Shown in pieces: positions 1 to 64,000 of a stretch of DNA of 64,000 bases. The notes below the pieces were generated by a model that did not search any database, was not told where the DNA came from, and saw nothing but the letters and a program-made list of their open reading frames with translations. Both the position numbers and the translations under genes were made by a program. The stretch comes from Steroidobacteraceae bacterium. Lineage in GTDB: Bacteria > Pseudomonadota > Gammaproteobacteria > Steroidobacterales > Steroidobacteraceae. Within the stretch, counting starts at the first letter, position 1. The number at the start of each line of letters is the position of its first letter. Location of the stretch: the NCBI GenBank assembly GCA_019187495.1, contig JABAQN010000021.1, positions 1 through 64,000 on the forward strand, given 5' to 3'.

Positions 1-730
1 CCAGTCCGAGGAGCGGCGTGCCCGGCGCGACACGCATGCCGATCTGCACCGAGCGGCGCGCGATCGTGCCCTCGGCCGGCGCCAGGATCGACGTGCGGGC
101 GAGATCCAGCGCGGCCGCGCGCATCCGCGCCGCGGCGGCCGCGACCTGCGGGTGGTTCTCCAGCGTCGTGCCGTCGATCCGGGCGCGCACGCTCGCGAGC
201 GAGCCGCGGGCTGCGCCGAGCGCCGCCTCGAACTGCGAGGCCTTGTCGCGCGCGTGCTGCAGTTCCTCGGCGGAAACGGCGCCCCCGTCGCCGGCCGCTT
301 CGCGCCGCCCGACATCCGCCCGCGCGGCCGCAAGCTGCAGTGCACGCTCACGGATCTCGGCGCGCAATCCGTCCGCCTGCGAGTGCAGCGAGCGCACCTC
401 TCGCACCGCGCGCGCCAGATCCGCCCGCGCGGCCGCCAACGCGATCCGCGCATCGGCGCGGTCGAGCTCGACCAGCGTCTGTCCGGGTTCGACGTGCTGG
501 GTATCGTCGACCAGCACGCTGCTGACGGTGCCGGCGATCTCGCTCGTGACCGGCATGACGTCCGCCGCGACGTAGGCATCATCGGTGGATTCGTGGTAGC
601 GACCGTACAGCAGCTGGAACGCGGCGTAGGCCCCGAGCAGGACCAGCACGACGATGGCGAGCGTCGTCAATCTGCGGCGGCGCCGGCGGGCGGCGGCCTC
701 GGCGGATACGGCGGGCTCGGGTGTACTCAT
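1..730 (-). CDS. EmrA/HlyD-family periplasmic adaptor of a drug efflux pump (partial)
   Basis: Membrane fusion protein that would link an inner-membrane transporter to an outer-membrane channel. The visible part begins with a basic cytoplasmic stretch (residues about 13-19, mostly Arg), then one membrane anchor at about residues 20-42, a biotinyl-lipoyl-like half with the motif SEIAGTVSSVLV, a long Ala/Arg/Glu-rich coiled coil, and the return lipoyl half beginning TSILAPAEGTI. The C-terminal third lies beyond the left edge. The start codon overlaps the stop of the outer-membrane lipoprotein gene by 4 bp (ATGA), so the two are translationally coupled. Order in transcription is marR, outer-membrane protein, adaptor; an EmrB-type major facilitator gene is expected just outside the window (inference). 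Family assignment is secure; the substrate is unknown. Confidence 0.88.
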   Translation of the reverse strand, partial: MSTPEPAVSAEAAARRRRRRLTTLAIVVLVLLGAYAAFQLLYGRYHESTDDAYVAADVMPVTSEIAGTVSSVLVDDTQHVEPGQTLVELDRADARIALAAARADLARAVREVRSLHSQADGLRAEIRERALQLAAARADVGRREAAGDGGAVSAEELQHARDKASQFEAALGAARGSLASVRARIDGTTLENHPQVAAAAARMRAAALDLARTSILAPAEGTIARRSVQIGMRVAPGTPLLGL

Positions 731-2142
731 CGTGGGGCTCCGGGGTCGAAACTGCCGCCCAGCACGAGGAGGAGATTCATGCGGGCGCGAAGGCGATTGC
801 TCTGTGAGGTGAGGAGTGCGCGTCGCGCATCGAGGACGCGCGACTCGGCGTCGAGCAGGACGATCTGGCTGCTGAGCCCCGCCGCGTAACGACGCCCGGC
901 GAGATCGTATGCACGGCTCGCGCCCTGCAGCGTTGCCGCCGCGGCCGTGACCTGCTTCGAGAACGATGCCTCCAGCGTGAGCTGGTCCGAAGCCTGGCGC
1001 ACTGCCTCGAGCACGGTGCCGTTGTAGCCCGCCGTGGCGGCGTCGAGGTCGGCCGTCGCGCCCTTGTAGGCCGCCCTGAGGCGCCCCGCATCGAAAATCG
1101 GCAGATGCAGCGCAGGGCCGATGCCGTAGATGCGGCTGCCGCGCTCGACGAGTTCGTCGAGGCCGATCGCCTGCGTACCGACGAGTGCGGTCAGGGTGAT
1201 GTCCGGATAGAACGCCGCATGCGTGGCGGCACGACCCGCGATGGCGGCATCGACACGCGCGTGCGCCGCCAGCACGTCCGGGCGATGCGCGAGCAGGTCG
1301 ATCGGCAGCCGCCCAGGCAGCGGCAGGGCCGCATCGAGGGCGAGTGTCGGGCGGCCGATCGTCGCGTAACGGTCGGCGCCCGCGCCGACGAGCGCCGCGA
1401 GCCTGTGCACGGCCATGTCGCGGGCCGCTGCCGCCTGAAGGTGCAGCGCCCGTGCCGCCGGCACCGCCGATTCGGCGATCCGCAACTCGATCCCGGAGCC
1501 GAGGCCCGCCGCGGTGCGTTGGCGCGTCAACTCGAGCAGTCGTTCGCGCTGCGCCTGCGTCCGGGACGCGATATCGAGCAGCCCGGTCGCCTCGTGGAGA
1601 TCGACGTAGGCCTGGCCGACCGCGCCCGCGATCGCGAGCCGCGCGGCGGCGACGTCGAGTTCACTCGCGAGCGCCCGCGAGCGCGCGGCGCGGATCAGCG
1701 CCGCCTGGCGGCCCCAAAAATCGAGGCCCCAGCGCAGGTTCGCCGTCGCCTGGCCGATCCACATCGTGTCGCCCGCGAAAGGCGGCGGGATGTAGTAATG
1801 CTCGGAAAGGCGCTGCCAGGTCTCCTCCGCTTCGATGGCGATGCCCGGCCGGCTTGCGGCGATGTCGGCCTGCACGCCCGCTTGCGCGAGCCGCATGCGC
1901 GCGAGCGCCTGCCCGAGCGTCGGGCTGCGCTGCAGCGCCTCCTCCATCAGCGCATCGAACTGCGGGTCGTCGAATGACTTCCACCAGTCGGCCGCGACCG
2001 GCGCGAGCGGCGCGCCGGCTCCGAGTCCGAGCGCCTGCGCATCGATGGGTGCGCCCCGCGGCGCCTCGCGCTGCGGCAGCACGCAGCCCGCGAGCAGTAC
2101 CGCGATCAGCGTCGCGGACAGCGCGCCGCCGACGGCTTTCAT
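727..2142 (-). CDS. NodT/OprM-family outer-membrane efflux lipoprotein
   Basis: Outer-membrane channel component of a tripartite efflux system, 471 aa. The N-terminus is a lipoprotein signal ending in the lipobox LLAGC with the acylated Cys at residue 20. Two outer-membrane-efflux repeats follow, rich in Ala/Leu/Arg heptads with the family features SFDDPQFDALMEEAL near the start and DLLAHRPDVLAAHARVDAA in the middle. The ATG at 2142 was chosen because it starts the signal peptide and overlaps the marR stop as ATGA; a longer open frame upstream runs through marR and is not used. It sits between marR and the EmrA-like gene, so all three form one operon. Confidence 0.92.
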   Translation of the reverse strand: MKAVGGALSATLIAVLLAGCVLPQREAPRGAPIDAQALGLGAGAPLAPVAADWWKSFDDPQFDALMEEALQRSPTLGQALARMRLAQAGVQADIAASRPGIAIEAEETWQRLSEHYYIPPPFAGDTMWIGQATANLRWGLDFWGRQAALIRAARSRALASELDVAAARLAIAGAVGQAYVDLHEATGLLDIASRTQAQRERLLELTRQRTAAGLGSGIELRIAESAVPAARALHLQAAAARDMAVHRLAALVGAGADRYATIGRPTLALDAALPLPGRLPIDLLAHRPDVLAAHARVDAAIAGRAATHAAFYPDITLTALVGTQAIGLDELVERGSRIYGIGPALHLPIFDAGRLRAAYKGATADLDAATAGYNGTVLEAVRQASDQLTLEASFSKQVTAAAATLQGASRAYDLAGRRYAAGLSSQIVLLDAESRVLDARRALLTSQSNRLRARMNLLLVLGGSFDPGAPR

Positions 2143-2615
2143 GGCGCCGCCCGGCGCGCCTGCTCCATCGCGCGCAGGTTCGCGATGAGCTTGCGCAGCT
2201 GCTGCTTGAGCCGCTTGAACTCGGCTGCGCTGAAGTCGGCGAGCGCGGCATTGTGGACGGCGGTCACGAGCGGCATCAGCTCGGTCGTCTTGCGCCGGCC
2301 GGCCGCGGTGAGCTGCAGTTCGACGACCCGTCGGTCGGCGGTGCTGCGTCGGCGCGCGACGTAGCGGCGCCGCTCGAGCTGGTCGACGAGGCGGGTCAGC
2401 GCGCCGGTATCGTGCCGCAGGGCCTGGCACAAGCCGGAAACCGTGCCGACGCCCTCGCGGATCCGCAGCAGCACGAGCCACTGCATGAAGCCGAGGTCGT
2501 GCCCGTCGAAGGCCGCGGTCGCGGCATCGAGCATCAGCGCGTGGGACAGTTTCAGCAGATAGCCGACGCTCTCCGGCGGGGAGAAGGTCCGCGGGTCATA
2601 ATGGGTGCGCGCCAT
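2139..2615 (-). CDS. MarR-family transcriptional repressor of the efflux operon
   Basis: Winged-helix regulator of 158 aa. The central region GLCQALRHDTGALTRLVDQL matches the MarR recognition helix, followed by the wing with the DRR signature (STADRRVVELQLT). Dimerisation helices lie at both ends. It is the first gene of the efflux operon and is joined to the next gene by an ATGA overlap. Two MarR-box palindromes lie 8-34 bp upstream of its start, which suggests autorepression relieved by a ligand, as in E. coli marRAB (known for the family; inferred here). No good Shine-Dalgarno sequence is visible before the ATG, so translation may start on a very short leader. Confidence 0.9.
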   Translation of the reverse strand: MARTHYDPRTFSPPESVGYLLKLSHALMLDAATAAFDGHDLGFMQWLVLLRIREGVGTVSGLCQALRHDTGALTRLVDQLERRRYVARRRSTADRRVVELQLTAAGRRKTTELMPLVTAVHNAALADFSAAEFKRLKQQLRKLIANLRAMEQARRAAP

Positions 2616-2622
2616 CGGATGG

Positions 2623-2649
2623 TTGCCGAGGCAATGATTGCCTCGGCAA
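2623..2649. promoter_or_regulatory. Double MarR-box operator upstream of the efflux operon
   Basis: A 27-bp sequence with 13-bp perfectly inverted arms around one central base. It consists of two adjacent copies of the MarR operator core TTGCC-NN-GGCAA (2623-2634 and 2638-2649) separated by TGA. This core is the one known from E. coli marO. It lies just upstream of the marR start codon at 2615, so a bound repressor would block transcription of the whole operon. Confidence 0.75.
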
Positions 2650-2675
2650 AGGATGCGCCGGGCCGGTTGCCGCCG

Positions 2676-3281
2676 TCAAGCGCCGGCCGCGCTCCCCGCG
2701 CGCACCACGTCGGCGAGCGTGCGGCAGCCGAGCTTTTCCATCATCCGCGCCTTGTAGACCTCGACGGTGCGCGGGCTGATCTCGAGTTCCTGCGCGATCT
2801 CGCGCAGCTGCCGGCCGGCGGCGAGCAGGCGCAGCACGTCGCGCTCGCGCGCTGTCAGGCGTTCGAGCCGCTCGGCCGCCACCGCGCGCGCGCGCGTCGC
2901 GGTGTGCTGTTCGGCGTCGAGCCGGATCGCGTTGCCGAGCACATCCATCAGCACGGCGTCGTCGACGGGCTTTTCGAGGAAGTCGACCGCGCCATTCTTC
3001 AGCGCCGCGCGGGTGGTCGCGACATCACCGTGCGCGGTGAGCACGATCACGGGCAGCGCGATGCCGCGCGCCTTGAGTTCGGCCTGCAACTCGAGCCCCG
3101 ACATGCCGGGCATCTGCAGGTCGACCAGCAGGCAGCCGCGCCACTCGGCGCGATAGGTCCCGAGGAAATGCTCCGCGGATGCGAACACCTGCGCCCGCAG
3201 CCCGCGCAGCGAGATCAGGAGACTCAGCGCATCGCGGATCGCGGCGTCGTCATCGACCACGAATACCGTGGCATCACTCAC
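2676..3281 (-). CDS. FixJ/LuxR-type response regulator
   Basis: Two-domain response regulator of 201 aa. The receiver domain (about residues 1-120) carries the acidic pocket VVDDDAA, the phospho-acceptor Asp54 in LLVDLQMPGMSG, a conserved Thr in VLTAHGD, and Lys in FLEKPVDD. The C-terminal GerE/LuxR helix-turn-helix (about 135-195) reads LTARERDVLRLLAAGRQ...REIAQELEISPRTVEVYKA, typical of the FixJ/NarL class. Translation starts at GTG 3281, chosen because it gives the canonical receiver N-terminus and overlaps the kinase stop by 8 bp. It is coupled to the upstream sensor kinase and should be its partner. Target genes cannot be read from the sequence. Confidence 0.9.
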   Translation of the reverse strand: MSDATVFVVDDDAAIRDALSLLISLRGLRAQVFASAEHFLGTYRAEWRGCLLVDLQMPGMSGLELQAELKARGIALPVIVLTAHGDVATTRAALKNGAVDFLEKPVDDAVLMDVLGNAIRLDAEQHTATRARAVAAERLERLTARERDVLRLLAAGRQLREIAQELEISPRTVEVYKARMMEKLGCRTLADVVRAGSAAGA

Positions 3282-4872
3282 GCCGCGCTCCCGCCAGCGG
3301 CAGGCGCAACACGAAGCGCGCGCCCTCGCGGGAGCCTGCCGCGTCTGCCCCGCTGTAGTCGAGTTCCCCGCCCTGCGCGCGCAGCAGCGAGCGGCTGATC
3401 GCGAGTCCGAGCCCCATGCCGCCGGGTTTGGTCGTGACGAAGGGCTCGAACACGCGCCCCGCGACGTCGGTGGCGACGCCCGGGCCGGAATCGGCGATCG
3501 CCAGGCGCACGCTGTCGCCCTGGCGTTCGGCCGAGATCTCGATGCGCCGGATCGCGCTGCCGGCGACCACGATCGCGTCGATCGCGTTGGCGACGAGGTT
3601 GTGGAGCACGATCTCGAGCTGCGTGCGGTCGGCCGCGACCGGCGGCAGTTCCGGCGCCACATCACAGGCGAGCAGCACGCCGGTGCGCCGCAGGCGCTCC
3701 TGGAACGCCGCGATCACGTTCTGGCACAGCTCGGCGAGCGACAGCGGCGCGCATGTTGCCTGCCCGGTGCTGTAGAAGTCGCGCAAGCGGCGCAGCACCG
3801 ACGATGCGCGGATCGCCTCGCTCGCGGCCTTGCCGAGCGTCTCGGGCAACCGGGCGTCGTGTGCCTCTCCGGGCGTCGCGAGGATCTCCGCGGCGCGCAG
3901 GTACGAGACGAGTGCGGTGATCGGCTGGTTGAGCTCGTGCGTCAGCGCGGAGGCCATTTCACCCGCGGTCGCAAAGCGCATCGCCCGCGCGAGCGCCTCG
4001 TCGCGTTCGCGCAGTTGCGCCTGCGCACGCTGGCGTTCGCTCACGGTCGCGCCGAGGATCAGCGCGGTGAGGTTGAGCGTGAGCATCAGGAACTGCAGGT
4101 CGAAGAGCGGCGCGGCGTTGACATCCTGCACCATGAAGGCGAGCCCGACCTGGGTCGCGAGCGCGCCGACCACGGCGCCGACCACGCCCCAGCGCAGCGC
4201 GATCCAGATCATCGGCAGGAACAGCGGATAGAAGAATCGCAGCGCCTGGTCGGCGAGCACCACGAAGATCATCCACATCGTGAAGCCGAGCACCGCAAGT
4301 TGCAGCAGCGCCTCGCGCCTTCGCGCGCGCAGCGCGGCGAGCCCCTTGCGCCACGATGGCGCCCACATCAGCAGCGGCGTCAGCGTCAGCACGCCGTTGA
4401 AGTCGCCGACCCAGTAGCGCGCGACGCCACCGAGCGCGACGTTCTCGGGCAACGCGCCCATCGCGAGCATGATCGCGATGAAGCCGGCGCCGACGAGCAA
4501 CGTGGCGCCGAGGCAGGCGCCGACGAAGCGTGCCGCGTCGGCCGGCCGCGGCACGAGTGCCGCCGGACCCCGGCGGCGCAGGAACACCGCGAGCACCGTG
4601 TAGGCGATCGCGATCCATATCGACGTTGCGATCGCCGCGATGCTTCCCGCAGGCACGTCGCGCACCACAACTTCCGACAGCAGCGCCGCGAGCGCGACGG
4701 GAAGCGCGCCGCGCGGCCCCTGCCAGATGAGGTAGGCGAGGGAGACGCCGGTCTGCGGGTTCCATGGCGTGATGCCGAGTTGCAGTGCCGGCTGCAGGTA
4801 GCCGAGCCAGTCGACGAGGATGTATGCGGCGATGAAGATCGCGGCGCGAAGGAGAAAGCCAGCGCCGGGCAT
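3274..4872 (-). CDS. MASE1-domain sensor histidine kinase
   Basis: Inner-membrane sensor kinase of 532 aa. The N-terminal half is a multi-span MASE1-like sensory region (at least eight hydrophobic segments, including the typical WNPQTGVSLAYLIWQGPRGA). A short coiled coil leads to the dimerisation/phosphotransfer helix with the H-box TAGEMASALTHELNQPITAL, then an HATPase domain with N-box LHNLVANAIDAI, G1 box ADSGPGV and GLGLAISRSL. The HELNQP type is that of FixL/DctB-like kinases. It forms a pair with the overlapping FixJ-like regulator. The ATG at 4872 starts right before the first membrane helix; an in-frame GTG at 5031 would add 53 unconserved residues and is less likely. The signal sensed is unknown: there is no PAS/heme domain as in true FixL. 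Confidence 0.88.
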   Translation of the reverse strand: MPGAGFLLRAAIFIAAYILVDWLGYLQPALQLGITPWNPQTGVSLAYLIWQGPRGALPVALAALLSEVVVRDVPAGSIAAIATSIWIAIAYTVLAVFLRRRGPAALVPRPADAARFVGACLGATLLVGAGFIAIMLAMGALPENVALGGVARYWVGDFNGVLTLTPLLMWAPSWRKGLAALRARRREALLQLAVLGFTMWMIFVVLADQALRFFYPLFLPMIWIALRWGVVGAVVGALATQVGLAFMVQDVNAAPLFDLQFLMLTLNLTALILGATVSERQRAQAQLRERDEALARAMRFATAGEMASALTHELNQPITALVSYLRAAEILATPGEAHDARLPETLGKAASEAIRASSVLRRLRDFYSTGQATCAPLSLAELCQNVIAAFQERLRRTGVLLACDVAPELPPVAADRTQLEIVLHNLVANAIDAIVVAGSAIRRIEISAERQGDSVRLAIADSGPGVATDVAGRVFEPFVTTKPGGMGLGLAISRSLLRAQGGELDYSGADAAGSREGARFVLRLPLAGARRE

Positions 4873-4988
4873 GGGGTACGCCCGGCGCTGACCGGAAGCG
4901 GCTGCGCCCGACGCGCGATCCGTTTCCCCACTCTCTCGGGAGGAGAGGCTAGGGAGCGCCTGCGGATCCGGCAAGTCGGCGCTTCCCG

Positions 4989-5004
4989 TACGGGCTTGCC
5001 CGTA
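4989..5004. promoter_or_regulatory. Short palindrome between TPR lipoprotein gene and sensor kinase gene
   Basis: TACGGGC, a TT spacer, then GCCCGTA form a 7-bp perfect inverted repeat in the 159-bp stretch between the lipoprotein stop and the preferred kinase start. It could be an operator for the two-component system or an RNA hairpin after the lipoprotein gene. There is no T-run, so it is not a classical terminator. Confidence 0.25.
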
Positions 5005-5031
5005 TGTGCCCGCAGCGCGCATGGCGGCCAC

Positions 5032-5568
5032 TCAGGGCACCGCCAGGGCCTCGGCCCGACGCGCCGCTTCCTGCGCCTCGACATTGCGGCCGAGCGCGCG
5101 CAGGGCATCGGCGATCAGTTGCCACGCCGCGGATTGTTCGCGCGGCGCGCCGGCGGCGAGCGCGAGCGCGCGCCGGCCCATGTTCTGCGCCTGCAGCGCA
5201 TCGCCGCTCGCGAGTCGCGTCCGGCCCATTTCGATCCACACGAGCGGATTGTCCGGTTCGATGCGCAATGCGCGTTCGAGCGTGGCGGCCGCCGCGACGA
5301 AGTCCCCCTGGGCGGTGGCGCTGCGCGCCTGCGTGACGAGCGCGCTGGTCGCTGCGCTCAGCCGGTACGACCTGGGGGCGGGTGCGGGGGTCGGCATCGA
5401 GGGCGTCGTCGCGGGGGCGCCCGGCGATTGCGGTGGGGCCGCGCCGGGTTCTGTCGGCACGGGCGCAGGTGCGCCGGGAGCCGGCGTCGGCTGGTACGGC
5501 GGCGTCACGCATGCGGCGAGCGCGAGCGCCAGCATCGCGGGGAGCAGGGGGGCGGCGCGACGGCACAT
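5032..5568 (-). CDS. TPR lipoprotein, probable LpoP-like activator of PBP1b
   Basis: Lipoprotein of 178 aa. The signal peptide ends in LALAAC (acylated Cys about residue 19). A Pro/Ala-rich linker of about 45 residues follows, then about 100 residues of helical repeats that read as tetratricopeptide repeats (ARSATAQGDFVAAAATLERA, then RIEPDNPLVWIEMGRTRLAS). Its start overlaps the mrcB stop (TGATG), so it is translated with PBP1b. In Pseudomonas a TPR lipoprotein, LpoP, is the outer-membrane activator of PBP1b; the shared architecture (lipobox, proline-rich spacer, TPR) and the operon position argue for the same role here. That role is inference. The call as an exported TPR lipoprotein is direct. 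Confidence 0.8.
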   Translation of the reverse strand: MCRRAAPLLPAMLALALAACVTPPYQPTPAPGAPAPVPTEPGAAPPQSPGAPATTPSMPTPAPAPRSYRLSAATSALVTQARSATAQGDFVAAAATLERALRIEPDNPLVWIEMGRTRLASGDALQAQNMGRRALALAAGAPREQSAAWQLIADALRALGRNVEAQEAARRAEALAVP

Positions 5569-7856
5569 CAGCGGATGATGCCACGGAGCCAGTCGGCGAT
5601 GCCGGACGGCGGTGCGCAGCCGGCCATGTAGGGTGTCGGCGTGCCGCGCGGGACCGCGACGATCACTTCATCCTGCGAGCAGCCGGTGGTGACACGCAGT
5701 CCGGAGGCGTAGTCGATCGCCATGTCCTCGAGCGATTCGGGCATCGGCGGTTGCCACGAAGTGGTGTCGAGCGCCGACATGATCTTCTGCCACACGATCA
5801 GCGAGCCGCTCGAGCCGGTGACACCCGTCGGGCGGTTGTCGTCGTAGCCGATCCACACGACGGCGAGGTGGCTGCCCGAGAAGCCCGCGAACCAGCCATC
5901 ACGCAGGTCGGACGAACTGCCGGTCTTGCCGGCGACAATGAGCCCGCGCGGCAGGCGGGCGGCGGCGGCGCGGCCGGTGCCACGCGCGATCACGTAGGTC
6001 AGCATCCGGTCGACCTGGTACACGGCGTCCGGCGCCGCCACCGGCGCGATCTTCACCGGGTAGGCGCCGATGCGCTCCCCATGCTCATTGACCACCGCGC
6101 GCACCGCCCGCAGCGGCACATGGAAGCCGCCGTTCGCGAGGCCGTTGTAGAGTTGCGCCACATCGATCGGCGGCAGGTCGACGGCGCCCAGCAGCAACGA
6201 CGGCAGCGGCGCCGGCGCGGTCTCGAGGCCGAAGCGCGTGAACATCGCCGCGACTTTCGGCAATCCGGCATCGAGTCCGAGGTGCACGGTCGCGAGGTTC
6301 AGCGATTCGCTGAGCGCGCGCACCATCGAGACGGGCCCGTTCGCGTTCCGCGAGTAATTCTGCGGGCGCCACACCTTGTTCCGCGCGAGCGGCACCTCGA
6401 TCGGCGTGTCGTCGAGCACGCTCGTGGCATTCCAGCGGCCCGACTCGATCGCCGCCAGATAAACGAACGGCTTGACGAGCGAACCGATTGCCCGCGGGCT
6501 CGCGAGCGCGCGATTCAGGCCGTCGAAATTCACGTTGCGCCCGCCGACCATCGCGATCACTTCGCCGCTTTGCGGCAGCGTCACGATCGCCGCGCCTTCG
6601 AGCCCCGCCTTGCCGGCGGGTGGCGGGTGCGTCCGGTCGAGTCGCGCGAGCTCTCCTTCGACCGCCTGCTCCGCCGCGAGCTGCGCGCGCGGATCGAAGC
6701 TCGTGAACACGCTGAGGCCGGCTTCGGTGAGGTCGGCCTCCTTGTAATCGCGCCGCAACGTGCGCCGCACGAAATCGAGGTAAGCGGGGAAATAGCCGCC
6801 CGACGGACGCGCGGCGATGCCGAGCGGAGCCCTCATCGCGGCCGCGGCTGCCCCGGTGTCCACGATCTTCTGCTGCGCGAGCAGGCGCAGCACCAGGTCG
6901 CGCCGCTTGCGGGCCCGGTCGGGATAGCGGCGCGGATCGTAGTAGGGCGGGCCGCGCACGATCGCGACGAGCAGCGCGAGCTCCGGCAGGTCGAGTTCGT
7001 CGAGCGGCTTCGCGAACCAGAACTGGCTCGCGAGGCCGAAGCCGTGGATCGCCCGGTCGCCCTGCTGGCCGAGATAGATCTCGTTGATGTACGCGGTCAT
7101 CAGGTCGCGCTTGTCGTAGCGCGCCTCGAGCGCGAGCGCCATCATCGCTTCCTCGAGCTTGCGGGCGAGCGTGCGGCGGCCGTCGAGGAAATAGCTCTTG
7201 ACGAGCTGCTGCGTCAGCGTGCTGCCGCCCTGTTCGACCCGACCCGCGCGCAGGTTCACCCACATCGCGCGCGCGATCGCCTCGAGATCGACACCGTGGT
7301 GGGTGGCGAACTTGCGGTCCTCGACGGCCTTGATCGCGGCGGGCAGGAGCGGCGGTACCTCGTCGGGCGTCAGCACGATCCGGTCCTCGCCATGGATCGG
7401 GAAGATGCTGCCGATCAGCAGCGGATCGAGCCGGAAGACCGGAATCGCGGCACCGTCCGCGGCGCGCAGGCCCGTGATGGCGCCGCGTTCGATCGTCACG
7501 GCGATGATCTGCGCCGCGCGCTCCTCGTCCGCGAAGCGCGCGGCACGCACCGCGATCTCGAAGCGCCCGCGGCGGCGCCGGTAGCTGCCCGGGCGCGAAA
7601 GTTCCGGCGTTTCCCGATACCGCAACCGTTCGAGCTCGGCGAGCAGGTCGTCCGGCGAGAACGGCAACCCGACGTAGAGCTCGAGTGGCGCGGCGTAGAC
7701 CTTGGCGGGGAGCGTCCAGCGACGCCCCTCGAACTGCCGCGCCACCTCGCGATCGTAGTGGATGAACGCCACCGTGAACGCGAGCGCCGCCGCCGCGGCG
7801 AGTGCGGCGACGCCGATCGCGCTGCGGCGCAGGATCCTCTTCGTGCGGGCCTTCAT
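5568..7856 (-). CDS. mrcB: Bifunctional penicillin-binding protein 1B (glycosyltransferase/transpeptidase)
   Basis: Class A PBP of 762 aa that polymerises and cross-links peptidoglycan in the periplasm. There is one N-terminal membrane anchor (about residues 12-32) after a basic cytoplasmic tail, then the UB2H-like region found in PBP1b. The GT51 glycosyltransferase domain has the catalytic Glu179 in AVEDRKFATHHGVD and the motif EQGGSTLTQQLVK. The transpeptidase domain has Ser459-x-x-Lys in AIGSLVKPF, SxN in SESLNLAT, and KTG in VAGKTGSSSDLRDGWFAGF. All key residues are present. The first 60 residues and the UB2H-like segment mark it as the 1B rather than 1A type. It is co-translated with the LpoP-like lipoprotein downstream. 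Confidence 0.95.
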   Translation of the reverse strand: MKARTKRILRRSAIGVAALAAAAALAFTVAFIHYDREVARQFEGRRWTLPAKVYAAPLELYVGLPFSPDDLLAELERLRYRETPELSRPGSYRRRRGRFEIAVRAARFADEERAAQIIAVTIERGAITGLRAADGAAIPVFRLDPLLIGSIFPIHGEDRIVLTPDEVPPLLPAAIKAVEDRKFATHHGVDLEAIARAMWVNLRAGRVEQGGSTLTQQLVKSYFLDGRRTLARKLEEAMMALALEARYDKRDLMTAYINEIYLGQQGDRAIHGFGLASQFWFAKPLDELDLPELALLVAIVRGPPYYDPRRYPDRARKRRDLVLRLLAQQKIVDTGAAAAAMRAPLGIAARPSGGYFPAYLDFVRRTLRRDYKEADLTEAGLSVFTSFDPRAQLAAEQAVEGELARLDRTHPPPAGKAGLEGAAIVTLPQSGEVIAMVGGRNVNFDGLNRALASPRAIGSLVKPFVYLAAIESGRWNATSVLDDTPIEVPLARNKVWRPQNYSRNANGPVSMVRALSESLNLATVHLGLDAGLPKVAAMFTRFGLETAPAPLPSLLLGAVDLPPIDVAQLYNGLANGGFHVPLRAVRAVVNEHGERIGAYPVKIAPVAAPDAVYQVDRMLTYVIARGTGRAAAARLPRGLIVAGKTGSSSDLRDGWFAGFSGSHLAVVWIGYDDNRPTGVTGSSGSLIVWQKIMSALDTTSWQPPMPESLEDMAIDYASGLRVTTGCSQDEVIVAVPRGTPTPYMAGCAPPSGIADWLRGIIR

Positions 7857-7865
7857 TGCCCCATC

Positions 7866-10085
7866 TTAGTGAAAGCCGGTTCGCACGTACGAGCCGAACG
7901 TCAGGTAGAACGAGCGATCACCCGTGTCGGCGTAGCCGAAACCGAAGCGCAGCGGCCCGATCGGCAGCGGTATGCCGACGAACACGCTGCCCGCCTTGAC
8001 GAGATCCCGGCCCGAGATGGCGTCGAAGCTGTCCCAGACGTTGCCTGCCTCCGCGCTGGCGCCGACGTAGAGCGGCATGCGGACCAGCGATTCGCCGCCG
8101 CCGAGACTCCTGTAGTACATCAGGCGCGCGAATACCATCTGGCTGCCGAGCAGTTCGTCCTCGCCGAATCCGGAAAGGTACGTGAGGCCGCCGAGGTTCG
8201 CGTCGGTGCTGAAGGCGTCGAGGGCATCGGTCGAGACCGATGCGCGCGTGCCGATCGAAACGGTGTTGCGCCCGAAGCTCATCGCCTGGTCCCACGACAG
8301 GCGTGCGAGATCGCCGCGCTCGTGCGCACCGAGGCCGTCGCCGAACCAGCCGTAGCTCGCTTCGATGCGCCCGCCCCGGGTCGGGAATGCAACGCTGTCG
8401 AGCGAATCGAACAGGTACTCGAGGCGCACGCCGGCGAGATCGGCGCGCCGGCTGTCGGGCAGCGAGGGCGCGCCGACGAGCCGCTTGCCCCGATCGTGCT
8501 GGCGCGACGCGACGACCGCGATCCTCGTGTGCTCGCCGAAGTCGCGCCCGAAGCGCAGTTCGCCGCCGCCGGTGTCGACCCGATAGCGCGCAATCTCGTC
8601 GCCGCCGACGCGCAGCGGCTGGTTGACGGCGAGGTACTGCAGCTGCGGTGCGATGAACCAGCGGCCGAGGGTGCCGAACGGCGCGTAGAACCCGGAGGTG
8701 AGGCCGCTCTCGCGGCCGAGCTGCAGCAGGTTGCGCCATTCCGCCCCGGTCGCACTCAGGCCCGTCATCCGCAGTTCGGCGTTCAGCTGGTAGTCGTCGC
8801 GTCCCTTGAAGTCGTCCTCGAACTGCAGCCCGAAGCGCAGGTAGTTCGGACCCCAGGCCTTGTCGACCGGTCGCACGATGAGCCCGTATTCGCCGTCCCG
8901 CTCCTCGAGCCGGTAATCGATGCGCTGGTAGGTGCCGGCGCCGAAGGCGCGCGCAATCTGGTTCGACACCTCGTCGAAGTTGAAGAGCTTGTCTTTCTGG
9001 GTGAACAACCGGTCGCGCACCAGCCCGGCCGTGCGGCTCGCGTCGCTGCGCACGTCGACGAAGTCGATCCGCGGGTTGCCGATTTCGTGGCGCGCCTGTG
9101 CGCTGCGCAGGGCCGCATACTCCGCCGGATCGATCGCGTAGCGCTGCAGCGCCGCGTACGCCGCCGTCGCCGCGGATTCGCCGGCGCGCACGGCATCGTC
9201 GACCTTGCCGAAGTCGAGCGAGGCGACGCCGGGCATGTCGGGCTTCAGGACCACGTCATTCGCCGTGAGCCCGGCGAGGACCCGGGTGCTTTCGCGATCG
9301 ACGAGGCCCGAGAGAACCTGTTTCAGGACCGAGACCGGGGAATTGAGCTGATCCGCGGCGAGCAGCGGTTCGCTGACATTGACGACGATCAGGCGATCGG
9401 CACCCATGGCGTGCGCGACGTCGACCGGTATGTTGTTGGTGACCATGCCGTCGACGAGCAGGCGGCCCTCGTAGCGCACCGGCGCGAACGCACCGGGAAT
9501 GGAGGCGCTGGCGAGTACCGCGATGGTCAGGTCGCCCTCGCCGAACACCACTTCCCGGGCCTTGCCGACATCGGTCGCGACGCAGCGGAACGGGATCGGC
9601 AGCGAATCGAAGTCGATACGTGCCTTCGTCTGCACGAGCAGGCGGCGCAGCACGAGATTGAGCTTCTGGCCGATCACGATGCTCGGCGGCACCTTGATTC
9701 CGGAGCGCCCGATGCCGACCTCGTAGGGGATGAACTGCGCGCTGTCGAGCTCCTTCTCGCGCATGGGCATCGCGTCACGCGAGGCGCCGTCGCGGAACAC
9801 GTCGCCCCAGTCCATGTCGTCGAGGATCTTCTGGATTTCATCGACCGTGTAGCCGGACGCATACAGCGCGCCGATGATCGCGCCCATGCTGGTGCCGGCG
9901 ATGTAGTCGACCGGAATGTGCTGCCGCTCGAGTGCGCGCAGCACGCCGATGTGCGCCGCGCCGCGCGCACCGCCGCCGCCGAGCACGAGGCCGATCTTCT
10001 CGCGCGCCCCGGCGGGCGCGACGCAGGACAGGAGCGTGAGGGCGACGGCGGCCAGCAGCCGGCGCCAGGAGCTTCGATGCCGCAT
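7866..10085 (-). CDS. PlpD-type patatin phospholipase autotransporter (type Vd secretion)
   Basis: Outer-membrane protein of 739 aa. After a signal peptide (cleavage near VAPAGA, residue 27) comes a patatin lipase domain with the oxyanion loop GGGGARG, nucleophile Ser66 in GTSMG, and catalytic Asp212 in VDGMVTNN. A single POTRA-like segment (about residues 315-390, including FDEVSNQIARAFGAG) connects to a C-terminal BamA/Omp85-like beta-barrel ending in a terminal aromatic-rich strand (FGSYVRTGFH). The length is close to PlpD of Pseudomonas aeruginosa, the prototype. The likely activity is phospholipase A. A Shine-Dalgarno GAGAGGTGA precedes the ATG. It is 9 bp upstream of the mrcB start and may share its transcript. 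Confidence 0.92.
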   Translation of the reverse strand: MRHRSSWRRLLAAVALTLLSCVAPAGAREKIGLVLGGGGARGAAHIGVLRALERQHIPVDYIAGTSMGAIIGALYASGYTVDEIQKILDDMDWGDVFRDGASRDAMPMREKELDSAQFIPYEVGIGRSGIKVPPSIVIGQKLNLVLRRLLVQTKARIDFDSLPIPFRCVATDVGKAREVVFGEGDLTIAVLASASIPGAFAPVRYEGRLLVDGMVTNNIPVDVAHAMGADRLIVVNVSEPLLAADQLNSPVSVLKQVLSGLVDRESTRVLAGLTANDVVLKPDMPGVASLDFGKVDDAVRAGESAATAAYAALQRYAIDPAEYAALRSAQARHEIGNPRIDFVDVRSDASRTAGLVRDRLFTQKDKLFNFDEVSNQIARAFGAGTYQRIDYRLEERDGEYGLIVRPVDKAWGPNYLRFGLQFEDDFKGRDDYQLNAELRMTGLSATGAEWRNLLQLGRESGLTSGFYAPFGTLGRWFIAPQLQYLAVNQPLRVGGDEIARYRVDTGGGELRFGRDFGEHTRIAVVASRQHDRGKRLVGAPSLPDSRRADLAGVRLEYLFDSLDSVAFPTRGGRIEASYGWFGDGLGAHERGDLARLSWDQAMSFGRNTVSIGTRASVSTDALDAFSTDANLGGLTYLSGFGEDELLGSQMVFARLMYYRSLGGGESLVRMPLYVGASAEAGNVWDSFDAISGRDLVKAGSVFVGIPLPIGPLRFGFGYADTGDRSFYLTFGSYVRTGFH

Positions 10086-10172
10086 GGTTCACCTCTCGGG
10101 CAAGCGTAGCGTGAAGTACACTCAGCGTGCAGGCTCGCAAACAACTCGCGATGCGCTGACGGGAGGGACGGC

Positions 10173-10379
10173 ATGGGCGATGCGCGCAACGAACAACTCG
10201 AAGTGAAGATGGCGCACCTCGAACGCGCGCTGCAGGAGCTGAGCGACGAGCTCGCGCGGCAGCAACGCGAACTGGGCGAACTGCGGGCGTGGAACCGGCA
10301 GCTCGCGCAGCAGCTCGCCTCGGCACAGGCGGATGGCGCGGCTTCCGCTACCGCGATCGAGATTCCGCCGCACTACTGA
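10173..10379 (+). CDS. slyX: SlyX family protein
   Basis: Small coiled-coil protein of 68 aa: almost the whole chain is Leu/Glu/Gln heptads (MAHLERALQELSDELARQQ) and it ends in the family hallmark PPHY. A strong GGGAGG lies 7 bp before the ATG. SlyX homologues are widespread in gammaproteobacteria but their biochemical role is not established. The last 32 bp overlap the 3' end of the convergent GST gene. Confidence 0.9.
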   Translation: MGDARNEQLEVKMAHLERALQELSDELARQQRELGELRAWNRQLAQQLASAQADGAASATAIEIPPHY

Positions 10380-10986
10380 GGCGCGCGTCGATTTCGCGCA
10401 CCCGCGCGACCGACGGGCGCGCCGCCCAGCGCCCGACATATCCCTTGAAGGGTTCCTCGGCGGGCAGCAGGCCGAATGAAATCATCCAGGTGAGCGCGGT
10501 GCCCCACAGGACATCGGCCGCCGTGAAGCGCTCCCCGAGTATCCATGGCCCGCGCGCGAGTTGGCCGCGCAACGTCGCGATAGTGGTATCGATATCGCCG
10601 TAAGGCATCGTCGATGCGCGGCCCGGCTCGCGCTTCAGGGCGCGATCGACCATCGCGGGCTCGAACGACGAGCCGTAGAAGACGATCCAGCGCAGGTACG
10701 GGCCGCGCAGCGGATCGCCGATCGAAGGCGCGAGGCCGGCCTGCGGCCAGAGGTCGGCCAGGTAGATGAATACCGCGCCCTGTTCGGTGACGACCGCGTC
10801 ACCGTGCCTGACGGAGGGCACCTTGCCCATCGGATTCACCGCGAGATAGGGCGCCTTGCGCTGCTCCCCGGCATTCATGTCGAGGACCTGCAGCTCGTAG
10901 GGCATGCCGAGTTCCTCGAGCAGCGCGAGCGCGCCGCTCGAACGCGTGTTCGGGGAATGAAAGAGCGTGACTGTTGCTGGCATCAT
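10348..10986 (-). CDS. Glutathione S-transferase family protein
   Basis: About 212 aa. The N-terminal thioredoxin-like domain starts TVTLFHSPNTRSSGALALLEE, with the cis-Pro region MGKVPSV and the glutathione-contact motif TEQGAVFIYL; the C-terminal helical domain contains the N-capping motif GERFTAADVL. Two adjacent ATG codons (10986, 10983) are possible: the first overlaps the oxidase stop as ATGA, the second has the better distance from AGGGAG. It is coupled to the upstream flavin oxidase gene. Substrate is unknown. Confidence 0.9.
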   Translation of the reverse strand: MMPATVTLFHSPNTRSSGALALLEELGMPYELQVLDMNAGEQRKAPYLAVNPMGKVPSVRHGDAVVTEQGAVFIYLADLWPQAGLAPSIGDPLRGPYLRWIVFYGSSFEPAMVDRALKREPGRASTMPYGDIDTTIATLRGQLARGPWILGERFTAADVLWGTALTWMISFGLLPAEEPFKGYVGRWAARPSVARVREIDARLSSAAESRSR

Positions 10987-12875
10987 GATCTCCCTGGCGC
11001 GGCGAGTTCCTGCACCGCGCGATGCGCCTCGTCGATCGCCGCGTGCGCGTAGGCCGCCCACGCGGAATCCGAGTTCGCGAACGCGATGGCGCCGATCCGG
11101 GCGCGGGCGATCTCATTCGGCGGCGCACCGGCGCGCGGCTTGTCATGGAGCGGGTTGTCGCCGCCCGAATAGCCATGGCCCCACCGGTTCACGGTGATGG
11201 CGGCGATGTCGCGGTCGGCGTCGAAGCCGCCGGGACCGGCGATGCGCGTGAGCTCGTCGCGCGCTTCGTTCTCGAAGGTATCGAACGGCATTGCGAGCAG
11301 CTGCGCGCGTGCCGCGCGCAACGTGTCGCGCGGATCGACCCCGGGCGTGAGCGGGACGGTCGGCACGTGCACGAGGTGCAGCACCATCGGTTCGTCGGGC
11401 GAGCGCGGGCAGCGGTAGTCACCGAGGCTCACCGGGTAGTCGAGCTTGATGCGCGAATGGAAGCCGACGGCGTTCGTGACCTCGTGCACGCCGCGGGCGA
11501 CCCAGGGGCGCCAGTTGCGCACGACGACCTTGACGTACACCAGCGGGGATTTCACGTTGAGCGCGAGCGCGTCCTTCTGCCGTGCGGTGAGTTCCGGCAG
11601 CAGGTAGGGATCCATCGAGTGGTAGCACGCCATGATGGCGTGGCGCGAGTGCGCGGCGCGCACGGCGCCGTCGCGCACGTAGAGCGTGTCGACGCCTTCC
11701 CCGCCGCGATTGCGTACCTCAACCGCGGTGCTGCGCAGGCGCAGCCGGACCAGCGCGCCCTCGGCATCGAGGCGCGAATAGTCGAACGGCGCGAGCACGA
11801 TGTCTTCCATGCCGCGACCGGGTGCGACGCCCGCAACCAGCGAGCGCACGAGCAGGCGCGCGATCGACGCGTTGCCGTCCGGGAAGTGATAAATGTAGGG
11901 GTCCTCCATCTCGGCCTCGTCGGTTCCCGCCCCGAGGCCGAGGCCGGCAAAGCCGGGGTAGCCGGTCTCGCGCGCCCAGCCGGCCGGCACCGCATCGATG
12001 CCTGCCGCGAAGAAATCGTGCGAGCGGTCCTGGAAAGTGTCCGCGACCTCTGCGCCGAATCCCCGGACCTTCGTGATCCAGTCGCGGTAGCTCGTGTGCT
12101 CGAGCAAGGCCTCCTTCTGCGCGCGCGATCTGCCCGCGAGTGGATCGCGCTTCGACGTGTAGAGCTCGATGAGCTGCCGCTTCGCGCTGCCCGACACCGG
12201 ATAGTCGGCGATGAACGCCGCGATCGGCCGGGCATTCATCCGGTCCGGCGGAATGTCGTCGGCCACCATGCGCAGCGGATCGCCGGTGACGAGTCGATCG
12301 ACACCGAAGGTTTCGCGCTTGAAGAGGATGCCGCGCGACAGGCCGAGGCCCGGGTAGAGCGAGCGGTCGAAGGCGGTCTCGAAGCGGTCGATGTCGACGC
12401 CGAGTGCGCCGAGGAGCCCGAGCGCTTCGGCGCTGTAGAGGGAATGCGGCGACTGCAGGGATTCGCTGCCGCCGTAGGAGATCAGCTTGCGGCCGTCGAT
12501 CGTGAACTCGTTGCGTTGCGCATGGCCGCCGAAATCGTCGTTGGCCTCGAGCAGCAGGATGCGGGCATTCGGCTTCTCGCGACGATAAAACCAGGCCGCC
12601 GCGAGACCGCTGATGCCGGCACCGACGACGACCAGATCGTAGCGCTCGTCCGCCGCGGCACGGGCGGCATCGAAGCGCCTGCCGTCACGCAGCGCATGTG
12701 CCACATCGAAGCTGCCAGGGGCCGAACCCCGAAAACCGTGGCCCGCGGGCGGGTAGTCCGCGGCGGCGGCATTCGCGGCGCGCAGCCAGGCTGCGGGCGA
12801 GAGCCCTGCCGCAATCGCGAGCGCCGTGCCGTTCAGGAAATCGCGGCGGGAGACATCGCCTCGCATGCGCGCCAT
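10983..12875 (-). CDS. Tat-exported FAD-dependent amine-oxidase-like oxidoreductase
   Basis: About 630 aa. The N-terminus has a twin-arginine signal (SRRDFLNGTALAIAAGL) followed by an Ala-rich cleavage region, so the folded flavoprotein should be exported to the periplasm. The Rossmann FAD-binding motif is YDLVVVGAGISGLAAAWFYR, followed by the acidic ribose-binding residue in LLLEANDDFGGHAQ. The C-terminal half fits the flavin amine oxidase superfamily and ends with an FAD-contact segment (IGAIAFANSDSAW). The first ATG of the twin-Arg peptide (12875) is used; there is no clear Shine-Dalgarno sequence. It is translationally coupled to a GST gene, suggesting a joint detoxification or oxidation role (inference). 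The substrate cannot be named. Confidence 0.85.
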   Translation of the reverse strand: MARMRGDVSRRDFLNGTALAIAAGLSPAAWLRAANAAAADYPPAGHGFRGSAPGSFDVAHALRDGRRFDAARAAADERYDLVVVGAGISGLAAAWFYRREKPNARILLLEANDDFGGHAQRNEFTIDGRKLISYGGSESLQSPHSLYSAEALGLLGALGVDIDRFETAFDRSLYPGLGLSRGILFKRETFGVDRLVTGDPLRMVADDIPPDRMNARPIAAFIADYPVSGSAKRQLIELYTSKRDPLAGRSRAQKEALLEHTSYRDWITKVRGFGAEVADTFQDRSHDFFAAGIDAVPAGWARETGYPGFAGLGLGAGTDEAEMEDPYIYHFPDGNASIARLLVRSLVAGVAPGRGMEDIVLAPFDYSRLDAEGALVRLRLRSTAVEVRNRGGEGVDTLYVRDGAVRAAHSRHAIMACYHSMDPYLLPELTARQKDALALNVKSPLVYVKVVVRNWRPWVARGVHEVTNAVGFHSRIKLDYPVSLGDYRCPRSPDEPMVLHLVHVPTVPLTPGVDPRDTLRAARAQLLAMPFDTFENEARDELTRIAGPGGFDADRDIAAITVNRWGHGYSGGDNPLHDKPRAGAPPNEIARARIGAIAFANSDSAWAAYAHAAIDEAHRAVQELAAPGRS

Positions 12876-13006
12876 TGTAGTACGGAGGGATCGAGCCGGG
12901 TGGAATCGCAGTGATAGCATTTCCGCCCATGAGCCCGCCCACGGGGTCGAGGGGCACATGGCGAGCCTCAGGCCGGCAGGCTGCTGGCCGCAAAGGATAC
13001 ATCACG

Positions 13007-13057
13007 ATGAATTTCGATACCGCGAGTGACACGATCGCCATTGGCAAGGCGGCATGA
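13007..13057 (+). CDS. Possible 16-residue leader peptide coupled to the next gene
   Basis: A short frame, MNFDTASDTIAIGKAA, preceded by AAAGGA at a proper distance. Its TGA stop overlaps the ATG of the following membrane protein gene (ATGA at 13054-13057), the usual layout of a translationally coupled leader. No homologue is recognised; it may be only a chance frame. Confidence 0.3.
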   Translation: MNFDTASDTIAIGKAA

Positions 13058-13359
13058 CGCGAAAAGTGGAACCAGGCCTGCTCGAGGGCTTGTTCGAACT
13101 CCTGAGCCGGCTGCCCTGGTGGTTGGGTATGGCGGCGGCGGTTGTCTCGTTCGTCCTTCTGCACGAGATCGCGACTCAACCGCACGGCGCGGAGGCCCAC
13201 ATGGGTGACATCGGCTCCACGGTTGCGAGCGAGGTGTGGCGCACCGCGGCCGCATTTGGCCAGGTCATCCTGCCGTTGCTGTTCGGCGCCGCAGCGACTA
13301 TTTCGGCGATTCGCGCGCGCCAGCGGAAGCGGAATCCGGACCAGCGGCACGAGAAGTGA
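13054..13359 (+). CDS. Two-helix membrane protein resembling the N-terminus of membrane-linked Mrr-type nucleases
   Basis: 101 aa with two hydrophobic helices (about residues 20-40 and 65-85), a PWW motif in LSRLPWWLGMAAAVVSFVLL, and a basic C-terminus (RARQRKRNPDQRHEK). This matches, from memory of the family, the N-terminal anchor of a group of proteobacterial 'restriction endonuclease' proteins in which an Mrr catalytic domain follows the second helix. Here the frame stops where that domain would begin, and the next gene comes in from the other side. It is either a truncated relic or a stand-alone anchor protein. The last 62 bp overlap the convergent YciI-like gene. Confidence 0.6.
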   Translation: MTRKVEPGLLEGLFELLSRLPWWLGMAAAVVSFVLLHEIATQPHGAEAHMGDIGSTVASEVWRTAAAFGQVILPLLFGAAATISAIRARQRKRNPDQRHEK

Positions 13360-13705
13360 CATCGCCCGCCTGCCAGGTCGTGCCGCCGATCCAGGTTCCG
13401 GCGGCCGGATAGAACGGCAGGACTTCGACCGACGCCCAGACCCCGGCCTCGTGGTACGGGTCCATTCGCGCGAGCTCGCGGGCACGGCTGGCGCTCTGCG
13501 TTCGAAAGACGAACAGGCTGCCGATCGCCTGCCGGCCCTCCTCGTCGAACAGCGGCCCTGCGATCCGCACTTCATCGATGACGCGTTCGATGTGTGCGAG
13601 GTGCGCCGGTGTCGCGGCCTTGCGTTTCCCGGCGGCGTCTGGCGCATCGCGGCACACCACGACGTAGCAGGCCGTCGGAAATTTCTCGTGGATCGGTGTC
13701 GGCAT
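13298..13705 (-). CDS. YciI-like protein
   Basis: 135 aa with the YCII fold features: an N-terminal strand YVVVCRDAPDA, the central His/acidic region PAHLAHIERVIDEVRIAGPL, and FRTQSASRARELARMDPYHEAGVW with the conserved DP(Y/F) of the family. The GGAGGAAATGC before the ATG is a strong ribosome binding site. YciI-like proteins are small, possibly enzymatic proteins of uncertain function. The C-terminal 20 or so residues are encoded in DNA shared with the convergent membrane protein gene and are probably not conserved. The start is divergent from the toxin-antitoxin operon. Confidence 0.8.
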   Translation of the reverse strand: MPTPIHEKFPTACYVVVCRDAPDAAGKRKAATPAHLAHIERVIDEVRIAGPLFDEEGRQAIGSLFVFRTQSASRARELARMDPYHEAGVWASVEVLPFYPAAGTWIGGTTWQAGDVTSRAAGPDSASAGARESPK

Positions 13706-13732
13706 GCATTTCCTCCCTCGGGTTTCGGGGTA

Positions 13733-13752
13733 TTATAACGAGTGTTATAACG
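13733..13752. promoter_or_regulatory. Tandem TTATAACG repeats at the AbrB/Doc promoter
   Basis: TTATAACG occurs at 13733-13740 and again at 13745-13752, a 12-bp spacing, and each sits in a near-palindrome (GTTATAAC at 13744-13751 is perfect). They lie 18-37 bp before the antitoxin start in a conspicuously AT-rich island, as expected for an autoregulatory operator that overlaps the -10 region of a toxin-antitoxin operon. Confidence 0.5.
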
Positions 13753-13769
13753 CCGGCCGGAGTTCTTCC

Positions 13770-13994
13770 ATGAAGCTGAAAATCACCGCGATCGGCAACT
13801 CGGCCGGCGTCATCCTGCCGAAGGAACTGCTCGCGCGCCTGCGCGTCGGCAAGGGCGATGTGCTGTACGCGGTCGAGGTGCAGGACGGCATCAAGATCAC
13901 GCCCTACGATCCGAAATTCGCGGCGCAGATGGAGGTGGTGGAGCAGGTGATGCGTGATCGGCGTGAGCTGTTGCGCAAACTCTCGGAGAGCTAG
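13770..13994 (+). CDS. AbrB/MazE/SpoVT-family antitoxin
   Basis: 74 aa. The swapped-hairpin DNA-binding domain is obvious: KITAIGNSAGVILPKELLARLRVGKGD, with the GNSxGV(I/V)LP signature of AbrB/MazE antitoxins. The short helical C-terminus (EQVMRDRRELLRKLSES) would contact the toxin. The ATG at 13770 is preceded by CCGGAG. Its stop is 2 bp before the Doc toxin gene, forming a two-gene operon with an AT-rich repeated operator upstream. It should neutralise Doc and repress the operon (family knowledge). Confidence 0.88.
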   Translation: MKLKITAIGNSAGVILPKELLARLRVGKGDVLYAVEVQDGIKITPYDPKFAAQMEVVEQVMRDRRELLRKLSES

Positions 13995-13996
13995 CC

Positions 13997-14431
13997 ATGA
14001 TCACGTGGGTCGACAACGTGATGGTCATCGCCATTCACGACCGCCTGCTCGCGGAGCATGGTGGCAGTAGCGGTGTGCGCGATGCCACGCTGCTCCAATC
14101 CGCGCTGGCGCGCCCGCAGCAGCTCTACGCCTACGGCGACCCACCACCGGATCTTGCGGCTCTCGCCGCGAGCCTCGCCTTCGGGCTTGCGCGCAATCAC
14201 GCCTTCGTCGACGGCAACAAACGAACGGCAGCGGTCGCCTGTGAAGCATTCCTGCGGTTGAACGGCGCCACGCTCGAGGCGCGCGATGCCGAACTCTATC
14301 CCGTCTATCTCGCGCTCGCGCAGGGCAAGCTCCCCGAGAGCGAATTCGCCGCGTGGCTGCGTGTCCATCTGCGCGGACCGACGGGCGGCGCCGTTCATGA
14401 GGGGCGCGCGGCGCGAAGAAAGTCGGCGTGA
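13997..14431 (+). CDS. Doc-family (death on curing) toxin
   Basis: 144 aa Fic/Doc fold protein. The active-site motif is HAFVDGNKRTA (His68, Asp72, Asn74, Lys75, Arg76), close to the HxFx(D/A)N-KR pattern of phage P1 Doc, which phosphorylates elongation factor Tu. The N-terminal helix HDRLLAEHGGSSGVRDATLL is also typical of Doc. The last 20 residues (after the conserved helical core) are basic and not conserved. It lies 2 bp after the AbrB-type antitoxin. The usual Doc partner is Phd; pairing with an AbrB-type antitoxin is a known but less common arrangement. Confidence 0.88.
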   Translation: MITWVDNVMVIAIHDRLLAEHGGSSGVRDATLLQSALARPQQLYAYGDPPPDLAALAASLAFGLARNHAFVDGNKRTAAVACEAFLRLNGATLEARDAELYPVYLALAQGKLPESEFAAWLRVHLRGPTGGAVHEGRAARRKSA

Positions 14432-14492
14432 GCCTCGATTCACGCGATCACTGACACCGCACGGGCGCGGCAATTCTCCGCCATAATGCTGC

Positions 14493-15137
14493 ATGCAACT
14501 CGCGATCGTTCCCGTCACGCCCTTCCAGCAGAATTGCTCCGTACTGTGGTGCGAGCACACGCGCGCCGCCGCGATCGTCGATCCGGGTGGCGATCTCGAA
14601 CGCGTGCTGCAGGTCGTCGAGCGCGAGCGGCTCGACCTGCGGAAAATCCTGCTCACGCATCCGCATCTCGATCATGCCGCTGCGACCGCCGAACTCGCGG
14701 AGAGCCGCGGGCTGCCGATCGAGGGGCCGCACCGTGCCGACGCTTACTGGATCGAAGGATTGCCGGAACAGGCGGCGATGTTCGGTTTCCCGCCGAGCCG
14801 GTCGTTCGAGCCGACGCGCTGGCTCGCGCAGGGCGATCGCGTGCAGCTCGGTGAGGGCGAACTCGAAGTGTTGCACTGCCCCGGCCACACGCCGGGCCAT
14901 GTCGTATTCTACAGTCGCGCGGATCGGCTCGCGCTCGTCGGTGACGTGCTGTTCCAGGGTTCGATCGGCCGCTCGGATCTTCCGGGCGGCGACCAGGGAG
15001 CGTTGCTCAGGTCGATCCGTGAACGGTTGTTTCCGCTCGGTGACGACATTCGCTTCGTGCCCGGGCACGGGCCGATGTCCAGCTTCGGCGCCGAGCGGCG
15101 TACCAATCCGTTCGTCGCCGACCGGCTGTTTCGCTGA
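14493..15137 (+). CDS. Metallo-beta-lactamase-fold hydrolase (YcbL/glyoxalase II-like)
   Basis: 214 aa. The zinc-binding motif is THPHLDH (the HxHxDH core), followed by CPGHTPGHVVFY (third His), GDVLFQGSIGRSDLPGGD (bridging Asp and the type II loop) and the last His in PGHGP. These are the glyoxalase-II-like single-domain enzymes such as YcbL, which hydrolyse S-lactoylglutathione or related thioesters (family knowledge). The starting sequence LAIVPVTPFQQNCSVLWCE is typical. It stands alone between a toxin gene and the convergent pncA. Confidence 0.88.
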   Translation: MQLAIVPVTPFQQNCSVLWCEHTRAAAIVDPGGDLERVLQVVERERLDLRKILLTHPHLDHAAATAELAESRGLPIEGPHRADAYWIEGLPEQAAMFGFPPSRSFEPTRWLAQGDRVQLGEGELEVLHCPGHTPGHVVFYSRADRLALVGDVLFQGSIGRSDLPGGDQGALLRSIRERLFPLGDDIRFVPGHGPMSSFGAERRTNPFVADRLFR

Positions 15138-15155
15138 TCCGGCCGTCCGGCCTGC

Positions 15156-15761
15156 TCAGAGCCCGCGACTTTCGAGCACGATGGCGCCGCGATCGCGCAG
15201 CGCCTGCAGGCGCGTCGCATGGGCGGCGGGGTCGAGCGGGGTGGCGGCATCGACGATGAAATGCACATCGAATCCTTCCTCGATGGCGTCGAGCGCGGTG
15301 AAGTACACGCAGATGTCACCGGCGAGCCCGCACAGGTAAAGGTCCTTGGCGCCCCTGCCGCGCAGATAGGCGGCGAGGCCGGTCGCCTTGCGGTGTCCGT
15401 TGTCGAAGAACGCGCTGTAGCTGTCGATCTGCGGGTCAGTGCCCTTGCGGAAGATCGCCTCGATCGGTCCCGGGTCGAGCGCGCTCGAGAACTGCGCGCC
15501 GTGGCTGCCCTGCACGCAATGGTCGGGCCACAGGGTCTGCGCGAGGCCATGGAATTCAGTCTCCTCGAACGGTTTGCGGCCCGGGTGGTTCGAGGCAAAG
15601 CTCCTGTGGCTTTGTGGATGCCAGTCCTGCGCGGCGACCACCAGGTCGAAGCGACGCATGAGGCCGTTGATGACAGGGATGATCGCGTCGCTGCCGGGCA
15701 CCGGCAGCGACCCGCCCGGCAGGAAGTCGTTCTGGACGTCGACGATGACAAGCGTTCTCAT
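15156..15761 (-). CDS. pncA: Nicotinamidase
   Basis: 201 aa isochorismatase-fold enzyme that converts nicotinamide to nicotinate. The catalytic triad is visible: Asp8 (VDVQNDF), Lys106 (IFRKGTD) and Cys151 (AGDICV). Metal ligands are Asp46 and His48 (QDWHP) and His81 (PDHC). The ATG at 15761 overlaps the pncB stop (ATGA), so the two NAD-salvage enzymes are made together: PncA product is the PncB substrate. The longer open frame upstream is inside pncB and is not used. Confidence 0.94.
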   Translation of the reverse strand: MRTLVIVDVQNDFLPGGSLPVPGSDAIIPVINGLMRRFDLVVAAQDWHPQSHRSFASNHPGRKPFEETEFHGLAQTLWPDHCVQGSHGAQFSSALDPGPIEAIFRKGTDPQIDSYSAFFDNGHRKATGLAAYLRGRGAKDLYLCGLAGDICVYFTALDAIEEGFDVHFIVDAATPLDPAAHATRLQALRDRGAIVLESRGL

Positions 15762-17179
15762 GGAACGGGCCTCCCGGGCCGGTGCTGCCTGCGAAGGGTC
15801 TCGCGCAACTCGTGCAATGGTTCGCTGATGCCCACCTTGTAGCGATGCGGGTTCTCGAAGCGCCGGTACTCCGGCGGCAGTCGCGCGAGACGCCCGGCGG
15901 CGAGCGTCCGGATTTCCCCGACGCCGCACTCCGCCTGGCAACGGCGCCCGTCCTTCATCGCGGGCTGCAGCAGCGGCTCGCTGCGCAGGCCGGCGCAGAC
16001 GATCGACTTGTGCGGCTCGAACGGATCGATCAGCCGCGCAGGCACCGGCTCGTCGCTGCCGGCGACGCCGTCGATGCCGAAATACCGGCCCTCGTCGTCG
16101 AAGAAGCGATGCACCTGCTTGCGCCCGGGCAGGGTGGTCTTCGCGAGGCTCTCCGACACCTTGATCCGCGGCGCGTCGTTTGCGCTGGCGAGCTTGTACA
16201 CGCCGTCGAGCGCGGCATCGGGGTGGCCGGTCACGAGGCTCGTGCCCACGCCGAAGATGTCGATCGGCGCCTGTTGCTGGAGCAGGCTGCGGATCACGTA
16301 CTCGTCGAGTTGATTGGAGGCGGCGATCCGCACGTCTTCGAGCCCCGCGGCGTCCAGCATTGCGCGCGCGCGGCGCGCAAAGAATGCGAGGTCGCCGCTG
16401 TCCAGGCGGATGGCGCGCAGTTTCTTCCCGCGGGCCTGCATTTCGCGCGCGACGATGATCGCGTTCGGGATGCCGCTTGCGAGCGTGTCGTAGGAATCCA
16501 CGAGCAACACCGTGTTGTCGGGGCGGGCGGCGGCGAAGGCGCGGAAGGCGGCCAGCTCATCCCCGTACCACTGGATGAAGGCATGCGCCATCGTGCCCTC
16601 GGCGCGCAAGCCGAATCGCTCCGCCGCGTACACGTTGCTCGTAGAATCGAAGCCGCCGATCACGGCCGCCCGCGCCGCGAGCACGCCACCCATGCCCTGT
16701 GCGCGCCGCAATCCGAACTCGCTGAGCACGGCTCCACCCGCCACCGTACGCATGCGCGCGGCCTTGGTGGCGACCAGCGACTGGTAGTTCAGCAGGTTCA
16801 GCAACAGCGTTTCGACGAGCTGCGCCTCGATGATTCCGGCCTCGACGCGCACGACCGGTTCGGTGGGAAACACGACCTCACCCTCGGCGGGCGCATGCAG
16901 GTCACCACGAAAGCGCAGCTCACCCAGGAATTCGAGGTAGGCGGCATCGAAGCCCATCGACGCGAGATACTCGAGCTCGGCGCCCGTGAAACGCCAGTTC
17001 GAAAGCGTTTCCAGCACGCTCTCGAGGCCCGCGAAGATCACGTAGCCGCCCGCAAAGGGGAGCTTGCGGAAGAAATAATCGAAGACCGCGCGCTGCCGAT
17101 GCCGGCCATCGCGGAAGAGCGCCTGCCCCATCGCGATCTGGTAGAGGTCGGTGTAGGTGCCGCTGATGTCGATGCGCAT
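15758..17179 (-). CDS. pncB: Nicotinate phosphoribosyltransferase
   Basis: 473 aa. It starts directly with the family N-terminus ([19 protein letters not shown]), has the FRKLPF(A)GGY motif, [10 protein letters not shown]-like segment [36 protein letters not shown] and DSYDT, and the phosphoribosyl-binding region [17 protein letters not shown], all of the NAPRTase subgroup of about 450-480 aa. It makes nicotinate mononucleotide from nicotinate and PRPP in the Preiss-Handler route. It is first in a two-gene operon with pncA (ATGA overlap). No transporter or repressor (NrtR) gene is adjacent. Confidence 0.94.
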
Positions 17180-17200
17180 GCCGGCCTGCGTGCCCGCCCC

Positions 17201-17827
17201 TCAGTCGAGCTTGTAGGTGACGTTCATCCCCTCGACGATGATCGTGCCACGCCCGCGCAACGCGTCGATGAGCGCCTCGACGTCGCGCTCGTTGCCATCC
17301 TTCACGAAGCGCGCCTTCAGCGTGCTCGCGAGCGTCTTCAGCCTGCGCGGTCGCGACGCCTTCAGGTTGCGAAGGTGCGAGATCACCGGTGCGAGGCGAT
17401 CGGGCGGCGGGGAATTCGCGGGTCTCGGCGCCGATGCCGTCCTCGGCGCAGCCGCGGATTTCACTGCGGGGATATCGTCCAGCGAGGTCACGCGCCGGCA
17501 GTGGATGCCCTGCGCGTGCAGGTGCTTCAGCAGGATGTCGTAGTCACGGTCCTTCGACAGGATGTAGATTTGCGCATCCGGATGCTGCGCGACGAGACGC
17601 CCGATGTAATAGGCGATGTGCAGGTCGAGCGCGTTGCGCCCCGTGCCCGCGATCTGCACGTACTCGGCGCGCTCGCCGAGCGCCTGCACGGTCTGCGCGA
17701 GATCGAACGGCACTTTCGCCTGCTGGCTGCCGACGAAGATCTTGAGGCGCACGGGCCGGCTCCGCAGTTGCGCGAGGTTCTTCGGCTGGACATTCTCGAA
17801 GTCGATCAGGATGAAGGTTTCGGTCAT
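17201..17827 (-). CDS. NYN/PIN-like domain protein
   Basis: 208 aa. The N-terminal 120 residues form a PIN-like NYN domain with the acidic residues in ILIDFENVQP, LDLHIAYYIG and LSKDRDYDILLKHL arranged as in RNA-cleaving NYN proteins. A Pro/Ala-rich linker (about 128-150) leads to a basic C-terminal region (HLRNLKASRPRRLKTLASTL), probably a small nucleic-acid-binding helical domain. It is likely an RNase or RNA-binding protein; no substrate can be given. The gene lies 21 bp upstream of pncB, so it may be its transcriptional neighbour. Confidence 0.82.
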   Translation of the reverse strand: MTETFILIDFENVQPKNLAQLRSRPVRLKIFVGSQQAKVPFDLAQTVQALGERAEYVQIAGTGRNALDLHIAYYIGRLVAQHPDAQIYILSKDRDYDILLKHLHAQGIHCRRVTSLDDIPAVKSAAAPRTASAPRPANSPPPDRLAPVISHLRNLKASRPRRLKTLASTLKARFVKDGNERDVEALIDALRGRGTIIVEGMNVTYKLD

Positions 17828-17929
17828 GACGGTGACGGTAACAGAAACGGCGTACCCGGGTGGTTGTCGATGCGGGCGTGTCCGCCATCACGCGTCGCTC
17901 CGTGATACGCAACCGAAGAGGAGTAGAAC

Positions 17930-18352
17930 ATGCAGGCTGTCTGGCTCGCGGTCGCGATTGCCGCCACGGTCGGCTATCACCTGGTCCTGAAGCTCACCCC
18001 GGCCGGCGTCAATCCGTTCCTGTCGCTCGCGGCCACCTATGCGGGCGTCACGCTGCTCTTCCTGGCGGCATGGCTGATCGTGCCGGCGGGCGCGGCGCCG
18101 CGAAGCCCGTTGCAACCGCCCAACTGGACGGCGGCGGCCCTCGCCGTGACGATCGTCGGGCTCGACCTCGGCTTCCTGCTGCTCTACCGCACGGGGTTCG
18201 ACGTGAGCCTCGGCCAGCTCGTCACGCAGTCGGTGGCCGCACTCGCGCTGCTGCTGCTCGGCGTCGCGCTCTTTCGCGAAAGACTCTCGCTCGTGAATGT
18301 CGCCGGCATCGGCCTGTGCGTGCTCGGACTCTGGCTGATCTACCGGAAGTGA
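17930..18352 (+). CDS. EamA/DMT-like small transporter (four-helix half unit)
   Basis: 140 aa made of four to five membrane helices, ending in the EamA repeat pattern ALFRERLSLVNVAGIGLCV followed by LGLWLIYRK. A full DMT transporter has ten helices (two EamA repeats), so this is a half-sized relative that would work as a dimer, as in the small multidrug resistance and related families. AAGAGGAG lies 7 bp before the ATG. A short inverted repeat (ATCACG...CGTGAT, 17887-17906) precedes it. Substrate unknown. Confidence 0.8.
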   Translation: MQAVWLAVAIAATVGYHLVLKLTPAGVNPFLSLAATYAGVTLLFLAAWLIVPAGAAPRSPLQPPNWTAAALAVTIVGLDLGFLLLYRTGFDVSLGQLVTQSVAALALLLLGVALFRERLSLVNVAGIGLCVLGLWLIYRK

Positions 18353-18497
18353 ATCAGCGTTCGGTGTACCTGCGCGCGTTGTTGCGCACCTTTGCGGGAT
18401 CCGCCGCCATGGCGGGGGATTCTCGTGCATTGGCCCCGCAATCGCCGGCAATCGGGATGGCCTGCCGATCGTCCAGCCCCGGGGCGGGCGGGCATGC

Positions 18498-18698
18498 TCA
18501 CTTTCGCAGCAGCCACAGGACCAGCGACACGACGACGCTCACGATCAGCATCGTCGTGATAGGGAAGAAGAACCTGAAGCCCGGGCGGTCGACCACGATG
18601 TCGCCAGGCAGGCGAAAGAACGGCAAGCCTCGCAGCCGCGCCCAGAAGACGCCGGCAACCACCAGCAGTACACCGATCGCGACGAGCACGCGATTCAT
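18498..18698 (-). CDS. DUF2905 small membrane protein
   Basis: 66 aa with two membrane helices separated by the signature FFRLPGDIVVDRPGF, which marks the DUF2905 family. The ATG at 18698 gives the usual family start (MNRVLVAIG); a longer reading frame upstream adds unrelated residues. Function is not known. The 145 bp between its stop and the convergent EamA-like gene hold no recognisable gene; a perfect CCGCCATGGCGG palindrome lies there. Confidence 0.82.
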   Translation of the reverse strand: MNRVLVAIGVLLVVAGVFWARLRGLPFFRLPGDIVVDRPGFRFFFPITTMLIVSVVVSLVLWLLRK

Positions 18699-18759
18699 GT
18701 GCGCGATCGGTCCCGCGACGCATCCGCGGGGGGCCATCGCCGGCTGCGAGGCGTCCGGC

Positions 18760-19875
18760 TCAGTCGACGGTCACTTTCAGCACCTCACCGCCACCCGGAA
18801 ATACTCCGTAGTTGGTCAGGTAAAGCGTGCCGTCGTGTGCGATTGCGATGCCGGCGGGAAACACCAGTCCCTCGTCGAGCACGACTTCGACCGGTCCGCC
18901 GCGCTTTTTGCGCAGCAACCGCCCGACGCCGACGCCCGGGTCCGCACCCGGTCCGGGCACGAGCCCGCTCGCGATCTCGACGATGTAGAGTGTTCCGCGC
19001 CGATCGAAGGCCATGTCCACCACCGCGGTGAGCCCGCCCACATAGACCTGCGGCTTGCCGCCGAAAGGCGCAATGCGATAGATGCTGGCCGCGCCCCGGA
19101 AGAAGGGTGCGCCGGTGAGTTCGCCGGCATAGACATATCCATCGGGCCCTTCCACCACCGTGGTCGGCACCGCATCCAGGCCGGCGGCAGTGCGCGGCAG
19201 TACCGCAAACGTGCGCGTGAGCCGGTGCGGGTGGAACCATGCGAGGAACGGGTTCCGCTCGATCAGCGCATTCGCACCGGCATCGGCGACGATCTGGCGT
19301 CCCGGCAGCGCGAGCACGCCATAGGGGTTCGAGTCGACGTGCGTGCCGTCCGGATTGAACCGCGCCTCGTGGCCCGCGATGTCGGCGATCGGAATGTAAT
19401 GGCCGTGCGGCAGCGCGCGCAGCAGCGTGCCGAACAACCGTGACTTCGGTCCGACGCCCGCGCGCAGCGCCGGGTCGCCGCCCCAGCCCATCACGATGTT
19501 GGCTTGCATTCCCCAGAAATCGACATCGACGGGCCCGCTCGACGCCGCGAAGCCACCCGGGCCGGCCATCGACGGCAGTCCGGAGACCACGTGTTTCGGC
19601 GCGACGATGCCATCCGGATCGATGCGCGTCAGCGCCCCCGTTTCGCCGTAACAGCGTGGCGGCTGCCCTGCCTCGGGCGAGGGAATGCAGGTTCCCGAAC
19701 CGCCGCTGCCGGTTTCCGCGACATAGAGCCAGCCGTTCGGTGCGAGCGCGATGCCGCGCGGGTTGTTCAGTCCCTGGGCGATCGTCTCGACGTGCGTGCC
19801 GGCGAGCGCACTGCCCACCAGCATCCAGGCGCCGAGCACGACGCAGGGACGCGACAACAGGCATGAGTGTTTCAT
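18760..19875 (-). CDS. Secreted ScyD/ScyE-family beta-propeller protein
   Basis: 371 aa. A signal peptide (residues 1-25, ending SALAG) precedes a beta-propeller of NHL-like repeats: LNNPRGIALAPNGWLYVAET, VDMAFDRRGTLYIVEIASG and GIAIAHDGTLYLTNYG are three clear blade motifs. The sequence matches the ScyD/ScyE family, named after cyanobacterial scytonemin genes but common as secreted proteins of unknown function in many bacteria. AAGGGGATTCGCAC before the ATG provides the ribosome binding site, and a good sigma-70-type promoter lies about 75-100 bp upstream. It stands alone, so regulation is its own. Confidence 0.85.
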   Translation of the reverse strand: MKHSCLLSRPCVVLGAWMLVGSALAGTHVETIAQGLNNPRGIALAPNGWLYVAETGSGGSGTCIPSPEAGQPPRCYGETGALTRIDPDGIVAPKHVVSGLPSMAGPGGFAASSGPVDVDFWGMQANIVMGWGGDPALRAGVGPKSRLFGTLLRALPHGHYIPIADIAGHEARFNPDGTHVDSNPYGVLALPGRQIVADAGANALIERNPFLAWFHPHRLTRTFAVLPRTAAGLDAVPTTVVEGPDGYVYAGELTGAPFFRGAASIYRIAPFGGKPQVYVGGLTAVVDMAFDRRGTLYIVEIASGLVPGPGADPGVGVGRLLRKKRGGPVEVVLDEGLVFPAGIAIAHDGTLYLTNYGVFPGGGEVLKVTVD

Positions 19876-19948
19876 GTGCGAATCCCCTTGTTTGGCTTGG
19901 CCAGGATCCGTGCACGTTCAGTGCCGTCCTGGCACGTGAGGGGGCCGG

Positions 19949-19977
19949 AGCCTACGCCCGGGCGGAAAGCGCGTCAA
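19949..19977 (-). promoter_or_regulatory. Sigma-70-type promoter of the ScyD/ScyE-like gene
   Basis: On the minus strand: -35 TTGACG (19977-19972), 17-bp spacer, -10 TAGGCT (19954-19949). Transcription would begin near 19942, leaving a leader of about 67 nt that contains a hairpin (GTGCC...GGCAC, 19921-19935). Confidence 0.5.
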
Positions 19978-19996
19978 CGACGCGCCATCTCCGCAC

Positions 19997-20917
19997 TCAC
20001 TGCACGAGCTTGATCTGCATCTCGCGCCGCCGGTAATCGAGGACCAGCGTGTCGAGCACGCCGAGCACATCCATGCCGAGCATGATCGCGGGCTCGTCGG
20101 TGAGCCGCCAGTGCCGGAAGATGTAAAGATCGATGAAAGTGATGTGGGCGTTGCTGACCCTGACTTTTCCGAGGTAGATCGGCGGCACGCGGCTCGTCGG
20201 CCCTTCCTGCACATCGCCGGTCACGCCTACCAACTGGTCCGGTTTGTCGTCGAGCCGGCTGCGCGCGAGCAGTGCGTCGCGCAGCGCGAGGTTCCCGGTC
20301 GTCAGTTGCGCGCCGGTATCGATGATCGCCTTGACCCTGATGCGCCCGACGACCGCCTCGACGCTCGGCACGTGGCCGCGAATCAGGCGTATCGGCAGCA
20401 CCGTGAAGCCCTCGGGCGCGCGCTGGTTCTTCGAGCGCCTGATCTCGATGTGATCCTTGCGAAACTCGATCAGGATGCGCCGGTCCTTCAGGCCGCGCGC
20501 GGCGAGCACGCCTTCGGCGCCGCCGAAGGCATCCTGCACGACGAGGAGTTTCGCAGGCTCGACGGTGAGATCGCCGATTTCGATGCTCTCGACATCGACG
20601 AGCGGCACCTGTGCTTCGCCGGTCATGCCGCGCAGCAGGACAGTCGGCGCCTCGCGCACCGGCAATTGCAGGCGGGCCGCCGCTTCGGCCGTCACCGCCG
20701 AGCGTGTCGCGCCCGTGTCGAGCACGAGCCGCAATGGGCCCTGGCCATTCACGTAAACCGGCGCCCAGACGCGCCCGATGCGATCGCGCAGGGTCGGCGC
20801 CACGTAGCGCGGCTCGGGCGCCGCGATGATCACTTCCTCGGTGGGTGACTCCACCGGCGGTGCCGGTGCGACGGGCTGTTGCAGCAGCAGGGCCGTCATG
20901 CAGAGCGCCGCTGTCAT
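19997..20917 (-). CDS. Retropepsin-like aspartic protease with two DTG motifs
   Basis: 306 aa. An N-terminal hydrophobic stretch (residues 1-14) with a Pro-rich linker suggests export or anchoring. Two aspartic protease half-domains are visible: Asp67-Thr-Gly in LRLVLDTGATRSAV and Asp199-Thr-Gly in VKAIIDTGAQLTTG. Between them is a hydrophobic-hydrophobic-Gly element (DAFGGAEGVLAARGL) and another near the end (PAIMLGMDVLGVLDTLVLDY), the latter close to the ILGxD(F/L)L pattern of retropepsins. Each half carries one catalytic Asp, so one chain could form a pepsin-like active site; retropepsins normally need two chains. The gene is 9 bp downstream of the MOSC gene and may share its transcript. 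Confidence 0.8.
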   Translation of the reverse strand: MTAALCMTALLLQQPVAPAPPVESPTEEVIIAAPEPRYVAPTLRDRIGRVWAPVYVNGQGPLRLVLDTGATRSAVTAEAAARLQLPVREAPTVLLRGMTGEAQVPLVDVESIEIGDLTVEPAKLLVVQDAFGGAEGVLAARGLKDRRILIEFRKDHIEIRRSKNQRAPEGFTVLPIRLIRGHVPSVEAVVGRIRVKAIIDTGAQLTTGNLALRDALLARSRLDDKPDQLVGVTGDVQEGPTSRVPPIYLGKVRVSNAHITFIDLYIFRHWRLTDEPAIMLGMDVLGVLDTLVLDYRRREMQIKLVQ

Positions 20918-20926
20918 GCCCGCAAC

Positions 20927-21754
20927 TCAGGCCGCGGTGTCGCGCCAGTGGATTTCGACGGCATCGCCGACCCGCACGGCGCCGGGCTGCAGCACGGTGG
21001 CGTTCTCGCCGAAGATCACGCCCTTGAGGCCGCGATGCCATCGCAACCGTTTGAGTGTCGGCAACGGTTCGATGCCGCGCGCGCCCGTTTCCTGGTCGGT
21101 CGTCGTGACGATGCAGCGGGTACTCGGCTTCGCGAAGCGCAGTATCACGGTGCCGATCCTCAGCTTGTCGATGCGGTCCTCGTCCCACGGCGAAAGACCC
21201 CCGAGCACGATGTTGGGACGAAACCGGTTCATCGGCAGCGGCGCTTCGCTCGACCGGTCGAGCGCCGCATTGAGCGCCGCGAGCGAAGCGGTCTGCGTGA
21301 CGAGCACCGGGTACGCGTCGGCGAACCGGACGGGGGCGTGGTCTTCGCGTGCGTAGACTGGATCTGCGTGCCGCACGCCGTCCGCGGCGAAGCGCACGAG
21401 CCGCAGCGGGCGCCCGACGAGCGCGGAAAGCCAGGCGGCCGCCTCGTCTCCCATGTCATCGGCGGCGCAACTGTCCTTCCATACACGCACCCGGCGGCGC
21501 GCACCCCGAAAGCCGAGCGGCACGCGCAGCGGCGGGCGCCCGCGCGCAGTCAGCGTGAGCGCCGCGTCGTCGAGCGCCGGGACGATCGTGGCGAGGGCGG
21601 CATCGGTGCGCTGCGTGACGAACTGGTTGCCCGGATCGACGATCATCCACTCGCGATCGAGATGCACGCCGGATGAGGTGAGTTCGATCGATGTGCACTC
21701 GATGCGATGGCAGCCCTTGACCGGGTAGAAGGTGAGCGACTCGATGCGCACCAT
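20927..21754 (-). CDS. MOSC-domain protein (YcbX-like molybdenum-cofactor sulfur carrier)
   Basis: About 275 aa. An N-terminal MOSC_N beta-barrel begins ESLTFYPVKGCHRIE and the C-terminal MOSC domain has MNRFRPNIVLGGLSPWDED, followed by the conserved Cys in FAKPSTRCIVTTTD, thought to carry sulfur or bind the cofactor. E. coli YcbX (with an added ferredoxin domain) and mammalian mARC reduce N-hydroxylated bases; this protein lacks the ferredoxin domain and would need a separate electron donor. Start: ATG 21754 is preferred; a GTG at 21766 is possible. Neither has a clear Shine-Dalgarno sequence. Confidence 0.88.
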   Translation of the reverse strand: MVRIESLTFYPVKGCHRIECTSIELTSSGVHLDREWMIVDPGNQFVTQRTDAALATIVPALDDAALTLTARGRPPLRVPLGFRGARRRVRVWKDSCAADDMGDEAAAWLSALVGRPLRLVRFAADGVRHADPVYAREDHAPVRFADAYPVLVTQTASLAALNAALDRSSEAPLPMNRFRPNIVLGGLSPWDEDRIDKLRIGTVILRFAKPSTRCIVTTTDQETGARGIEPLPTLKRLRWHRGLKGVIFGENATVLQPGAVRVGDAVEIHWRDTAA

Positions 21755-21804
21755 CAAAGCTGCCACACTGCGTGTCCCGCGGGGTCACCATCGTAGCCGA
21801 AAAC

Positions 21805-22443
21805 ATGCGTCTCATCGGCATGCTCGATTCGCCATTCGTGCGGCGCGTGGCGATTGCACTGGATCTGTACCATCTCGCGTTCGAGCGCCTCGACTGGTCG
21901 GTCGGGCGCGACTTCACGAGTATCCGCCGGTTCAGCCCGCTCGGGCGCGTGCCGGCGCTGGTGCTCGATGATGGCGAAGTCCTCGTGGAATCGGGCGCGA
22001 TCCTCGACCATCTCGATGAGCAGGTCGGCCCGGCGGCGTCGCTGCTGCCGGCGCGCGGCGCCGGGAGGCGCCGCGCGCTGCAGCTCATCGCGCTCGCGGT
22101 CGGCGCCGCGGAGAAGGGCCGCGAGCAGATCTACGAAGGCGCGTTCCGGCCACCGGAGAAGCGCCATGACCCATGGCTCGAGCGCTGCCGTGCACAGATG
22201 CTCGGGGCGCTCGCGGAACTCGATCGGGCCTGCGCGGCGCGGGGTGAGGCGCAATGGCTCGTCGGCGAGCGCATGACCCATGCCGATATCGCCGCGGCGG
22301 TGATCACGACCTTCCTGATCGACTCGCCGGCCGTGGCACTCGATGCGGCTGCATTCCCGGACCTTCGGGCGCATTGTGTGCGTTGTGAATCGCTGGCGGC
22401 TTTCCGCGCGACTCACGTGCCCTGGTTCGCGCCCGAAGCCTGA
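21805..22443 (+). CDS. Glutathione S-transferase family protein
   Basis: 212 aa. Thioredoxin-like N-terminal domain beginning MRLIGMLDSPFVRRVAIALD, with cis-Pro in GRVPALVLDDG and the glutathione-binding ES in LVESGAILDHLDE. The helical C-terminal domain has the N-cap motif GERMTHADIAAA. Divergent from the MOSC gene by 50 bp. The last 31 bp overlap the convergent yceH-like gene. Substrate unknown. Confidence 0.9.
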   Translation: MRLIGMLDSPFVRRVAIALDLYHLAFERLDWSVGRDFTSIRRFSPLGRVPALVLDDGEVLVESGAILDHLDEQVGPAASLLPARGAGRRRALQLIALAVGAAEKGREQIYEGAFRPPEKRHDPWLERCRAQMLGALAELDRACAARGEAQWLVGERMTHADIAAAVITTFLIDSPAVALDAAAFPDLRAHCVRCESLAAFRATHVPWFAPEA

Positions 22444-23096
22444 TCCTTCAGGGCCTCGAGCTCGGCGCGCAAAGCCCGCACTTCCATCTCGAGCCGCTCG
22501 AGCCGCGCTTCAGCCGTTGGCGCCGCGTCCGCCGGCGCTGCGCCGGATGCCGCATCACGCGCCGGGGCGACTTCACCTTCCACAACGGGACCGGAAAACA
22601 GGTGCGCATAGCAGGCGTCGCGCCGCCCCGGTTCGCGCGCGAGACGCGCGACGACCGCGCCACCCTCGCGCACGGCGAGCGCCTGCAATGCAGCCTCGAT
22701 GTCGCCCGGGTTGCCGAGTGCCGCCATGCGCGGCACTCGGCCCCGGAGCTCGCCCGGCGTCTGCGGGCCCCGCAGCAGCAGTTCGCAGACGATGCCGAGT
22801 TCGACCGGCGTGAGCCGGAGCGTGCCGTATTCGGTGTTGCAGAAACAGTGCTGGTACTTCGGCACCCGGCTGCCGAAGCCCGCTCGTTCGATCACGAGAT
22901 GCTTGCGCGCCAGGTCGTCGAGCGTGCGCTGCACGGTGGCCTCGTCGAGCGCGAGCACGGGATCGCGGTTGCTCTTCTGGTTGCAGGCATTCGTCAGCGC
23001 ATTCAGCGACAGCGGATACTGGTCGGGTGTCGTGACCTGCTTCTCGATGAGGCAGCCGATCACCCGGGCTTCGAGCGCAGTCAACGTGATCTTCAT
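22413..23096 (-). CDS. YceH family (DUF480) winged-helix protein
   Basis: 227 aa. Two winged-helix domains typical of YceH: the first begins MKITLTALEARVIGCLIEKQ and contains the strongly conserved TTPDQYPLSLNALTNACNQK; the second contains the family segment LTPVELGIVCELLLRGPQTP. The last 70 residues are an Ala-rich linker and a short coiled coil (ARLERLEMEVRALRAELEAL). The family's role is not established. Its start overlaps the stop of the EF-hand membrane protein gene (ATGA), so it is the last gene of the lemA-lemA-membrane protein operon, an association worth noting. Confidence 0.92.
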   Translation of the reverse strand: MKITLTALEARVIGCLIEKQVTTPDQYPLSLNALTNACNQKSNRDPVLALDEATVQRTLDDLARKHLVIERAGFGSRVPKYQHCFCNTEYGTLRLTPVELGIVCELLLRGPQTPGELRGRVPRMAALGNPGDIEAALQALAVREGGAVVARLAREPGRRDACYAHLFSGPVVEGEVAPARDAASGAAPADAAPTAEARLERLEMEVRALRAELEALKDQASGANQGT

Positions 23097-23971
23097 GCGA
23101 AATACCGGCCGAGCGCGTAGAGCACATACAGGGTACCAGCCACGAACATCGCGAGCCCGACCCACGAGCGCCGGCGCAGCCTGCGCAGCACCTCGGCTTC
23201 CGGCCGGCTCGAGACGATCAGCGGACGGTCGTCATCCGGGCGCCTGAGCCGATAGCCGATTTCCGCGTCCGGCGCGGCCGCGGCCGCGACCTGTGCACCG
23301 GCCGCCTCGCGGGCGAGATGGCCGGCCACCGTGTCGCGCGCCGCGACGCGCGCGCGCTCCCACTCGGCAGCGTCGATGCGGCCGTTGCCGTCCAGGTCGA
23401 AACGTCCGAGCAGCTTTGCCTGGTCGCGCTTCCAGACGCGCAGCAGTCCGACCTCCGCCTGCCCGGCCGTGATGCCGACGGGTATTGCGCCTTCGAGCGG
23501 CGCGGCGCGCCGCCGCTCGAGGAATCCGAGTGCATAGAGCGGGTCGCCTTGCGCCACGCGCCAGATCTTGTAGCGCCGCGACACGCCATCGCGCACGATG
23601 GCGTCGGGGTCCTGCTCCTCGTCGATGTTCGCCTCGCCCGGCACGATCAGGCACGAACCGGAGTCGTCCTGCAACGCGAGCGGCGCCGTGCTCGACTCGC
23701 GATGCACGACTTCCCAGCTCTTGCCGTTGTAGCGCTCGGTGACGACCTTGAACCAGAGGCAACCCTGGTGCTGGACCGGATCGCTGACCGGCGCCTCACC
23801 CGCTTCGCGCGCGATGCCGAACAGCTCGACGTAGCCCTTCGCCGCGGTCGCGACGCGCGACGTGGCGGTGCCTTCCATCAGGGAGGCGGCCCGCATGTTC
23901 CGCCGCCACATCACGTAGCCGGTGAAGCCGATGACGGCAGCGCCGAGGAACGCCTCCAGCTCGTCAGACAT
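23093..23971 (-). CDS. GIDE-like membrane protein with an EF-hand
   Basis: 292 aa, bounded by hydrophobic segments at residues about 8-22 and 272-290, so both ends sit in the membrane and the middle faces one side. The central region (about 50-180: HQGCLWFKVVTERYNGKSWE, then RRYKIWRVAQGDPLYALGF) resembles the GIDE domain seen beside LemA proteins and in eukaryotic mitochondrial E3 ligases. A perfect EF-hand loop follows: Asp192, Asp194, Asn196, Arg198, Asp200, Glu203 (DLDGNGRIDAAE), suggesting calcium binding. Its start overlaps the lemA stop by 8 bp. The GIDE assignment is from pattern recall and context; the EF-hand is plain. Confidence 0.75.
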   Translation of the reverse strand: MSDELEAFLGAAVIGFTGYVMWRRNMRAASLMEGTATSRVATAAKGYVELFGIAREAGEAPVSDPVQHQGCLWFKVVTERYNGKSWEVVHRESSTAPLALQDDSGSCLIVPGEANIDEEQDPDAIVRDGVSRRYKIWRVAQGDPLYALGFLERRRAAPLEGAIPVGITAGQAEVGLLRVWKRDQAKLLGRFDLDGNGRIDAAEWERARVAARDTVAGHLAREAAGAQVAAAAAPDAEIGYRLRRPDDDRPLIVSSRPEAEVLRRLRRRSWVGLAMFVAGTLYVLYALGRYFA

Positions 23972-24494
23972 CCCGGAATTCCAGGAGGTCCGCGCGCCGG
24001 AACGCGAACCATCCCGCCAGCATGTTCGTCGGGAAGCGCTCGACCGTCACGTTGTTGATGCGCACGCTTTCGTTGTAGAACTCGCGGCGATCCGCGATGG
24101 CGGTCTCGAGGCCGGAGATGCGCTCCTGCAGCGCGCGATACTGCGGATTCGCCTTGAGTTCAGGCCAGGCCTCGGCGACGGCAATGACCCCGGCCACTTC
24201 CGCGCGCAGGCGCGCTTCGGCCGCGCCGATCGCGTGGGCACCCGAACCGGCGAGCGCGGCGACCGCGGCGGCACGCGCGCCGGCGAGGCGCGTGAGCAGC
24301 ACGGACTCGAAGCCGGTGTATGCGCGGCACACCTCGATCAGCTTCGGGATCTCGTCATTGCGCTGCTTCAGCAGCACATCGATATTCGCCCACGCCTTGG
24401 CGACATTGTGCTTCACGAGCACGAGCTGGTTGTAGAGCGCCACGACATAGACGGCCGCGACGAACAGCAGCAGCAGGATCGCAAGGCCGGTCAT
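23964..24494 (-). CDS. LemA family protein (second of two)
   Basis: 176 aa. One N-terminal membrane anchor (residues 3-22) and a long helical domain with the LemA pattern: KAWANIDVLLKQRNDEIPKL, ELKANPQYRALQERISGLE, RREFYNESVRINNVTVERFP. It ends soon after the conserved core, without the extra tail of its upstream paralogue. The gene is 5 bp after the first lemA and overlaps the next gene by 8 bp, so the three are co-translated. LemA proteins are envelope proteins of unsettled function. Confidence 0.92.
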   Translation of the reverse strand: MTGLAILLLLFVAAVYVVALYNQLVLVKHNVAKAWANIDVLLKQRNDEIPKLIEVCRAYTGFESVLLTRLAGARAAAVAALAGSGAHAIGAAEARLRAEVAGVIAVAEAWPELKANPQYRALQERISGLETAIADRREFYNESVRINNVTVERFPTNMLAGWFAFRRADLLEFRDV

Positions 24495-24499
24495 GGCAG

Positions 24500-25072
24500 T
24501 CAGGCGTTGAACAGCGCCTTCACGTCGACGTCAGCCTTCTCCGCGTCCGCGAACTCGAGCAGCTTCGCGGCCCTGAAGCCGAACATCCCGGCGATGATGG
24601 AGGCCGGGAACTGCTCGATGGTCGCGTTGTTGATGTTGACGCTCTCGTTGTACAACTCGCGCCGGTCGGAAATGCCGGTCTCGAGCCCGCTGATCCGCTG
24701 TTGCAGCTGCTGGAAGGACGCGTTGGCCTTGAGGTCCGGATAGGCCTCGGCCACGGCGAACAGCTTGCCGAGCTGCGCGCGCAGGCCGCCTTCGGCGGCG
24801 CTGACCGCGGCCACGTCGCCCGCTTCCCGCGCCGCGTACACGGCGTTCCGCGCCTGCATGACCTTCACGAGCGTTTCCTGCTCGTACTGCATGTACTGCT
24901 TGCAGGTATCGACCAGCTTCGGCAACTCGTCGTGCCGCTGCTTCAGCAGCACGTCGATGTTCGACCATGCGGTCGCGACGCGGTGCTTCAGGGCGACCAG
25001 GCGGTTGTAGAGACCGATACCGCCGAAGACGATCGCGGCGACGATGGCGAGGAATACGAGTGTGCCGAGCAT
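24500..25072 (-). CDS. LemA family protein (first of two)
   Basis: 190 aa. N-terminal anchor (about 1-25) and the LemA helical core: TAWSNIDVLLKQRHDELPKL, DLKANASFQQLQQRISGLE, RRELYNESVNINNATIEQFP, then a short acidic C-terminus (EFADAEKADVDVKALFNA). First gene of the operon lemA-lemA-GIDE-like-yceH. The ATG at 25072 is the only start that begins with the anchor. A TATACT hexamer about 42 bp upstream on the minus strand could be the -10 of the operon promoter, but no clear -35 is present. Confidence 0.93.
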   Translation of the reverse strand: MLGTLVFLAIVAAIVFGGIGLYNRLVALKHRVATAWSNIDVLLKQRHDELPKLVDTCKQYMQYEQETLVKVMQARNAVYAAREAGDVAAVSAAEGGLRAQLGKLFAVAEAYPDLKANASFQQLQQRISGLETGISDRRELYNESVNINNATIEQFPASIIAGMFGFRAAKLLEFADAEKADVDVKALFNA

Positions 25073-25166
25073 GGCCGACCCCCGAGGCTGTTCGTGAAGC
25101 CTGACGGGGAGGCAGTATACGGGCGGCGCGGGCCGGCCCCGCGATGCCCGTCGCATTTCGGGCCGG

Positions 25167-25721
25167 ATGCACGACAAACTCCGGCTGACGGGCGGTCGCC
25201 GTCGCGCTACCGCGCGGGGCGTGGACTTCCTCTACTCGCTGTATGATGCGCTGGTGAGCGTCAACGTGCCGTCCGACAAGGCCCGGGCGGTGGTCGACGC
25301 CATGGAGCGCGACATGGGCACGACGCTTGCCACGAAGTCCGACCTCGACAGCCGCCAGCTGCTGCTGCGGCACGAGTTCGAGGGTTTCCGGCGCGAGATG
25401 TCTCTGGAGTTCGCAGCCGTCCGCAAGGACCTGGACGTGGGTCTCGCAGCGATCCGCAAGGACATGGAATCAGGCTTCGCAACAGTGCGCCGGGACATGG
25501 AAGCGGCCCTCGCCGCGGTGCGCAAGGACATGGAAGCGGGCCTCGCCGCGGTGCGCAAGGACATGGACGCAGCCCTCGCCGCGGTGCGCCGGGACATGGA
25601 CACGGGATTGGCGGACGTCCGCAAGGACATGGAGCTCATGCGCAAGTCGCTGACGATCCAGCTCGGCTCGATGTACGTCGCCGGCATGGGTATCCTGTTC
25701 GCCGCGCTACGCTTCACCTGA
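25167..25721 (+). CDS. DUF1640-like coiled-coil protein with hendecad repeats and C-terminal anchor
   Basis: 184 aa (possibly 166 aa if GTG 25221 is the start, which removes an Arg-rich unlikely beginning). Residues 82-158 are seven near-identical 11-residue repeats of the form LAAVRKDMEAG, encoded by 33-bp DNA repeats; the 11-residue period gives a long right-handed coiled coil. The C-terminus (about 163-182) is a single hydrophobic helix, so the coil is tethered to the membrane. The N-terminal segment LYSLYDALVSVNVPSDKARA resembles DUF1640 proteins (relatives of mitochondrial calcium-uniporter regulators and bacterial coiled-coil proteins). Function is unknown. Confidence 0.75.
   Translation: MHDKLRLTGGRRRATARGVDFLYSLYDALVSVNVPSDKARAVVDAMERDMGTTLATKSDLDSRQLLLRHEFEGFRREMSLEFAAVRKDLDVGLAAIRKDMESGFATVRRDMEAALAAVRKDMEAGLAAVRKDMDAALAAVRRDMDTGLADVRKDMELMRKSLTIQLGSMYVAGMGILFAALRFT
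25410..25640 (+). repeat. Seven 33-bp tandem repeats within the coiled-coil gene
   Basis: Seven units of 33 bp, each coding an 11-residue block (FAAVRKDLDVG, LAAIRKDMESG, FATVRRDMEAA, LAAVRKDMEAG, LAAVRKDMDAA, LAAVRRDMDTG, LADVRKDMELM). Units 4 to 6 are nearly identical in DNA, so recent expansion or copy-number change is likely; changes of 33 bp keep the frame. Confidence 0.9.
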
Positions 25722-26216
25722 CCGCAGCGTCCGCTGCATCAGTACCACGTCGAGCCATCGCCCGAACTTGTAGCCGACCCGCCGGAAGGTGCCGACGTGG
25801 ACGAAGCCGAGCGAGCGGTGCAGCCCGATCGATCCGTGGTTCTCCGCATCGCCGATCACGGCCAACATCTCGACGAGGCCGAGTGCCCCGCATTGCGTGA
25901 TGACGGCGCGCATCAGCGCGCTGCCGATGCCACGGCGCTGTGCGTGCGGCGCGATGTACACGGAGTTCTCGCAAGTGAAACGGTAGGCGGGGCGGGCGCG
26001 GAACTCGCTCGCGTAGGCGAAGCCGACCACACGCGCGCCGTCTTCCGCGACGAGAAAGGGGTAATGGCCGTCGATGGCGATGTGGCGGAAGCGTTCCGCC
26101 ATTTCCGCCGGCGAGGGTGGTTCGAGCTCAAAGCTCGCGGTGCCGTGGAGGACGTGCTGCGCGTAGATCGCCTGCACGGCCGGCATGTCTGCCAGCGTGC
26201 AGGCGCGCACCGGCAT
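25707..26216 (-). CDS. GNAT acetyltransferase (phosphinothricin/methionine sulfoximine acetyltransferase-like)
   Basis: 169 aa. The acetyl-CoA loop is HAQRRGIGSALM; the N-terminus (VRACTLADMPAVQAIYAQHVL, TASFELEPPS) and the C-terminal GFVHVGTFRRVGYKFGRWLD are typical of the Pat/MnaT family, which acetylates phosphinothricin, methionine sulfoximine or methionine sulfone. The true substrate here is unknown. Its start overlaps the pntB stop by one base (TGATG), so it is the last gene of the pnt operon. The 3' end overlaps the convergent coiled-coil gene by 15 bp. Confidence 0.9.
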   Translation of the reverse strand: MPVRACTLADMPAVQAIYAQHVLHGTASFELEPPSPAEMAERFRHIAIDGHYPFLVAEDGARVVGFAYASEFRARPAYRFTCENSVYIAPHAQRRGIGSALMRAVITQCGALGLVEMLAVIGDAENHGSIGLHRSLGFVHVGTFRRVGYKFGRWLDVVLMQRTLRSGEA

Positions 26217-27607
26217 CAGCCGATCGCCTTCACCGCGCCGATCAGTTCAGCGACCGCCTTCTGTCCGTCGCCGTACAGCATGCGCGTGTTGTCGAGATAG
26301 AAGAGGGCGTTCTCGATGCCCGAGAAGCCCGCACCCTGACCGCGCTTGATGACGATGCAGTTCTTCGCCTTGTCGGCGTTCAGGATCGGCATGCCGTAGA
26401 TCGGGCTCGACTTGTCGTTGCGCGCGACCGGGTTCACGACGTCGTTGGCGCCGATGACGAGCGCGACATCGGTGGTTTCGAACTCGGCATTGATTTCGTC
26501 GAGGTCGGCGATCAGGTCGTAGGGCACGCCCGCCTCGGCGAGCAGCACGTTCATGTGGCCCGGCATGCGCCCCGCGACCGGGTGGATCGCGAACTTCACG
26601 GTGACTCCGCGATCGATCAGCAGCTGCGTGAGCTCCCAGACCTTGTGCTGCGCCTGCGCGACCGCCATGCCGTAGCCCGGCACGATGATCACCTTGCCGG
26701 CGAAGGCCATCATCACGCCGACGTCGGCCGCCTCGATCGGCTTCATGCTGCCCGTGACTTCGCCGGCGGCGGTACCGCCGCCCGTATCGCCGAAGCCGGC
26801 GAACAGCACGTTGCCGAGCGAGCGATTCATCGCCTTCGCCATCAACTGCGTGAGCAGCGTGCCGGCGGAACCGACGACCGTACCGGCGATGATCATCGCC
26901 GCGTTGCCGAGCACGAAGCCCTCGAAGGCGACCGCGAGGCCGGTGAGCGCGTTATAGAGCGAGATCACGACCGGCATGTCCGCCCCGCCGATCGGCAGGG
27001 TCATGGTGACACCGAGCACCAGTGCGACGACGAAGAATCCCGTGATGATCGCGGGCGAGGCGTTGAAGTGCAGCGCGACCATGCCGCCGAGCACGAGCGA
27101 GCCGACCAGCAGCAGCAGGTTGAAGACCTGCTGGCCGCCGAAGCGGAACGAACGCTTGATGAGTCCCTGCAGCTTGCCGAACGCGATCGCGCTGCCGCTG
27201 AACGACACCGCACCGATCAGGCCACCGACCACCGCGAGCACCATCGTCACGAGGCCGTGCTCGCCGCCCTTGTAGAGTTCCACCGCGGCGATCGCGGCCG
27301 CGGCGCCGCCGCCCATGCCGTTGTAGAGCGCGATCATCTGCGGCATGTCGGTCATCGCGACACGTTTGCCGCTCCACCACGCGAGCAGCGAGCCGACCAC
27401 GATCGCGGCGATGATCAGCGGGTAGTTCGTCATGCCCGGGTAGAGGAACGTGACGAGGATCGCGAGCAGCATGCCGGCGCCCGCCCAGACGATGCCGCTG
27501 CGGGCGGTCACCGGCGAACTCATGCGCTTCAGGCCCATGATGAAGAGGAACGCGGTGAGGAGGTAACTCCCCTGGATCAGCAGGTCGGCGGAAAGGGCGT
27601 CCGACAT
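26216..27607 (-). CDS. pntB: NAD(P) transhydrogenase subunit beta
   Basis: 463 aa. Nine or so membrane helices (domain II) occupy the first 265 residues, including the proton-channel region GNAAMIIAGTVVGSAGTLLT; the NADP(H)-binding domain III follows with the motif VIIVPGYGMAVAQAQHKV, the GRMPGHMNVLLAEA loop and VVNPVARNDKSSPIYGMPIL. It forms the membrane proton-translocating transhydrogenase with PntAA and PntAB, making NADPH from NADH at the expense of the proton gradient. The start is 1 bp after the pntAB stop region. Confidence 0.97.
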   Translation of the reverse strand: MSDALSADLLIQGSYLLTAFLFIMGLKRMSSPVTARSGIVWAGAGMLLAILVTFLYPGMTNYPLIIAAIVVGSLLAWWSGKRVAMTDMPQMIALYNGMGGGAAAAIAAVELYKGGEHGLVTMVLAVVGGLIGAVSFSGSAIAFGKLQGLIKRSFRFGGQQVFNLLLLVGSLVLGGMVALHFNASPAIITGFFVVALVLGVTMTLPIGGADMPVVISLYNALTGLAVAFEGFVLGNAAMIIAGTVVGSAGTLLTQLMAKAMNRSLGNVLFAGFGDTGGGTAAGEVTGSMKPIEAADVGVMMAFAGKVIIVPGYGMAVAQAQHKVWELTQLLIDRGVTVKFAIHPVAGRMPGHMNVLLAEAGVPYDLIADLDEINAEFETTDVALVIGANDVVNPVARNDKSSPIYGMPILNADKAKNCIVIKRGQGAGFSGIENALFYLDNTRMLYGDGQKAVAELIGAVKAIG

Positions 27608-27608
27608 C

Positions 27609-27917
27609 TCAATGCACTCCCTTCGATCCGCCGCCCCGGGCACCACTCGACTTGAACATTTCGAGCATGCGCTCGGTCACCACGTAGCCGCCGACCGCAT
27701 TGCCGGCCGCGAGCAGCACGCCGATGAAGCCGATCGTCTTCTCGAGCGGCGTGACCGCGGCGCCGAGCGCCACCATCGCGCCGACGAGCACGATGCCGTG
27801 CACGAAGTTCGATCCCGACATCAGCGGTGTGTGCAGGATCACCGGCACGCGCGCGATGACTTCGTAGCCGGTGAAGGCTGCGAGCATGAAAATGTAGAGC
27901 GCGACAATTCCCGTCAT
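27609..27917 (-). CDS. pntAB: NAD(P) transhydrogenase subunit alpha part 2
   Basis: 102 aa, three to four membrane helices (MTGIVALYIFMLAAFTGYEV, TPLMSGSNFVHGIVLVGAMV, KTIGFIGVLLAAGNAVGGYV) of the alpha subunit domain II, with a Gly-rich tail. In E. coli this part is fused to domain I; here, as in many other proteobacteria, it is a separate gene. It lies between pntAA (21 bp) and pntB (1 bp). Confidence 0.96.
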   Translation of the reverse strand: MTGIVALYIFMLAAFTGYEVIARVPVILHTPLMSGSNFVHGIVLVGAMVALGAAVTPLEKTIGFIGVLLAAGNAVGGYVVTERMLEMFKSSGARGGGSKGVH

Positions 27918-27938
27918 TGTTCTCTCCGCGGCTTCCCG

Positions 27939-29069
27939 CTACTCGCTGTCCGCCAATTGCTTCCTCGTCCCCTCGTGCTTCACGGCCCCGTCATGGGTCA
28001 GGCACGATTGCGCGAAGACCTCATCGTCCCAGTCGATCTTCAACTCGCCGCCCTTGAGCGCCGGCGAGAGCAGGTTATAGAGATTGCGCGCGTACATTTC
28101 GCTCGCGTTGTACGCGAGTTGTGCCGCCAGGTTCACGGCGCCGATCACCTTCACGGCGCCGTGGGTGACCGTTTCGCCGGCGCGCGTCAGTTCGCAGTTG
28201 CCACCCTGTTCGGCGGCGATGTCGACGACGACGGAGCCCGCGCGCATGCGCTCGACCGCGGCACGCGACACGATCTTCGGCGCGGGGCGCCCGGGCACCG
28301 AGGCGGTGGTGATCACCGCATCGGCGGCGGCGATGCGCGCGTCGAGCACTTCCTGCTGCTTTGCCTTCTCCTCGGCGGTCAGTTCGCGCGCGTAGCCGCC
28401 GGTGCCCTCGGCGGACACGCCGACGTCGACGAACTTCGCGCCGAGCGATTTCACCTGCTCCTTCGTCGCGCTGCGCACGTCATAGGCCTCGACCACCGCG
28501 CCGAGGCGCCGGGCGGTCGCGATCGCCTGCAGCCCCGCCACGCCTGCACCGATCACGAGCACGTGTGACGGGCGGATCGTGCCGGCCGCGGTCGTCAGCA
28601 TCGGCATGAACTTCTGCAGGTTGTCGGCGGCGATCAGCACGGCCTTGTAGCCGGCGATGGCGGCCTGCGAGGACAGCGCGTCCATCGACTGGGCGCGCGA
28701 AATGCGCGGTACGAACTCCATCGCGAAATGCGTGATGCGCCCGTCGCGGAGCGCCTTCACTTCGGCGTGCTTCGCGTGCGCCTGCGCATAGCCGACGACC
28801 ACCGTACCCGCCTTGAGCGCCCCGATCTGCGCGAGCGCGAGCGGTTGTACCGTGAGGAGGATATCGGCGGCCGCGAGCACGGCGCCCGCGCCATCTGCCC
28901 AGTCGACCTGCTTGTAGAGCACATCCGGAAACTGTGCGGCGGCGCCGGCGCCACGTTCGATCAGTACGCGCGCGCCGAGCGCGGCAAACTTCGCGGCGAC
29001 CTCGGGCACGAGGCTGACGCGTGTTTCCTGGGGGGCGCTTTCTCGCAGCACCCCGATCGTGACGGGCAT
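27939..29069 (-). CDS. pntAA: NAD(P) transhydrogenase subunit alpha part 1
   Basis: 376 aa soluble NAD(H)-binding domain I. It starts TIGVLRESAPQETRVSLVPE like alanine dehydrogenase relatives and carries the dinucleotide fold VLVIGAGVAGLQAIATARRL and the mobile loop region near SAEGTGGYARELTAEE. A Shine-Dalgarno AGGGAG lies 8 bp before the ATG. First gene of the operon pntAA-pntAB-pntB-GNAT. Confidence 0.97.
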   Translation of the reverse strand: MPVTIGVLRESAPQETRVSLVPEVAAKFAALGARVLIERGAGAAAQFPDVLYKQVDWADGAGAVLAAADILLTVQPLALAQIGALKAGTVVVGYAQAHAKHAEVKALRDGRITHFAMEFVPRISRAQSMDALSSQAAIAGYKAVLIAADNLQKFMPMLTTAAGTIRPSHVLVIGAGVAGLQAIATARRLGAVVEAYDVRSATKEQVKSLGAKFVDVGVSAEGTGGYARELTAEEKAKQQEVLDARIAAADAVITTASVPGRPAPKIVSRAAVERMRAGSVVVDIAAEQGGNCELTRAGETVTHGAVKVIGAVNLAAQLAYNASEMYARNLYNLLSPALKGGELKIDWDDEVFAQSCLTHDGAVKHEGTRKQLADSE

Positions 29070-29150
29070 CGGTCGGGCTCCCTGTGGCGAGGTGCGACGG
29101 CCTCCCGCCGCGCCTCGCGAAATGTCTCGTAGAATTAGTGCCTTGGAACG

Positions 29151-29179
29151 TTGAATTGTTGCACAAACCTGCCTAATCT
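29151..29179 (+). promoter_or_regulatory. Sigma-70-type promoter of the HNH nuclease gene
   Basis: -35 TTGAAT (29151-29156), 17-bp spacer, -10 TAATCT (29174-29179), in a locally AT-rich stretch. The predicted start point, 7-8 bp after the -10, falls on the ATG at 29187, and no Shine-Dalgarno sequence is present, so the mRNA may be leaderless. Confidence 0.5.
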
Positions 29180-29186
29180 AACAACG

Positions 29187-29861
29187 ATGGACGGCATCGA
29201 TCTTGACTGCGCGGATCGTGGCTCCCCGCACGATCTGCGCGTCCTGGCAGGGCCCCGGGCGAGTTCTTTTTCGCAACTCGTGCTCCGTACGGACGTTTCG
29301 GGAATGCCGCTCGAGTGGATCGACTACAAGGAAGCGGCCCGCCTCTACCACCAGGACCAGGTCGCCTATACCTGCGGCCGCTCGATCTTCCGGCTGACCG
29401 GCGGCACCAACGCGCGCACGGGGTGTCGCACCGTACTCGACGTCAACTCGATCGTGGCGACGATCGGGCACACGGGCAATCCCGGTAACAACCGCCACGA
29501 CTACGTGCCGCCGCTCAACAACCAGACACTGTTCCGCCGCGACGCGTTCCTCTGCATGTACTGCGCGCAGCGGTTCGCGGCGCGCGAGCTGTCACGGGAC
29601 CACATCCGCCCGTTCAGCCAGGGCGGCAAGGACATCTGGACGAACGTCGTCACGGCCTGCCGGCGCTGCAACAATCTCAAGGCATCGCGCACGCCCGAGC
29701 AGGCGCGCATGCAGCTGATCGCGGTGCCGTTCACGCCGACCTATGCCGAGTACATTTTCCTGAAGGGTCGTCGCGTGCTCGCCGACCAGATGGAGTACCT
29801 GCTGGCGCACTTCCCGCGCAGCTCCCCGCTGCACGCGCGCATCCAGAAATGGATCGCGTAG
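29187..29861 (+). CDS. HNH endonuclease family protein
   Basis: About 224 aa. The C-terminal half holds a zinc-stabilised HNH nuclease: Cys123-x-x-Cys126 (CMYC), the catalytic LSRDHIRPFSQGGKD (Asp138-His139), Asn153 (WTNVV) and Cys158-x-x-Cys161 (CRRC). The N-terminal half contains VSGMPLEWIDYKEAARLYHQ, a module that regularly precedes this type of HNH domain in gammaproteobacterial housekeeping homologues of the McrA-like group. The biological target is unknown. The start at 29187 is chosen from the promoter; Met40 is an alternative. It is divergent from the pnt operon and 32 bp upstream of an exonuclease gene that may be co-transcribed. Confidence 0.85.
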   Translation: MDGIDLDCADRGSPHDLRVLAGPRASSFSQLVLRTDVSGMPLEWIDYKEAARLYHQDQVAYTCGRSIFRLTGGTNARTGCRTVLDVNSIVATIGHTGNPGNNRHDYVPPLNNQTLFRRDAFLCMYCAQRFAARELSRDHIRPFSQGGKDIWTNVVTACRRCNNLKASRTPEQARMQLIAVPFTPTYAEYIFLKGRRVLADQMEYLLAHFPRSSPLHARIQKWIA

Positions 29862-29893
29862 CCGGGCCGTCGGCCGCAACGCCCCGGCGATAG

Positions 29894-30817
29894 GTGTCGC
29901 CGGTGCTCTACCTGGTCGACGCTTCCGTTTATGTTTTCCGTGCCTACTACTCCATGCCACCGGACATGGCGGACAGCGAGGGGCGGCCGACGCATGCGCT
30001 CTTTGGCTTCGCCCGTTTTCTCGGTGACCTGATCGAGCGCGCCCGACCGGAATATCTTGCGGTGGCGTTCGACGAGAACCTCACGTCATCATTCCGCAAT
30101 CGCATCTATCCGGCCTACAAGGCCAATCGCGATCCGGCGCCCGCGGACCTGCTGTGGCAGTTCGCCCGCTGCCGCGAGTTCTGCGGGCTCGCCGGCATTC
30201 GCCACCTGTCGAGCGACGAGTACGAGGCCGACGACATCATCGGCACGCTCGCCGCGCGCGGCCGGGACTGCGGCCTGCCGTTCACCGTCGTCACGCGCGA
30301 CAAGGACATGGCGCAGCTCGTGCGCGATGGCGACGTGTACTGGGATTACGCCGCGAACGAGCGCTACCGCTACCACGAGATCGAGTCGCGCTTCGGTGTC
30401 TCGCCGGAGCGCTTCGCCGATTACCTCGCGCTCACCGGGGACAGCGTCGACAACATACCGGGCGTCCCGGGGGTCGGCCCGAAGACGGCCACCGCGATCA
30501 TGCGGGAGTTCGCGTCGCTCGATGAGCTGTATGCCGACCTCGATCGCGTGCGCGCATTGCCGATTCGCGGCGCAGCGAAGCTCCCGGACCGCCTGCGGAC
30601 GCATCGCGAGGCTGCGTATCTCGCGCGCCGGCTGACGGCGATCGCCTGCGACATGCCGCTCGAAATCGGCCCTGCGGCCCTGCGTCCGCGTGCGCCCGAC
30701 ATGGCGGGCCTGACGGCGTTTTTCGACCAGCTCGGCTTCGGCCCGATGCTGCGCCGACAGGCCGAACGGCTCGCGGCGCTCTCGGCAGCGGGGCGGGCGA
30801 GCGTTACGGCACGCTGA
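29894..30817 (+). CDS. 5'-3' exonuclease / flap endonuclease (PolA 5' nuclease domain-like)
   Basis: 307 aa stand-alone version of the DNA polymerase I 5' nuclease. Acidic metal-binding residues appear in [33 protein letters not shown] and [11 protein letters not shown]; the helical arch region carries [18 protein letters not shown]; the helix-three-turn-helix DNA grip is [20 protein letters not shown] followed by PKTATAIM. It should cut 5' flaps or RNA primers. It starts at GTG 29894; the ATG alternatives would cut into the first catalytic strand. Its 3' end overlaps the convergent DUF4097 gene by 14 bp. Confidence 0.92.
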
Positions 30818-31568
30818 CCTTGCCGGCGATGTTCTTCGTCAGGACATCTCCGCTGCCGTCGCTGCCGAGCGTGAAGTCACCGCCGACATCCTCCACCAGG
30901 ATGTCGCCGGAACCGTCGGCGCCGATCAATACATTGCCCTTGATGCCGACGATGCGGATATCGCCCGAGCCGTCGCTGCCCACTTCGGCGTTGCCGCCGA
31001 TGTTGGAGAAGTTGATGTCGCCGGAGCCGTCGAAGGTCACGGTGACGTCGCCACGCGTGTCGGCCACCTTCACATTGCCGGAACTGTCCTTGATCTCGAC
31101 GCGGCCGGCATCGTGTACCTCGACGTCGCCCGAGCTGTCGTCGAGTTGCAGCTGCGCCGTGCCGCGCGCGTGGAAATCGCCACTCGAATCGCGCGCCTCG
31201 ACCGGCAGGTTCGCGGGCAGGGCGATGCCGACGTCGAGTTGCGCATACGCATTGCCGATCGTGATGACCTTGCTGTCGTTCCGCTGGCCCGCGGCGATGT
31301 AGACGATGTCGCCCTCGCGCCGCACTTCGAGGCGCAGCGTATCGAGCAGAACCTGCGTCGACGCGCAGGCCCTGCCCCGGGCGACGATCCTGCGGGCATC
31401 GGGCGTGCCGACGAGATGCAGGTCGCCGGCGCCCGACGACACGATGACCCTGATGACGCCCTCGATGCCCACCGCGGCCTCGCGCTCGGCCGAGAACGCG
31501 CATTTGGCATGGGCTTGTGCCGCGCCGCCAGCAATGGCGAGCGCCGCGAGAATTCCGATTGTTCGCAT
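30804..31568 (-). CDS. Exported DUF4097-type repeat protein (putative adhesin fold)
   Basis: 254 aa with a signal peptide (1-21, ending AQAHA). The rest is a beta-helical DUF4097-like domain. From about residue 135 the chain is built of repeated short motifs: [30 protein letters not shown], then [40 protein letters not shown], each about 10 or 20 residues apart. The Asp/Gly turns recall beta-roll or beta-solenoid coils and could bind metal ions (inference). AGGAG lies 7 bp before the ATG. Single-gene unit, convergent with the exonuclease gene. Confidence 0.82.
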
Positions 31569-31673
31569 GTCCTGCTCCTCGAGGCCACCCGCCGGACTCA
31601 CTCCCCCGGGGCTTGGATGCGCACGACGGCCCAAGGGTTGCTACGCTATGGGCACAGACCCGGGGGTATCGCC

Positions 31674-33863
<2,190 letters not shown>

Positions 33864-33874
33864 CCCCAGCCGCC

Positions 33875-34297
33875 ATGCCGCTGCAGCCGTTCCATCTCGC
33901 GATCCCGGTGCACGATCTCGCGGCGGCGCGCGCGTTCTATGGCGCGCTGTTCGGCTGTCCCGAAGGCCGCAGCTCGCGGGAATGGGTCGATTTCGATTTC
34001 TTCGGCCACCAGCTCGTCGCGCACCTCGATCCGGCGGCGGGCATGCGGCCCGTGCACCACAACGCGGTGGACGGCCACGACGTGCCGGTGCCGCACTTCG
34101 GCGTCGTGCTCGAATGGTCCGCGTGGCAGGCGCTCGCCTCGCGCCTGCGGGAGGCCGGCACGCGCTTCGTGATCGAGCCGGGCATCCGCTTCCGCGGGCA
34201 GGTCGGGGAGCAGGCGACGATGTTCCTGCTTGACCCGTCGGGGAATGCGCTCGAGTTCAAGGCGTTTCGCGACCCCGCGCGACTGTTCGCAAAGTAA
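33875..34297 (+). CDS. VOC-fold (glyoxalase/dioxygenase superfamily) protein
   Basis: 140 aa, two beta-alpha-beta-beta-beta modules. It starts [20 protein letters not shown] (first metal His) and ends with the second module's [16 protein letters not shown] (metal Glu). The middle part [19 protein letters not shown] provides another metal His. Such small VOC proteins are often lyases or dioxygenases; no substrate can be assigned. It follows acs by 11 bp and may be co-transcribed. It overlaps the convergent nhaA gene by 41 bp. Confidence 0.85.
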
Positions 34298-35447
34298 GGG
34301 CGCCCGCGCCCGCGGCCAGCAGCGATCCGAACAGAATGCCGAGTTTCGCGCCGTTATAGTGCTCCGGGACCACGCCCTCGAACGCGAGCGAGGCGATGAA
34401 GATGCTCATCGTGAAGCCGATTCCGGCGACGAGCGCGAGCGCAACGATCTGCGGCCAGGTTGTGCGCTCGGGCAACCGTGCGCCTGCGACGAGCCTGCCG
34501 GCCGCGGTGCCCAGCACGATGCCGGCGAGCTTGCCCGCGACAAGGCCGACCCCGACGCCGAGCGGCACGGGTGCCACGAGATCGTGGAGCGAAAGGCCGC
34601 GCAGGTCGACGCCGGCGTTCAGCAGCGCGAACAGAGGCAGTACGCCGAAATAGACCCAGGGATCGAGCGCGGCCTCGGTGCGATCCGCCGGACTGTCGCG
34701 CCGGGCGCGCGACACCGGCAGGGCGAGCGCCGTGATGACGCCGGCGAGCGTCGCGTGAACGCCGCTTTTCAATACGCAGAACCACAGCACGAGGCCGGCG
34801 AGCATGTAGGGCGCAACCTGCCGGACGCCGCGGCGGTTCAGCAGCAGCAATACCGTCAGCGGCGCGAGCGCCGCGAGCAGCATTTCGGGCGACAGCTGCG
34901 AGGTGTAGAAGAGCGCGATGATCACGATCGCGCCCAGGTCGTCGATGACGGCGACGGCGGCGAGGAACGCGTACAGCGCCGGCGGCGCGCGCGGTGCCGC
35001 GAGCCGGAGCACGACCAGCGAGAACGCGATGTCGGTCGCGCAGGGAATGGCCCAGCCGCGCAGCGCGAGCGGATCGCCCGCGTTGAAGGCCGTGAAAATC
35101 AGAGCCGGCAGCAGCATGCCGCCGACTGCTGCGAATGCCGGCAGGAGCGCCTGGCGCACGCTCGACAGTGAACCGTGCGCGAGCTCGCGCTTCACCTCGA
35201 CGCCGACCAGCAGGAAGAAGATCGCCATCAGCCCGTCGTTGACGAGCAGCACGAGCGGCTTTTCGATGCCGATGGGACCAACCCGCATCGCCATCGGCAG
35301 CGCCATCAGCTGCCGGTGGACGCCCGCCCAAGGCGAGTTCGCCCAGGCAATGGCGATCGCCGCCATCGCGAGCATCAGCAGACCCGCCGGCAGGCGCCAT
35401 TGCTGCCCGGGCCCGGCGTGACTGTGTACCGCGCCGGATGTCGTCAT
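34257..35447 (-). CDS. nhaA: Na+/H+ antiporter NhaA
   Basis: 396 aa with about twelve membrane helices. The ion-binding aspartates are clear: Asp139 in [11 protein letters not shown] and Asp169-Asp170 in [13 protein letters not shown], at the same spacing as Asp133, Asp163 and Asp164 of E. coli NhaA. The start motif [20 protein letters not shown] and the end [15 protein letters not shown] are also typical. The ATG at 35447 overlaps the stop of the acetyl-CoA hydrolase gene (ATGA). It exchanges sodium for protons across the inner membrane. Confidence 0.95.
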
Positions 35448-37591
35448 GCGGCGTGTTCGCGCAACGCGAGCGCGACGAGGCGGCGCTCGAAGCGCTCCCG
35501 CCAGCTCACCGGCGCCTCGAGCCCCATCCGGGCGAGCAGCGGCCCGAAGTCGTCGCCGACGGGCCGGCAGAGCGCCGCGAGCGTTGCACGGAACTTTCCG
35601 CCCGGCGTGGTCGTGCGCGCGACGAGCGCGCGCAACGCACCCGCGAGCCGGATCTCCTCGCCCGTCAGATCGGTCCCGAACGGGTAGTCGCTGAAGCGGC
35701 CGTCGCGGCGCAGGGACGCGAAAGTCGCGGCGAGCCGTTCGGGCGTGTTGGCGCGATGGGCCTCGGGAATGCGGTAGTCGCGTGGCAGCTTGCCGGCGGC
35801 CTGCGCGCGCGCGAGCAATGCCGGCTGGAAGCGAGAATCGGTGACCGCGAGCAGCCGCGCGATGACTTCGGCGTCGGTCGCGCTGCGCAGGTCCGCGACG
35901 CCGTATTCCGTGACCACGATGTCGCGCAGGTGGCGCGCGATCGTCGCCTGGCCGTAGTTCCACACGATGTTCGACTGCACGTCGCCCGCCTTGTCCCGCG
36001 TGGCGCGCACGCAGAGGATCGCGCGGGCATCGGGCAACGCGTGCGCCATCGAGACGAAGTTGTACTGGCCACCGACGCCGCTGACGACCCGGCCGTCCTC
36101 GAGCGTGTCGGAGACGGCGGCACCGAGCGCGGTCACCATCATCGCCGTGTTGACGAAGCGCGCATGGCGGCGCTGCAGGCAACGCAGTTCATAATCCGCA
36201 CCGTACAGCTGGTTGACGAAGCCGACACCGCACATGTCGATGCGTCGCCGGTCGCGTTCCGGCATTTCGCGCAGCTTCGCGTAGAAGCCGCGTGGCCCGA
36301 GGAAGAAGGCGGCGTGCGCGACGATGCCGCCCTGCAGCTCGCGACCGAGGCAATGCGCGGCGAGCGCGTCCCGCGCCCCGGCATCGCCGAGGTCGGCCGG
36401 AATCCAGCCACTGTCGCCGGTGCGGATCCGGCCGGCCTCGAAGCGCGCCTCCGACCGGAACACGCCGTGGCGTTGCAGTTCCCCGAACGTCGCCGCGTCG
36501 AGGCGCGGCGCGACGCCCGCCTCGAGGAGCGCTTCGAGGATGTCGGCGCCAAAGCGTTCGCTGATGCGGCCGCGATCGAGAAGACGCATCAGCGGCAACG
36601 AGGCATACACCTGGCGGCGCAGGATGCCGGCGCGCATCAGGTCGAGCATCTGGTCGACCAGCATTTCGGTGCACGCGTAGAGCCCGTGCCGGAACGGCGC
36701 CGACCCGGCCTGCGCGGCCGCGGGAACCTCACCGCCGAGGGCGGCGAGGGCGGCCCGCCATGCGTCATTCTGCTGATGCCGCAGCAGCAGCGCGTAGACG
36801 AGTGCGTCGCCGAGTTCGCCGATGCCGATCTGCAGCGTGCCGCCGTCCCGCACCAGCGCACTGACGCGCATCGCGATCGCATGATCGACGGTGCGCAGCG
36901 GCAGGTTCGGCGGGCAGTAGAGCTCGTGGTCGTGGCGCGGGTCGTCGATCAGGTAGTCGAAGTGCGCCGGGTCGATGCAGGCCGCGCCGAACATGAAGGG
37001 CATGCGCGGATGCACGGCGCCGATCAGCACCACCTCGTGCCCGGCCGCGCGCAGCGCGCCGAGCTGTGGCAGGAGGTCCACGGTCACATCCGGGTTCGAC
37101 CCGAGCGAGAGCCGGGTATCGCCGCCCACCGTGCGCTTCGCGACGAGTTGCGCGATCACGTTCGCGCCGCGGGCGAGAAAATCGCGCGCAACGTGCGTGT
37201 AGTTTGCCGAGAGGTAACTCTGCTGCGCGCCGGCCACGCCGAGCCAGGCACCTGGTTCGAAGTAGAACTCGATCACCTCGATGTTGGACGGCAGCGAGCC
37301 GCGCCGCATCGCCTCGACGTAGTCGAGTTCGGGGTAGTCCGCAAAGACGCGCGCGACGATCGGTTCGAGCAGCCGCCGTTCGAGGTTGCTGCGCGCACGC
37401 GGGCGCGCAAGCGACAGCGCCGTGAGGATCGTCAGCCGCAGCGAAGGATCACGGACGGCGCGCCGGTAGAACTCGTTCGCGACCAGGTTGGGTTTGCCGA
37501 TGCCGAGCGGCAGTCCGAGGACGACGTGGCGACCGACCCGCGCCAGCGTCGCATCCACGCACTCGTCGATCGAAGTGAATACCTCCGGCAA
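35444..37591 (-). CDS. Acetyl-CoA hydrolase/CoA-transferase family protein
   Basis: 715 aa. The CoA-transferase fold is in two halves: the N-terminal part has VVLGLPLGIGKPNLVANEFY and IEVIEFYFEPGAWLG; the C-terminal part has RFVNTAMMVTALGAAVSDTL and the CoA-binding VSGVGGQYNFVSMA, plus DIVVTEYGVADLR. Members include acetyl-CoA hydrolase, 4-hydroxybutyrate CoA-transferase and succinyl-CoA:acetate transferase. At 715 aa it is longer than the usual 430-510 aa and belongs to the longer group with an extra middle segment. The exact acyl substrate is uncertain. It is co-translated with nhaA and lies one base from the cytochrome b561 gene, so an operon b561-hydrolase-nhaA is likely. Confidence 0.88.
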   Translation of the reverse strand: MPEVFTSIDECVDATLARVGRHVVLGLPLGIGKPNLVANEFYRRAVRDPSLRLTILTALSLARPRARSNLERRLLEPIVARVFADYPELDYVEAMRRGSLPSNIEVIEFYFEPGAWLGVAGAQQSYLSANYTHVARDFLARGANVIAQLVAKRTVGGDTRLSLGSNPDVTVDLLPQLGALRAAGHEVVLIGAVHPRMPFMFGAACIDPAHFDYLIDDPRHDHELYCPPNLPLRTVDHAIAMRVSALVRDGGTLQIGIGELGDALVYALLLRHQQNDAWRAALAALGGEVPAAAQAGSAPFRHGLYACTEMLVDQMLDLMRAGILRRQVYASLPLMRLLDRGRISERFGADILEALLEAGVAPRLDAATFGELQRHGVFRSEARFEAGRIRTGDSGWIPADLGDAGARDALAAHCLGRELQGGIVAHAAFFLGPRGFYAKLREMPERDRRRIDMCGVGFVNQLYGADYELRCLQRRHARFVNTAMMVTALGAAVSDTLEDGRVVSGVGGQYNFVSMAHALPDARAILCVRATRDKAGDVQSNIVWNYGQATIARHLRDIVVTEYGVADLRSATDAEVIARLLAVTDSRFQPALLARAQAAGKLPRDYRIPEAHRANTPERLAATFASLRRDGRFSDYPFGTDLTGEEIRLAGALRALVARTTTPGGKFRATLAALCRPVGDDFGPLLARMGLEAPVSWRERFERRLVALALREHAA

Positions 37592-37592
37592 A

Positions 37593-38723
37593 TCAGCGCG
37601 CGGCCGTCAGTTTGACGGAATACTCGACGACCACGGCATCGCCCACCATCTCCGTCGAGCGCCACTCGCCCTGGCCGACGCCGTAGTCGAGGCGCCTGAG
37701 CGGCAACTCGCCGGCGAGTTGCCAGGTGGATGTGGCGGCGCCGGGGACGGCGGCCAGTGTGAACGGCAGGACCACATCGCGCGTGATACCGCGGATCGTC
37801 AGCTTGCCGGGGGCTTCATAGCGTCCAGCCGCCGTCCGCCGCACGCTGTTCGCCGCGAACGTCGCGTGGGGAAACTGCTTCACGTCGAAAAGATCGGACG
37901 CGCGCAGCGCGGAATCGCGATCCTTGTCCCGGGTGTCGAGCGAGTTTGTGTCGACGGTCACGGCGAGCGCGGTCGGTGCGCCGTCGGCGCCAATCGTCAA
38001 TGTCACGTTGAAGCGATCGAAGGAGCCGATCGTGGCGGCGCCAGCCTGGACGAAGCGGAAGTGCAATGTACCGCTCGCCTCGTTGCCGGTCGCTTCGCCC
38101 GCTCCGGGAGTCGCCGCGAGGGCCCTGCCGTGCGGCGCGAACCCGGCAACGAGCAGCACCGCCGCGAGCGCCGGCACACGCGCGAAGGGCAGCATGCGCC
38201 GCAGCACGGCGTCGCGATTCACGAAATGATGCTTGAGCGCCGCGAGCAGATGCAGGATCGCGACGCCGCCGAGCGTGAATGCGAGGATCTCATGGGATTC
38301 GTGGGCGATATCGAACGTCGTTTCGCTCGGCGCGACGAGGTCGGGGAGCTGGAACAGCCCGAACCAGGCGACGGGGAAGTTCTTCGCCGACGACATGATC
38401 CAGCCCGCGAGCGGCACCGCGAAGAGCAGCACGTAGAGCAGCGAATGCACCGCGCGCGCACCGAAGCGTTCCCAGGACGCCATCGTTGCGGGCATCGCCG
38501 GCGTGCGGTTCGCGGAGCGCCACAGCAGGCGCAGCGCCGCGAGCGCGAGGATCGTGATGCCGAACGACTTGTGGCGGGCGAGCACGGCGAGCTTCTGCAG
38601 GCCGACAGGCAGGTTGTCGGCGATGAAGGCCAGCACGAACTGCCCGATGACCAGCAGCACGATCACCCAGTGGAAGAACTTCGCGACCGAGCCCCAGCGT
38701 TCCAGGGTGTTGCGGATCGGCAT
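37593..38723 (-). CDS. Cytochrome b561 fused to a YceI domain
   Basis: 376 aa. Residues 1-170 form a four-helix b561 with heme-ligand histidines at about 18 (KFFHWVIVLL), 51 (ARHKSFGITI), 93 (VHSLLYVLL) and 158 (AILHLLAALK). A fifth helix (about 183-205) leads into a periplasmic YceI domain (about 218-376; FVQAGAATIGSFDRFNVTLT, then FAANSVRRTAAGRYEAPGKL and TIRGITRDVVLPF). YceI folds bind isoprenoids such as ubiquinone, so the fusion fits quinone-linked electron transfer in the membrane (known fusion type; role inferred). GGAG is 8 bp before the ATG. It is divergent by 12 bp from a second YceI gene. Confidence 0.9.
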   Translation of the reverse strand: MPIRNTLERWGSVAKFFHWVIVLLVIGQFVLAFIADNLPVGLQKLAVLARHKSFGITILALAALRLLWRSANRTPAMPATMASWERFGARAVHSLLYVLLFAVPLAGWIMSSAKNFPVAWFGLFQLPDLVAPSETTFDIAHESHEILAFTLGGVAILHLLAALKHHFVNRDAVLRRMLPFARVPALAAVLLVAGFAPHGRALAATPGAGEATGNEASGTLHFRFVQAGAATIGSFDRFNVTLTIGADGAPTALAVTVDTNSLDTRDKDRDSALRASDLFDVKQFPHATFAANSVRRTAAGRYEAPGKLTIRGITRDVVLPFTLAAVPGAATSTWQLAGELPLRRLDYGVGQGEWRSTEMVGDAVVVEYSVKLTAAR

Positions 38724-38735
38724 AAGCTCGGCTCC

Positions 38736-39470
38736 ATGACCTGCAGTGGCAGCCAGTTTAGCAAGGTGGCTGCGGGCGCGGCGATGCTCGCGCTGCTGCT
38801 CGCGGGTTGTCCGTCGGCGCGGCGGGCGCCGCCCGCACAGACTCCCATGCCGGCGACCCTGCCCGCAGGATTGGCGCCGCCGGCGCCGGGCGCGACGCGC
38901 CATGTCATCGGGGCCGGCGATTCCCTGATCGCGTTCATTGTCCTGCGCGGCGGGACGCTGGCCGCGTTCGGCCACAACCACGTGATCGCGGCGCGATCGA
39001 TGGCTGGCGTCATCGACGTGCAGGAGCCACTCACGTCGAGCCGGTTCGAACTGCATCTGCCGGTGGCCGGCTTCACGGTCGATGAACCGCAGCTGCGCGC
39101 CGGCCGCGGTCCGGGATTCGAAAGCGTGGTTCCCGATGCGGCGCGCGACGGCACGCGCCGCAATATGCTGGGCGCAGACCTGCTCGATGCCGCGCAGTTT
39201 CCCGAGATTGTCGTGCGCGCCGTGTCGCTCGAGGGCGGACCGCGGGACTTCGCCGCGCGCCTCGCCATCGAAGTGCGCGGCACGCGACACACGATCGTCG
39301 TACCCGTGAGGCTGCTGCGGCTTTCCGCCGCTCTCGTGCAGGTGAGCGCACGCTTTCCGGTCGATCAGACCGCGCTCGGCCTCACGCCCTTCACGGCGAT
39401 GCTCGGCGCGTTGCGCGTCGAGGACACGCTCACGGTCGAAGTCGCCCTCACCGCACGCCGAGTTCCGTGA
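38736..39470 (+). CDS. YceI-domain lipoprotein
   Basis: 244 aa. The signal peptide MTCSGSQFSKVAAGAAMLAL ends in a lipobox LLAGC (Cys about 25), then a Pro-rich spacer and a YceI-like domain: SLIAFIVLRGGTLAAFGHNH, DEPQLRAGRGPGFES, RNMLGADLLDAAQFPEIVVR, TALGLTPFTAMLGALRVEDT. It differs from classical YceI in having GHNH near the start, as in a subgroup that may have lost quinone binding. Probably an outer-membrane-anchored periplasmic protein. Only 12 bp separate it from the divergent b561-YceI fusion. The 3' end overlaps the S46 remnant by 23 bp. Confidence 0.82.
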   Translation: MTCSGSQFSKVAAGAAMLALLLAGCPSARRAPPAQTPMPATLPAGLAPPAPGATRHVIGAGDSLIAFIVLRGGTLAAFGHNHVIAARSMAGVIDVQEPLTSSRFELHLPVAGFTVDEPQLRAGRGPGFESVVPDAARDGTRRNMLGADLLDAAQFPEIVVRAVSLEGGPRDFAARLAIEVRGTRHTIVVPVRLLRLSAALVQVSARFPVDQTALGLTPFTAMLGALRVEDTLTVEVALTARRVP

Positions 39471-40038
39471 GCACGCCGTGCGCGTGGTACACCTTCTGCA
39501 GCGCCTCGCGGATGATCGCCGGATCCACGGCGATGGCCCGGTTCTTCGCGGCATCGAACAAGTACGCGCCGGAAATCGAATGGATATTGCCGTCGAACAT
39601 CAATCCGACGATACGGCCCCGCGCATCGATCAGCGGGCTGCCCGAATTGCCGCCGACGATGTCGTTGGTCGTCGAGATGCAAAACGGCGTCTGCAGGTCG
39701 AGTGAGGCGCGCGAGCGCTGCCAGCTGTCCGGAATGCGGAACGGCTCGCTGCCGGTCGCGCGGTCGAACAGGGTTGCAAGATGCGTGAATGGCGCGATCT
39801 CCCGCCCGTCCTCATTCCATCCGGCGACCGTGCCGAAATTGAGCCGCAGCGTGAACGTGGCGTCCGGGTAGACGTTCGTGCCGTAGGCCTTGAAGCGCGC
39901 GGCGGCGATCTTCTCCGACGCCGTGCAGTTCGACAGCCGGATGGTGCTGCGCCTGACCCGATCGAGCCATGCACCATCGATGGTGGCGCCGTACTTTTCG
40001 CGGACGGTTGCGGCGGGAAAGTTGTCGAACGTCCACAT
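39448..40038 (-). pseudogene. S46 peptidase (dipeptidyl-peptidase 7/11-like) with large in-frame internal deletion
   Basis: The reading frame begins with the mature N-terminus of S46 peptidases (MWTFDNFPAATVREKYG, then GAWLDRVRRSTIRLSNCTAS) and after about 45 residues jumps to the C-terminal region (EKIAAARFKAYGTNVYPDAT, CISTTNDIVGGNSGSPLI with the nucleophile Ser, GRIVGLMFDGNIHSISGAYL). S46 enzymes are about 700 aa; here only about 220 residues are represented, so roughly 450-480 are missing, including the segment with the catalytic His and Asp. The junction is near 39915-39925 and keeps the frame. No convincing signal peptide or start codon is visible before 40038. The product would lack the triad and should be inactive. 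Confidence 0.75.
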
Positions 40039-40120
40039 GCCCAGGTCGGCGAGCGCGGGCAGGGCGGCAGCGGACACGGGGCTCGAGGCCGCGCTGCGAC
40101 GAACCGAGCTGAAAATCGCG

Positions 40121-40861
40121 TCAATCCGGTGACAGCAGGATCGCGAGCCCCTCGGGGCTTTCGAGCAACGCGTGGCGCGCGGGATCGAGAGCCGGCGGGA
40201 GCGCGTCGGAAAACGCGAGGTCGGCCGCTTCGAGGCGTGCGCGGCGCTCTGCGTCGAAGCCGCCGAACACGAGCAGCGGCTGTGCGAAAAAGCGTGGCGC
40301 ATGAAACGCGAGGTCCAGGTGATCGCTCGTCAGCGGCAGGCGCCGCCACGTCGGCGCCCTGTCGCGATCTGTGCCCGCCGCGGCTTCGCCGGTGTCGAGC
40401 GCGACGAAGCCGAGTGCCTCCCACAGGCGCCGCGCCGCCGCGAAATCGCGCGCCGGAAGGCTGTACTCGGCGAAATCCCCGCACAGCGAAGCCTCGTCCC
40501 GGCCGCGGGCGGCCGGCGAATAGGTGCGCGCTTCGAGCACCGTCACCATGTGCCCCGTGGGATCACGAAAGCCCACCTCGTTGAAGACGTCCTCGCCGGT
40601 GCGGCGAAAGGCGAACTCGACGCCCACCGCCTCGAGCGCTCCGCTGTGCCGCGCGATGCCGTCGCGCACGAAGGTGATCGACGGGGATTCGAACCGGTAC
40701 TGGTGCAGCCCGATCACGATTCGTCCATCGGTCAGCGCGCCGTAGGGATGCGACCAGATGTCGTTCGTCACGCACTGCGTGAACCCGAGTCGCTCGTAGA
40801 AATCGACCGAGGCGCGGATGTCGCCGGTCGCGACCGAAAGCTCGAGGAAGCGGCCCAGCAT
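40121..40861 (-). CDS. Two-domain VOC-fold protein
   Basis: 246 aa with two VOC modules: the first starts FLELSVATGDIRASVDFYER, contains GHMVTVLEARTYSP; the second starts AEYSLPARDFAAARRLWEAL and contains HLDLAFHAPRFF. Metal-ligand positions appear partly substituted (for example Glu-Leu at the first His position), so it may not be a metalloenzyme. Related proteins are loosely called glyoxalase/bleomycin-resistance family. It lies 13 bp downstream of hemH and is probably in the hmgA-to-hemH transcript. Confidence 0.8.
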   Translation of the reverse strand: MLGRFLELSVATGDIRASVDFYERLGFTQCVTNDIWSHPYGALTDGRIVIGLHQYRFESPSITFVRDGIARHSGALEAVGVEFAFRRTGEDVFNEVGFRDPTGHMVTVLEARTYSPAARGRDEASLCGDFAEYSLPARDFAAARRLWEALGFVALDTGEAAAGTDRDRAPTWRRLPLTSDHLDLAFHAPRFFAQPLLVFGGFDAERRARLEAADLAFSDALPPALDPARHALLESPEGLAILLSPD

Positions 40862-40874
40862 CCTTGGGCGTGGC

Positions 40875-41951
40875 TCAGCCGAGCGAAACCACGCGCGGGA
40901 AGGCGCCAGGGCGCGTGACCGCGCGCCCGGCCCAGCCGCGCGTGTGGGCGGCCACCAGTTGCGCCAGCGCTTGCACGTGCACGGGTCGGGCGTTGAGCGC
41001 TGGCACGTAATCGAGGCGGGTGCCGCCGGCGCGCAGGAAGCGGGCGCGATCCTCGACCTCGATTTCCTGCAGCGTCTCGAGGCAGTCGATGGCGAAGCCC
41101 GGGCAGGCGACGGTGGCCGTGTGCACGCCACGCGCAGGCAGCGATTCGAGCACTTCCCCGGTATAGGGGCGCAGCCAGCGCCCGCCACCGAAGCGCGACT
41201 GGAACGCGACACTCCACTCGCCGTCGTGCAGGCCGAGTGCATCGGCGAGCAGCTGCGCCGTGGCGTGACAGCGCTTGTGGTACGGATCGCCCTTGTCGCA
41301 GTACGCGCTCGGTATGCCGTGCCACGACAGCAGCAGGTGCCCGGTACGCCCGTTCGCGGCCCAGTGCGCCGCGATGCTCGCGCGCAGCGCCTCGATGTAG
41401 CCGGCATCATCGTGGTAGTCGGTGACGAAGCGCACTTCGGGTGCGACGCGCAGCGCGCCGAGCACCCGGCCGACCTCATCGATCACGGCGCCGGTCGTCA
41501 CGCCGCAATACTGCGGGAAGAGTGGCACGACGAGCAGGCGGCGCGCGCCGCGCTCGATCAGGTCATGCAGGGCCCTGCGGACCGACGGGCTCGAGTAGAG
41601 CATTCCCGCCGCGACTGCGATCGGGGTGTCAGCCTGCGACTCGAGCGCCTGCTCGAGGTCCGCGCGCAGCGACCCGGACAGCTCCCGCAGCGGCGAGCGG
41701 CCGGCGGAGAGCATCTCGCGGTATTTGCGCGCGCTTCGCAGCGGGCGCAGCGGCAGGATGATGCCGTGCAGGATCGGCAGCCACAGCCAGCGCGGCAGCT
41801 CGACGACACGCGGGTCGCCGAGCAGCCGGCCGAGGAAGCGGCGGATGTCGCGCACGCGCGCGGAATCCGGCGTGCCGGAGTTGACGAGCAGCACGCCGAT
41901 GCGTTCGCTGTCGTCCGCGGGGATGTCCGGTGTGCCGAGGTAGCGTGGCAT
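40875..41951 (-). CDS. hemH: Ferrochelatase
   Basis: 358 aa. Inserts ferrous iron into protoporphyrin IX. Catalytic His211 is in LLLSWHGIP and Glu292 in CLETLQEIE. Other family marks are VLLVNSGTPDS, PLFPQYCG and VAFQSRFGGGRWLRPYT. It lies 12 bp downstream of gabD in a run of same-strand genes, which is not a usual heme context; this may be chance co-transcription with aromatic catabolism genes. Confidence 0.95.
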   Translation of the reverse strand: MPRYLGTPDIPADDSERIGVLLVNSGTPDSARVRDIRRFLGRLLGDPRVVELPRWLWLPILHGIILPLRPLRSARKYREMLSAGRSPLRELSGSLRADLEQALESQADTPIAVAAGMLYSSPSVRRALHDLIERGARRLLVVPLFPQYCGVTTGAVIDEVGRVLGALRVAPEVRFVTDYHDDAGYIEALRASIAAHWAANGRTGHLLLSWHGIPSAYCDKGDPYHKRCHATAQLLADALGLHDGEWSVAFQSRFGGGRWLRPYTGEVLESLPARGVHTATVACPGFAIDCLETLQEIEVEDRARFLRAGGTRLDYVPALNARPVHVQALAQLVAAHTRGWAGRAVTRPGAFPRVVSLG

Positions 41952-41963
41952 GCGGCGGCCGGA

Positions 41964-43418
41964 TCAGGCGATTCCGCCGATGCACACGTACTTGATTTCC
42001 GTGTAGTCGACGATGCCGTACTTCGAACCCTCGCGGCCCATGCCCGATTCCTTCACGCCGCCGAACGGCGCGACTTCGGTGGAAATGATCCCGGTGTTCA
42101 CGCCGACGATGCCGTACTCGAGGCCTTCCTGCACGCGCCAGGAGCGCGCGAGATCGCGCGTGTAGAAATAGGCCGCGAGCCCGAACTCGGTGTCGTTCGC
42201 CATCGCGAGCGCCTCGGCTTCGGTATGGAAGCGAAACAGCGGCGCGATCGGTCCGAAGGTCTCCTCGCGCGCGACCATCATCTTCGGCGTGACATCCGTG
42301 AGGATGGTGGGCTCGAAGAACGTGCCGCCGAGCGCGTGGCGCTTGCCGCCGCAGGCAACGCGCGCGCCGTTCGCCACCGCGTCTGCGATGTGCTCTTCGA
42401 CCTTGGCGAGCGCCCTGGCGTCGATCAGCGGGCCCTGGTCGGTCGCGCCCTTCAGGCCATCACCGACGCGTAGCAGCGCCACGGCTTCGGTCAGTTTCGC
42501 GGTGAAGGCATCGTAGACACCGTCCTGTACCAGCAACCGGTTGGCGCACACGCAGGTCTGGCCCGTGTTGCGGTACTTGCTCGCGATCGCGCCCTGCACG
42601 GCGATGTCGAGGTCGGCGTCGTCGAACACGATGAACGGCGCGTTGCCGCCGAGCTCGAGCGAGATCTTCTTCAGGGTGCTCGCGGATTGCGCCATGAGTT
42701 TCTTGCCGATCTCGGTCGAACCGGTGAAGGTGACCTTGCGCACGAGCGGGTTCGATGTCATCTCGCCGCCGATCTCGGTCGCACTGCCGGTGAGGATGTT
42801 GAGCACGCCGGCGGGGACCCCGGCGCGCGCCGCAAGCTCGGCCAGCGCGAGCGCGGAGTAGGGCGTCTGCGTGGCGGGCTTGCACACGACAGTGCAGCCC
42901 GCGGCGAGCGCCGGGCCGGCCTTGCGCGTGATCATCGCCGACGGAAAATTCCACGGCGTGATCGCGGCCACCACGCCGACCGGCTGGCGCAACACGAGGA
43001 TGCGCTTGTCCGGCTGGTGCCCGGGGATCACGTCGCCGTACACCCGCTTGCCTTCTTCGCCGAACCATTCGAGGAATGCGGCCGCATAGGCGATTTCACC
43101 CTTCGATTCCGCGAGCGGCTTGCCCTGCTCGGCGGTCATCAAGGTCGCGAGGTCATCCTGGTTCGCGAGCATCAGGTCGCACCAGCGCCTGAGGATGACG
43201 GCACGGTCCTTCGCGGTTCGGGCGGCCCAGGCGGGAAAGGCGCGCGCGGCGGCGTCGATCGCGCGGCGCGTTTCCGCGGTGCCCATGTTCGGCACGGTGC
43301 CGAGCTTGCCGCCCGACGCCGGGTTCCTGACGTCGAGCGCGCGTCCCGAGTCCGCATCGAGCCACCGGCCGTCGATGTGGCACTGCTGGCGCAGCAGCGA
43401 GTGGTCGTTCAGTTTCAT
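41964..43418 (-). CDS. gabD: NADP-dependent succinate-semialdehyde dehydrogenase
   Basis: 484 aa aldehyde dehydrogenase. Catalytic Cys289 is in NTGQTCVCANR, general base Glu255 in SLELGGNAPFIVFDDAD, and the oxyanion Asn157 in TPWNFPSAMITRK. The TCVCANR sequence, with its second Cys next to the active site, and the start LLRQQCHIDGRW are characteristic of GabD. It oxidises succinate semialdehyde (from GABA or hydroxyphenylacetate routes) to succinate. ATG 43418 is preceded by a same-strand dienelactone hydrolase gene 16 bp upstream. Confidence 0.93.
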   Translation of the reverse strand: MKLNDHSLLRQQCHIDGRWLDADSGRALDVRNPASGGKLGTVPNMGTAETRRAIDAAARAFPAWAARTAKDRAVILRRWCDLMLANQDDLATLMTAEQGKPLAESKGEIAYAAAFLEWFGEEGKRVYGDVIPGHQPDKRILVLRQPVGVVAAITPWNFPSAMITRKAGPALAAGCTVVCKPATQTPYSALALAELAARAGVPAGVLNILTGSATEIGGEMTSNPLVRKVTFTGSTEIGKKLMAQSASTLKKISLELGGNAPFIVFDDADLDIAVQGAIASKYRNTGQTCVCANRLLVQDGVYDAFTAKLTEAVALLRVGDGLKGATDQGPLIDARALAKVEEHIADAVANGARVACGGKRHALGGTFFEPTILTDVTPKMMVAREETFGPIAPLFRFHTEAEALAMANDTEFGLAAYFYTRDLARSWRVQEGLEYGIVGVNTGIISTEVAPFGGVKESGMGREGSKYGIVDYTEIKYVCIGGIA

Positions 43419-43434
43419 CGTGCGATCCCCGAAT

Positions 43435-44100
43435 TCAGCCGACATGTGCGGCGAAGAAAGCGAGCGTGCGTTCGAGCGCGAGTTGCGCGCTCGGCGGATC
43501 GTACGCGGCGCGATCCGTGCAATTGAAGCCGTGATCCGCCGGGTAGACATGGAAGACGCCGTCCGGGTGCGCGGCGCGCACCCGCTCGACATCGGCGGGC
43601 GGAATGCTCGCGTCCTTCTCCCCGTAATGATAAATGACCGGGCACTTCGGGGTCTCGTCGAGGTAATCGAGGATGAGGCGGCCGTAGTAGCAGGCGGCCG
43701 CCGCGACCGGCAGCTCGCAGGCGGCGACCCACGCGACCGTGCCGCCCCAGCAGTAGCCGACGATGCCGACCTTGCCCGAGCCTTTCACGGCCTGGATCGC
43801 GGCACCGACATCGGCGACGAATTGCGCCTTCTTCACCTGCTTCATGTAACCGATGCCTTGCTGCACCGCCGGGGCGGTGTAGTCGAGTTCGATGCCGCGG
43901 CGTACCCGGTCGAAGAGCGCGGGCGCGATCGTGGTGTAGCCTTGCGCGGCGTAGCCGTCGGCGACCGCGCGGATGTGCCGGTTGACGCCGAAGATCTCCT
44001 GGATAACGACCAAGGCGCCGCGCGGCCTGCCTCGGGGCGCGGCGAGCCACGCCTGGAACTCGTGGCCGTCGCGGGCCATCAGCGTCGTGTACTCGCCCAT
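43435..44100 (-). CDS. Dienelactone hydrolase family protein
   Basis: 221 aa alpha/beta hydrolase. The catalytic Cys117 (VGIVGYCWGG), Asp163 (GEKDASIPP) and His190 (ADHGFNC), and Glu36 (VVIQEIFGVN), match carboxymethylenebutenolidase. Such enzymes open dienelactones in aromatic breakdown; many homologues have other carboxylester substrates. It lies between gabD and the fumarylacetoacetase gene in the aromatic catabolism cluster. Confidence 0.92.
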   Translation of the reverse strand: MGEYTTLMARDGHEFQAWLAAPRGRPRGALVVIQEIFGVNRHIRAVADGYAAQGYTTIAPALFDRVRRGIELDYTAPAVQQGIGYMKQVKKAQFVADVGAAIQAVKGSGKVGIVGYCWGGTVAWVAACELPVAAAACYYGRLILDYLDETPKCPVIYHYGEKDASIPPADVERVRAAHPDGVFHVYPADHGFNCTDRAAYDPPSAQLALERTLAFFAAHVG

Positions 44101-44148
44101 GGTCGGGTCGATCCTGTGTGCCGGGGAGAGCGGCACAGGATACCGCGC

Positions 44149-45129
44149 TCAGCCCGCGGGGACCACGCGCTGGTCGATCGCGCCGAACACGCTGCGGCCC
44201 GCCGCATCGAACATCTCGATGCGCACCCGGTCGCCGAAGCGCAGGAACGGAGTCGTGGGCCTGCCCTGCGCCAGCTGCTCGAGGGTGCGTTTCTCGGCGA
44301 GGCAGCTCGATCCGCGGCTGCGGTCGTAGTTCGACACCGTGCCCGAGCCGATGATGGCGCCGGCCCCGAGCCGGCGCGTGCGTGCGGCGTGGGCGATCAG
44401 CTGCGGAAAGTTGAATGTCATGTCGACCCCGGCATCGGGCGATCCGAAGGGCGTGCCGTTCACGTGGCTCACGAGCGGCAGGTGGACCTTGCCGTCCCGC
44501 CACGCGCCACCGAGTTCGTCGGGTGTGATGGCGACCGGCGAGAATGCGGTCGCCGGTTTCGACTGGTAGAAGCCGAAGCCCTTGGCGAGTTCGCCCGGGA
44601 TCAGGTTGCGCAGCGACCAGTCATTGACCAGCAGCAGCAGCCGGATGCGATCCGCCGCGTCATCGCTCGTGCAGCCCATCGGCACGTCGTCGACGATCAC
44701 CGCGATTTCCGCCTCGAGATCGATGCCGTGCTCCTCGCTGGCGAACGATGCATCGTCGGTGGCGCCGAGGAAATCGTCCGAGCCGCCCTGGTAGATCAGA
44801 GGATCGGTCCAGAACGAGGCCGGCATTTCCGCGCCACGAGCCTTCCGCACGAGCTCCACGTGGTTCACATACGCGCTGCCGTCGGCCCAGTGATGCGCGC
44901 GCGGCAGCGGGGCGGCGCACTCGCGCGGATCAAACGGGCGCTCGCCCGCTGCGCGGCCCGCTTCGAGCTGCGCCGCGAGCGCGGCGAGTCGCGGCGCGGT
45001 CGCCGCCCAGTCGTCGAGCGCCGCCTGCAGCGTGGCGGCAATGTCCTCGGCGATCGCGCACAGGGACAGATCCCGGCTCACGACGACGAGACGGCCATCG
45101 CGACCGCCTTTCAGGCTCGCGAGTTTCAA
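44149..45129 (-). CDS. Fumarylacetoacetate hydrolase family protein
   Basis: 326 aa. FAH fold with metal-binding acidic residues in GIDLEAEIAVIVDDVPMG and the substrate loop LLVNDWSLRNLIPGELAKGF, and a mobile-lid segment SGTVSNYDRSRGSSCLAEKR. As the partner of homogentisate dioxygenase it should split fumarylacetoacetate or maleylacetoacetate into fumarate/maleate and acetoacetate. No maleylacetoacetate isomerase is adjacent, although two GST-family genes exist elsewhere in the window. Start: TTG 45129 gives the family N-terminus (MKLASLKGG) and overlaps the hmgA stop (TTGA); an in-frame GTG at 45162 would add 11 unconserved residues. Confidence 0.9.
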   Translation of the reverse strand: MKLASLKGGRDGRLVVVSRDLSLCAIAEDIAATLQAALDDWAATAPRLAALAAQLEAGRAAGERPFDPRECAAPLPRAHHWADGSAYVNHVELVRKARGAEMPASFWTDPLIYQGGSDDFLGATDDASFASEEHGIDLEAEIAVIVDDVPMGCTSDDAADRIRLLLLVNDWSLRNLIPGELAKGFGFYQSKPATAFSPVAITPDELGGAWRDGKVHLPLVSHVNGTPFGSPDAGVDMTFNFPQLIAHAARTRRLGAGAIIGSGTVSNYDRSRGSSCLAEKRTLEQLAQGRPTTPFLRFGDRVRIEMFDAAGRSVFGAIDQRVVPAG

Positions 45130-46253
45130 GCGCCCTTCCAGCTGTCGACGTAGCCGGTCCACTCGGCCGCGGCGGCCGCGGGCGCGATGTCGAGTGGGTC
45201 GCGGGCATCGATCATCACCGCCACCTCGTCGGTGCCGCTCTTCGATTGCTCGAGCATGTTGCGCAGCGCCTTCGGATGCGGCCCGTGCGTGAAACCCGGG
45301 GGATGCAGCGTCACCATGCCCGGGTGGATGTTGTCACGGCTGAAGAACTGCCCGGCGTGGTAGAAGATGACTTCGTCGTAATCGTCGTTGTTGTGGAAGA
45401 ACGGCACCTTGAGCGCCCCCGGATCCGTTTCGAACGGCCGCGGCACGAACGTGCAGACGACGAAGCGCTCGCCGACGAAAGTCGAATGCGCCGACGGCGG
45501 CAGATGATAGCGGTGGCTCATCAGCGGGCGGATGTCGCGCACGTTGAGGCGCGCCGGCGCGAGATCGCCATGCCAGCCCACCGCATCGAGCGGATTGAAC
45601 GGATAGCCGATCACCGAGCGTGCCCCGCGACGCTTCACCTCGACGCGCCATGGCATGTCGTCCGACTGCTGCGCGGTGAACGCCGCGTCGATCCGTGGCA
45701 CATCGAGCATCGCCTGGTCGAACAGCGCGTGCGGGCCGAGGAGACCGCGATCGGGCAGCGTATAGCCGGCATTGGTCGCCTCGATCAGCAATGCGGCGAC
45801 CGGCTCGGCGCACTCGATGCGCCACATCGTGCCCCGTGGCAGCAGCACGTAGTCGCCGGATTCGATGTCGAGGTGGCCGAAGTCGCAGAAGAGCGCGGCG
45901 CGGCCGCGATGGATGAAGAGCAGGTCGTCGCCGTCGGCATTGCGCGCGAGCGCCGGCATCGCGCCGGCGGTGTTCCACCAGCGGATCTTCACGGCCGAGT
46001 TGCCGAGGATCTGCGGCGCGTCCCACGGCGAGGGCGCCGTGGCGCTGATCTTCGTGAGGTCGAAGGCGTGCGGGCGCAGCGGCCCCTCGAAGCTCACCCA
46101 GCCGGTCGGCGGGTGGCGGTGATAAAGATGCGCCGCCGGCCCGAAGAAGCCTTCCTTGCTGATCTCGCGCTCGTAAGTGCCGGGCGGCAGGTCGGCGTGC
46201 GCCTGCCTTGACGCGGCGCCCTCGACCCGGGGGAAGCTGATGTAGCGCCTCAT
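45126..46253 (-). CDS. hmgA: Homogentisate 1,2-dioxygenase
   Basis: 375 aa, shorter than the about 430-440 aa of the classical enzyme and matching a compact bacterial branch. The active-site region reads VPFFHNNDDYDEVIFYHAGQ with His and Glu iron ligands, then HPPGFTHGPHPKALRN with the last His. The N-terminal half is the usual cupin-like domain (FIHRGRAALFCDFGHLDIES). It opens the ring of homogentisate in tyrosine/phenylalanine breakdown. First gene of a run hmgA-FAH-dienelactone hydrolase-gabD-hemH. A strong promoter with an operator in its spacer ends right at the ATG, and there is no Shine-Dalgarno sequence, so the transcript may be leaderless. Confidence 0.92.
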   Translation of the reverse strand: MRRYISFPRVEGAASRQAHADLPPGTYEREISKEGFFGPAAHLYHRHPPTGWVSFEGPLRPHAFDLTKISATAPSPWDAPQILGNSAVKIRWWNTAGAMPALARNADGDDLLFIHRGRAALFCDFGHLDIESGDYVLLPRGTMWRIECAEPVAALLIEATNAGYTLPDRGLLGPHALFDQAMLDVPRIDAAFTAQQSDDMPWRVEVKRRGARSVIGYPFNPLDAVGWHGDLAPARLNVRDIRPLMSHRYHLPPSAHSTFVGERFVVCTFVPRPFETDPGALKVPFFHNNDDYDEVIFYHAGQFFSRDNIHPGMVTLHPPGFTHGPHPKALRNMLEQSKSGTDEVAVMIDARDPLDIAPAAAAAEWTGYVDSWKGA

Positions 46254-46259
46254 GAAGGG

Positions 46260-46288
46260 ACATTAGTTTCAACTGAAACCATTTTCAA
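46260..46288 (-). promoter_or_regulatory. hmgA promoter with a palindromic operator in its spacer
   Basis: On the minus strand: -35 TTGAAA (46288-46283), 17-bp spacer, -10 TAATGT (46265-46260). The spacer contains a perfect 6-bp inverted repeat with 2-bp centre, GTTTCA-NN-TGAAAC (46266-46279). A repressor there would block polymerase directly. The regulator is not encoded nearby. The predicted start point is within a base or two of the ATG at 46253. Confidence 0.65.
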
Positions 46289-46317
46289 GCGTACGGCGAA
46301 CAGCGGGCGGCAAACAG

Positions 46318-46352
46318 CCAGAGGCGCAAGCCCGGCGCGTCAGCGCTTCTGG
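46318..46352 (-). terminator. Possible terminator after the thiolase gene
   Basis: CCAGAGGCGC (46318-46327) and GCGCTTCTGG (46343-46352) form a 10-bp stem with one G-T pair, 15 bp past the thiolase stop. Only a weak T-rich run (TGTTT) follows on the minus strand, so it may instead be a dispersed repeat; part of it (46316-46333) recurs at 53537-53554. Confidence 0.35.
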
Positions 46353-46366
46353 CCGCCCGCCCTCCG

Positions 46367-47668
46367 CTACCCGCCGTTCGCCCGTTCGATTATCCCCGTC
46401 ACTCCCATCCCGCCCGCCGTGCACACCGACACGAGCCCGCGCTTCGCGCCGGGGGTTTGCGCGAGCAGCTTCGCGAGTGTCGCGACGATGCGCGTGCCGG
46501 TCGCGGCGAACGGGTGGCCGATCGCGACGCTGCCGCCCTTCACGTTCAGTTTCGCGCGATCGATGCTTCCGAGCGGCTGCGCGAGGCCGAGCCGCTCGCG
46601 GCAGTAGTCGGCGGATTCCCACGCGGCGAGCGTGCAGAGCACCTGCGCCTCGAACGCCTCGTGGATTTCGTAGAAGTCGAAGTCCTGCAGCGTGAGGCCC
46701 GCGTCCTTCAGCATGGCGGGCACGGCGTACGCGGGCGCCATCAGCAGGCCCTCGTGGCCCTCCACGTAGTCGACGGCCCAGGCCTTGCCGCAAGTGAGCC
46801 AGGCCAGCACGGGCAGGTTGCGCGATCGCGCCCACTCCTCCGAGGCGAGCAGCACGGCGGAAGCGCCGTCGGTGAGCGGCGTGCTGTTGCCGGCGGTCAA
46901 CGTGCCGGCCGCCGAGCGGTCGAACGTCGGCGCGAGCTTTGCGAGTTTCTCCGGCGAGGCGTCGGCGCGGATGTTGTTGTCGGTCGCGAGGCCCTGGTAG
47001 TCGACGACGAGATCGGCGTAGAAACCTTCCTGCCACGCCGCCGCGGCCTTGCGGTGGCTCGCGAGCGCGAGTTCGTCCTGCGCTTCGCGCGAGATGTGCC
47101 ACGTCTTCGCCATCTGCTCGCAGTGCTCGCCCATCGACAGGCCGGTCCGCGGTTCGACGACCGCGGGCATCACCGGCTTGAAGTCGCGTGGCCGCAGGCC
47201 GAGGAACGGCGCGATGCGCTGGCCGAGGCTGCGGCCGCGATAGCTGCGCAGCAGCTTTCGCTGGAACGAGCGCGGGTAGGCGATCGGCGGGTCGCTGACC
47301 GAATCGACACCGCCGGCAATGCCGGCATCGATCTGTCCGAGCGCGATCTTGTTCGCGACGAGGATCGCGGCCTCGAGGCTCGTGCCGCAGGCGCGCTGCA
47401 GGTCGAGACCGGGCGTGTGCGGGTCGAGTCCGCTCGAGAGCACGCATTCGCGCGCGAGGTTGAAGTCCTTCGAATGCTTGAGGGTCGCGCCGGCGATCAC
47501 GTCGCCGAGGCGCTGGCCCGCAAGGCCGTACTTGCCGACCACGGCGCGCAGCACGGCGGTGAGCATGTCCTGGTTGCCGACCGCGGCATAGGCGCCATGC
47601 GCCCGTGCGAACGGAATGCGCTGGCCGCCGACGATGGCGACCCTTCGAATGGCTGGACCCGCGAGCAT
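46367..47668 (-). CDS. FadI-like acetyl-CoA C-acyltransferase (thiolase)
   Basis: 433 aa. Catalytic Cys94 in LDLQRACGTSLEAA, the second-domain His in YEIHEAFEAQVL, GHPFAATGTRIV and the C-terminal Cys in SVCTAGGMGV are all in place. The length and the start RRVAIVGGQRIPFARAHGAY point to the FadI type of beta-oxidation thiolase (with an insert relative to FadA), normally paired with FadJ, which is not adjacent here. It could also process acetoacetyl-CoA arising from the neighbouring tyrosine pathway. Divergent from the MATE transporter gene by about 44 bp. Confidence 0.92.
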   Translation of the reverse strand: MLAGPAIRRVAIVGGQRIPFARAHGAYAAVGNQDMLTAVLRAVVGKYGLAGQRLGDVIAGATLKHSKDFNLARECVLSSGLDPHTPGLDLQRACGTSLEAAILVANKIALGQIDAGIAGGVDSVSDPPIAYPRSFQRKLLRSYRGRSLGQRIAPFLGLRPRDFKPVMPAVVEPRTGLSMGEHCEQMAKTWHISREAQDELALASHRKAAAAWQEGFYADLVVDYQGLATDNNIRADASPEKLAKLAPTFDRSAAGTLTAGNSTPLTDGASAVLLASEEWARSRNLPVLAWLTCGKAWAVDYVEGHEGLLMAPAYAVPAMLKDAGLTLQDFDFYEIHEAFEAQVLCTLAAWESADYCRERLGLAQPLGSIDRAKLNVKGGSVAIGHPFAATGTRIVATLAKLLAQTPGAKRGLVSVCTAGGMGVTGIIERANGG

Positions 47669-47712
47669 GGGGCGCTAGAATGCCACGCCCACCGCCTCCA
47701 CAGCCAACCCAC

Positions 47713-49083
47713 ATGCCGGCAGGAACCGCGCCGGCCCGCACGGATGCCGCGACGATCGCGCAGCTCGCGGGTCCGTTGCTCGTCAACAATCTCGCCACCG
47801 CCGGCATGGTCACGGCCGACACCGTCATGGCGGGCTGGCTCGGCGCACGCGATCTCGCCGCGGTCGCCGTGGGCGCGAACTACGTGTCGTTCTTCCATCT
47901 CGGAAGCCTCGGCGTACTGATGGCGTTGTCCCCGACCGTCGCCCATGCGTACGGCGCGGGACGCAACGAGGAAGTCGGCAGCTATGCGCGCAACGCCGTG
48001 TGGCTCGCGCTCGCACTGGCGGCGGTCACGGTGATCGCGCTCTTCTGCGCCGAACCGGTGCTGCGCGCGATCGACATTCCGCCGCAGGTTGCACAGCTCG
48101 CCGCGCGCTACGTGCGCGCCGTCGCCTTCGGCGTGCCTGCGATGTTCGCGTTTCTCGCGCTGCGCTTTTCGAGTGAAGGCATCGGCTGGACGCGGCCGAT
48201 CATGTACACGGCCGTGCTCGCATTCCTCGCGAACGTCGCCGGCAACTACGTCTTCATGTACGGCAAGTTCGGCCTGCCCTCGCTCGGGGCCGTCGGCTGT
48301 GGCGTGGGCACGGCGCTCGCGAGCTGGACGGTCGCCATTTTCATGGTGATCTACGTGCGCCGTCACCGGCGCTATCGACCGTTCGCGACGCTGCGGCGAT
48401 TCGAGTGGCCGCGCCTCGCGCGACTGCGCGACATCCTCGCGCTCGGCCTGCCGATCGGCGGCAGCGTGCTCGCGGAAGGCGGCCTGTTCGCTTCGGCCGG
48501 CCTGATGCTCGGCGCCTTCGGCTCGACGGTGCTCGCGGCGCACGCGATCGCCATCAACTACGGCGCGCTGATGTTCATGGTGCCGCTGTCGCTGCATTCG
48601 GCGACGACGATCCATGTCGGTCACCAGCTCGGGCGCGGCGACCCGGTGGCGGGACGGCGCGCGGGCTGGGTCGGCATGGGGCTGTGCGTCGCGATCATGG
48701 CGCTGTCGGCACTCGTGCTGCTCCTGTTTCGCCGCCAGATCGCCGGCGCCTATACGGGTGACACCGAAGTGCTCGCGCTCGCGACACAGCTGCTCGCCTA
48801 TGTCGCGGCCTTCCAGGTGGCAGACGGCCTGCAGGTCGGCGCCGCGGGGGCGCTGCGCGGCTTCAAGGATGCGCGCGTGCCGATGGTCCTGAATCTCGTC
48901 GCCTACTGGCTGGTCGGGTTCCCGCTCGCCTACGGCTTCGGCGTCGTGCTCGGGCAGGGCGCGCGCGCCGTGTGGGCGGGACTGATCGCGGGACTTTCAG
49001 TCTGCGCGGTGCTGCTGTCCCTGCGCTATGCGCGGGTCGCGCGCCGCGCGATCGCGGCTCAACGGAATTCGAGCAGGAAGTAG
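47713..49083 (+). CDS. MATE-family multidrug efflux transporter
   Basis: 456 aa with twelve membrane helices. It begins with the MatE domain motif IAQLAGPLLVNNLATAGMVT and TVMAGWLGARDLAAVAVG, and the repeat in the second half, LGLPIGGSVLAEGGLFASAG and MFMVPLSLHSATTIHVGHQL. This is the NorM-type branch that exports cationic compounds in exchange for sodium or protons. ATG 47713 is preferred since it directly precedes the first conserved segment; ATG 47680 would leave only 11 bp to the divergent thiolase start. Its 3' end overlaps the convergent GNAT gene by 25 bp. Confidence 0.92.
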   Translation: MPAGTAPARTDAATIAQLAGPLLVNNLATAGMVTADTVMAGWLGARDLAAVAVGANYVSFFHLGSLGVLMALSPTVAHAYGAGRNEEVGSYARNAVWLALALAAVTVIALFCAEPVLRAIDIPPQVAQLAARYVRAVAFGVPAMFAFLALRFSSEGIGWTRPIMYTAVLAFLANVAGNYVFMYGKFGLPSLGAVGCGVGTALASWTVAIFMVIYVRRHRRYRPFATLRRFEWPRLARLRDILALGLPIGGSVLAEGGLFASAGLMLGAFGSTVLAAHAIAINYGALMFMVPLSLHSATTIHVGHQLGRGDPVAGRRAGWVGMGLCVAIMALSALVLLLFRRQIAGAYTGDTEVLALATQLLAYVAAFQVADGLQVGAAGALRGFKDARVPMVLNLVAYWLVGFPLAYGFGVVLGQGARAVWAGLIAGLSVCAVLLSLRYARVARRAIAAQRNSSRK

Positions 49084-49559
49084 CGGTCGCAACCATGGTG
49101 GCCGGTGGACCCGAGCGCGCCCGGCAGCTCCTTGAAGCCCGCGCGGCGATAGAGCCGCTGCGCCGCGTCCATGCCGGTCAGCGTCTCGAGGTAGCAGGCC
49201 CTGAAGCCGAACCCCCGCGCGGTGGCGAGGCAGCGCGCGAGCAGCCGCGCCCCGACGCCGAGGCCACGCGCCTCGGGCAGGCAATACATCTTCCGGAGTT
49301 CGCAGACGTGGAAGGGGCCGCCTTCGAGCGGTGCGATGCCGCCACCACCGACGACACGGCCCGCGGTCTCGACGACGAAATATGCCGCGCGCGCGCGCTG
49401 GTACGCACCGTGCATGCCGTCGACTTCCGGGTCGTTGATCGCGAAGCCCTCGCCGCAGGCGCCGAACGACGACATCACGGTGCGGATCAGCGCGGCGACC
49501 GCGCGATCGTCGGCCGCCCGGGCAGGGCGCAGATCGATCGCGGCCGCGCCGCCCGTCAT
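49059..49559 (-). CDS. GNAT family N-acetyltransferase
   Basis: 166 aa. The acetyl-CoA binding loop is LPEARGLGVGARLLARCL, preceded by the strand VCELRKMYC; the C-terminal part (CYLETLTGMDAAQRLYRRAG) matches the ArsN2/YitH-like GNAT subgroup. Substrate unknown. The ATG at 49559 overlaps the stop of the upstream DUF2845 gene (ATGA). Confidence 0.9.
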   Translation of the reverse strand: MTGGAAAIDLRPARAADDRAVAALIRTVMSSFGACGEGFAINDPEVDGMHGAYQRARAAYFVVETAGRVVGGGGIAPLEGGPFHVCELRKMYCLPEARGLGVGARLLARCLATARGFGFRACYLETLTGMDAAQRLYRRAGFKELPGALGSTGHHGCDRYFLLEFR

Positions 49560-49918
49560 GGCGATGCGGCCGGCGGCTTGCGGTAGCCGTAGCCGAGCGT
49601 CTCGACTTCGACGACTTCGCCATCCTCGATCGTCAGGCGGCGCATCAGCTTGTTCGGGCCCAGGTTGTACGTCCAGATCTCGACGCGCACCTCGACATAC
49701 CCGCCGCCCGCGATGCGCAGCGGATGACCGTAGTACCAGGTGACGGGCGCTCGTAGCGCGAGATGCTCCCGCACGTCCGTCGGTTCGCCGCACCAGGTCA
49801 CGACCTGATCGCGCGTCGTGCCTTCGACGACGAGGCGCGTGCCGCAGCGCAGGCTGTCCGCCTGCGCGGCGGATGCGCAGGCGAGGGCGAGCAGCAACAC
49901 TGCGAGCCGGTGGTGCAT
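49556..49918 (-). CDS. DUF2845 exported protein
   Basis: 120 aa with a signal peptide (1-20, ending SAAQA). The mature part starts with the family signature DSLRCGTRLVVEGTTRDQVV and WCGEP (two conserved Cys, possibly a disulfide), then a Tyr-rich beta region (VEIWTYNLGPNKLMRRLTIE). DUF2845 proteins are small periplasmic proteins of unknown role, similar in build to the SmpA/OmlA fold. Co-translated with the GNAT gene. The 163 bp upstream to the divergent Mpo1-like gene hold no further gene. Confidence 0.85.
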   Translation of the reverse strand: MHHRLAVLLLALACASAAQADSLRCGTRLVVEGTTRDQVVTWCGEPTDVREHLALRAPVTWYYGHPLRIAGGGYVEVRVEIWTYNLGPNKLMRRLTIEDGEVVEVETLGYGYRKPPAASP

Positions 49919-50081
49919 GTTCGCCACGGTAGCGCGCGCCACCTGAACGGACAATGACCGGCGGCGCATACTCATCGCACGCCATGCCGCATCCACTCTC
50001 CTGGTTGATCCCCGTGCTGCCGAGGGCGCAGCTGATCCGGCCGCGTGCCGCGATTGCGCCAAGGGCGCTCCGCGCGGCAAG

Positions 50082-50399
50082 ATGCCGGCTGCCATGCCGA
50101 GGACCTTCAGCAACTTCCGGGAGTTCTACCCGTTCTACCTGGGCGAGCACCGCAACCGGGTGTCGCGCCGCCTGCACGTCGTCGGCACGCTGACGATGCT
50201 CGCGATCCTGGCCGCGGCGCTCGCGACGCGCGAATGGCGACTCCTGCTGCCCGGCATCGTCATTGCCTATGGCTGCGCGTGGCTCGGGCACTTCGCTTTC
50301 GAGAAGAACCGGCCGGCCACTTTCCGCCACCCGTTCTACAGCCTGCGCGGCGATTTCGCGATGCTGCGCGACGTGTTGCTGCGCCGCGTCCCCTGGTAG
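50082..50399 (+). CDS. Mpo1-like (DUF962) membrane protein
   Basis: 105 aa (101 aa if ATG 50094 is used). Contains the Mpo1-like signature: FREFYPFYLGEHRNRVSRRL with conserved His, then HVVGT, two membrane helices, and AWLGHFAFEKNRPATFRHPF with two more His. The yeast relative Mpo1 is an iron-dependent dioxygenase of 2-hydroxy fatty acids; bacterial members are small and uncharacterised. It stops 3 bp before gshA and is likely co-transcribed with it. Confidence 0.85.
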   Translation: MPAAMPRTFSNFREFYPFYLGEHRNRVSRRLHVVGTLTMLAILAAALATREWRLLLPGIVIAYGCAWLGHFAFEKNRPATFRHPFYSLRGDFAMLRDVLLRRVPW

Positions 50400-50402
50400 C
50401 CG

Positions 50403-51986
50403 ATGCCGTCCCCTGCCATCGATCGCGCGTTCGAGCGACGGCTCGCCGCGCTCGTCAACGGCGGTGGCGCACCATTGCTGAAGGGCGGGCTGCGCGGCGT
50501 CGAGAAGGAATCGCTGCGCGTCACGCCTGATGGCCGGATCGCGGGCACCCCGCATCCGCCCGCACTCGGATCGGCGCTCACCAACAGCCAGTTCACGACC
50601 GACTATTCCGAGGCGCTGATCGAACTCGTCACGCCGACTTTCACGACGAGCTGGGAACTGCTGCAGTACCTCTGCGACATGCACCAGTTCGTCTATCGCC
50701 ACCTCGGCGAGGAGCGGCTCTGGGCGACGTCGATGCCGTGCCGGATCGACAGCGACGATTCGATCCCGATCGCGCAGTACGGTCGCTCGCACATCGGGCG
50801 GATGAAGACCGTCTATCGGGAGGGGCTCGGCCTGCGCTACGGACGCGTGATGCAGGCGATTTCAGGCGTGCATTTCAACTATTCGTTCGCGGAGCCGTTC
50901 TGGGAGCCGTACGCGGCGCTCTCGGAATCGCACGCGACGGGCAGTGCGCTGCGCTCGCCGGCGTATTTCGACCTGCTGCGCAATTATCGCCGCCACGGCT
51001 GGCTCGTCCTTTACCTCTTCGGCGTGTCGCCGGCGGTGTGCGAGTCGTTCCTGCGCGTGCGCGGCGAGTCGCTGTCGCGCCTGTCGAAGGGAACCGCCTA
51101 CGAGCCGTTTGCGACGACACTGCGCATGAGCGACCTCGGCTACCGCAACCGCAAGCAGGCGGGCGTTGCCGTTTCGGTGAACAGCCTCGAGGAGTACGTG
51201 CGCGATCTCACGCGCGCGATCAGCACGCCCTATCCGCCGTACGAAGCACTCGGCGTGCAGGTGGATGGAGAGTGGCGGCAGCTCAATGCGAACCTGCTGC
51301 AGATCGAGAACGAGTACTACAGCAACATCCGGCCGAAGCGCGTCGCGCGCTCCGGCGAGCGCCCGACCAAGGCGCTGCGGCGCGGCGGCGTCGAGTATGT
51401 CGAAGTGCGCGCCCTCGACGTCAGCGCCTTCGATCCGGTCGGCGTGAACCAGGCGAAGTTGCGGTTCCTCGAGGCATTCCTCGCGCTCTGCCTGCTGCGC
51501 GACAGCCCGCCCATCGGCGACAGCGAACAGGAGGCGCTCGATCGCAATCATGTCATCGTCGCCCGGCGCGGGCGCGAACCGGGGCTCGTGCTCGCGCGCG
51601 ACGGGCGTGACGTGCCCCTCGTGGATTGGGCGTCCGAGTTGCTCGACGGCATGACGGGGCTGTGCGAGATCCTGGACGAGGGCGACGCCGCGCGGCCCTA
51701 CACGCAGGCGCTCGCGATGCAGCGCGAGAAAATCCGTGACGTTTCGCGCACGCCCTCCGCGCGTTTGCTGCAGGAACTCGAGTCGACCGGCGAGTCGTTC
51801 TTCGACCTTGCGCAGCGCGTTTCGAGTACCCACAAGGCGTACTTCCTCGATCTCCACCCCCCGAACGAGGCGAGGCTCGACGAGTTCAGGCAGGAGGCCG
51901 CGGCCTCCATTGCAGCGCAGCAGGCGATCGAGGCTGCGGATCGCGGGACATTCGATGCCTACCTCGCCCGGTATTTTGAGAACTAG
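50403..51986 (+). CDS. gshA: Glutamate-cysteine ligase (proteobacterial type)
   Basis: 527 aa, the size of E. coli GshA. First step of glutathione synthesis, forming gamma-glutamylcysteine. Family motifs include GLRGVEKESLRVTPDG, TNSQFTTDYSEALIELVTP (ATP/substrate-binding acidic residues), SGVHFNYSFAEPFW, and ENEYYSNIRPKRVARSGERP. The start codon ATG 50403 is 3 bp after the Mpo1-like stop. Consistent with at least two glutathione-dependent GST genes in the same window. Confidence 0.96.
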   Translation: MPSPAIDRAFERRLAALVNGGGAPLLKGGLRGVEKESLRVTPDGRIAGTPHPPALGSALTNSQFTTDYSEALIELVTPTFTTSWELLQYLCDMHQFVYRHLGEERLWATSMPCRIDSDDSIPIAQYGRSHIGRMKTVYREGLGLRYGRVMQAISGVHFNYSFAEPFWEPYAALSESHATGSALRSPAYFDLLRNYRRHGWLVLYLFGVSPAVCESFLRVRGESLSRLSKGTAYEPFATTLRMSDLGYRNRKQAGVAVSVNSLEEYVRDLTRAISTPYPPYEALGVQVDGEWRQLNANLLQIENEYYSNIRPKRVARSGERPTKALRRGGVEYVEVRALDVSAFDPVGVNQAKLRFLEAFLALCLLRDSPPIGDSEQEALDRNHVIVARRGREPGLVLARDGRDVPLVDWASELLDGMTGLCEILDEGDAARPYTQALAMQREKIRDVSRTPSARLLQELESTGESFFDLAQRVSSTHKAYFLDLHPPNEARLDEFRQEAAASIAAQQAIEAADRGTFDAYLARYFEN

Positions 51987-52117
51987 CTCACAAAATCCGA
52001 AGCAAGAGCCTGATTTGACATATGCCCGCGGCGAATTTGTCACCCCGCTGGCTTGATATAGGTCTAGAATTGTCGCCGCTGAAAGACAGACAAGAATCAG
52101 GGAAGAGACCCCCGCTG

Positions 52118-52312
52118 ATGAAAACGACCAGGCCCTCCGGGGCTGAAGGCTTTGTTTCCCTCTCGCTCGTGGCGGCCAACGAGCCGACGATGCGCGAGAC
52201 GGCGCGCAAGGAACGCACGCTCGAGCCCGCTGCCAAACGTGGCTGGGATCCCTACGACGTCTGGCGGACACGCGTGAAGACGCCGCGCGAGGGCGACACG
52301 CCCGCGCCCTGA
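52118..52312 (+). CDS. Small conserved-looking protein ending in a WDPYDVWRTRVK motif
   Basis: 64 aa, no signal peptide or membrane helix. The N-terminal half is a Ser/Ala-rich stretch, the middle is basic/acidic, and the end carries KRGWDPYDVWRTRVK, an aromatic-rich motif that I recall at the C-terminus of small proteins in related bacteria. GGGAAGAGA lies about 10 bp before the ATG. It precedes the diguanylate cyclase gene by 6 bp and is probably co-transcribed. Function unknown. Confidence 0.55.
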   Translation: MKTTRPSGAEGFVSLSLVAANEPTMRETARKERTLEPAAKRGWDPYDVWRTRVKTPREGDTPAP

Positions 52313-52318
52313 GCGCCC

Positions 52319-53536
52319 GTGACGCCGGCGACGCTACCGCAGGAAGGTGAGTCGCTCGTCGCCCGCACGTTGCGGACGGGTTTCCCGCGGTTGCGCTTCC
52401 CCGCCGAACTCGAGCGCGAGTTCGTCACCGAATACCGTGCCTCGCGCCGCCACCTCGTGCGCATCGGCGTCTGCCTCGCGCTCGCGACCATCATCGGGCT
52501 CGCGATCCTCGATCGTTGGCTGCTCGGCGCCGATGCGCACGGTGTGCCGGACGCGATCCGCTTCGGCGTGCACATCCCGCTCGTCTCGATCGCCATCGTG
52601 CTCACGACGCAGCGCCTCTATCGCTGGTACTGGCCGTTCGTGCATTTGTTCGCGCCCCTCTACGGGCTCGCGACGGTGCTGCTCGCGGTCCATGCGGAAG
52701 GCACGCTGACCTCGTACATCTACGCGCGGCTCATCATCGCGATCTTCTTTTTCTACTTCATGCTCGGGCTGTCGTTCACGGCGGCGCTGCGCACCAACAT
52801 CGTGACGCTCGCCGGTTTCGTGATCGCCGCCGTCGCGACCGGGCTGTCGGCGCAATCGGCGATCTACCTGTCGTTCCTGTTCGTCTGCGCGAACCTCTAC
52901 GCGGGCGCCGGCTGCTACTGGCTCGAGCGCGCCAATCGCGTCGCGTTCCTCGACCGCAGGCTGCTGAACGAAGTGGCGACCCACGACGGCCTCACGGGGC
53001 TCCTGAACCGCTCGGCGCTCGAGGGCGGGATCCACCGCATCTGGCAGCAGGCGATCCGCGACGGCGTCGTCGTCACGGTCGTGATGATCGATATCGACCA
53101 CTTCAAGGCCTACAACGACCGCTACGGCCACCAGGCCGGGGATGCGTGCCTGCGGGATGTCGCGCGCGCGATCCGCCGCGCGGCGGGCTCGCGCCCGAGC
53201 GACTGTGTCGCGCGTTACGGCGGCGAGGAAATGATCGCGGTGCTGCCCGGCGCGGACCGGGCGGGTGGCGAGCAGGTGGCGCGCGCCATGCTCGCCGAAG
53301 TGGCGGCGCTCGCGATTTCGCATGATCGCTCGCTGACGCAGCCGCATGTCACGGTGAGCATCGGCGTCGCCACGATGGTGCCGCAGCGGGGCTCCTCGCA
53401 CGATCGCGTAGTCAGGATCGCCGACCGCGCGCTCTACATCGCGAAAGAGCAGGGGCGCAATCGCCACGCCGTGCTCGATGAAAGCGACTTCGGCGAGGCG
53501 ACTTCGGTGCTGACCGCACGAGAGCTCAGAGCTTAG
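52319..53536 (+). CDS. Membrane diguanylate cyclase (GGDEF)
   Basis: 405 aa. Residues about 45-200 contain six membrane helices without a recognisable named sensor domain. A GGDEF domain follows (about 225-390): DGLTGLLNRSALEGG, MIDIDHFKAYNDRYGHQAGD, and the active-site RYGGEEMIAVLPG (GGEEM, catalytically competent form). The expected product is cyclic di-GMP. The inhibitory RxxD five residues before the A-site is not seen (AGSRPSDCVARYGGEE), so product inhibition at this site may be absent. It starts at GTG 52319. Its last codons are part of an inverted repeat that bounds the restriction island. Confidence 0.9.
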   Translation: MTPATLPQEGESLVARTLRTGFPRLRFPAELEREFVTEYRASRRHLVRIGVCLALATIIGLAILDRWLLGADAHGVPDAIRFGVHIPLVSIAIVLTTQRLYRWYWPFVHLFAPLYGLATVLLAVHAEGTLTSYIYARLIIAIFFFYFMLGLSFTAALRTNIVTLAGFVIAAVATGLSAQSAIYLSFLFVCANLYAGAGCYWLERANRVAFLDRRLLNEVATHDGLTGLLNRSALEGGIHRIWQQAIRDGVVVTVVMIDIDHFKAYNDRYGHQAGDACLRDVARAIRRAAGSRPSDCVARYGGEEMIAVLPGADRAGGEQVARAMLAEVAALAISHDRSLTQPHVTVSIGVATMVPQRGSSHDRVVRIADRALYIAKEQGRNRHAVLDESDFGEATSVLTARELRA

Positions 53537-53544
53537 AGCCAGAG
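53522..53544 (+). repeat. Left copy of inverted repeat flanking the restriction island
   Basis: A 23-bp sequence beginning GAGCTCAGAGC, lying over the last codons of the GGDEF gene. Its reverse complement matches 58525-58547 at 20 of 23 positions. Internally it is made of degenerate 7-bp steps of the type AGAGCTC/AGAGCTT/AGAGCC, as in short interspersed repeats. Confidence 0.6.
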
Positions 53545-53630
53545 GCGTGAGCCCTTCGCGCGAGGTGTGGACAGCGCCTCGACGGCGATGTCGCCGGTCG
53601 CAGCAGGCGGTTTTTCCATGCGCAAGCCAG

Positions 53631-54353
53631 TCACGGCCACGCCCGCCACGATTCCGCCCTTAGCGGCAATTCGTTCAGCTCCGCCCTGGCTTCGCGCCAC
53701 GTCGGCCAGTGCTGGTTCAGAAGAGCGAGGAACCGTGCGCTGTGAGTGGGTGCAATCAGGTGCAACATTTCGTGGACGATCACGTATTCGACCAGGTCTT
53801 TGGGTTTTTTCACCAGTTCGGTGTTCAGGCGAATATTCCGCGCCCTGTGATTGCAGCCACCCCACCTGGTCTTCATGCGCTGGAGGAAATAGCCGGCCAC
53901 CTCCACACCGAGCTTCGACTCCCATTTCCGGATGATTGCAGGCACCACCGCATGCAGCAGCGACTTGTGCCACCCGTGAATCACCTCGGCACGTTTCGCT
54001 GCGTCGCTACCGGGGCGGACGGTGAGTGTGATTCTGCGATGGCCGAGCCGGACGGAGGGCTTCGCGTCTTCCGTCCGCACAGAGAGCAGATAGCGCCTTC
54101 CCCACAGGTAATGACTCTCGCGTTCCACGAACTGCCGGGGTTCTTCTCTCGCCTGCCCGCGCAGCAAGGCCTGCTGCTTGCGTATCCAGCCGAGCCTCGA
54201 CACCGCATACGCCCGGGCCACTTCGGGGCGCGTGCCTGCCGGCGCAACCAGGGTGACCCATCCAGCCGGTGGGTGCACGGACAGGTGGACGTGCTTGACG
54301 TTCTTGCGCATGACCGCAATGGCAATCTCGCCCAGCCGGATCGTCTCGCTCAT
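53631..54353 (-). CDS. YgjP-like (DUF45/M48-type) metallopeptidase of the restriction locus
   Basis: 240 aa. The zinc-binding motif is HEMLH (194-198) with a third ligand His204 (APTHSARF), and the family signature [20 protein letters not shown] precedes it. These YgjP-like predicted metalloproteases are very often the last gene of type I restriction operons. Here the start overlaps the hsdR stop (ATGA), so the two are co-translated. The role in restriction is unknown; proteolytic control of HsdR is a reasonable guess. Base composition is slightly less GC-rich than that of the flanking genes. Confidence 0.88.
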
Positions 54354-57300
54354 TCGTACCCCGGTTGGTGCTTGACGAGATCGAAGAGCGCCAGCGTCGC
54401 CTCCCGGTTGCGATCGAGCAATGGAAAGAGCGCGTTGAGCACCTGCGCTTCGCGTGCCTGGTCGCCCTTCCAGCCGGCTGGCGCCCGCTCGCGCATCGTG
54501 CGGTCGATCTCGAGGGCGAGCGCGAGCCGCTTTTCGTCCGCCGCCGCGTCCGGCTCGGTGACGCCAGCCGGCAAGGCTCCGGCCGCCAGGATCCGCGGCA
54601 GATTGTTGTAGATCACCGTGGCCGCATGCTTGCCATGCAAGGCCGCCGGAATGCCGGCCTCGGGGTGCTTCGCCGCCAGCCGCTTCACCAGCGCCTCGGC
54701 CTTGCGCAGGAACTCCTCGTAGGCCGCGGTGTCGTCCCGGCTCTGGCGGATCAGGTCGTCCAGCAGCAGCGACATCTGCTCATAGAAGCGCGGATCGGTC
54801 AGCTGCTCACGGATGATGGTCTTGCGGACGTTGTTGATGATGCCTTCGGCGATCGCGTTGCGCGAGAGCTTGCCCTTCTCGTTCAGCTTGCGGGCGATGG
54901 CGTCGTGGATGCCGGTCTCGATGATGAGCTCAGTCAGCGACAGGTCGCCGAGCTGGCCCAGCCCCGTCGCCGCATCGGCCTGGATGTAGGTGTTGATGAG
55001 GTGGCGCATGTCCGCCTCGTAGGGCTTGATGTCCAGTTCTTCGCCCGAGTGCCTCTTGATGGCGGCACGGATGTCGGTGTGGAATTCCACGTCCTTGCGT
55101 AGCGCGTCCGCCGCAGCGTCGGAGTAGCCGGCCTCGGCGAGGTTCTGGGCCAGCCCGGCGTACGCGCGCGCGAGCAGCGCGACGGCCTTGTAGTACGACA
55201 CCCGCAATGGCTCAGTCTCGTTCAGCGCACTGGAGTTGGCGGCGTCGCCGCAGAAGTAGTGCAGGTACTGCTCCACGTCGCGCGGCAGCGGCACGGGATC
55301 GCACAGATAGCGCAGCGCCTCGCGCGCCTCGTCGAGTTTCTTTCTTCCTTCGACGAGCCAGCCTTTCAGACGAATATTGTTATCCGCATCGCCACCCGCA
55401 TCGATGTCCAGCTCGTCCGAGCTGTAGACCGCGATGGCCTCCTGCACGTCACCGAACAGCTCCTTGAAGTCCACGATGTGCCCGTAGTCCTTGTCGGCGC
55501 CATCGAGGCGGTTGGTGCGGCAGATGGCCTGGAACAGGTTGTGGTCGCGCAGCTCGTTGTCGAGGTAGATGCAAGTGCAGCTCGGGGCGTCGAACCCGGT
55601 GAGCAGCTTGCTCACCACGATCAGCAGTTTGAGATTGGCCGGTTCCTCGATGAAGCGGCGCTTGGCCTCGTCCTCGTACTGCTTCGTGGTCTGGCCATAC
55701 TTCAGGACATGCTGCGTGTAGGTGTCGAACTTGTAACGCTCGTCGCTGTTCGGCGGCTCGCGGGAGATCGCGTTGTGGTTCGGCTCGTAAGACGTGACGA
55801 TCCCGCAGTACCGGCCGAATGGCGTGTTCTGGAACAGGCGGTAGTAGTGGCAGGCGTCGTAGATCGAGGCGGCCACCAGGATCGCCGTACCGCGGTCGTT
55901 GTTCAGGCGCGGTTTGAGCGAGAAATCCTCGATGATGCTGGCGATGATGCGCTGCTTGCGCTCGCCGGCGCTCATGAGCTCTTCCATCGTCGCCCAGCGC
56001 TTGCGCAGCACCGACTTCTGGAAGTTGTTGAGGCTTCGCGTCTTGTGCTCGAACCAGTTGTCGATGGCCGCCTGCGAGGTCAGCCGCTGCGGCACGTCGC
56101 GGGCCTCGTATTTGAGGTCGAGGATGACGCCGTCGGCCACACCCTCATGGAACTTGTAGGTGTGGATGTAGGTGCCGAAGACGTCGCGCGTCATCGGCTT
56201 GTCCTTGCGCAGCAGCGGCGTACCGGTGAACCCGACGAAGATGGCGCTCGAAAGCCAGCGCTTCATTTGCCGATTCATGTCGCCGCCCTGGGTGCGGTGG
56301 CACTCGTCGACGAACACATGGAAGCGCCCCTGCACGGGCGGCGGCGGGCCGTCCAGGTCGGCCGGGTCGAACTTGTGGACCAGCGCGCACAACAGGCGCG
56401 GCGTGGCGGCATCGAGCTTCTCCACGAACTCGCGCCGCGAGGTAATGCGCGGCGAGGGCGAGTCGGCGCCGATGACGCCGGCGTTCTGCATCACGCCCTC
56501 GATCTGCTTGTCCAGCTCGTCGCGATCGGTGACAACGAGGATGCGGGCGTCGGGGTCGTGCTCCAGCAGCCACTTGGCGATCAGCACCCTCAGGATGCTC
56601 TTGCCGCTGCCCTGCGTGTGCCAGATCACGCCGCCTTCGCGCCTGGCGATGCGCTCCTGCGCCGCCTTCACGCCGAAGAACTGGTGCGGGCGCGGAACCT
56701 TTTTCTGCCCGGCGTCGAAGAGGATGAAGTGGCGGATGAGATCCAGCAGGCGTGTCTTGTTGCACAATTGCGCGAGCGGCCGATCGAGCAGCGCCCCGGC
56801 TACGGGCGCGACGCCCGCGGCAGGCGGATCCTCGTCATTCCACGCGACGAAGAACTGCTCCGGTGTGCCGGTCGTACCGTAGCGCAGCCCCTGTGAATCG
56901 CTGCCCGCCAGCAGCAGTTGCACGGTGCTGAAGAAGCCCTTGTTGAAGATCTCTTCCTGGTTGGTGATGAGCTGGCGCACGCCGTCGGCCACCTCCACCG
57001 AGCTGCGCTTCAGTTCGATCACGGCGAGGGCGAGGCCGTTGAGATAGAGCACGATATCGGGCCGCCGCTGGTAGCCGCCCTTGAGCGTCACCTCTTCGGC
57101 CAGCGCGAAGTCGTTCCGATCCGGGCGCTCCCAGTCGACCAGGCGCACCGTCTCGTGCGCCTGCCCCGCCGCAATCTGCACCGGCACGCCGTAGCGCAGC
57201 AGCTGGTAAGTGCGCAGGTTCGCCTGATAGAGCGTGATGCCGGTGGCATCGGCCGCCGTCTCCAACTTCTGCAATGCGGCCGCTATGTGAGCGGACGAGT

Positions 57301-57475
57301 AGCCGCGATTGGTGAGGTTCTCGCGCAGCAGCGCCGTCTCGATGGGACGGTTGCCCTCGCGGGTGCTCCAGTCGCCGAGATAGCGATACCCGAGGCAATC
57401 CGGCTGCGCCGTGTCGGTGAACAGCGCGACGACGCGGTTCTGCGTGCGGCGTTCGGAGCGGGGTCGCGCCGTCAT
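54350..57475 (-). CDS. hsdR: Type I restriction endonuclease subunit R
   Basis: 1041 aa, complete. The N-terminal nuclease has the PD-(D/E)xK core: Asp140 in [11 protein letters not shown] and Glu154-x-Lys156 in AVIELKRSS. The SF2 motor follows with Walker A TQGSGKS (287-293), the DECH box (390-393) and motif [11 protein letters not shown]; the helicase second half has [20 protein letters not shown] and QAICRTNRL. The C-terminal helical region that contacts HsdM is present. All catalytic residues are intact, yet hsdM is broken and hsdS is missing nearby, so it cannot form a standard R2M2S complex from this locus alone. Confidence 0.95.
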
Positions 57476-58071
57476 GGCGTCCTGCCGGCCGCCTGCCGGA
57501 TGGCCAGACGTTGACGGCCGGCAGAGGTGATCCGGTACGTCTGCAGGCGGCTGGCGGGTTTCTCGGGAATCGTCATTTCGATCAGACCTTGTTCCAGCGC
57601 CGGACGCAGGTAGCTGGCTCGAAACGTCGGACGATGCTTCAAACCCAGGCGCTGCTGTATCACCGAAGGAGCAAGCGGTTGGCGATCCAGAAGCAGGAGC
57701 ACCTGATCGACTGGGTCGGTGACTGGGTCGGTGACTGGGTCGGTGACTGGGTCGGTGCCTTCAGGGCCGACCCGGCCGCGGATGATGTCGAGGTATCCCT
57801 TCGCAAAGGTGAAGTTGATCCACAAGCCCGTTTCCTCGTGCGTCAGCATAGGTTCCGGTACGCCAGCCGCGCGGCACGCGATCATCATGCGCTCGATGCC
57901 ACGCCCCCAGGCCTCGATGTCGCCCGCGCGGAAAAACACGTTCGCCAGGTCGGGGTTGAACGGATGCGAGGCGTGCTTCTGCTTCAGCTTCGCCACCGTC
58001 CACAAGGGCGGCAACTGTCCGGGGTTCCAGATCATCAGCTTGTCGTCATAGACGCTGATCTGCACGGGCAC
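57472..58071 (-). pseudogene. 3' part of a RecG/AlbA-type ATP-binding transcription regulator gene, joined to hsdM by a deletion
   Basis: The frame starts abruptly at the hsdM junction (GTG 58071) with PVQISVYDDKLMIWNPGQLP and AWGRGIERMMIACRAAGVPE, which are the C-terminal ATPase-like region of the RecG-C/AlbA_2 group of regulators; such proteins normally have 250-300 residues before this point. After a run of TDPV repeats comes a winged-helix end ([20 protein letters not shown]). The AlbA-2 domain and most of the ATP-binding domain are missing. These genes are frequently found in type I restriction loci, so the full gene once stood between hsdM/hsdS and hsdR. The 3' end overlaps the hsdR start (ATGA). 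Confidence 0.72.
57709..57756 (-). repeat. Four 12-bp tandem repeats coding TDPV
   Basis: Four perfect copies of GACTGGGTCGGT on the plus strand, which encode the TDPV blocks on the minus strand. Twelve base pairs is a multiple of three, so copy-number changes alter linker length, not frame. Confidence 0.92.
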
Positions 58072-58424
58072 AGGCGATCCACCATCGCCTGACCTTCCCC
58101 GAGCTTGTTCGGATCGTTGAAGTCGGGGAAGTCGCTGCGGGCGAGGCGCGCGTTGGCGTCGATCAGCGGCTGGATGATCTGCGTGTTGATCTTGTCGCCG
58201 ATGTCGGGCTTGCCCTTGAGCGCGACCATGTCGGCGAAGCTCGCTCCCCTGGGAATCGCGACCGGCGGGGCGAAGGCATCGCTCGCGCCGTATTTGTCGC
58301 TGATGTACTTGATGAACAGCATGAACAGGACGTAGTCCTTGTACTGGCTGGCATCCATGCCGCCGCGCAGTTCATCGCACGAGGCCCAGAGGGAGGAATA
58401 GAGGTCGGATTTCTTGAGAGCCAT
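58035..58424 (-). pseudogene. hsdM: hsdM (type I methyltransferase), truncated after the N-terminal domain
   Basis: The first 118 codons are a normal HsdM N-terminal domain: SDLYSSLWASCDELRGGMDA, YVLFMLFIKYISDKYG, and DPNKLGEGQAMVDRL. Full HsdM is about 500 or more residues with the SAM-binding and NPPY motifs, all absent. After Leu118 the sequence passes directly into the coding DNA of the next remnant in a different frame, giving 11 junk residues (CPCRSASMTTS) and a stop at 58035. A deletion has therefore removed most of hsdM, all of hsdS (if it was here) and the beginning of the next gene. AGGACTCC before the ATG and the start are intact. Confidence 0.85.
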
Positions 58425-58524
58425 GGAGTCCTGTCGCGGAGATCTACGCCGGGAGCGAGTGCCGGCCGCCAGTTTGCACTCCGGATTCCCGGCCGGGGAA
58501 GACCAGAGCGGCGGGATGGCGCTT

Positions 58525-58547
58525 CTCCGGCTCCAGGCTCTGAGCTC
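58525..58547 (-). repeat. Right copy of inverted repeat flanking the restriction island
   Basis: The 23-bp reverse-complement partner of 53522-53544 (20/23 identical), located in the non-coding space between hsdM and the isoaspartyl peptidase gene. The adjoining sequence to about 58500 is hairpin-rich (CCGGCCGGGG) and looks like a dispersed repeat rather than a gene. Confidence 0.6.
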
Positions 58548-58553
58548 CGATCT

Positions 58554-63396
<4,843 letters not shown>

Positions 63397-63399
63397 ACG

Positions 63400-63774
63400 A
63401 TGGCCGAAGGCGCACCCGGCCCCGATGCGCTCACGCGCGCGATCGACCTGCTGAAGATCGACACGGCCCGCCGGCACATCTTCCTGTGCGTCGGCGGCAA
63501 GTGCGCCGACCCAAAGGTGCAGCAGTCGACCTGGCAGTTTCTCAAGCGGCGGCTCAGGGAACTCGGCCTCACCGATACGCCGAACGGCGTCCTGCGCACC
63601 AAGGCCGATTGCCTGCGCATCTGCACCGACGGGCCGATCGCGGTCGTGTACCCGGAAGGCGTCTGGTACCGGAACTGCACGGCCGGGAATCTCGAATCGA
63701 TCATCCAGGAGCACCTGATCGGCGGGCGGATCGTCGAGCGGCTGCGCATCGCGGTGACCGGCGAGTCCGCGTAG
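63400..63774 (+). CDS. Thioredoxin-like [2Fe-2S] ferredoxin
   Basis: 124 aa. The cluster ligands Cys30 and Cys35 ([11 protein letters not shown]) and Cys71 and Cys75 ([19 protein letters not shown]) match the thioredoxin-fold ferredoxins related to NuoE. The ending [20 protein letters not shown] is typical of the family. It begins 3 bp after the PII stop and so should be co-expressed with it. The acceptor or donor is unknown. Confidence 0.88.
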
Positions 63775-63783
63775 ACTGCCGCC

Positions 63784-64000
63784 ATGGCTGATGCGACAAC
63801 TCGCGCCGTCGTCATCCACGAGACCGGTGGCCCCGAAGTGCTGCGCTTCGAATCGGTCGCCCTGCCGCCGCCCGCCACCGGCGAGGTGCAGGTGCGGCAC
63901 ACGGCGATCGGGCTCAATTTCATCGACGTCTACGATCGCACCGGGCTCTATCCCGTCGCCCTGCCGGCGGTACCGGGCCGCGAGGCCGCCGGCGTCGTCA
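63784..64000 (+). CDS. NADPH:quinone oxidoreductase (zeta-crystallin type), partial
   Basis: First 72 codons of a medium-chain dehydrogenase/reductase without zinc: AVVIHETGGPEVLRFESVAL, EVQVRHTAIGLNFIDVYDR, TGLYPVALPAVPGREAAGVV, all typical of QorA. The rest lies beyond the right edge. It begins 9 bp after the ferredoxin stop, so it is probably part of the same transcript. Confidence 0.9.
   Translation, partial: MADATTRAVVIHETGGPEVLRFESVALPPPATGEVQVRHTAIGLNFIDVYDRTGLYPVALPAVPGREAAGVV

Follow-up and report, generated by a model that had tools for sequence, protein, structure and literature searches.

How does a genome come to carry an intact restriction gene of a type I restriction-modification (R-M) system, hsdR, beside a mere beginning of hsdM, and is such a gene harmful or inert? 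The question is raised by a locus in the window, i.e. the whole stretch of 64,000 nucleotides analyzed here (G000:C5:1-64000), which belongs to a metagenome bin with 80 contigs, a size of 3.57 Mb and a completeness of 91%. A preliminary description of this DNA held that a deletion fuses the beginning of hsdM with the 3' portion of an AlbA/RecG-like regulator gene and presumably removes hsdS, leaving HsdR as an orphan.

The hsdM and regulator remnants

The hsdM reading frame (58035-58424, minus strand) encodes 129 amino acids. Its residues 1-118 match Pfam HsdM_N (1.3e-12) and positions 1-116 of the 810 positions of the PADLOC profile MTase_I (8.9e-50), and tblastn also supports their assignment to HsdM, in agreement with the earlier reading of 118 normal codons; residues 119-129 are regulator sequence read out of frame (Table 1). 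Since the frame changes at the junction, it yields no fusion product here, and the idea of a new fused protein was rejected. The regulator frame (199 amino acids) matches HATPase_c_4 (1.1e-19) and Fic-like_C (1.5e-23); SLFN_AlbA_2 is absent among its profile matches and present in the intact homologue from locus L025. The bin has six N6_Mtase matches and four Methylase_S matches (the latter one on contig C67, two on C30 and one on C47), all of them outside the window contig, C5; thus, neither an HsdM with an N6-methylase domain nor an HsdS was found there by these profiles.

Table 1 Features of the locus in window coordinates.
Feature	Position	Strand	Evidence
hsdM remnant, codons 1-118, HsdM_N part only, methylase domain deleted	58071..58424	-	profile, tblastn and blastn matches
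hsdM ORF tail, out of frame in regulator DNA, to stop	58035..58070	-	ORF list
Deletion junction, 2-bp TG overlap common to both ends	58071..58072	-	blastn vs L025
Regulator 3' part, SLFN_AlbA_2/HATPase_c_4/Fic-like_C type (L025 homologue codons 277-486 of 486)	57472..58071	-	profiles, blastn
12-bp tandem repeat, 4.1 perfect copies, coding DPVT	57709..57757	-	regulator linker HATPase_c_4/Fic-like_C
hsdR, intact, 1041 aa	54350..57475	-	profiles, motifs
ygjP-like metallopeptidase, intact, 240 aa	53631..54353	-	profile, motif
Left arm, 23-nt imperfect (87%) inverted repeat at island edge	53522..53544	+	repeat scan
Right arm, 23-nt imperfect (87%) inverted repeat at island edge	58525..58547	-	repeat scan

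AlbA-type matches occur in 19 of 80 related hsdR loci. Several relatives carry GEVT, DPVT, DQVT or PPVT repeats in varying number in the linker before Fic-like_C; since the repeat number differs among relatives, linker length may vary through repeat slippage. A literature search on DPVT/GEVT repeat strings found none.

The deletion mapped onto an intact relative

Among 217 family genomes, both halves of the junction were strongly matched on one contig in one other genome only, namely on contig SCUD01000141.1 (G154:C184) of Gammaproteobacteria FW602_bin.2, a member of the same family, where the hsdM start is 93% identical at 5362-5715 and the regulator 84% identical at 9775-10027. The corresponding locus, L025, has the gene order hsdM (809 amino acids)-hsdS-SLFN_AlbA_2/HATPase_c_4/Fic-like_C protein (486 amino acids)-hsdR-ygjP. 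It resembles the window locus in its HsdR (91% amino acid identity), in its hsdM start and in the AlbA-type cargo directly upstream of hsdR, and differs in carrying full-length hsdM, hsdS and cargo genes, which in the window are deleted or partial.

In blastn, window positions 58426-58071 align with 4956-5311 of L025 (93%), 58072-57820 with 9371-9623 (84%) and 57589-53662 with 9887-13814 (86%). Relative to L025, the window thus lacks the DNA from 5311 to 9372, about 4,061 bp (~4.06 kb), i.e. hsdM from codon 119 on (85% of the gene), the whole of hsdS and regulator codons 1-276. The alignment breaks exactly at 58071, where the preliminary description had placed the switch into the AlbA/RecG-like gene in another frame, and the presence of hsdS between hsdM and the regulator in the relative bears out the presumed loss of this gene. 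This breakpoint pattern is far beyond chance. At the level of sequence, the comparison with an intact relative, which had been proposed as a check and maps both ends, confirms one clean deletion with its ends, its gene content and whole hsdR and ygjP genes.

The longest word common to the 400 bp around each deletion end in L025 is 9 bp, a length that makes both homologous recombination and an assembly join through k-mers unlikely. Phase-variable or programmed excision was rejected: the window ends share 2 bp, and those of a comparable locus in Comamonas (L079, see below) differ from them and have no clear shared bases.

State of hsdR and ygjP

The remaining two genes are whole, and the earlier statement that they are intact and correctly coupled holds: the overlaps of the regulator stop with the hsdR start and of the hsdR stop with the ygjP start both read ATGA. 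HsdR has HSDR_N, SWI2_SNF2 and T1R_D3-like domains (nuclease and SF2 motor both present), scores 455.7 bits with TIGR00348 (cut-off 284.55) and retains the PD..ELK nuclease motif from residue 139, GSGKS (Walker A) at 289 and DECH at 390. Its closest solved relatives are structures of EcoR124I HsdR (PDB 2w00 and others; for 2w00_A, E = 8.6e-40, best stretch residues 107-467), which is nevertheless distant from the window protein. EcoR124I HsdR belongs to a complete R-M system. The metallopeptidase matches PF01863 (2.1e-53), with HEMLH at residue 194. A promoter and terminator scan gave nothing above shuffled sequences.

The dN/dS of the window hsdR is 0.118 against L025 and 0.099-0.193 against L024, L027, L060, L028 and C47, and the numbers of unique changes (nonsynonymous/synonymous) are 25/74 in the window, 19/44 in L025, 17/75 in L024 and 20/67 in L027. 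Such an hsdR, with no sign of decay, fits either a recent deletion or continued use, and its undisturbed coding state could mean that the gene is still used. In the hsdM remnant, the unique changes (3/3 in the window, 0/1 in L025, 1/5 in L024, 1/5 in L027 and 1/7 in L060) would be at most a hint of relaxation and are too few to date the deletion.

Decay of a type I island as the probable explanation

We consider it likely that the locus is a decayed YgjP-type type I R-M island that suffered one illegitimate deletion and whose remnant HsdR is inert without HsdM2S; the process is ordinary gene decay. The original island would have had the order hsdM-hsdS-AlbA/RecG-like cargo-hsdR-ygjP, and a single deletion of ~4.06 kb with 2-bp microhomology would have joined hsdM codon 118 to cargo codon 277. 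Methylation and DNA recognition would thereby be lost at the locus, with HsdR and YgjP still encoded downstream of the hsdM start region. Type I HsdR acts in complex with HsdM2S, which it would need for placement on DNA. Because HsdR works in this complex, loss of HsdM together with HsdS is expected to leave a harmless remnant, and the deletion would be tolerated, except where HsdM and HsdS of a second system act in trans. In type II systems, by contrast, loss of the methylase alone is dangerous. The intact cutting subunit is thus probably harmless on its own; we infer that the remnant is inert, that the deletion is recent and that it has no consequences for expression. On this account, the window would offer a clean, mapped example of how a type I system, in contrast to type II, can lose methylation without harm.

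Other type I systems in the bin

The proposed search of the rest of the genome for hsdM and hsdS was run. Contig C47 carries a complete set of the same subfamily, hsdM (826 amino acids)-hsdS (418 amino acids from ATG)-hsdR-ygjP, with 91% (HsdM start) and 81% (HsdR) amino acid identity to the window proteins, and C30 and C67 carry other type I systems, whose HsdM proteins, where they align with the C47 HsdM, are 31% and 27% identical to it, respectively. C47 (loci L104, L157 and L160) also carries a second N6-methylase gene.

These data bear on the possibility that the window HsdR is still used in trans with HsdM2S from C47, the locus being a redundant R-subunit gene. The complete set of the same subfamily and the normal constraint on the window hsdR speak for such use, and complementation is one of the criteria that define type I families, according to the available part of PMC3874165. 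However, C47 has an intact hsdR of its own, and its place in the bin is uncertain. The tetranucleotide correlation with the window is 0.623 for the 12-kb right flank of C47, compared to 0.826-0.889 for eleven 12-kb pieces of the window, and an earlier composition measure gave 0.512 for its non-R-M DNA. Low values are also shown by the C30 flanks (0.628 for 4.5 kb and 0.477 for 2.5 kb), by the R-M island of the window (0.643) and by 5-kb window pieces (down to 0.692), so that composition alone cannot settle the membership of C47; island DNA can also look foreign, which gives its atypical composition an alternative reading. The last 5 kb of C47 had no strong match in six other genus genomes, with short weak ones in three (at most 46.4 bits), and the best match of an SDR-like protein (named by eye) encoded there reached 37.1 bits in 216 other family genomes; a further reading frame of C47 looks like a glycine-rich lipoprotein of a myxobacterial kind. 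Thus, C47 may be misbinned, and its belonging to the organism of the window is doubtful. We regard the use of the window HsdR in trans as unlikely. As to the earlier concern that an orphan HsdR would be harmless only if unable to bind DNA without HsdS or if HsdM and HsdS existed elsewhere, a full matching set is indeed present in the bin, but the doubt over C47 attaches to it as well.

Another reading is that the chromosome has the full operon and that the junction is an assembly artefact or reflects a strain mixture. The window is a contig of an 80-contig metagenome bin, so that a minority variant or a chimera could account for the junction, with the missing DNA perhaps on an unbinned contig; moreover, the hsdM starts of the window and C47 share a 49-bp exact word, which makes cross-assembly conceivable. 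The hsdM start of C47 (88%) is the sole other DNA match in the bin to either remnant, however, and since nothing on C47 matches the regulator remnant, the 49-bp word cannot explain the join of hsdM to the regulator; the exact C47 match that ends at the breakpoint is 9 bp long. So little shared sequence, 2 bp where the ends meet and no more than 9 bp between the surroundings of the L025 ends, argues against misassembly. Five of the bin's six N6_Mtase places (C30, C67, two on C47 and C65) were compared, and none proved to be a close hsdM lacking its start; the sixth, on C38, lies inside a frame of 1811 amino acids. An artefact therefore seems quite improbable.

Related loci and a second, seemingly independent deletion

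Contigs were scanned with HsdR, and the best 80 of 137 relatives were kept. Loci with less than 9 kb of upstream DNA and without a near-complete hsdM (upstream of hsdR, with 750 or more of the 826 residues matched) were set aside (21 of 80). Among the 59 judged loci from these best 80 of 137, 57 had a near-complete hsdM upstream, a proportion that leans high because a near-complete hsdM was counted whatever the upstream length. Two loci, L079 (Comamonas sp. BIGb0124) and L103 (Gloeomargaritales VI4D9), had 10 kb of upstream DNA without an hsdM match. The ygjP gene follows hsdR by 0-208 bp in 79 of the 80 loci, within 3 bp in 67 of these 79; in the 80th, L101, one base of DNA is left after hsdR. 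Given this constant adjacency, ygjP could encode a dedicated protease for HsdR control.

L079 has whole hsdR and ygjP genes and no hsdM or hsdS match below E = 0.07. Its reading frame at 9010-9981 is an in-frame fusion of 323 amino acids, in which the beginning of an integrase is followed by the C-terminal part of a YhcG protein: residues 1-61 agree in full with a segment found in L076 and L071 (Arm-DNA-bind_3, integrase type), and residues 63-323 match the C-part of YhcG from L076 at 96% identity. Projected onto L076, position 1869 is joined to 9194, a loss of ~7.3 kb; one base at the join is unassigned, and the two ends have no bases clearly in common. Like the window, L079 combines deletion of hsdM and hsdS, an upstream gene fused to the 3' part of the cargo, and an intact hsdR-ygjP pair, whereas its upstream partner is an integrase rather than hsdM, its cargo is of the YhcG/DUF1016 type and its fusion is in frame rather than out of frame. 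This is seemingly a second, independent deletion of the kind.

The only N6_Mtase match in the Comamonas genome covers 93 of 311 profile positions at 20.4 bits, just at the cut-off. The Comamonas hsdR is open, with a dN/dS of 0.067-0.128 against five relatives. Its unique changes (5/12, nonsynonymous/synonymous) would place its nonsynonymous share close to that of the nearest relative, L076 (4/12), and above those of the others (3/33, 4/16, 24/136 and 15/68), but these numbers are too small to decide. Judged from its gene content, L079 supports tolerance of HsdR without its partners, and the Comamonas parallel could serve as a test bed for whether the HsdR-YgjP pair acts without HsdM2S.

L103 has hsdS and hsdR, with no hsdM match within 10 kb upstream, and was not counted as a third case; N6_Mtase matches occur at other places of its genome. 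A transposase-like frame (named by eye) is present twice in this locus, at 3784-4776 and 8524-9516.

Repeated independent excision of hsdM and hsdS might also leave hsdR-ygjP as a self-standing module, either an R-subunit donor or a defence or regulatory unit of its own in which YgjP controls HsdR, a proposal that we consider very improbable. The stronger form, in which the module is selectively kept for its own function and removal of hsdM and hsdS is a recurrent adaptive step, is hardly credible: although both deletions end within the gene that directly precedes hsdR, sparing hsdR and ygjP, the two genes are adjacent almost throughout the collection and the Comamonas hsdR is open and constrained, there are two cases only, both of which may be too young for decay, and deletions that remove hsdR are invisible because the loci were gathered by hsdR, so that the collection shows hsdR-sparing deletions only.

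Relation to published systems

In literature on orphan HsdR, degraded type I systems, AlbA/RecG and YgjP, the arrangement appeared, among the matches listed (titles and abstract starts), only in PMC12255303. The available part of that paper describes the RRDM island of EPEC E2348/69, RptR-hsdM-hsdS-DarTG2-hsdR-M48, and states the HsdR2M2S1 complex. By gene order, the locus type of the window is like this island, hsdM-hsdS-[cargo]-hsdR-metallopeptidase, with the cargo site in the gap between hsdS and hsdR, an interval that the authors regard as a potential recombination hotspot; it differs in its AlbA_2/HATPase_c_4/Fic-like_C cargo and in the deletion of hsdM, hsdS and half of the cargo (PMC12255303, same part). 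Disruptions of this kind in type I systems are described as common in a published review. In view of the RRDM order and these common disruptions, the window locus is filed as a decayed member of a known arrangement. In group A streptococci, type I R-M has been lost in nature through the insertion of a phage, as reported in the available part of PMC8597746; there, too, a naturally inactivated type I system is tolerated, the cause being an insertion and not an hsdR-sparing deletion. PMC4231737 was rejected as a precedent for an orphan gene, the 'orphan HsdR' of its available part being subunits released from EcoKI, and YgjP is unmentioned in the available part of PMC12707154.

Boundaries of the island

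The island lies between a GGDEF gene and an isoaspartyl-peptidase gene. In four of the six other genus genomes (G001, G003, G004 and G006), a single contig carries both flanking genes, the matched stretches being 0.2-2.1 kb apart, and the matches at this site do not include the hsd island; the gaps of G001 and G004 contain other reading frames. The flanks are on two contigs in G005, and a close match to the GGDEF protein was not found in G002.

At its edges, the island has two copies, in inverted orientation, of a dispersed repeat of the GAGCTTA type. When no more than one mismatch was allowed, the core of this inverted repeat occurred at three places in the window genome (two of them the island arms), at three in G003 and at 21 in G004; the remaining four of the seven genomes had none, and a reversed control pattern had no match in the seven. 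In the window alone, with up to three mismatches, 8 of 100 shuffled sequences likewise attained two repeat matches. A transposon-borne island with terminal inverted repeats of its own was rejected, the repeat core also occurring elsewhere. Because the core is dispersed in other places, the edge repeat is more likely an intergenic repeat where the island landed.
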